Virus record (IMG/VR): IMGVR_UViG_3300027710_000111 | Coordinates: 1-27,426 of that record | Length of the DNA: 27,426 nucleotides | Strand: one strand, 5' to 3' | DNA from: a virus | Shown here: one piece after another, positions 1 through 27,426 of the stretch | Position numbering within the stretch: the stretch's first letter is position 1 | Layout of the letters: each line of letters opens with the position of its first letter | The notes under the pieces: generated by a model | The model's input: only the letters and a program-made list of their open reading frames with translations | Database searches by the model: none | What the model was told of the DNA's origin: nothing | Made by a program: the position numbers and the translations under genes

Positions 1-1
1 T

Positions 2-2200
2 CGTGAACAGGGCTATCTGGCTGCTCCGTTTGGTTTTGAAAAGCTCGATACCAAGTTGAAAGCCGCAATCAGTAGTTCTGGCATGAAACCAGATTCAGTC
101 GCCAACACGTTCACGAAGCACAGAGTCACTGGCGATGCGCTGCTCGTAGAGTTTGCGACCTTCTTGAAAAAGGTGGGTGCAGAAAATGCCGACGCTCTTC
201 TCGCCTGCCTGCCGAAGGTGGATGCGCTACCCGACCCCAAAGACGATAAGCTGTGGCTGGCGATTGCTGGCGTGTTTGTCGGACATGCGTTTGACGACTC
301 CACTCTGCGCGCTAAGGGCCTAAAGGCGCTGCCGAAGGAACTTAGGAACGACAAGATTAGTCGGGCGGGTGTGGGTGCCCTCACTCTGCGTCGCAAACAA
401 GCGAGCGTGATGGCCGTTACCTTCATGCTGCATCGCTTGCTTGCAGGATTGCTGTTCTTCTCTAAGAAAGCCAAGTGGAAGGGTGAAGACAAACTCTTTG
501 TGGATCGTTTGGTTAACGCCTACGCCACTATCTTGGTTTCGGTATCTGCCTCCGCACAGGCCAAGAACCTGTACCCAGCTCTCGCAATGGTGCAGGTATT
601 CTTCTTGCAGAGTAAGGCGGCTGATGCCATGCTTGCTGCCGATGGAATCACCGCGAAGTTCTCTGCGCTGATCAAGCCTTACGTTGCAGTGCCGTCCGTA
701 CGTTCTCTCTACGCAGCCGCTCCGGTATCCACTCGTAAAGCGAAAGCAGCCGCCGCAGCATTCACTGTAGAGAAACCTGTTCGACTGACGGCAGCCAAGT
801 TGCCTGAAATGACCAACGGCAACCTCGCATGGATGCTCGCGAACGATCCTGAGAAGCTGTTGAAGCTGTACGGCGACAATCCGCAGTTTGATTTGGACTT
901 CGCGGCCTTGCGTGCTCCTGAAATGGCACCGCTCGTTAAATTCCTTGCCACGTCTCCCGAGTATCTGCGTAACGTCCCCGAGGACTTGCACGACCTGCTT
1001 GTTAAACGCTGGCGATTGCCTGAACTCAAGACTGCCGATTTCGTGAAAGCCTATAGCGGGATTTCAAAAGTCGGATTGGAAGAGATTGCTCGCATTGCTG
1101 CGTTGAGCAGCGTGTCGAACAAAGCAATCAGCCCGTTAGTTCCTAAGCTGACGAAAGAAGCCTCGCAGTATCTTGTTCTGCAATTGGTGGCGAATTCCGC
1201 CAACGCGACCAAAGGCGCGTTCGGTAAAATCCAAAGCGAGCACGCAAAGTTCAATGGCTTGAAGACGAACAAGGTTGTCGCATCCGATTTGCGCGCTACT
1301 GATATTGAAGTCGTACGTGGGGTGTTTAAAGAAGCCCAGAAATCGGTAGCTGATGAACTGCTGAACTCCGGCTACGGGGCCAAAGACATTGACGATTTCA
1401 CGGCGCGCGTCAAAGCAGCTTATGCCGCCATCAAAGAGAACGGCGGCAAGCTGAAAGTAGCAAGTCGCAGAATCACCCCCGCCGACCTCGATCTGGTTGA
1501 AGCGCAAATGTCACTCGGCCACGGGATCACCGCCGTCCGAATAGACAAAGCATTTAACGTGACGTCAAAAGCAAAAGAACCGACCGACGCACACAAAGTT
1601 GCGGAGACCGTCTGGCACGGCACTGATATATCGGCTGCATCTTGCATTGCGCTGACAGGGTTTAAGGTGACGAGTGCCAACGTAAAAGCTGGTCGTTCTA
1701 TGGGGTCAGTTGTTTACGTCGCGCCGAACGCTGATAAGTCTATGCAGTACCTCGGCAGCAAATTCACACGCAACGGTACTGGCATACTCTTCAACGGCCC
1801 CGCGTATTTGAAAGGTGCCGCGCGTGAGCGAATTAACGGTCGTGCGGGCTCCTATGACTGGACGCACACTGGCAGATTCTCGTCGGAAGAGATTGGTTTG
1901 GCGAACGCGAACTTGCAATTCGACATTGAGCGCGCATACTCTGTTACGGTATGCTCACGCCTACCGAACCTCACGACTCGCAGCCCACTTGTGGAGGTTC
2001 GTAAGGTCGCAAGTCTGGCTATGATGCGACTTGCGACTGCTTCAAAAATCCGCACCGCGCAGATGGCTATCAGCAAGGCCAAGACTGTCAACGCAGTTGT
2101 TGAAGTATTGCGTGGCTATGACGTGGTGTTGGTTTTGGGCAAGCCTGATGACGCGCCGCGCAAAGCGAATCGTAAGTTCAAGATTAAGGTAGTACGCTAA
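2..2200 (+). CDS. Large protein with C-terminal PARP-like ADP-ribosyltransferase domain (5' end outside window)
   Basis: The frame is open from the first bases of the window to TAA at 2198-2200, so the gene starts upstream; a TTG at 56 lies in frame but is probably internal. About 730 residues are visible. The first two thirds are helical and Ala/Lys/Leu-rich and match no family I recognise. The last third has the order of motifs expected for a PARP/Tpt1-type ADP-ribosyltransferase: VWHGTD (His codon at 1616), then a Gly-rich stretch and SVVYVAP (Tyr codon at 1715) with KSMQYL behind it, then SSEEIGL (Glu codons 1886 and 1889). This fits an H-Y-E triad, which in known PARPs binds NAD+ and transfers ADP-ribose. 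The exact catalytic Glu is uncertain; a second candidate is in FDIERAY (codon at 1928). The target cannot be read from sequence. The next gene follows after 18 bases with a good ribosome site, so it is the first visible member of an operon that contains a second ART-like gene. Confidence 0.6.
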   Translation, partial: REQGYLAAPFGFEKLDTKLKAAISSSGMKPDSVANTFTKHRVTGDALLVEFATFLKKVGAENADALLACLPKVDALPDPKDDKLWLAIAGVFVGHAFDDSTLRAKGLKALPKELRNDKISRAGVGALTLRRKQASVMAVTFMLHRLLAGLLFFSKKAKWKGEDKLFVDRLVNAYATILVSVSASAQAKNLYPALAMVQVFFLQSKAADAMLAADGITAKFSALIKPYVAVPSVRSLYAAAPVSTRKAKAAAAAFTVEKPVRLTAAKLPEMTNGNLAWMLANDPEKLLKLYGDNPQFDLDFAALRAPEMAPLVKFLATSPEYLRNVPEDLHDLLVKRWRLPELKTADFVKAYSGISKVGLEEIARIAALSSVSNKAISPLVPKLTKEASQYLVLQLVANSANATKGAFGKIQSEHAKFNGLKTNKVVASDLRATDIEVVRGVFKEAQKSVADELLNSGYGAKDIDDFTARVKAAYAAIKENGGKLKVASRRITPADLDLVEAQMSLGHGITAVRIDKAFNVTSKAKEPTDAHKVAETVWHGTDISAASCIALTGFKVTSANVKAGRSMGSVVYVAPNADKSMQYLGSKFTRNGTGILFNGPAYLKGAARERINGRAGSYDWTHTGRFSSEEIGLANANLQFDIERAYSVTVCSRLPNLTTRSPLVEVRKVASLAMMRLATASKIRTAQMAISKAKTVNAVVEVLRGYDVVLVLGKPDDAPRKANRKFKIKVVR

Positions 2201-2218
2201 CCCTAATTTGGAGGGCAC

Positions 2219-2419
2219 ATGCAATTCGAATGTGAAGAATGCCACGTCGTTGAGAACACGGCAAACTGCGGTTACTGGAACAACGGAGGCAAGCACATTT
2301 GCAGCCAGTGTGACCCTGCAATCGGGAAGTGGCACAACCGCTTCCCGCGCCGAACTAAAGACAACTTAAACCCTGAGACAGGTGAGCCTGTCACTTCGAA
2401 AAATCAACCGTTGTTCTAG
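2219..2419 (+). CDS. Small zinc-ribbon-like protein, 66 aa
   Basis: This is a 66-residue protein starting at ATG 2219 behind a clear GGAGGG site seven bases back. Two Cys-x2-Cys knuckles are visible: Cys5/Cys8 (CEEC) and Cys28/Cys31 (CSQC), with an extra Cys17 between them. The spacing suits one structural zinc ion in a ribbon or treble-clef-like fold. The segment CDPAIGKWHNRFPRR after the second knuckle is like small zinc-binding proteins I associate with large phages, but I cannot name a family. It sits between the PARP-like gene and an unknown gene, 9 bases before the next start, so it is surely co-translated with them. It could be a nucleic-acid- or protein-binding adaptor; the function is unknown. 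Confidence 0.8.
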   Translation: MQFECEECHVVENTANCGYWNNGGKHICSQCDPAIGKWHNRFPRRTKDNLNPETGEPVTSKNQPLF

Positions 2420-2428
2420 GAGAACATC

Positions 2429-3262
2429 ATGAAAATTTCTATCGTCGCACGCGCGATTGCCTCTACCTCCGCAGTGGCTCCCGAAAGCGAGTACAGTTGG
2501 AACACCTACACTTCCGTCGCGGGCATGGGTTTGCTGTTCCGTGGCAAGGAAGTCATGATCGCTACCGACACTCAATTCGGTTTGCGTGACGGCACCAAGG
2601 GTGCTGCTCGTCTGATCCTGCGCGGTGAGCCGACCAAGGTAATCACTGTTACCCCCGAAGAGCGTACTGTGCTGCTCGCGCGCTCCACACCTGTCACCAC
2701 CAAAGGCGGCAAGAAAGCCAAAGTGCAGGGCGTAGTTCCTGATTTCGATGCAGCCGCTGCATGGAAAAACGAAATCGCCCCTGCGATCAAGGAAGCTGCC
2801 GCCACGTTATCCGCCACTAGCCTTCCTTCCGGCTCCGTGATTGTGTTCTTGGATCGTGTGTCCGCCGAGGTCTCTAACTACATTGAGAAGGGCGGTGCTA
2901 CTGCCGCGACCACCAAGAAGTTTTTGAAGCTGCTGGGGCAAGCTCCAGTCGGCACGGGCATCATGAACCGCGACAAAGAGAACGTGCAACTTGCCGTTAA
3001 GTTGCTCGAAACCAGTCCGGAGTGGAAGCGCATCAAGACAGGCAAGCTCAAACTCTCCAAATTCGAGAACGCTTACTCCGTCAGTCAGGACTTCGGTTAC
3101 GCTGCCATCCATTTGAAGATTGCACAGGTTCTGGTTGGGGGTAACAGCAAGAAGCTGCGTGATACCTTGCGCAACATTGACACCAGCGCTCGCGAATCTA
3201 TTCCGAGTGCCGTGCATCGCCAGATTACTTCGTGGGCAATGAAAGGCTTGAAGCTCCGTTAA
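2429..3262 (+). CDS. Unknown protein, 277 aa, with an N-terminal module also found in the last gene of the window
   Basis: Start at ATG 2429 with AGGAGA ahead of it. No known family is recognised. The N terminus (MKISIV, then EYSWNTY at residues 21-27, then KEVMIATDTQFGLRDG at 40-55 and KVITVTPEERTVLLA at 70-84) resembles the N terminus of the protein at 25973 (MKLKIL, EFAWYSY, KKVITEGMKVGIRP, then YRISKRVANRIAE). This suggests a shared small beta-rich module. The middle (residues 95-170) is Ala/Lys/Thr-rich with predicted helix and a hydrophobic strand, GSVIVFLDRV. No membrane segment or signal peptide is seen. Its stop overlaps the start of the next gene as TAATG, so the two are translationally coupled. 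Because it lies between two ART-like genes it may be a partner or co-packaged protein; that is inference only. Confidence 0.8.
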   Translation: MKISIVARAIASTSAVAPESEYSWNTYTSVAGMGLLFRGKEVMIATDTQFGLRDGTKGAARLILRGEPTKVITVTPEERTVLLARSTPVTTKGGKKAKVQGVVPDFDAAAAWKNEIAPAIKEAAATLSATSLPSGSVIVFLDRVSAEVSNYIEKGGATAATTKKFLKLLGQAPVGTGIMNRDKENVQLAVKLLETSPEWKRIKTGKLKLSKFENAYSVSQDFGYAAIHLKIAQVLVGGNSKKLRDTLRNIDTSARESIPSAVHRQITSWAMKGLKLR

Positions 3263-4191
3263 TGCGCCTACTCCTATCAACTTCTGCAACGGCAACACTG
3301 TATCACTTCACGTCAGTGTTGTCGGCAGTCAAAGCGCTCACGGAAGGCATGATGCTTACCCCTACCTCGCTGTCCGATTCGGACGCCGCGCACGGTAAGC
3401 GGAAAGCATACTTCCTGAGCCTCACTCGTTCACGCCACGGACGTTATCACCGTAACGATTCCCGTGGCGTCCTCTTCGAACTTGATGGCAACAAGATCAA
3501 CACGCGCTATCAAGTTAAGCCTGTTGACTACTGGCAGTTCTTCTCGTCTCCGAAAGTTCGCTTCGATAGCGATGAGCAAGATGCGCGGCTAGTGACTGAC
3601 AAGCCGCGCATCGACGTTAAGCCATTCATCAAGAGCATTAGTCTCTTGGTCGATGAAAGCAAAACTGACAAGCGTACGCTGCGCACTCTGTACGTGCAAG
3701 CATTCAAACTCGGCATTCCGCTCTACCTCTATAACGATCCGAAGTTGTTCCAGCTCGGGCGTGAGAAGGGGCGACTGCAATTGTCGGACGTTGTGGATGT
3801 GAAGAAGGCACCACAACGTACGCCGTCGCGCGACCGTGGTTTTGAAACGTTGCTGAGTTCCGCACTGCACTTGTTGATGCTCACCGATGATCCGGAGTTC
3901 AATCTCTACAACGACGTTTACGACGTGAAGGATTTCGACAAGAGTATGATCAGCTACTTGCGTTACGGTGACGATTTGCAGCGACAACTGAAAGCAGCAT
4001 TCCAGAATGCGGGACGTTCAGCTACCACGGGATTGCGCAAAGACCGTGCGCGCCTCGACCGCTTGATTGCCGCAATGCGCAAGCGCGGTTTGATGGACGT
4101 CAAAGACTACGTGAAGTTCATTATGGATCGTCGTGATGCAGACCAGCGAAAGTTCAACGCTGCACGGGCGCAAACCAACGACGGTTGGTAA
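3262..4191 (+). CDS. ADP-ribosyltransferase-fold-like protein (LYHFTS family), 309 aa
   Basis: I chose ATG 3262 because it overlaps the upstream stop as TAATG; a GTG at 3232 in the same frame would give a 30-base overlap and no better ribosome site. The N terminus reads MRLLLSTSATATLYHFTS with His15, then a G-x-L-type segment, AYFLSLTRS (residues 49-57), VLFELDGNKI (70-79), KPVDYW (86-91) and DEQDARL (104-110). The order His...Tyr/Phe-Leu-Ser...Glu-x-Asp-x-Arg resembles small ART-like proteins of the DarT/DUF4433 type (YHxT start, catalytic Glu late), but the match is by eye and partial. The C-terminal half (residues 150-309) is charged and mostly helical. It lies two genes after a PARP-like gene of clearly different sequence. 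Alternatively it is a structural ART-fold protein without activity. Confidence 0.5.
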   Translation: MRLLLSTSATATLYHFTSVLSAVKALTEGMMLTPTSLSDSDAAHGKRKAYFLSLTRSRHGRYHRNDSRGVLFELDGNKINTRYQVKPVDYWQFFSSPKVRFDSDEQDARLVTDKPRIDVKPFIKSISLLVDESKTDKRTLRTLYVQAFKLGIPLYLYNDPKLFQLGREKGRLQLSDVVDVKKAPQRTPSRDRGFETLLSSALHLLMLTDDPEFNLYNDVYDVKDFDKSMISYLRYGDDLQRQLKAAFQNAGRSATTGLRKDRARLDRLIAAMRKRGLMDVKDYVKFIMDRRDADQRKFNAARAQTNDGW

Positions 4192-4200
4192 GGACTTGCT

Positions 4201-5043
4201 ATGAAACTCCATTTATCACTGTCCGCCGTTCCTACCCCGCCGGAACTCTTTGCCCGTATTATTGCGCAGCACGCGGGCCTGAGCTGGATAAAGATCTCCA
4301 AGCGCGGCACCAAGTACACAGCAGCCTCGGATTCGATCTCGATCATTTACGATCAGCAAGGCGGCCATGTGTTCGTCAAGAAAGATGGCAAAGCCGTCAT
4401 GGACTTCCCAGCGCCTCGCGTGGTTGGTAAGACGCTGACCAACACGCAAAGTACAACGGCAGCCAAGCACGGCGCTCTGATCAAAGCCAAGACCGCAGTC
4501 GTGACCCCGAAAGAAGGATCGACGGACGCGCTCAAGAAGATCAAGTTCAAGGCGAAAGCTCCCGACAAGTTGACCAAAGAGCAGCGCGCCGAAGTTACTG
4601 CGAAGTATGGCCCGACGTTCGCGAAGAAGGTGATCGCGCTGGGGACTGCTCTGCTCTCCATCAAGGAAGTGAAGCGTGGCGCCGATACTGCCGTGATGTT
4701 CTGGCCTTTTGCGTTCGGGCCTGTGACGCGCAAGGTGAAAACCGCGTACGGATCTTTGCTGCGCTCCGACATTTACTCAATGATGGCCGCAGCCCCTACC
4801 ATTCCGTTTAAACCCGTAGGCGCGCCCACCCAGTTTCGCGGGTATGCTCCGTGTCGTGTGTGCGGTGCGCAGTTGGGAAGTGCAACGCAGTTTGATGCTG
4901 CGGGTGTTGCACGTCCTAGCAACATTGCTGCACATTACAGCAGCCACGGAATCAAATGCAATTTGGTGCGGAAGGTTGCAACCGACAAGACAACTGGCAA
5001 GAAGTACGCCGTGCTGTATGTCGGGTCTTTGAATAGCTTGTAA
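4201..5043 (+). CDS. Unknown basic protein with C-terminal Cys2His2-like zinc finger, 280 aa
   Basis: Starts at ATG 4201, nine bases after the previous stop, with TAAGGA as the ribosome site. The N terminus is MKLHLSLSAV, similar in style to the short N termini of the genes at 3262 and 25973. Residues 85-160 are very rich in Lys and Ala, suggesting nucleic-acid contact or a flexible linker. Near the C terminus Cys218-x2-Cys221 is followed by His245-x3-His249 and Cys253 (CRVCGAQLG ... HYSSHGIKC), a plausible zinc site like a classical finger with a long loop. I recognise no family. It is the last gene of the first operon: an intrinsic terminator begins five bases after its stop codon. Confidence 0.8.
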   Translation: MKLHLSLSAVPTPPELFARIIAQHAGLSWIKISKRGTKYTAASDSISIIYDQQGGHVFVKKDGKAVMDFPAPRVVGKTLTNTQSTTAAKHGALIKAKTAVVTPKEGSTDALKKIKFKAKAPDKLTKEQRAEVTAKYGPTFAKKVIALGTALLSIKEVKRGADTAVMFWPFAFGPVTRKVKTAYGSLLRSDIYSMMAAAPTIPFKPVGAPTQFRGYAPCRVCGAQLGSATQFDAAGVARPSNIAAHYSSHGIKCNLVRKVATDKTTGKKYAVLYVGSLNSL

Positions 5044-5047
5044 CATG

Positions 5048-5073
5048 GAGGGTGCCTGCGGGTGCCCTCTTTT
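5048..5073 (+). terminator. Intrinsic terminator after the first operon
   Basis: GAGGGTGCC - TGCG - GGTGCCCTC forms a 9-bp stem (two G-T pairs) with a 4-base loop, followed directly by TTTT. It sits five bases after the stop at 5043 and before a probable promoter. Confidence 0.9.
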
Positions 5074-5091
5074 CATTCGCTGCCCAAAATA

Positions 5092-5100
5092 CTGTAAATA
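5092..5100 (+). promoter_or_regulatory. Candidate late-type phage promoter core CTGTAAATA
   Basis: CTGTAAATA lies 38 bases upstream of ATG 5130 and just after a terminator. The identical 9-mer occurs at 25933-25941, again just after a terminator and 40 bases before a start codon. It resembles the T4 late promoter core TATAAATA, which is a single-element promoter. The role is inferred from position and identity only. Confidence 0.45.
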
Positions 5101-5129
5101 GATATTGTCTAACAAAGGAGACAAACATC

Positions 5130-6515
5130 ATGATTAACTGGATGCGTAACGCATTTCTCAAGCTATCCCCGACTTACCAGCTCCGAACTCAAGTTGAACA
5201 GTGGTACGATGCCGACGGCACCGAAGAGCATGTGACGAACCCGATTGAGATCGTGCGCGCTGTTCTGTGTACCGAATCGAACGTGCGCCGTCGTTCGTAC
5301 GAATTGATCCGTGACGCTATCGGCAGCCGCGACACCCTTGCACCCTTCCGGAGCATGAGTTCGTTGATGCGTGGGTTTGCACAGCCCGAAGGCTTCTTTG
5401 ACCGCAGCACCATCGGCATAACCAAAACCGACATGCTCGTTCCTGCAATGGCATTGCATTCAGACGGCAGACTGGTGATGACGCGCGACGAAGTTCTTGT
5501 GCGTTGTGGTTCGCTCACCGCCCGACGCTATCGCCCGCAGCGTAGCATTGTGGAAGGGAAGGGAATCAACAAACCTATCGAAGGAACGGCGTTGTTCCTC
5601 GACGAGGCGGTCGCAACTCTGTCACGTTGCATGGTTCCCGACGTCTACAACCTAGCGACATTCATGGCCGGTATGCAGTTCTTCGTGTTGGAGAATTCGT
5701 ACGTGTATGCGCACTGCGCCTTCCGCCCCGTCGGCTCGTTTGCGCTGCGTGCCATTTCCGAGCCGCTTATGCCGTTGATGTTCCGACTGGTGAAGGCCGT
5801 GCCGATCAGCTCTATTATCTACCCGCGCGCAGATTGCTTCATGCGTATGCGTGCCGATGAAGTTCTCGTTTCGCTGGCGATGAATACGGTTGAGGTGGCT
5901 GACACCCTCCGTCTAATGGCGTCACTGCGCTCTGTTGAATTGCGTGAAGCGTTGATGCTGGATGAAGACGAATTCGAAGACCTGTGCTCACGCTACGAAG
6001 ACCGCTATCAGTTGGACGTTGCACCACTGGAAAGCGATACCGATCTTCGCCTTCGCGTTATCACCCTGAACGAGCTGCGTGATCGCTGTGACTTCCTGTG
6101 CGCACATTTGAAGGTGGAGCAGCGTTACGAGCCGAGCGGCCCCGTCGGTCAGACAGGGCATCCGGTTATTTCCCGCAAACGTCAAGCGCAGAAAACTCGC
6201 GGCGTGAAGCAGGACAACAGCACTATGTATGGCCCGCAAGTCACGTATCGCAACGACGGGTCGTTCGACATGACTGACGTTATGCTCGCACACATGCTTT
6301 TGCAAAATGCGTGCGCATCCGAAAGTCACAGTTCGGTGATCTCGCAAGCGGCTGGCACTTCCGCTAACGTGTATGTTGAAGAACCTACTTCACCACACCG
6401 CACCTCGCCGTGTTACGCGCCCGACCCGCAGCCTGAGCGTGAAACGTATTCCGCGCCCACTTACTCCGCGCCGGACAATGATTGCGGAGGCGGTGGAAGC
6501 AGCAATGATTACTGA
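5130..6515 (+). CDS. Unknown protein, 461 aa, with Pro/Ser/Tyr-rich tail ending in a Gly-Ser run
   Basis: ATG 5130 is chosen because AAAGGAG stands nine bases upstream and the start follows a terminator and possible promoter; frames further upstream would run through the terminator hairpin. Residues 1-330 look like a folded, mainly helical domain (MINWMRNAFLKL at the start, LMPLMFRLVKAVPISSIIYP in the middle). I see no clear transmembrane segment. Residues 330-461 are low complexity, with TYSAPTYSAPD and a final GGGGSSNDY. Such a C terminus is typical of exposed, disordered tails. I do not recognise the family. It is the first gene of the operon that carries the HAD, HD and AAA proteins, and its stop is ten bases before the next start. 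Confidence 0.8.
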   Translation: MINWMRNAFLKLSPTYQLRTQVEQWYDADGTEEHVTNPIEIVRAVLCTESNVRRRSYELIRDAIGSRDTLAPFRSMSSLMRGFAQPEGFFDRSTIGITKTDMLVPAMALHSDGRLVMTRDEVLVRCGSLTARRYRPQRSIVEGKGINKPIEGTALFLDEAVATLSRCMVPDVYNLATFMAGMQFFVLENSYVYAHCAFRPVGSFALRAISEPLMPLMFRLVKAVPISSIIYPRADCFMRMRADEVLVSLAMNTVEVADTLRLMASLRSVELREALMLDEDEFEDLCSRYEDRYQLDVAPLESDTDLRLRVITLNELRDRCDFLCAHLKVEQRYEPSGPVGQTGHPVISRKRQAQKTRGVKQDNSTMYGPQVTYRNDGSFDMTDVMLAHMLLQNACASESHSSVISQAAGTSANVYVEEPTSPHRTSPCYAPDPQPERETYSAPTYSAPDNDCGGGGSSNDY

Positions 6516-6525
6516 GAGGTCACAA

Positions 6526-7062
6526 ATGCTACCAGATTCCGTTGTTGGATGTTTCTGGCGCAGGTTCACGGATGAAGCGCCGCAGGATGTTATTTACGAT
6601 GCGCTGGTGTCAACGAAAGAATCGACGACCGAGCGTTTATCTATGATGATGCCGCCGTGCGTGCGAAGTCTATTCACCGACAAGGTGAGTGCTCGCATTG
6701 CAATGCTCGAAGACCCTAAGCGCTCTCCGCGAATGTGCTTCACGTTTTCAGAGCTACCGAGTCCGGACTGGCCGACGTTTGAGTTGATGTATCGGAAAGG
6801 CAAGGAAGTACGCAACCACCGCTACAACATATTCAACATGGGAATGACGCAGCTTGTTGAAGAGCACCATCACCCAGCACTGTTGAGTGATCGCTACTTT
6901 GAGGCGCGCGTTCGCCTGTTCGTCTATTTCATGTTCGGCTACGTGCTGCAACCGAACCGAGTATCTACGTGTGGGAATGGCGCGGGCACAATTCAAGTGC
7001 GAGTCAGCTTTAATCCTGCGGGGCCACACGTCACAATCTTTGAGGGCCGCCATGATCATTGA
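6526..7062 (+). CDS. Unknown protein, 178 aa, distant paralogue of the next gene
   Basis: Starts at ATG 6526 with GAGAGG upstream, overlapping the preceding stop region. No known family is seen. The segment DWPTFELMYRKGKEVRNHRY aligns by eye with DSEFYSLYVRYRKG plus VVRDSL of the next protein, and both end with a Phe-Asn-Pro-x-Gly turn followed by hydrophobic strands (SFNPAGPHVTIFEG here). This suggests an old tandem duplication. It has several Met and aromatic residues in RLFVYFMFGYVL, which could be a buried helix rather than a membrane span. The stop at 7060-7062 lies inside the next gene, so the two are translationally coupled. Confidence 0.75.
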   Translation: MLPDSVVGCFWRRFTDEAPQDVIYDALVSTKESTTERLSMMMPPCVRSLFTDKVSARIAMLEDPKRSPRMCFTFSELPSPDWPTFELMYRKGKEVRNHRYNIFNMGMTQLVEEHHHPALLSDRYFEARVRLFVYFMFGYVLQPNRVSTCGNGAGTIQVRVSFNPAGPHVTIFEGRHDH

Positions 7063-7663
7063 CCCTAACGAAATCCCCAACACCCGCGACTCCATGCGCG
7101 TACTCGGAACCTCGCTGGACTATGCAGCGGTTTCTGATGACGTAGTTGGTGAGCTGTCGCGCTTCGTGGACTCGCATCGCCATGCCGACATTATTCCGGT
7201 GATTCAAGCGTTCGTCGGAATCTTCCCGCGCTATCACTTCCAACGCATCGTGCTGGATCGCATCAACTCCTGTTTGGAGAATCGCACCAGTGCGCGGGGT
7301 GCGTGGCGTACGCGCGCCTACATGCGGCAGCCGCCGGAACGCGCCGCTGATCCTGTCGCGGTATTGGAAGAAGTTTCTAAAACCGATAGCGAGTTCTATT
7401 CGCTCTACGTTCGTTACCGCAAAGGTGTGTCCGCAGTAGTGCGTGACAGTTTGTGGTGGCGTCGGGATTTCGGCTCCATAAAGACGCGCCTCGCGGTGCT
7501 CACATCTTACGTGTGGGCAGTGAAGGGCGTCGTGATGCAATTCGAAGGTACGTTCAATCCCGATGGAAGTCCGCAAGAGATCTTCCTTGTGGTCGGTGAC
7601 AAACGTACAACCATTTATCTATCAGTGCTTGATGCCTACACTCCGAAGGGAGAACAAAAGTGA
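7052..7663 (+). CDS. Unknown protein, 203 aa, distant paralogue of the preceding gene
   Basis: ATG 7052 lies eleven bases inside the preceding gene with GAGGG a few bases upstream. The protein has no motif I can assign. It shares with its upstream neighbour a central YRKG segment and a C-terminal GTFNPDGSPQEIFLVVGD strand region. The N-terminal half is predicted helical (VVGELSRFVDSHRH; VIQAFVGIFPRYHF). The stop codon TGA overlaps the GTG start of the HAD gene (GTGA), so these genes are expressed as one unit. A fold-level comparison of the pair would be the quickest route to a function. Confidence 0.75.
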   Translation: MIIDPNEIPNTRDSMRVLGTSLDYAAVSDDVVGELSRFVDSHRHADIIPVIQAFVGIFPRYHFQRIVLDRINSCLENRTSARGAWRTRAYMRQPPERAADPVAVLEEVSKTDSEFYSLYVRYRKGVSAVVRDSLWWRRDFGSIKTRLAVLTSYVWAVKGVVMQFEGTFNPDGSPQEIFLVVGDKRTTIYLSVLDAYTPKGEQK

Positions 7664-8403
7664 TCTTGAAAAATCCTGTACCGTTTTATTTTGATGCCGA
7701 CGACACCCTGCTCGATACTCGCGGCTGGTTCATCAAGCAAGCGTGGGACAACGGCACCTCTGTGCATCCGTCGTCGCTGCGTCTTCATCCCGAGTTGTCG
7801 CTTCCTGAGCATATGTTGAAGCGTGAAATCCAAAACGGGTTCCTCGAAAGCGCCGAATTCATGGATCAAACTGCACTGCTGCCTTATGCCAAGCACACGT
7901 TGCTTGCGTTGATGGCTATCGGTGTTCCGGTCGAAATCGTAACGCATCGCGGCTACCATCCGAAGGGCAAAGAGCTGACTGAAAACCTGCTCGCGCAGTA
8001 TGGACTCTCCAACGTGAAAGTCCATGCCGTGCCGACCTCGGTGTGCAAACTCAAGTTCTGCGATGAGCTGACTGGCGGCAAACCGTTCGTGCTGTTCGAC
8101 GACAACTACGATGCACGCAAACCGCAATACGAAAAGATTGGCAGCCCGCTGTACGACCAACTGTATTGCGTAACGCAACCGTGGAACATCAACCCGCCCG
8201 AAGCGTTTGGTGCAATTCGCGACAAGTGCGTGGCACGTCTGGCGGTCGAGGCGCTGATCAACTTCTGCGGCGTCGCCACTGTCAATGCCGCCGAGTTGCT
8301 TGGCTCCATCAAAGCTGACGCAACTCCTGCTGAACATGCGGCGCACGCTGCCCGTGAGTTCTACATTTCGGCTGCCTTGCGCGGCCATACCACTTGCCGA
8401 TAG
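7660..8403 (+). CDS. HAD-superfamily phosphatase, possibly a 5'(3')-nucleotidase, 247 aa
   Basis: The GTG start at 7660 overlaps the upstream stop (GTGA) and has GAAGGGAGA upstream. All HAD motifs are visible: motif I DADDTLLD with nucleophile Asp12 and acid/base Asp14, motif II Thr95 in VTHRGYH, a motif III Lys candidate at 130 or 132, and motif IV FDDN with Asp147/Asp148. HAD enzymes of this size with a helical cap between motifs I and II (residues 20-80) hydrolyse small phosphorylated molecules. The THR-type motif II and short Asp-Asp motif IV recall 5'(3')-deoxyribonucleotidases, though substrate choice cannot be read. It lies directly before the HD/PDE-like gene, so both may work on nucleotides. 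The C-terminal 60 residues are an Ala-rich extension. Confidence 0.8.
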   Translation: MILKNPVPFYFDADDTLLDTRGWFIKQAWDNGTSVHPSSLRLHPELSLPEHMLKREIQNGFLESAEFMDQTALLPYAKHTLLALMAIGVPVEIVTHRGYHPKGKELTENLLAQYGLSNVKVHAVPTSVCKLKFCDELTGGKPFVLFDDNYDARKPQYEKIGSPLYDQLYCVTQPWNINPPEAFGAIRDKCVARLAVEALINFCGVATVNAAELLGSIKADATPAEHAAHAAREFYISAALRGHTTCR

Positions 8404-8413
8404 CGAGGCCACT

Positions 8414-9400
8414 ATGCTGAATGCTTCCAAGGTACTGATTCTAACCAGCGTCGCTAATCGCGTTGCTGACAAGATCATCGAGCACAAACTTTACGGTGAC
8501 GCTCACCCGATGTTTGACTCTCCGATCTTTGAACTTCCGGTGGATGACTTCGCGGCAACCGCGCTGCGCAGTGGCGAACATCTGCAAGATGTTTATTACG
8601 AGGCGGTTCACAACATGCTGCATCCGCTGATCGGTGTCGCTGCCACGTCTGCCGCCATTGATTGCCTGCTGTCCGCTTCGGCCAAGTCAACGCTGTATCC
8701 GAACCACAATCGTATGTATCACAGTACGTACCACTGCATTGAAGTTGCGGAATTCGTGCGTGCGCTGGCGTACGAATACGGTGGCCCCGAAGACGACGGT
8801 GATCGTTTGGCGGTGATGCTGGCTGCGCTGTTCCACGATTACGAGCACTCGCTCGGTGCCACAAGCGACACTGAAAACGTGATGCGTGCGCAGCGTGCCG
8901 TGGACATGTTCCTGCCGCTGATTCTCGGGCTGTCAGATCGTCCGGAGTTCGCAACCGACAAGTTCATTGAGTTGACTTTGTTGCGTGCGAAGGCGGCAAT
9001 CGAGTTGACTGTCTTCGAAGGCGGCGCGTTCAAGTATCGTTTGCCGCTGTCGTCGCATGACAGTATGTGGCCGATGTATTCGACCGTGGGCTACGGCATT
9101 CAGTTGGGTGATTGGATGCGCGCTTACGGTGTGCTGTTGGCGCAGGCTGATGCGTCAATGGTGCTGGCTCCCACTTGGGGACACATGGCATTCCGTCTGG
9201 TTTACGAAATGCTGGCGAACACCAACTCGAAGTACAATCCCGCGCTCAATCAGATGGCGACCTTCAAGACGTATCTGGATGCGCAGGTGAGCTTCATGTT
9301 CAACCCGCATACAATCTCGCGCGTGCCGCCTTCGTTTGCCGAAGAGTATACCGAGTTGTCCGCGCGTCACTCATTCGTTCACGGAGAACTGATCGCATGA
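8414..9400 (+). CDS. HD-domain metal phosphohydrolase resembling class I cyclic-nucleotide phosphodiesterases, 328 aa
   Basis: ATG 8414 has GCGAGG five bases upstream; a longer frame starting at 8285 would overlap the HAD gene heavily and is unlikely. Motifs fit a metal-dependent HD enzyme with the layout of class I PDEs: YHSTYHCIEV with His103 and His107, then ALFHDYEHSLGATSDTEN with His141-Asp142 and His145, then LLAQADAS with Asp246. In PDEs the equivalents are YHNxxHAxDV, HDxxHxGxxN and a later metal-binding Asp, and they hydrolyse cAMP or cGMP at a two-metal site. The catalytic His would be 103. The surrounding sequence is divergent and the regulatory domains of eukaryotic PDEs are absent. 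A substrate of cyclic (oligo)nucleotides is an inference; a general nucleotidase is the main alternative. The stop overlaps the next start (ATGA). Confidence 0.75.
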   Translation: MLNASKVLILTSVANRVADKIIEHKLYGDAHPMFDSPIFELPVDDFAATALRSGEHLQDVYYEAVHNMLHPLIGVAATSAAIDCLLSASAKSTLYPNHNRMYHSTYHCIEVAEFVRALAYEYGGPEDDGDRLAVMLAALFHDYEHSLGATSDTENVMRAQRAVDMFLPLILGLSDRPEFATDKFIELTLLRAKAAIELTVFEGGAFKYRLPLSSHDSMWPMYSTVGYGIQLGDWMRAYGVLLAQADASMVLAPTWGHMAFRLVYEMLANTNSKYNPALNQMATFKTYLDAQVSFMFNPHTISRVPPSFAEEYTELSARHSFVHGELIA

Positions 9401-9738
9401 AACGTCGATTCCTTGAGTACGGGTTTGATACCCGAGTAGAAGCGTCACCTCTGTCGTGTGCAGAGTTTGTGATGATGGGTCTGTTCGACGTGCCGGAAGT
9501 TCCCGAGCGTGACTGCACTTATTCCACTTACGGTATTCGTGCATTCATTGTTTGGTGTCACCACAACGGGTACGTGGAAACCACAACCGAGCATATCAAC
9601 AACATGGCGTACCGTCTGGTGCTCACTGACGAAGACGCGGCTCCTGAGTTCTGCGTTAACGGGGCATGGCGCAATCGCGCTTCTGCTCAAGCGCTTTCGG
9701 AGCGCGACCCGCGCAGCCGCAATTACGACCACTGCTAA
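9397..9738 (+). CDS. Unknown small protein, 113 aa
   Basis: ATG 9397 overlaps the stop of the HD gene as ATGA, with CGGAGA upstream, so it is translationally coupled. The protein is not recognised. It contains several Cys, His and aromatic residues (YSTYGIRAFIVWCHHNGYVE) and ends RNYDHC. No membrane segment, signal peptide or catalytic motif is evident. It could be an accessory subunit to the HD enzyme or the following membrane AAA ATPase, purely on position. Confidence 0.7.
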   Translation: MKRRFLEYGFDTRVEASPLSCAEFVMMGLFDVPEVPERDCTYSTYGIRAFIVWCHHNGYVETTTEHINNMAYRLVLTDEDAAPEFCVNGAWRNRASAQALSERDPRSRNYDHC

Positions 9739-9750
9739 TGGAGTGAAGCT

Positions 9751-11223
9751 GTGAACGAAATTCATGAAATGATCCGCGCCGCTAATATTCTGTTGAACGA
9801 CCTCTTCGACAACAACCAATTTCTGATTGCCACTGTTGTCGGTGCTGCTTCGGTACTCGTAGGCTACCTGCTGCGAACTCTGCCGATGAAGATTGGACGG
9901 TTCATCTTCAACCAGAGCATTACGCAGATGCGCGTAACCAATGCCGGATGGAACAACATGCGCACGTTCGTCAACCTGTCGCGCTACCTGCATGAGCATT
10001 GTGATAGACGTTTGACGCGCCGCTACAGCGCCGAGACCCAGTACGACTATGACGAAGGTGAGCACATAACTCATCTTGCTATCGGCATGGGATGGCACCG
10101 CGTCAGATTCGAAGGGCGTTCGCTGTTTGTTCACCGCGCAGAAATGCCGGACAACCACGCCGACTCGATCAAAGAGAGCATTGAGATTTACGCGCTCGGT
10201 CGCTCCAACGGAATCTTCGCTCGCCTGCTCGAACAGTGCAAACCCGCGAAGGCCAAGGGCGTGCAGTTCCATGAATGGGATACGAAAGCCGGAGAGTGGC
10301 GCGCAGTCAGTTCACTCAAAGGTCGCGGTCTCGATTCGCTGGCACTGGACAGAGACGTTCGTGATCTCTTGGTTCGTGAATTCACCACGTTCCTTGAAGA
10401 GCGCGAAACAATTCTGTCGATGGGTCTGCCTCACAAGTTCACTGCAATCCTGCACGGGATTCCGGGTTCAGGTAAGACGTCGATACTGCGCGCGTTGGCT
10501 GTTGACTTCGAGTTGAACTTGTTCAGTATCAACCTCGGGTCACTGCTTACCGTCACCGAGTTGAGCAAAGCGTTGAATAACGTTTCGCAGCGTTCGCTTG
10601 TCGTGATGGAAGACTTCGACGATTCTCCGTGGGTTAAGAGCCGTGGCAACATGGACACCATTCACAAGAAGCCGAAGTCTGACGACAGTGAGCAACTGGT
10701 GAATGAGGACGAGGCTAAGAGATCGCGTGAGTTTGAAATGTTGTCGTTCCTGACTTCCGATGGCCAGAGTGCATTCTTCAACTTGCTGGATGGCATCGCG
10801 CCGTTGGATAACGTTATGATCTTCATGACCACCAACAAAGCGCTCGACCTCGACCGCGCACTGATTCGTCCCGGCCGTATTGATTGCGTGATCGACATTC
10901 CGCCTCCGTCGCAGGATGCCGTGCGTGACCACTTGCTTACCGTGTGGCCGGAACTCAATCAGCGTGACGATATGGTGTGGGGTAGCCTCCCCGGTTGCAT
11001 TCTCTACAAGATAAAACGCATCGCGTTGAAAGATGCAGAGAAAGCTGCCGAGCTGATCAACTACTACGGCATGAATCCGGATAAAGCAGTTGATGAGCAG
11101 AACGGCGAACTTGCACAACTTGACCGTCTGCGCCAGATTCGCAAAGAACTTCTCGATGCGGAAGCTGACAAGAAGGAAGAAACGCTGGATGAAGTTGCCC
11201 CTGCGGCATCTAAAGCTGCGTAA
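9751..11223 (+). CDS. Membrane-anchored BCS1-like AAA ATPase, 490 aa
   Basis: The GTG start at 9751 has GGAG eight bases back. Residues 24-41 (FLIATVVGAASVLVGYLL) are one transmembrane helix near the N terminus, as in mitochondrial BCS1. Residues 45-215 match the length of the BCS1-specific middle domain, and the AAA core follows: Walker A GIPGSGKTS at 236-244, Walker B VVMEDFDD with Asp286 region and Glu287/Asp288, sensor 1 Asn362 in MTTN, and arginine fingers in RPGR at 373-376. The segment DRDVRDLLVREFTTFLEERE before Walker A is like the BCS1 core entry. An insert of about 40 charged residues follows Walker B. BCS1 moves folded proteins across a membrane; a phage relative may remodel or translocate a protein at the host inner membrane. 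It is the last gene before a terminator. Confidence 0.85.
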   Translation: MNEIHEMIRAANILLNDLFDNNQFLIATVVGAASVLVGYLLRTLPMKIGRFIFNQSITQMRVTNAGWNNMRTFVNLSRYLHEHCDRRLTRRYSAETQYDYDEGEHITHLAIGMGWHRVRFEGRSLFVHRAEMPDNHADSIKESIEIYALGRSNGIFARLLEQCKPAKAKGVQFHEWDTKAGEWRAVSSLKGRGLDSLALDRDVRDLLVREFTTFLEERETILSMGLPHKFTAILHGIPGSGKTSILRALAVDFELNLFSINLGSLLTVTELSKALNNVSQRSLVVMEDFDDSPWVKSRGNMDTIHKKPKSDDSEQLVNEDEAKRSREFEMLSFLTSDGQSAFFNLLDGIAPLDNVMIFMTTNKALDLDRALIRPGRIDCVIDIPPPSQDAVRDHLLTVWPELNQRDDMVWGSLPGCILYKIKRIALKDAEKAAELINYYGMNPDKAVDEQNGELAQLDRLRQIRKELLDAEADKKEETLDEVAPAASKAA

Positions 11224-11226
11224 CAC

Positions 11227-11253
11227 AAAGAGCCTGCTTTTGCGGGCTCTTTT
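11227..11253 (+). terminator. Intrinsic terminator after the AAA ATPase gene
   Basis: AGAGCCTGC - TTTT - GCGGGCTCT forms a 9-bp stem (one G-T pair), extended by A-T pairs, with a T run at 11250-11253. It begins four bases after the stop codon. The 56 bases from here to ATG 11310 hold an AT-rich ATAATTTA (11265-11272) and the ribosome site AAGGAG; I see no firm promoter. Confidence 0.9.
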
Positions 11254-11309
11254 CCATTCACATGATAATTTACGTGGACGTCACGTTTAACTCTGCAAGG
11301 AGCGGTCTA

Positions 11310-11726
11310 ATGCCCAAACCATCCAAGCCGAGTAAAAAGCGCATTTACTCGGTCAAGACGTACAAGGCGCGCATTGAGCGTGCTAATGCGCGAATCAAAG
11401 AACTGGAAGCGAAGAGAAAACGTCTCGACACTTCGAAGACTCGAATCACCCGACTGTCCACCCTTTACAAGCAGCGCGCCGCGCTTGAGAAAGCGGGCGA
11501 CGAGAAAAAGCTGGCATCGTTCAAGAAGCGTTACGGCAAGTATCTCGGCAACGGACAACTCCGCACACCTGCCGACATTCGCGATCTTCTGCGCAAGCTG
11601 AACACCAAGCTGAACATGTCGGCCCGCGCGATCAAGTCGCTGCACGAACGTATCTCCGGATACAACAGCGGCATGAAGATTGCGCAGCAACGTGAGCGCG
11701 CCAAACCCAAGAAGGCGACCAAGTGA
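11310..11726 (+). CDS. Small very basic coiled-coil protein, 138 aa
   Basis: ATG 11310 is chosen because AAGGAG lies seven bases upstream; an in-frame start at 11262 would sit next to the terminator and lacks a site. The protein is over one quarter Lys and Arg, with a long helical stretch (YKARIERANARIKELEAKRK and beyond) that should form a coiled coil in residues 12-60, and a second helix in 80-125. The C terminus ends in KPKKATK. There is no catalytic motif. It could bind nucleic acid or act as an assembly or linker protein of the tail. The stop TGA overlaps the start of the lysozyme gene (TGATG). Confidence 0.75.
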   Translation: MPKPSKPSKKRIYSVKTYKARIERANARIKELEAKRKRLDTSKTRITRLSTLYKQRAALEKAGDEKKLASFKKRYGKYLGNGQLRTPADIRDLLRKLNTKLNMSARAIKSLHERISGYNSGMKIAQQRERAKPKKATK

Positions 11727-12223
11727 TGATGGCCTTTCCGTATGCGCCAGAAACTATTCCAATGGTCGGTTACGAGGAAGGCTTCAAGCCTAAAGTTTAC
11801 CTCGACTCCAAGGGCTATCCGACTATCGGTCACGGTTTCATGTTCGCTCGCCGCACAGGCTTGCCGTTGTCATCGTACGAAAATTTCAAGTTGAGCCAAA
11901 GCATTTCGCTCGCGATGCTTGAAGAAGTTTGCGCGGAGTACGCCGCCCAAGCCGAAATCCAACTCGCCCGTCAGTGGTCTGCTATGAACGCAGATCGTCG
12001 GGGCGTTCTCATTTCCATGATTCATCAACTCGGAATTGTAGGCGTTCAAGGATTCTCGAACTTCTGCAAAGCTGCGGCTGACGGCGATTGGAAGCGTGCG
12101 TACGAAGAAATGCTGGACAGCAAGTGGTACAAGCGAGACACACCGCAACGCGCAATGCGTCACGCACTGGTCATGCTGCACGGCTCAATCAATCACGTTT
12201 ATAGTGGAGTCATCAAGCTATGA
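11726..12223 (+). CDS. T4-type lysozyme (glycoside hydrolase family 24), 165 aa
   Basis: ATG 11726 overlaps the upstream stop and has AAGAAGG ten bases back; GTG 11723 and ATG 11729 are in-frame alternatives. The length equals T4 lysozyme (164 aa). The catalytic triad has the T4 spacing: Glu18, Asp27 and Thr33 in GYEEGF ... YLDSKGYPTIGHG, compared with Glu11, Asp20 and Thr26 in T4. The C-terminal region (residues 114-145) with WKRAYEEMLDSKWYK and DTPQRAMRH also matches T4 lysozyme. It cleaves the glycan strands of peptidoglycan. There is no signal peptide or membrane anchor, so as an endolysin it would need a holin, none of which is visible here. Its place directly before the tail sheath makes a tail-associated lysozyme equally plausible. 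Confidence 0.92.
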   Translation: MMAFPYAPETIPMVGYEEGFKPKVYLDSKGYPTIGHGFMFARRTGLPLSSYENFKLSQSISLAMLEEVCAEYAAQAEIQLARQWSAMNADRRGVLISMIHQLGIVGVQGFSNFCKAAADGDWKRAYEEMLDSKWYKRDTPQRAMRHALVMLHGSINHVYSGVIKL

Positions 12224-13878
12224 ATAAGCCTCACACTTCTGCGGGCGTCTACACTCGCATTCGTGACTTTTCGCGGATGCCTACCGTCGATAACGGGATC
12301 CGTATCGGCATGGTAGGTGCGATGGAGCGCGGCCCCGTCAACATGGTATGGCGCACCATTTCGCCGGAAGACTGGCGCACCTATTTCGGTCGCCGTAACA
12401 TGGCAAAGTTTGGCATGTCGGGCATCGTTGCTCACTACTGCCACCAGTTCACCAACCAAGTGTATAACGTTCGTCTCGCGCCCGACGCTGAGTATGGCGT
12501 GCTGCACCTGACCGTTGACGATCCGAAAGCCAACATTCCGAAGTTCAACCTCGCACCGCACACCGACAACGACGGCAACGTCATTGGCGTTAAAGACGTT
12601 GCGGAACTCGGCTGGCTGCCGGATGATCCTTTGAACTCCGTCGAACCCGGATTCTTCTATCAGGCCAACCCCGGTCTGTGGGGACGTAACTATCACGTCT
12701 TCATGCTGCCGAACAACCCCGCAGGTCTCGACCCGATCAAGAATCGCACCGAGTACAACACCAACCTGTTCAAGCTGATGATTTTCGAGAACTACGTTGC
12801 GGGCTCCATGCCTGTCGAGTCTCACACCGTCAGCTTCGATTCGTACATCGACTCCGAAGAGCGCCAGTACGAAATCGGTGAAGTGCTCGAACGCAATTCC
12901 ACGATTCTGCGTTGGAAGCGTAACACCTACTGCCCTGCATTCCAGATTATGCGCTCTGCAAACAGCGCGCTGCTGGGTGGTGCCGACGGTCGCTTGCCCA
13001 ACAGCGATGAGATCGCAGAAGCGTACAAGCAATTCTTCTCCGACCGCGAAGAACTGTCATGCCATCTGCTGGTAAACAGCATGGGCTTCGATCACATCGT
13101 TCACCGTGCAATGCTGTCCGTGTGTGAAAACCACGACAACTGCCGCGCGTTCCTGAACGTTGCACCTGATCGTCAGTCAGTACGTAATGCGGTCAACTAC
13201 CGCAACAGCGTGCTGAACGTTGACACCTTCTATGGCGCGCTCTACACGGGCGACCTGTTGGTGTACGATGAGGAAGAATCTCGCAAGGTCTATGTGCCGC
13301 TTGTGGCGTTCGCCGCTGGTGCATATGCTGCCGCGCGTTTCGTTACCGCTCCTGCGGGTCTCGACATGAGCACGCACATCAAAGTTCTGGGTGCCCGTTA
13401 CGAATACGACCAGCCCGAGCGCAACGTGTTGACTGACAACCAGATCAACTACGTGCGCAAGATGCCGGAAGCGTTGGGCGGAACTTATGCGCTGTGGGAA
13501 CAACTCACGCTGTATCGCCGTCAAAGCACTCTGCGCAACATCAACGTTTCTGCAACCAGCGGTCGCGTCCTCGAACTTGCAGCCTCCCGTGCGAAGTGGG
13601 GTCTGTTCGATCCGAATGACGATGTGCTCCGTAAAGAAATGGTGACTCAGATTTCCGACGAACTGGAAATCCTGAACCGTCTGGGAGCATTCAACGTTGT
13701 TGATGGTGCTACTCCGTTCGAAGTTATCTGTGACGAGCGTAACAACACTAACCAGAGCAACGCCAACGGCGATCTGATTATTGACGTTATCATCGATCCG
13801 GCCAACTCCATTCGCCGCATCATCATGCGCTACAACATCAATCCCAAGGGATCTCGCGTTACCGAGATTGCCGCATAA
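12220..13878 (+). CDS. Contractile tail sheath protein, 552 aa
   Basis: ATG 12220 overlaps the lysozyme stop (ATGA), with TGGAG ten bases upstream. The protein has the hallmark sheath layout: N-terminal TSAGVYTRIRDFSR, then GAMERGPVNMVW and a TYFG box at about residues 52-55, a variable middle domain, and a C-terminal conserved half with YNTNLFKLMIFENY, FVTAPAGLDMS, VLTDNQINYVRKMP and a final VICDERNNTNQSNANG followed by strands with IIDVIIDPANSIRRIIM. These last strands are the handshake strands by which sheath subunits interlock. It polymerises around the tail tube and contracts on infection, establishing the phage as a myovirus. Length is within the normal range for large myoviruses. Confidence 0.97.
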   Translation: MNKPHTSAGVYTRIRDFSRMPTVDNGIRIGMVGAMERGPVNMVWRTISPEDWRTYFGRRNMAKFGMSGIVAHYCHQFTNQVYNVRLAPDAEYGVLHLTVDDPKANIPKFNLAPHTDNDGNVIGVKDVAELGWLPDDPLNSVEPGFFYQANPGLWGRNYHVFMLPNNPAGLDPIKNRTEYNTNLFKLMIFENYVAGSMPVESHTVSFDSYIDSEERQYEIGEVLERNSTILRWKRNTYCPAFQIMRSANSALLGGADGRLPNSDEIAEAYKQFFSDREELSCHLLVNSMGFDHIVHRAMLSVCENHDNCRAFLNVAPDRQSVRNAVNYRNSVLNVDTFYGALYTGDLLVYDEEESRKVYVPLVAFAAGAYAAARFVTAPAGLDMSTHIKVLGARYEYDQPERNVLTDNQINYVRKMPEALGGTYALWEQLTLYRRQSTLRNINVSATSGRVLELAASRAKWGLFDPNDDVLRKEMVTQISDELEILNRLGAFNVVDGATPFEVICDERNNTNQSNANGDLIIDVIIDPANSIRRIIMRYNINPKGSRVTEIAA

Positions 13879-13890
13879 AGAGGTTTGTTC

Positions 13891-14523
13891 ATGGAACTCA
13901 AGCTGGAGAAATTCATCAATAGCTTGGAGATCACTACGAACATTCACCGCCAACACGAAGCCCCCATCATCGTTCGCGTAACCCGTGACGATGATGGGTC
14001 GGCCCACGTCGTTTGCTGTTCGTACTTCAAGCCGCGTTATATCCTGCTCCCCATTCAGGCCATCTGGATCGACTTCAACCCCGAGTCCGAAACTTTCCGT
14101 CATGCGTACCTGCGCACCAAGAAAGGCAAGACTCCCGACGAAGACGTGTGGAAGGTTCTGTACTTCTACGCCGATGCGTTCCCTGTTCAAGAGTACGACC
14201 CTGCGGACATTGAGTTGATTTCGATCACTCTGCCGCCGCCCGCAACTACTGCGGTGCAAGGTATCGGCTACCTGTCCACGGCCAACGCAGACTCGCGCGC
14301 TATCATCGAAGGCCACGAAGCACTCACCGACAACCGCGACCCGCTCGACCACACTCACAAAGAGAAGCCTGCTACTCTGGTGCGTGACGGTAACGGCGTG
14401 GCGGTGCCGATTGCTTCACAGCCGAACCCGCGACTGTTTCAGGCGCTCGTTGCTGACGCTGACCCCGATGGTAAGGTGACTTACTCTTGGCGTCGTGTCA
14501 AAGAACAAGATCTGGGGGTATGA
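13891..14523 (+). CDS. Probable virion protein, 210 aa, first of three tandem paralogues
   Basis: ATG 13891 has AAAGAGG seven bases upstream; a TTG at 13885 in frame is less likely. The central region VVCCSYFKPRY ... AIWIDFNPESETFRHAYLRT ... VWKVLYFYADAF ... EYDP aligns with the same region in the next two genes, which read VLWLDTN and VLWLVMNP. A later DNRDPLDHTHKEKP corresponds to the PHDEMH and PNPHDHP segments of its neighbours; such Asp/Arg/His-rich segments are common in phage tail fibre and baseplate proteins. It lies directly behind the sheath. A tail tube or baseplate-attached role is possible but not shown. The stop overlaps an ATG at 14520. Confidence 0.8.
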   Translation: MELKLEKFINSLEITTNIHRQHEAPIIVRVTRDDDGSAHVVCCSYFKPRYILLPIQAIWIDFNPESETFRHAYLRTKKGKTPDEDVWKVLYFYADAFPVQEYDPADIELISITLPPPATTAVQGIGYLSTANADSRAIIEGHEALTDNRDPLDHTHKEKPATLVRDGNGVAVPIASQPNPRLFQALVADADPDGKVTYSWRRVKEQDLGV

Positions 14524-14525
14524 CC

Positions 14526-15146
14526 ATGATGGAGAGCGAACAAATCCGTCAGATGGCCGATGCCATTATCGACGTTACTGGTTTTGTGGAAGGCGGCCCC
14601 GCCAAGATCTACAAACACTACAACGCCGTACTCGGCCAGTCGATCATCATCTACGTGTCGAACGACGAGCCTACTCGCGTTCTTCCGTTGAACGTTCTGT
14701 GGCTGGATACCAACCGCGACCGTAGCACGTACAAGCAATTCGTGCGCCGTGTTGCCAAGGTTCCCAGCAACGGTTTCCGCAACACTTGGGAACTCGTTAC
14801 CGAATTCATGCGCCTGTTCGTCGCGCAGTCTTACGATCCGCAAGATGGCACCCCTGGTGTTGGCGACGTCGGTATCGCAACCAAAGACACTGCGGGCCTC
14901 GCGAAACTCACGACCGATGCCAAGCCGATCACCGCACCGCGCTTTGTTGCAGTCGATGACCCGCGCCTGAAAGACAAACGTCAACCACTGCCGCACGACG
15001 AAATGCACGTCGAGAAGCCGCTGGTCGATGTAATCGGCGTCGTGAACATGGCGAACGGTACTCCCGCGCAGGGCGGCACTTTCGTCGCTGAGTCGAGCGA
15101 GTTGGCGCAACAGCGCAAGCTCAAGAAATCCGAAGTAACGGGGTGA
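14526..15146 (+). CDS. Probable virion protein, 206 aa, second of three tandem paralogues
   Basis: Start chosen at ATG 14526, seven bases after GGGGG; ATG 14520 overlaps the previous stop but is too near that site, and ATG 14529 is also possible. Residues 35-105 (SIIIYVSNDEPTRV, NVLWLDTNRD, FVRRVAKV, NTWELVTEF, SYDP) align with the preceding and following genes. The later segment DDPRLKDKRQPLPHDEMHVE is of the type seen in fibre or baseplate proteins. The last 30 residues are charged (ELAQQRKLKKSEVTG). It is a single copy of the module with no added domains. A structural role in the tail is inferred from its position and its fusion partner downstream. Confidence 0.8.
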   Translation: MMESEQIRQMADAIIDVTGFVEGGPAKIYKHYNAVLGQSIIIYVSNDEPTRVLPLNVLWLDTNRDRSTYKQFVRRVAKVPSNGFRNTWELVTEFMRLFVAQSYDPQDGTPGVGDVGIATKDTAGLAKLTTDAKPITAPRFVAVDDPRLKDKRQPLPHDEMHVEKPLVDVIGVVNMANGTPAQGGTFVAESSELAQQRKLKKSEVTG

Positions 15147-15150
15147 TGCA

Positions 15151-18100
15151 ATGACTCTTCTCGAAGCTACCATCATTCGCTTGTTCAACACTGCGATTCG
15201 TCGCGGTTGCAATCCGGCAAGTCCGGTGCGCCTTGAACTCGTCGAGAGTGAGCAAGAAGATTCTCGCAAGTTTGTCGTGGTGTGCTCCTACACCGAACCG
15301 ACTTTCAGCGAGATTCCGTATAACGTTCTGTGGCTGGTGATGAACCCGGGTTCTCTCGACCACAAACACATCTACCGCCGTGTGAGCCATATCACCGACG
15401 GCAAGTTCCGTGGCACATGGGAACTGATCACCGCGCAAGAGCAACTGTTCGCAGTCGATCAATACTATCGCCCTGTTGTAGAAACTCCGGCTGACCTCGG
15501 TCTGGACGTGAGTGATCTGACCGTGCCGCACGCCACCTTGAGCGTGATGGGTATCGTGTTGCTGGATGAAGATGAAGCCGACGGTTTGGTGGTAAGTGAC
15601 ACCGACCCGCGCATGTCTGACCCGCGCTATCCGAACCCGCACGACCATCCTGATTATCCGCGCTCGATGATCAAGATCAACGACAGTGCTTACGCGATTC
15701 TCGAAGGCAACTCGCCGAAAGCGGGCGACACGCTTTACCTGACGCGCGCCCACCCCACCGACCGCAATGCGTTTTTCGCACGCTGGGGTAAACTGAGCCC
15801 GTCCGACGTTGAATGGGCTTCTGCTCGTTTGGAGCGTCTGGTTATCAGTCTTCCGGGGAACGCCGCATTCATGGAGCACAACAGCTCTATGGATCTCATC
15901 GGTACTGCGATTTGGACTGACCGCACCGAAGTAGACCCCGCAGGTTTGTCGTGGGAGATTGAAGCCAACGCCATCGGTGTCACCATCGATCCGGCGACTG
16001 GTGTTGTCACTGCTCCGAAACTGCAAGCCGACGTCGATTTGCTGGTGACTGTTTCAATGCGCGATCCGGTGTTCGACGTTATCGTCAAGGGCACCTACAC
16101 TCTGCGCATCGTCTACGTGAAGCAGGAAGCGCAACTGACCTCTATCGAGATCACTGGCGCAACCGACATGCTCCCGGGGACTTCCACCACGTTCGGCGTT
16201 GTTGGTGTTTACGATGATGGCTCTCGCGTCGCAATCGTGCCCGATACTTTCGTTTCCGGTACTCCGGCAGCGCTCGGCCTGAATGGTTACGTCGGCACCG
16301 CCAAACGTGTTCCGCAAGACACTATGGTAACGCTGACCGCTACCAAGGGCGCGCTCTCTGACACGCACGAAGTTCGCATTCGCAAGTTCGTTCCGGTGTC
16401 GCTGGATATTCGTGGCCCTGCGATTGTCGATGAGCACACCGAAGGCACTTACACCGTCCACGTTTCTTACAACGACGGCACGACTGAACAAGTCACTCCG
16501 CTGACCTTCACCATCGACAACCAGCACGCCACCATCAACGGCATGAAGGTAGCCGCTGGTGAAGTTGCTACCGACGAAGCTGCAAAACTTTCTGCATCCT
16601 TCGAGGCGTCCGGCGTAACTGTCAACGCGCAGAAATCTATCACTCTGCGTAACGTCAGCAACCCGCCGACCAAGCGTCCGCAAAGCCTGAACATCATCGG
16701 CCCCGCTACCGTCAACGAGAAGACCTCGCAACAGTACGCCGTGAAAGTGGTGTACGACGATGGCTCTATCGAAGACGTGAAGCCGGAAGAGATCACTTCA
16801 TGGACTGCGCTGGTCGGTACAATCACCGCAACTGGTTTGTTCACTGCGCCTGACGTGACCATCGACACCCTGACCAAGCTGACTGTCAATGCGACTGTCG
16901 CAGGTTATCCGCTGACGAAAGCGATGGACGTCACCATCAAAGCCGAAGTGCTGCCGACTGGTCTGATTGTTTCCGGTGCTGCGTCGCTGATGGAAAACAC
17001 TTCGCAACAGTACACCGTCAAAGTTCAATTCTCCGATGGCACCAGCCGCGCGCTGAATGCTGGTGAGTTGACTGGCTGGACTGTTAGCGGCACGGGTCAC
17101 ACGATCAGCGCAAGTGGTTTGCTGGCCGCTGGTGAAGTCGCTGCGGATACCACGGTTGCGGTCACTGCCAAGGCAACTGTGCAGAGTATCGCACTGACTG
17201 GCAAGATGGACGTGCTGGTGCGCAACGTGTTCGTGAACGAGCCGAGCTACATCGTTATCACTGGCCCGACTACCGTCAACGAAAACACCGACACCCAGTT
17301 CCAAGCTGACGTTTACTATCTCGACGGCGCAGTGCGCAGTGTCGCGCTCGGTGAAATGAAGTCGTGGACTGTGAGCGGTTTCGGAAGCATGACCGTTCAA
17401 GGTATGCTCAAGGCGGGCTCTGTTACCGCTGACAGCCCCGTGACCATCACACTTGCCGTTCTCATCGACGGCAAGACCCTGACCGACACGCACAACGTAA
17501 CGATCAAAGACATTCCGGCACCTACGCCGAGTCACATCGTTATCACTGGCGCGACTTCCGTCAACGAGGGCAGCACTTCGCAGTTCCAAGCTGACGTGTA
17601 CTTCACCGACGGCACTGTGCGCGCGATCATCCCTGCTGAAATGACGCAGTGGTCGGTCGATGCGAACGGCACTATCGACGCCACTGGCCGCTTTACTGCT
17701 GCCTCGGTTACTGGTGATCAGCCTGCGGTGCTGACGTTGAAGGCGACGGTCGATGGCAAGGTCATGACTGACACGCACAATCTCACGGTTAAGGACTCCA
17801 ACCCGTCTGTGTTGAACGCGCTCATCAAGGGCACCACTCCAATCAACGAAAACACTTCGTCTTCGTATACCGCTGTACTGCGCCTGTCGAACAACACCGA
17901 AGTTGCGCCGACCAAGTACATCAAGTGGGAAGTTCTTTCCGGTGTGGGTTCGTTCGCTGATCCGCTGATCGGTACTCTGGTCGTGCCGAAGGTCATGGCG
18001 ACTCAAATCACCAAGATCAAAGTCACGGTCGAATACAACGGCACGCAGTACAGCTCGACGCTCGACGTCACTGTCACCAACTTGAGTAACATCATGTCGA

Positions 18101-19089
18101 TGGCGCTCGTTGGCCCCGCTTCGATCAACGAAGGTCTGAACGCGACTTACAAAATGGTTGCGACGATGGAAGACGGCACCACTGCCGATTTCACCACGCC
18201 AACTCTGTCGTTCGTTCAAGCAACTTCCGCCGCCACTATCAGCGGCCAGAAAGTTACCGCTGCACAAGTTAGCGCGGACACCACTGTCAAGTTGCGCGGC
18301 ACCGTTTCCGCAGAAGGGAAATCGTGGACTGCCGACCTCGACGTAGTTATCAAGAATATTCCGGTAACGCTGTCGAGCATTGCAATCAGCGGCCCGACCA
18401 CCGTCGAAGAGAAGAAGACTGGTAACTACACCTGTCTGGCGACCATGAGCGACGGAAGCACGAAGAACGTGACTCCTTCGTGGTCAATTCAATCGGCTGG
18501 CGGCCTGACTGGTCTCGCGATCAGTTCAAGCGGCGTGTTGACCACTGTCGAAGTAACTGCGAACACCGTTATCACGCTGGCCGCAACTTACTCCGAAGGT
18601 GGCGTGTCGAAAACCGCAACCTATGCGGTGACGATCACCAACGTTGCAGCACCTCCCGCAGGCGGTGTGAAGTTCGGTATCCGCCGTCAAGTTGCGAGCT
18701 TGGCAGAAATGTCGAGTCAGGCTTTCCTCGATAGCTTGACCACTACACTGTCCGGTAACAACGGCGACCGCGTGACTATTCCCGCGAACTCCACGACTGG
18801 CGACTCCGACAATCCGGCAGCGACTCGCGCCTATGTGGCATGGCCGAAAGCAACTCACGGCTGGGGCTACTTCCGAACCTTCGACCCGCAAACTGGTCAA
18901 TACGGTTTCGAAGGATCGTGGGATGGTGCGCTGGATATTCTGGGCGGTTACGTGTTCGATGGCCCTGCCGAAGTCACCATCGGCGGCGTGCCTTATGTCG
19001 TGTATCGTACCGACTGGCCGTTCGACCAAATGCCGTACATCTATGAGATCTCATACAACTCCACGGACAAACGTTCTGGTATCAAGTAA
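15151..19089 (+). CDS. Giant tail fibre/adhesin-like protein: paralogue module, about ten Ig-like repeats and a C-terminal tip domain, 1312 aa
   Basis: ATG 15151 follows GGGGTGA. Residues 1-170 are the third copy of the module shared with the two preceding genes (NVLWLVMNPG, IYRRV, GTWELITAQ), closing with DPRYPNPHDHPDYPR. From about residue 230 to 1165 come about ten Ig-like (bacterial Ig, BIG2-like) repeats starting near residues 230, 329, 416, 511, 603, 699, 794, 889, 982 and 1075, each with a phrase like ITGPTTVNE followed by a YxxDG turn; the period is about 90-96 residues. Residues 1171-1312 form a different domain (FGIRRQVASLAEM ... FEGSWDGAL ... YRTDWPFDQMPY) suited to a receptor-binding tip. 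The whole reads as an extended fibre: base, stalk, tip. A C-terminal enzyme is not seen. Similar Ig-bearing phage proteins act in host adsorption. Confidence 0.85.
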   Translation: MTLLEATIIRLFNTAIRRGCNPASPVRLELVESEQEDSRKFVVVCSYTEPTFSEIPYNVLWLVMNPGSLDHKHIYRRVSHITDGKFRGTWELITAQEQLFAVDQYYRPVVETPADLGLDVSDLTVPHATLSVMGIVLLDEDEADGLVVSDTDPRMSDPRYPNPHDHPDYPRSMIKINDSAYAILEGNSPKAGDTLYLTRAHPTDRNAFFARWGKLSPSDVEWASARLERLVISLPGNAAFMEHNSSMDLIGTAIWTDRTEVDPAGLSWEIEANAIGVTIDPATGVVTAPKLQADVDLLVTVSMRDPVFDVIVKGTYTLRIVYVKQEAQLTSIEITGATDMLPGTSTTFGVVGVYDDGSRVAIVPDTFVSGTPAALGLNGYVGTAKRVPQDTMVTLTATKGALSDTHEVRIRKFVPVSLDIRGPAIVDEHTEGTYTVHVSYNDGTTEQVTPLTFTIDNQHATINGMKVAAGEVATDEAAKLSASFEASGVTVNAQKSITLRNVSNPPTKRPQSLNIIGPATVNEKTSQQYAVKVVYDDGSIEDVKPEEITSWTALVGTITATGLFTAPDVTIDTLTKLTVNATVAGYPLTKAMDVTIKAEVLPTGLIVSGAASLMENTSQQYTVKVQFSDGTSRALNAGELTGWTVSGTGHTISASGLLAAGEVAADTTVAVTAKATVQSIALTGKMDVLVRNVFVNEPSYIVITGPTTVNENTDTQFQADVYYLDGAVRSVALGEMKSWTVSGFGSMTVQGMLKAGSVTADSPVTITLAVLIDGKTLTDTHNVTIKDIPAPTPSHIVITGATSVNEGSTSQFQADVYFTDGTVRAIIPAEMTQWSVDANGTIDATGRFTAASVTGDQPAVLTLKATVDGKVMTDTHNLTVKDSNPSVLNALIKGTTPINENTSSSYTAVLRLSNNTEVAPTKYIKWEVLSGVGSFADPLIGTLVVPKVMATQITKIKVTVEYNGTQYSSTLDVTVTNLSNIMSMALVGPASINEGLNATYKMVATMEDGTTADFTTPTLSFVQATSAATISGQKVTAAQVSADTTVKLRGTVSAEGKSWTADLDVVIKNIPVTLSSIAISGPTTVEEKKTGNYTCLATMSDGSTKNVTPSWSIQSAGGLTGLAISSSGVLTTVEVTANTVITLAATYSEGGVSKTATYAVTITNVAAPPAGGVKFGIRRQVASLAEMSSQAFLDSLTTTLSGNNGDRVTIPANSTTGDSDNPAATRAYVAWPKATHGWGYFRTFDPQTGQYGFEGSWDGALDILGGYVFDGPAEVTIGGVPYVVYRTDWPFDQMPYIYEISYNSTDKRSGIK
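17251..17815 (+). repeat. Direct repeats of Ig-like units 6 and 7 within the fibre gene, period 285 bases
   Basis: ATCGTTATCACTGGC at 17251 recurs at 17536, exactly 285 bases (95 codons) later. Both are followed by highly similar DNA (CGTCAACGA..., then CAGTTCCAAGCTGACGT). The nucleotide match is closer than among the other Ig units, which points to a recent duplication or ongoing recombination. Confidence 0.85.
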
Positions 19090-19106
19090 GAGATCGGGAG
19101 AACTAA

Positions 19107-19898
19107 ATGCCAATCTACATGAACGCATTTCTTCTCCCTTCCAGTCCATCACTTCCGTTTCTTTTGGAAGACGTGTATGTCAAAGGGGGCTACCGCACGG
19201 TAGCCCTCGATGCCGACATGGACAAGATCCACAGCTTCGCACGTAAAGAAGGTATGATGGCTTACTCGATTGAGAGTAAGCTCACGTACCAACTCGGTGC
19301 GGATAAGAAAACGTGGACTCCGTTCAAGCCGGGTGGGGAAGAAGTTGAATTCAACATCCTCGATCACGTCGATACCGAAAATCCGTTGATGATGACTCCG
19401 GTTGGGAAGAAGCAAGTTATTTCGTTGATGAACAGTCAGAAGATCCCGCCCGCACCTGGAGCAGGATACACGCTTATGTCCGATGCGACTGGCGGGTTGA
19501 TGTGGGTGGATTTGTCTGGCGCGCAGAATCGCGGCCAGCGCGGTGCGTTTGAGTTTGAAGCGCCTGATTATATCCAACCCGGTCAGCAATATGACTTTTC
19601 GTTCACTGCGTCAGCGACGATGCTCCTAATTGACGTAATTTTGTCTGCTGCTGAGATTGACTTGAAGATTTTCTCTTCGAGCGCGCGCGACGATCTGAAC
19701 CCGTATCACTTCATCAGTTCTGCTGACATGAAGCAAGATGTGGGTATTCGTTATGAGAACGGCAAAGCTGTTAAGCTGCGGCGCTATTCATTCTTAGCTG
19801 CCAACGGCAACGGTAAGACTCTGTTTTGTCGTTTCCTCAACGTAGGCTCTGCGCAGGCGAAGCCAACTCTCAAAATCAACTACCTGACTCTGGAGTAA
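19107..19898 (+). CDS. Probable tail fibre/baseplate protein, 263 aa
   Basis: ATG 19107 lies seven bases after CGGGAG. Residues 18-75 contain VYVKGGYRTVALDADMDKIH and RKEGMMAYSIESKLTYQLG, a phrase like the one at the start of many phage tail fibre and structural proteins (KGG-x-R-x-V-A, then RK-x-GM-x-x-Y). After a Pro/Gly linker near residue 115 (PPAPGAGYTLMS), residues 145-263 look like an all-beta domain of the type that binds or trimerises. There are no catalytic motifs. It stands between the large Ig-repeat fibre and two paralogous virion proteins, four bases before the next start. A hairpin lies inside its early codons at 19185-19208. Confidence 0.8.
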   Translation: MPIYMNAFLLPSSPSLPFLLEDVYVKGGYRTVALDADMDKIHSFARKEGMMAYSIESKLTYQLGADKKTWTPFKPGGEEVEFNILDHVDTENPLMMTPVGKKQVISLMNSQKIPPAPGAGYTLMSDATGGLMWVDLSGAQNRGQRGAFEFEAPDYIQPGQQYDFSFTASATMLLIDVILSAAEIDLKIFSSSARDDLNPYHFISSADMKQDVGIRYENGKAVKLRRYSFLAANGNGKTLFCRFLNVGSAQAKPTLKINYLTLE

Positions 19899-19901
19899 GC
19901 G

Positions 19902-20849
19902 ATGGCGTCAATCATCGAAAGAAACATTGTTGGCCTTGAGGAACTTGCGCGTGTCGCTGCACAAAAGCTGGTTAACATCGGCTTCATTGTGACTCACGTC
20001 GATAACGTTGCAAGCACCACCATCACCCCAACGTCGAAACGCATCGTGCTTAGTGCGCCTGTCGTTGTTGACGCCAAGGTGGATGATGAGCCTTGGGCCA
20101 TCGTGTTTGAAGGTCAAGATCAGGGGCGCTGGCTGTCAGCCAACATTGTACCGACTCAACAAATTCTCCCGAACGGCGCAGTTGCCAAGCTCGATGAGAA
20201 AGTTGAAGCCGGACGCCTCTCCACTGGCGCAAACACCGAGCGTTACTTCATCGACTTGACTGCGTGGGGCGTTTCCAAAGACGCTGACTATGCAGCAATT
20301 CCGTTCACGCTGTTTATCTCCAATACCAACCACGGCATTTCGATGCACGTTTGTATTGAAGGGATGGATGGCTCGGGCCGTGCGTATAGCTGGTTCGTGT
20401 GTCAGCGCGGCGTGAACGAAGCCACGATGCAAGTTCCTGTTCGCTCTCCGCTGTTCTGCGTGTTCAAGGCAGAAGGCACGGGCGACCCTGACAAGCTCAA
20501 CGCGAACGAAGTTCTGCGCTACACCGTGCGAGAGTCCGACATTCATGCGGCTGCTCTTCCGGTTACTGCGTGCAGTTTCGCTCCTGACGTTACTCCGATC
20601 ATCAACGTCCTTCAACAGGTGTCGGTGACTCCGGAGAATAACGCCGTGGTTCAGTTCCCGAAGCGTATCAACACGCATCGGCATACCTACTCCCTGTTGC
20701 TTGACATGCTCGGGTATATCTCGGCCGACATTATGTCTGCTGATAGCGAAGTGCCTGTCACGTTTACCGGACAGCCGGAACGCAAGTATCTGGCCATGAA
20801 TGCGAACGGTGCAAACAACCGTGGTGTTCGAATTCTTCTCCACAAGTAA
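19902..20849 (+). CDS. Virion protein, 315 aa, paralogue of the following gene
   Basis: ATG 19902 has GGAG six bases upstream. The protein clearly shares its second half with the next gene: SWFVCQRGVN and NWFCIQRAIN; SPLFCVF and APLFCLY; LRYTVRESDIHA and MRFTVRESDLNA; INTHRHTYSLLLDMLGY and LNTHRHSYPYEIDMIGY; and NNRGVRILLHK matching RNTGMRLFLLE at the end. The first half (residues 1-130) aligns more loosely around EPWAIVFE and QPWRLCFK. No enzymatic motif is visible. The pair most likely form structural parts of the virion, perhaps tail or fibre sleeve; which part is not evident. It is 72 residues shorter than its partner, mainly by lacking an insert near residue 105. Confidence 0.85.
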   Translation: MASIIERNIVGLEELARVAAQKLVNIGFIVTHVDNVASTTITPTSKRIVLSAPVVVDAKVDDEPWAIVFEGQDQGRWLSANIVPTQQILPNGAVAKLDEKVEAGRLSTGANTERYFIDLTAWGVSKDADYAAIPFTLFISNTNHGISMHVCIEGMDGSGRAYSWFVCQRGVNEATMQVPVRSPLFCVFKAEGTGDPDKLNANEVLRYTVRESDIHAAALPVTACSFAPDVTPIINVLQQVSVTPENNAVVQFPKRINTHRHTYSLLLDMLGYISADIMSADSEVPVTFTGQPERKYLAMNANGANNRGVRILLHK

Positions 20850-20863
20850 GAGGATGATAAATC

Positions 20864-22027
20864 ATGCCTATCTTCAAGCAAGCGACTGGTTTTGATGACC
20901 AGCGTAAACTGTACCGCGCAATCGCCCAAGATCTGGTGAAGGGCGGTATGGCACTGGTGTCGGTGAACGGTGACAACACCCAAACCGATCCAGCGAACAT
21001 TCCCGAAGATGTCGCCACTCTGGTTCTGGCTGCCACTCCTACTATGGACCCGGTAGCCGACGATCAGCCGTGGCGTCTGTGCTTCAAGCTGACCAAGGAC
21101 ACCGTGCGCGCGTACGCTGCGACTCCGTTGCAGATTCTCGACGACGGCACCGTTTCTGTTTCCGGTAAGAGCACTGTTACTCAGTCTGGCGCTCCCGGTC
21201 AGCCGAACACCAGCGCGTCTTTCCCGTTCTACTCCGGCACCATCGGCAACTACCGTCCGGAAGTTGCTGGCACTGGCACCACTCCGGAAGACATTGCGCA
21301 GCGTGATACCTACTTCTATCATCGCGGCCTGATCGCCAAGGGCGAAACTCTGGCGAAAGGCTCTCTGCAATTCGCTGTTGACCCGAACCCTGCGAACCTG
21401 TTCCTCGCCGACCAGTCTGCAACTCCGTTCTCCTACGCGGTTTCTGTTTCCGCGCACGGTATCGCGATTGTGACCAACGTCGAAGCTCAGGACGATCTGG
21501 GCTGCCGTCAGAACTGGTTCTGTATCCAACGTGCAATCAATCCGGACGGCACCGTCGTTGTGACGGGTAAAGCTCCGCTGTTCTGTCTGTATTCCTGCTA
21601 CGGCGGCGGCGCTGCTGACGCGAACACTGTTGTTCCGTTGGGCATCATGCGCTTCACCGTTCGCGAATCTGATCTGAACGCTCCGGCTCCGGCCACTTCC
21701 GCTGTGGCTCACACTCCGGACTCCAACGCTGTGATGAACCCCATCCAGCAAGTTACCTTCAACGAAAACAACCGTTACGACTTCCGCTTCCCTGCTGGTC
21801 TGAACACTCACCGTCACAGCTACCCGTACGAGATCGACATGATCGGTTACGGTTCTGCGGACGTGAGTTCTCAGCGCATCGGTATCGAAGTGCAAGTTTA
21901 CGGCGAAGTCAAAGACGGCCAGCCGTTGCTGCGTAAGTATCGCGCGCAAGCTGCGAACTCTCCGCGCAACACCGGTATGCGTCTGTTCCTGCTTGAGCAG
22001 GGCGGTGGCATCGTCGCGCAGCCGTAA
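20864..22027 (+). CDS. Virion protein, 387 aa, likely abundant; paralogue of the preceding gene
   Basis: ATG 20864 follows AGAGGA at a nine-base spacing. It is the longer paralogue of the preceding gene, with conserved blocks QPWRLCFK, NWFCIQRAIN, APLFCLYSCY, MRFTVRESDL and NTHRHSYPYEIDMIGY. Codon use is visibly more uniform than in the neighbours (CTG, GGT/GGC, CGT, GTT, TCT, ACC), as is usual for highly made structural proteins, and a very strong terminator follows. This suggests a major virion component made in many copies, possibly a main fibre or decoration protein. No enzyme motif is visible. The exact role cannot be assigned from sequence. Confidence 0.85.
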   Translation: MPIFKQATGFDDQRKLYRAIAQDLVKGGMALVSVNGDNTQTDPANIPEDVATLVLAATPTMDPVADDQPWRLCFKLTKDTVRAYAATPLQILDDGTVSVSGKSTVTQSGAPGQPNTSASFPFYSGTIGNYRPEVAGTGTTPEDIAQRDTYFYHRGLIAKGETLAKGSLQFAVDPNPANLFLADQSATPFSYAVSVSAHGIAIVTNVEAQDDLGCRQNWFCIQRAINPDGTVVVTGKAPLFCLYSCYGGGAADANTVVPLGIMRFTVRESDLNAPAPATSAVAHTPDSNAVMNPIQQVTFNENNRYDFRFPAGLNTHRHSYPYEIDMIGYGSADVSSQRIGIEVQVYGEVKDGQPLLRKYRAQAANSPRNTGMRLFLLEQGGGIVAQP

Positions 22028-22052
22028 TGTGACGTCACGTTGTGACCCCGAG

Positions 22053-22079
22053 AGGGCAGCCTTCGGGCTGCCCTTTTTT
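22053..22079 (+). terminator. Near-perfect intrinsic terminator with TTCG loop
   Basis: AGGGCAGCC - TTCG - GGCTGCCCT is a perfect 9-bp stem closed by a stable TTCG tetraloop, followed by TTTTTT. It ends the tail operon. The 25 bases between the stop and the hairpin contain the palindrome GTGACGTCAC (22029-22038). Confidence 0.96.
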
Positions 22080-22099
22080 CACTTCTGCGAGGTGCTTCC

Positions 22100-25000
22100 G
22101 TGAAATATATTATTTCTGACACCAACCAAGTTGATACGCTAAATGTCGGCGAGCTTGGTGTTACGAGCACATGCAGAATCTTGGGTAGCGCGGTATTCAA
22201 ATCCAACGGCCTGAATGCAATCACTATCACGGGCGTGACTGATCTCGAAATCGAGTTGCGTCCGAACGTTTACGATGAGGTTGCGTTTGCCGAAGTGTTT
22301 GTCGCAGACACTCGCGCAGAAGAGTACGTGATTCTGACTCCGGAATACGCCAAGCGCTGGCAACTTCCGTTCTTGTCCGGCGGACTCACCGAGCACATGG
22401 TAGGTGGATACAAAAAAGAATTCTACTACCGCGATTTGAGTGACCCCGCTGCTGACGCCGTTGAGCAGGGCACCACCGCACTCGACCCAAGCCTGCATCC
22501 TTACCTGACGAAGATTCTTATCTCTGATCAGGATCGTCTCCGCGCTGTTCACTACAATGCCGAGACCGTTCCGCCCAAGTGGCGCATCATGGAGACCGGA
22601 CGCCAACGCCCGATTGCATACGGTATCGCACGTCTCGATGGCGACCGTCGTCGTCAAGCAGTCGTAACTGCACAAGGCCGCATCTATTGGTTTGACCATG
22701 AAGACGTTGCCGAAGGAAGTTCCGATCTGTCGGCCCAATTCTACAGCGCCGAGTTCATTCGTGAGAAGGGCGAGATTGTAGGATTGGTTGCATGTACTAG
22801 CGGCGGCACTCTGCAAGTCTTCAACGTCAACGTGGCAACTCGCACGGTAGCTTTGAAGTTCCGCGATAGCTCACGGCGCTGGCTCAACGCGCGTCAACTG
22901 CCCGAATCCAGAAACCTGATCGCGGTTTCCGCTGGCGGTCTGGGTAACGTGTTCAGTGTGAACGTGGATACCAAAGCAGTCGCCGGAATACTCGCCAACT
23001 TCCACGGCCTGCGCTCGGTTACGGACGCCGCTGGTGAAGGTGTTGTTGCGCTCGACGTTGACGGCAATTGCAAACTCGTTAGTCTGACGGGTGACGTTCT
23101 TCGCTCGTTCACTGCTCCGGTTATGCCGTTGCAGTTTGTCGATCCTCGCGTTGCTCACGAAGGTGCGTACACCACGGGCACCGATTTGATTATTGGTGGT
23201 CAGCCAGTTGGCTACGCAGAACCCAACACGTTGGGCGTACACGTAGTTAATGGCAAGCGTTACGCCATCAGCAATCCACGCGAACGCGATTTGGCGTATG
23301 CTCTGTCGTCTGACGACATGAAGCCGACGATTGAAGTCCTGCGCAAGATTGTTGACGGGAACACTGTCATTCTCGAAGTGCGCGTTACCGGAAAGGATGG
23401 CATTGCGTATCCGATCTCGGTCGCCGAATCTACTCCGGCCCTTGCCGTGTACCCTGCGGACGTTGCTAAGACAATCACTCACGCATATTCTGGTGACGTG
23501 GTTCAGTTGCGGATCCCTGCGGCTTCGGTACGCGATAACAAGATGTTCTTCGCTATCGGGCGTTCGGCACTTGTTGAGGGCGTGCTGCCTGACTCAATTC
23601 CCAATCCGTTTAAGATTGACGACATTGAAGGCGCGGTTATCGGTGAGCAGTCATTCACACTGCCATTCACGCCGAAAGGTTACGACGCACCTGCGGTAAT
23701 CAAATCCAATGGCGAGATTTGGGTGAACGATGTTGTCGTGGAAAGCGGCTCGCTCATCCAACCCGGTTCCACGATTCGCATCAAGGTCACTCACGGCCCC
23801 GCCACCGTATCCCCTTGGTGGTGTGAAATTGGTGGCGTGCGTGCAACGTTCTTCTCAATGTCGAACCCTCAGCGCGTCACGCCTCCGACTATTGGACGCG
23901 CATACGCCCCGCGCACCAAGATTGAATCGAAGCCGATCATCAACCCGTACACCGACGCCGAGCTGATCTTTGAATTGTCATCCGCAATGGGTAACATCAA
24001 AGACCGTGAAGGCGTGCGGTCGGTGGTGCTTGGCCCAGGTCAGCATGTGATTCTTGAGTTCGACGTCGGTGAGTTTGGGCGTTACGAGATTCCGTACCGT
24101 TTCGGTCGGTCTGACCACGTTTGGAAAGTGTGGGCCGATGACCATTTCCTCGACCCGTACCCGACTACGCGCGAAGCCGAACGGCATGTAGAAGCCGAGT
24201 CGCCTGCGTTTTTGTTCGCTGCGATTCCGTCCGACTTCTTCATGCTTGCAGCCGTCCCCGCTGGTATCATTCCGACGCTTGATGGAGTATTCATCGACGC
24301 TCCGGCAGACGCTCGCGAATATAACTCAGAGTCGCGCGAAGTAGAGCTTACGCCTGCAAGCGTGCTGACTTACACAGGCATTCCGTTCTCCGGAGGCCGA
24401 GAGCTGGACTTCGGTGACGTGGTTGCGCGTTGGGTGTATCCGCCGAAACTTGCGGATTCCTTCGTCGATAGTGACATGGTTATCACGCTGCCCGCCGCTA
24501 AAGTCAACGTCGTTGTTGATCATGTTGAGACTGCGCCTGCGCTGCCGACAACCATTGCCGAAGTGTCGCATGATCCTGAAATCGTCATGCACCGACACCA
24601 AGGCCAACCGATTCGTACTTACGCAACTTACGATGCCGTGTTCGGTGTTGATGGTGTTGCTGCACCTGTCGCATGGGGCTCCGAGAAGTACGAACCGGAA
24701 GCGCGTCAGATTCGGATGCCGAGTTCGTTTGAGCGCCGCACTCCTGTTTCTGTTCGTCCGCCGCAGACACACGAAATTGATAGCGCAACCTATCACGCAC
24801 CGCAGCCAAGACCCGCGCATGAAATTCAAAGCGCGCCTGCACTTGCGCGGCACATTCCGCCGATGCAATCGTGGTACGGAAAAGACTATCAGTTCCGCGC
24901 GCTGACCAAGAGCTATCAGCCTGATTCGTTTAATTTCCATCAGTACATTGATCCCGCTGCATACAAGCTCGAAGGCGTTACGCCTCATGCCCAGCCGATC

Positions 25001-25918
25001 TCACAAACCTACGGGAGCGTGTTGAATGCTGGTCGCGAAGCCAACGTCGTTAGCTCTGTCGCTAGTGAGCCCGCAGTTCGACACGAACTTCCCCCGCAGG
25101 TATCGCTTGCGAGTCTGGAAGCTCAGTCGTTCAAGGTGACTTACGGTCAATCGCTCGAACCCAAGGGGCCGAACGAGAAGCGGACACTCGGTTACTACAA
25201 ACTTGAAGTGGCGTCGCAGGAATATTTGCGTCCGTCACATCAAGGCGTGCCGTTGCGTCCGTTGCACCGTAAGCTACGCTTCCCTGACACTGGCGAGATC
25301 TGGCCGAAGTATTTCGTGCCGTATCAACCGACGCAGATTTTGAACATCGAAGCGCAGTCCGCCGACGCGCGCCAAGGCAGTCGCTACAACTCAGTTATGT
25401 TGAGTGGCCGTTACGAGCAGAGTTCGAAAGCGCGTGTGCATTTGGAGGCCAGTCAGGCGATGGGCGTATCGAGCCACCGACTCGCAGCTATTGATGCGCA
25501 GGTGTTCGTGCCGAGTGCGGTTTCGCACGCAGAGTCTTCGGCTTCACGCTTGCAGATTGGCGCGGTGTTCCCCGCCGATAGCGCGCCCGCCGTATCAATC
25601 GCACCGCAAGGAGTGAAGGACTTCGTGCAGCGGTTTGCTCAGTTCATTCCGAAAGTTCCACACGATTTTGCACCCCGCAAGATCATAATGGAAGAAGAGG
25701 GGATGGTTCACGACGGTAACGTTCCGACGTTGCTTGACCGTGGCTATTTCGCTACTGAACTCGAAGCGTTGCAGAACGCCACTCAGGTTTGGAAGATGGA
25801 GCCGCAGAACGTTGCAGGCCGTCAACTGCCGAACGGTATGTGGTACTGGATCCAACTCGACTTCTGTTACAACATGTGTAAGGAATGTCCGCCTTACGGA
25901 TACATCAGCGGTGGTTAA
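22100..25918 (+). CDS. Large probable virion protein, 1272 aa, with beta-propeller-like start, repetitive middle and Cys-rich end
   Basis: The GTG start at 22100 has GAGG seven bases upstream, twenty bases after a terminator. Residues 170-350 contain successive strand-turn units such as GIARLDGDRRRQAVVTAQGR, IYWFDHEDV, GGTLQVFNVNV and GGLGNVFSVNVDTK, suggesting a beta-propeller. Residues 350-800 are beta-rich, with FTLPFTPKGYDAPAVIKSNG resembling an Ig/fibronectin-type domain. Residues about 830-1200 are low complexity with degenerate Ala/Ser/Gln/His/Tyr-rich units (EIDSATYHAPQP, EIQSAPALA), probably extended. The C terminus (LLDRGYFATELEALQNATQV ... CYNMCKECPPYGYISGG) carries Cys1256, Cys1260 and Cys1263, a possible metal or disulphide site. 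No enzyme motif is seen. A tail or baseplate-associated host-contact role is inferred. I do not recognise the family. Confidence 0.85.
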   Translation: MKYIISDTNQVDTLNVGELGVTSTCRILGSAVFKSNGLNAITITGVTDLEIELRPNVYDEVAFAEVFVADTRAEEYVILTPEYAKRWQLPFLSGGLTEHMVGGYKKEFYYRDLSDPAADAVEQGTTALDPSLHPYLTKILISDQDRLRAVHYNAETVPPKWRIMETGRQRPIAYGIARLDGDRRRQAVVTAQGRIYWFDHEDVAEGSSDLSAQFYSAEFIREKGEIVGLVACTSGGTLQVFNVNVATRTVALKFRDSSRRWLNARQLPESRNLIAVSAGGLGNVFSVNVDTKAVAGILANFHGLRSVTDAAGEGVVALDVDGNCKLVSLTGDVLRSFTAPVMPLQFVDPRVAHEGAYTTGTDLIIGGQPVGYAEPNTLGVHVVNGKRYAISNPRERDLAYALSSDDMKPTIEVLRKIVDGNTVILEVRVTGKDGIAYPISVAESTPALAVYPADVAKTITHAYSGDVVQLRIPAASVRDNKMFFAIGRSALVEGVLPDSIPNPFKIDDIEGAVIGEQSFTLPFTPKGYDAPAVIKSNGEIWVNDVVVESGSLIQPGSTIRIKVTHGPATVSPWWCEIGGVRATFFSMSNPQRVTPPTIGRAYAPRTKIESKPIINPYTDAELIFELSSAMGNIKDREGVRSVVLGPGQHVILEFDVGEFGRYEIPYRFGRSDHVWKVWADDHFLDPYPTTREAERHVEAESPAFLFAAIPSDFFMLAAVPAGIIPTLDGVFIDAPADAREYNSESREVELTPASVLTYTGIPFSGGRELDFGDVVARWVYPPKLADSFVDSDMVITLPAAKVNVVVDHVETAPALPTTIAEVSHDPEIVMHRHQGQPIRTYATYDAVFGVDGVAAPVAWGSEKYEPEARQIRMPSSFERRTPVSVRPPQTHEIDSATYHAPQPRPAHEIQSAPALARHIPPMQSWYGKDYQFRALTKSYQPDSFNFHQYIDPAAYKLEGVTPHAQPISQTYGSVLNAGREANVVSSVASEPAVRHELPPQVSLASLEAQSFKVTYGQSLEPKGPNEKRTLGYYKLEVASQEYLRPSHQGVPLRPLHRKLRFPDTGEIWPKYFVPYQPTQILNIEAQSADARQGSRYNSVMLSGRYEQSSKARVHLEASQAMGVSSHRLAAIDAQVFVPSAVSHAESSASRLQIGAVFPADSAPAVSIAPQGVKDFVQRFAQFIPKVPHDFAPRKIIMEEEGMVHDGNVPTLLDRGYFATELEALQNATQVWKMEPQNVAGRQLPNGMWYWIQLDFCYNMCKECPPYGYISGG

Positions 25919-25932
25919 TCCACCGCTGTTTT
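25906..25932 (+). terminator. Intrinsic terminator with the stop codon in its loop
   Basis: CAGCGGTGG - TTAAT - CCACCGCTG is a perfect 9-bp stem followed by TTTTC. The left arm encodes the last residues of the 1272-aa protein and its stop TAA (25916-25918) lies in the loop, so ribosomes reaching the stop would cover the hairpin. Confidence 0.9.
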
Positions 25933-25941
25933 CTGTAAATA
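25933..25941 (+). promoter_or_regulatory. Candidate late-type phage promoter core CTGTAAATA, second copy
   Basis: The sequence is identical to 5092-5100, immediately after a terminator and 40 bases before ATG 25973. Using T4 late promoter geometry, transcription would start near 25948, so the in-frame ATG at 25946 would not be used. Confidence 0.45.
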
Positions 25942-25972
25942 AACGATGGGAATCATAAACAGGTGTTCCGAT

Positions 25973-27426
25973 ATGAAATTGAAGATTCTATCTGAATCTG
26001 CAACTCCGGAGTTTGCTTGGTACTCGTACGTGGGTTCCAGACTGACTGTTGAGAGCGGCACGAAGAAGAAAGTGATCACCGAAGGCATGAAGGTGGGCAT
26101 TCGCCCTAACCTCCGCAACTCAGCAGAGTTCTTCCTGATCACGGATGAAGACCAAAAGCAAACCTACCGGATCAGCAAGCGCGTTGCAAACCGCATTGCA
26201 GAGAAAGGTAAGGTCGTTCGTCGCGTTATCAAATCGAATACGCGAACCGAGAAAGTGCAGGAAATCCTGCAACAGCAAAACGTTCGTGCGTGGGACAGTT
26301 CACGCTTCCGCCCTGTGGTAACTCCGCAGAACGAAGCTGTCGTGCGCGGGAACAAAGAGGCCACCCCCAACGGCGTCGATACCTCCGATTATCAATGGCG
26401 TAAAGTTGTCACGCCTGAATTCATCCTGCGAACCAACAAGACCCAAATCAAGTTGCGTCGCGGTGAAATGATCGGTATGCGGTTCGTTAAGCCCGCTATT
26501 GGGGGCCTTATCGTTTCTCTCGACGGTATGTACGAATCCGTGACTACCGCCGAGTACGACCGTGTGGCCGCAGAAGTTCCGGTCATGAAGCAAGGCAGTT
26601 GGCCGACTACTCACGTTTCGCCTGATATGATCGCACTCTACCGCGAACGCAAAACTCGCAACCGTGTGCGTGATCGTAACGACCGTGAGAAGCAAGAGCG
26701 CGCCGAAATCGCCGCCAAGCGTAAGCAGGAGCGTGAAGAGCGTCTTGCGAAAGAGCAGGCCGAGCGTGAACGTGTGAAGAAGGATGCGTCCGACAACACC
26801 GTCATTGCCAAGGAAATCGCACGGGCAGCTCGCGACGAGGACGCACGTCAGGAATCGGTCAAAGAGGAACGTCGTAATAAAGGCGGCGTGACTGACGAAG
26901 AACTTCGCAATGCCAAGAAGTCAGACTTGAAACCAATGGGCGATGTTCTCAACGCTCAGGATGTTGATGACGACGAAGACTTCGGCGAGGAGGTTCAGGA
27001 GCAAGGCCAGCGTGCTGGTGTGAATGAGCTGGTTGCACTTTACCAGAACATTGCTGCCGCAATTGCTTCCAAGTATTCCGTACCCAAAGGCGGCTTGAGC
27101 GACAAGGGTCAGAAGTTGATGATCGCGTTGCGTGCCAAGTTGGCCGAAGACCGCCCTGTGCTGTCGAAGACTGGCGACGCTTCCATCATCAAAGCATGGA
27201 AGGAAATCCTCAAAGCGCCAGAAACTCTGATCGGTGAAGACCCCAACGCTGCGAAAGATGAGCCGGAAGAGAAGCCGTCCAAGGTTAAGCAGAAGGCCGA
27301 GCCCGCAGCGGACGACGCCGACACCGAAGAAGATCCGGAAGCTGAACCCGACGCCGACACCGAAGAAGATCCGGAAGCTGAACCCGACGCCGACACCGAA
27401 GAAGATCCGGATGCCGAGGAAGACCC
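25973..27426 (+). CDS. Unknown highly charged protein with duplicated module, coiled coil and acidic repeats (3' end outside window)
   Basis: ATG 25973 is preferred over in-frame ATG 25946, which has no ribosome site and lies at the inferred transcription start; a weak AGG stands nine bases before 25973. The frame stays open to the window end (484 codons). Residues 1-78 begin MKLKILSESATPEFAWYSY and contain KKVITEGMKVGIRP; a second similar unit is at 156-201 (QIKLRRGEMIGMRFVKP, then YESVTTAEYDRVAAE), and a third relative is in the protein at 2429. Residues 225-310 are a long Arg/Glu/Lys coiled coil (REKQERAEIAAKRKQEREER). The C-terminal part becomes acidic with 12-residue repeats of DADTEEDPEAEP. 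No enzyme motif is visible. Such a charge pattern suits a scaffold-like, packaged or nucleic-acid-associated protein; the family is unknown. Confidence 0.8.
   Translation, partial: MKLKILSESATPEFAWYSYVGSRLTVESGTKKKVITEGMKVGIRPNLRNSAEFFLITDEDQKQTYRISKRVANRIAEKGKVVRRVIKSNTRTEKVQEILQQQNVRAWDSSRFRPVVTPQNEAVVRGNKEATPNGVDTSDYQWRKVVTPEFILRTNKTQIKLRRGEMIGMRFVKPAIGGLIVSLDGMYESVTTAEYDRVAAEVPVMKQGSWPTTHVSPDMIALYRERKTRNRVRDRNDREKQERAEIAAKRKQEREERLAKEQAERERVKKDASDNTVIAKEIARAARDEDARQESVKEERRNKGGVTDEELRNAKKSDLKPMGDVLNAQDVDDDEDFGEEVQEQGQRAGVNELVALYQNIAAAIASKYSVPKGGLSDKGQKLMIALRAKLAEDRPVLSKTGDASIIKAWKEILKAPETLIGEDPNAAKDEPEEKPSKVKQKAEPAADDADTEEDPEAEPDADTEEDPEAEPDADTEEDPDAEED
27314..27421 (+). repeat. Three tandem 36-bp repeats encoding an acidic 12-residue unit
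   Basis: GACGCCGACACCGAAGAAGA starts at 27314, 27350 and 27386, an exact period of 36 bases. Units 1 and 2 are identical; unit 3 diverges after 26 bases. The repeat keeps the reading frame and adds DADTEEDPEAEP each time. It may continue beyond the window. Confidence 0.95.

Follow-up and report, generated by a model that had tools for sequence, protein, structure and literature searches.

The class I phosphodiesterase (PDE) fold is known mainly from eukaryotes, and its human members destroy cyclic AMP and cyclic GMP. In phages, the removal of cyclic nucleotide signals is proven for Apyc1, which has a metallo-beta-lactamase fold, and for Acb1. The latter shows the 2H fold (PMC9117128). In jumbo phages, several phosphodiesterase groups (HD-GYP, HD-alarmone, DHH, calcineurin-like and 2H) have been predicted to counteract nucleotide signals (Iyer et al. 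2021; PMC7824862), and a 2026 review (PMC13282480) restates this role as potential. The HD families named in the text of Iyer et al. (PMC7824862) are the HD-GYP and alarmone enzymes; class I PDE is not among them, and in the open-access literature no paper naming phage class I PDE-like enzymes was found.

The protein described here is encoded in a 27,426-base virus fragment, hereafter the window, and has in common with the enzymes of Iyer et al. the HD superfamily, the occurrence in jumbo phages and the proposed role. Its likeness to Acb1 and Apyc1 is limited to the proposed outcome, the removal of cyclic nucleotide signals, which is a prediction in this case; their folds are unrelated to that of the window protein. 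The novelty lies in a sharper, predicted fold assignment for an already annotated phosphohydrolase family, the counter-signal idea itself having been published in 2021 as a prediction. The class I PDE-like assignment supplies a concrete list of substrates and of active-site mutants for testing.

Gene Organization and Genomic Context

The gene starts with the ATG at 8414 and its stop codon ends at 9400; a longer alternative, from an ATG at 8285, falls within the upstream HAD-like gene. The two genes are arranged as follows:

7660..8403, + strand: HAD-like hydrolase gene, directly upstream of the HD gene (phrog_16292, 1.7e-8; Pfam Hydrolase, 0.004)
8414..9400, + strand: HD phosphohydrolase gene (P0001), predicted to be class I PDE-like, product of 328 aa (translation, Pfam, phrog_16069 and fold match)

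Only 10 nt separate the stop of the HAD-like gene from the ATG of the HD gene, and the two are probably co-transcribed. A two-step pathway joining the HD and HAD enzymes was considered and rejected because the pair is not kept in relatives, the HAD homologues of Erwinia phages being located more than 50 kb away from the HD gene. On the other side are virion genes, and the surroundings include a BCS1-like AAA ATPase, a lysozyme-like endolysin, the tail sheath protein and tail genes. The window is a fragment of a jumbo myophage; in particular, its 1,312-aa tail protein has 33–34% identity to listed Erwinia, Dickeya and Pseudomonas jumbo myophages.

DNA similar to the window is absent from the annotated phage collection. 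The sole near-identical locus is one other contig (L002), which differs at 9 bases over 16.4 kb and encodes a 100% identical copy of the HD protein, so that a selection test had nothing to measure. An anti-defence reading of the neighbourhood was also set aside: the neighbourhood comparison found no conserved neighbours around the family genes except among close relatives, and a PADLOC search for defence genes gave no match.

Family Membership and Distribution

The window protein matches the phrog_16069 profile with an E value of 5.3e-12 over residues 97–167 and is, on its sequence, a very divergent member of this family, whose proteins carry annotations such as phosphohydrolase, HD protein and hypothetical. 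Members include Lu11_0281, PaBG gp57, BcepSaruman_221, Erwinia Y3_303, Noxifer gp269 and a protein of FBKp24; others occur in BcepSauron, in Klebsiella and Aeromonas jumbo phages and, by tblastn, in Lak phages. The family signature reads PYH[NS]xxH, HDxxHSGG, DxxN, T[EQ][FY], RDAD, E and QxxF, and the order YH[NS]xxH, HDxxH, DxxN, T, DAD, E, QxxF is shared by the window protein. Identity to the members is just 17–26%. Compared with them, the window protein is extended at its N-terminus, contains about 35 inserted residues and reads QAD where they have RDAD.

A search of 50,697 phage records at E 1e-3 gave 95 with the family, those listed being all jumbo phages, over which it is scattered without fixed neighbours, a pattern often seen for accessory genes. 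Relatives were gathered from IMG/VR and from bacterial genomes, mostly labelled Patescibacteria-type; a tRNA nucleotidyltransferase-like protein with an HD domain (L039) and a fragment (L068) were excluded from the family set. The cellular members (L051–L067), of about 225 aa, come from Patescibacteria-type genomes and one Sulfuricella contig; they share the family motifs and QxxF with the window protein, unlike which they are cellular and more PDE-like in sequence. One speculative reading is that this branch goes back to an ancient root of the class I PDEs in prokaryotes. In a 287-genome sample of the phylum of one member (L059), its own genome was the only one to encode a family protein; a class I PDE search of 398 genomes from the phylum of another (L053) gave no match, but its controls were equally without a match.

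Other members show additional domains. An HD–guanylate kinase fusion is encoded in two other phage contigs (L036:2523-3650 and L037:4953-6077; Guanylate_kin, 3.4e-15). The P-loop of its kinase seems degenerate (ARAASRKD) and the GMP-binding segment seems intact; the fusion gene is flanked by a DNA ligase gene upstream and a gp30.3-like gene downstream. Members of the Erwinia phage Y3 type (L009:7842-8783 and L040:5001-5939) are longer by about 90 residues at the C-terminus, and this additional part has no Pfam match.

Metal Motifs and Conserved Residues

The conserved elements of the window protein, with the number of the 45 aligned family members in which they are kept, are the following:

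8717..8734, + strand: YHxxxH motif, Y102 to H107 (Y102 H103 S T Y H107); 45/45
8834..8857, + strand: HDxxHxxG motif, H141 to G148 (H141 D142 Y E H145 S L G148), HD pair predicted to bind metal and third His
8867..8878, + strand: D152xxN155 family motif, right after the HDxxH loop; D152 44/45, N155 42/45
9008..9010, + strand: T199, aligned to the Thr of the PDE "ATDMS" segment in the global alignment of the family to PDE4D; 45/45
9029..9133, + strand: insertion of about 35 residues (about 206–240), absent from compact relatives in the alignment and partly of low confidence in the model
9149..9151, + strand: D246, candidate fourth metal ligand at the position of PDE D318; 45/45 at the RDAD position, with support from the spacing to E265
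9206..9208, + strand: E265, conserved helix Glu downstream of the Asp; 43/45
9284..9295, + strand: Q291-V-S-F294, aligned to the position of the purine-selective Gln and clamp Phe of PDEs (alignment to PDE4D SQVGF)

Y102, H103 and H107 are identical in all 45 rows, as are H141 and D142, and H145 is found in 43. The alignment places H103 at the catalytic His and H107 at a metal ligand of the PDEs, the family YHxxxH corresponding to YHNNIH of the PDE4D chain 5wh5_A, HDxxH to HDVDHPG and RDAD to HCADLS. Translation of the window in all six frames gives the YHxxxH..HDxxHxxG pattern a single time. The combination of motifs is not due to chance, because the pattern is absent from 8.2 million shuffled residues and its residues are nearly invariant across the 45 relatives.

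The metal Asp is most likely D246, judging from the alignments. Alignment A1 and the 45-row alignment both set it on the Asp of the family RDAD, and it is preferred over D233 because its distance to E265 agrees with that in the family (19 residues, as compared with 20 between D150 and E170 of the relative L019) and because it has a DAD-like context, QAD. D233 was rejected: it is placed on RDAD by alignment A4 only, and its distance from E265, 32 residues, does not fit. The first-pass annotation had proposed both the YHxxxH and HDxxHxxG motifs and a later metal-binding Asp; translation, shuffling and conservation in the 45 members bear out the motifs, and D246 stands as the best candidate for the Asp.

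QAD in place of RDAD is the sole such case among the 45 rows. It could denote a divergent, perhaps inactive copy that has lost the first Asp of RDAD and serves another role; in the maximum-likelihood tree the window protein is in fact the longest branch, without a well supported partner, and its gene is placed between the HAD gene and the virion genes, in the vicinity of lysozyme, tail sheath and tail genes. However, none of the four metal ligand positions has been lost, the two other His residues and the Q/F pair are retained as well, and PDE4D likewise has CAD at the position of the family DAD, so that loss of activity is considered very improbable.

At the QxxF site a Gln is found in 26 of the 45 aligned members and an aromatic residue, F or Y, in all of them; the homologues of PaBG and Noxifer read GQLKF and GQSAF, and other relatives have R, N, T, H or E instead of Gln.

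Predicted Structures

The all-helical catalytic fold of class I PDEs was found in the predicted models of both the window protein and a compact relative (L017). The AlphaFold model of the former has a mean pLDDT of 65, D246 being within a low-confidence stretch, and superposes on PDE9A (VIA: Z 19.3, rmsd 3.5, 255 residues), with a best Foldseek E value of 1e-3. The model of the relative reaches a pLDDT of 90 and matches class I PDEs with a Foldseek E value of 1.6e-4 and a VIA Z of 17.6 over 207 residues, the next VIA match having Z 17.3 over 216 of 235 residues. In both cases all 50 PDB entries among the matches listed are class I PDEs, a uniformity to be read with the consideration that AlphaFold may lean towards a fold very common in the PDB. 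YedJ-type chains are absent among the 50 fold matches listed, but may match further down the ranking. In BFVD the best matches are other phage proteins of this type, including those of PaBG, phiRSL1, FBKp24 and Dickeya phages.

Comparison with PDEs and Other HD Phosphohydrolases

In Pfam the window protein matches HD (1.7e-4) and PDEase_I (PF00233; 3.5e-3), the latter with 17.5 bits, under the gathering score of 24.8 bits. Matches to PF00233 extend to the family: seven of the ten phage members show one (best 3e-5), as do all 15 Patescibacteria-type members (best 3.1e-9), and the bacterial relatives L059, L051 and L064 exceed its cut-off. A PDB search with the single window sequence returned class I PDEs in 9 of 10 matches, all weak (PDE1B, E 0.066). 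The profile of the bacterial relatives gave class I PDEs for all of its best 60 matches (best E 1e-8), and that of the phage members gave level scores for 2pq7 (1.5e-8), PDE10A (1.8e-8) and 3b57 (2.7e-8), the first and the last of which are YedJ-type.

YedJ-type HD phosphohydrolases (E. coli YedJ, 2pq7 and 3b57) share with the family HxxxH, HD, DAD and the overall order. For the direct comparison, YedJ was taken from an E. coli genome record, and the PDE4D sequence was identical to chain 5wh5_A over 262 residues. The alignment of the family profile to YedJ takes in the DAD motif and spans 133 columns, a longer stretch than with PDE4D. HxxxH, HD and AD are common to the family, YedJ and PDE4D; the metal motifs alone are thus weak evidence for a PDE, because a distinct family has HxxxH, HD and Asp as well. 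HDxxH, the Thr and QxxF instead coincide in the alignment with PDE4D only, since the YedJ-type enzymes have HDIVS in place of HDxxH and lack counterparts of the family Thr and of QxxF.

These likenesses give weight to the main rival explanation, housekeeping of the nucleotide pool, in which a (d)NMP phosphatase or (d)NTP hydrolase would tune the DNA precursors of the phage and the resemblance to PDEs would reflect shared HD ancestry. The long YedJ alignment and the matches of the phage profile to 2pq7 and 3b57 speak in its favour, as do the neighbours of relatives, which include genes for DNA polymerase, dUTPase, dCTP deaminase, NUDIX hydrolase, exonuclease and DNA ligase; the guanylate kinase fusion would also suit nucleotide salvage. 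It is a possible though unlikely reading in view of HDIVS and the missing Q/F pair in YedJ, of the fold matches listed, which are all PDEs, and of the YfbR profile (PF12917), which matches one of 10 phage members only, at 0.064. The window protein itself shows no match to this profile at E 1, and a YfbR-type 5'-deoxynucleotidase was therefore discarded. A (p)ppGpp hydrolase of the SpoT/MESH1 type was excluded as well, the window protein having HDYEH and not HDxxED.

The window protein resembles the class I PDEs (PDE9A, PDE10A, PDE2A and PDE4D; PF00233) in the predicted fold of the whole domain, in the HxxxH/HD/D metal ligands, in the third His, in the Thr and in a candidate Gln/Phe pair, with an identity of 10–21%. 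The metal ligand positions H107, H141, D142 and D246 and the catalytic His, H103, are all present in the alignment. Q291 and F294 have the same spacing as Gln369 and Phe372 of PDE4D, whose contacts have been described (PMC11311937), and are aligned with them at the family level, the Gln being variable in relatives. The class I resemblance pointed out in the first-pass annotation is thus upheld by the metal motifs, the PF00233 scores, the fold matches and a QxxF pair like that of the purine pocket; a closer match to YfbR, which that annotation had set against its own proposal, was not found in the Pfam comparison.

The resemblance is not complete. Eight strictly conserved pocket residues of PDEs have been defined (PMC5617230) and six of them are matched in the family. 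The two that are missing are Glu230 of PDE4D and the pocket His that follows it: the family has shortened, by about 20 residues, the loop downstream of HDxxH, which in PDE4D carries Glu230 and HH. Moreover, the window protein does not match PROSITE PS00126 (H-D-[LIVMFY]-x-H-x-[AG]-x(2)-[NQ]-x-[LIVMFY]), as its HDYEHSLGAT has L at the [AG] place and no N/Q at the set distance. Because the pocket residues and PS00126 are incomplete, the sequence and the model qualify the protein as class I PDE-like and not as a class I PDE proper.

Proposed Activity and Role

Family, predicted fold and conserved residues are established by sequence and by predicted structure, and from them we infer the metals, the chemistry, the substrate and the role during infection. 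The window protein would belong to the metal-dependent phosphodiesterases of the HD superfamily, with a catalytic domain that shares the architecture of class I 3',5'-cyclic nucleotide PDEs. H107, H141, D142 and D246 would coordinate a pair of divalent metals, Q291 and F294 would bind the purine base, and H103 would donate a proton to the departing 3'-oxygen; the ring of a cyclic purine mononucleotide, or of some other small cyclic nucleotide, would thereby be cleaved to give the 5'-monophosphate. That the protein acts as a phosphodiesterase on a cyclic nucleotide is given a probability of roughly 0.5 on the basis of the sequence comparisons and models. The HD–guanylate kinase fusion hints at GMP as the product, and fits nucleotide salvage equally well.

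The shortened loops might also open the pocket for larger rings, in which case the substrate would be a cyclic di- or oligonucleotide of CBASS, type III CRISPR or c-di-NMP signalling. HD-GYP enzymes cleave such rings and their use by jumbo phages was predicted by Iyer et al. (PMC7824862), and the family has no PDE loop after HDxxH; however, the fold matches are mononucleotide PDEs and the HD-GYP motif HHExxDGxGYP is absent from the translation of the window protein, which led to the rejection of the HD-GYP reading and makes these larger substrates improbable.

If a small cyclic nucleotide is the substrate, the enzyme would deplete a cyclic-nucleotide signal of the infected host cell, one that plausibly serves defence or stress responses. 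The first-pass annotation had named CBASS and Pycsar as systems that such an enzyme could disarm; among the relatives, however, the gene shows no conserved linkage with anti-defence genes, and its surroundings are as compatible with nucleotide metabolism as with signalling. Because neighbours are not conserved and several belong to regions of DNA or nucleotide metabolism, a counter-defence role is advanced as a tentative suggestion. The wider proposal, that jumbo phages use a compact branch of the class I PDE fold against host cyclic mononucleotides (cAMP, cGMP, cCMP, cUMP) or small cyclic signals, as a third phage counter-signalling fold besides those of Acb1 and Apyc1, appears doubtful on the present comparisons and models.

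Other Features of the Window

Three further features of the window are reported:

2..2200, + strand: open-ended ORF of 732 aa with a sub-threshold match to the PARP catalytic domain at residues about 517–587 (about 1550–1762; E 8e-4, 19.4 bits vs 26.7)
9751..11223, + strand: BCS1-like AAA ATPase (AAA, 5.8e-14; BCS1_N, 2.1e-6)
13885..19089, + strand: three genes in a row, all matching phrog_13325 and phrog_14098

The product of the first is possibly an ADP-ribosyltransferase. Homologues of the BCS1-like ATPase are found in phiKZ-like and other jumbo phages, and the arrangement of the three genes at 13885..19089 suggests the tandem duplication of a tail protein gene.
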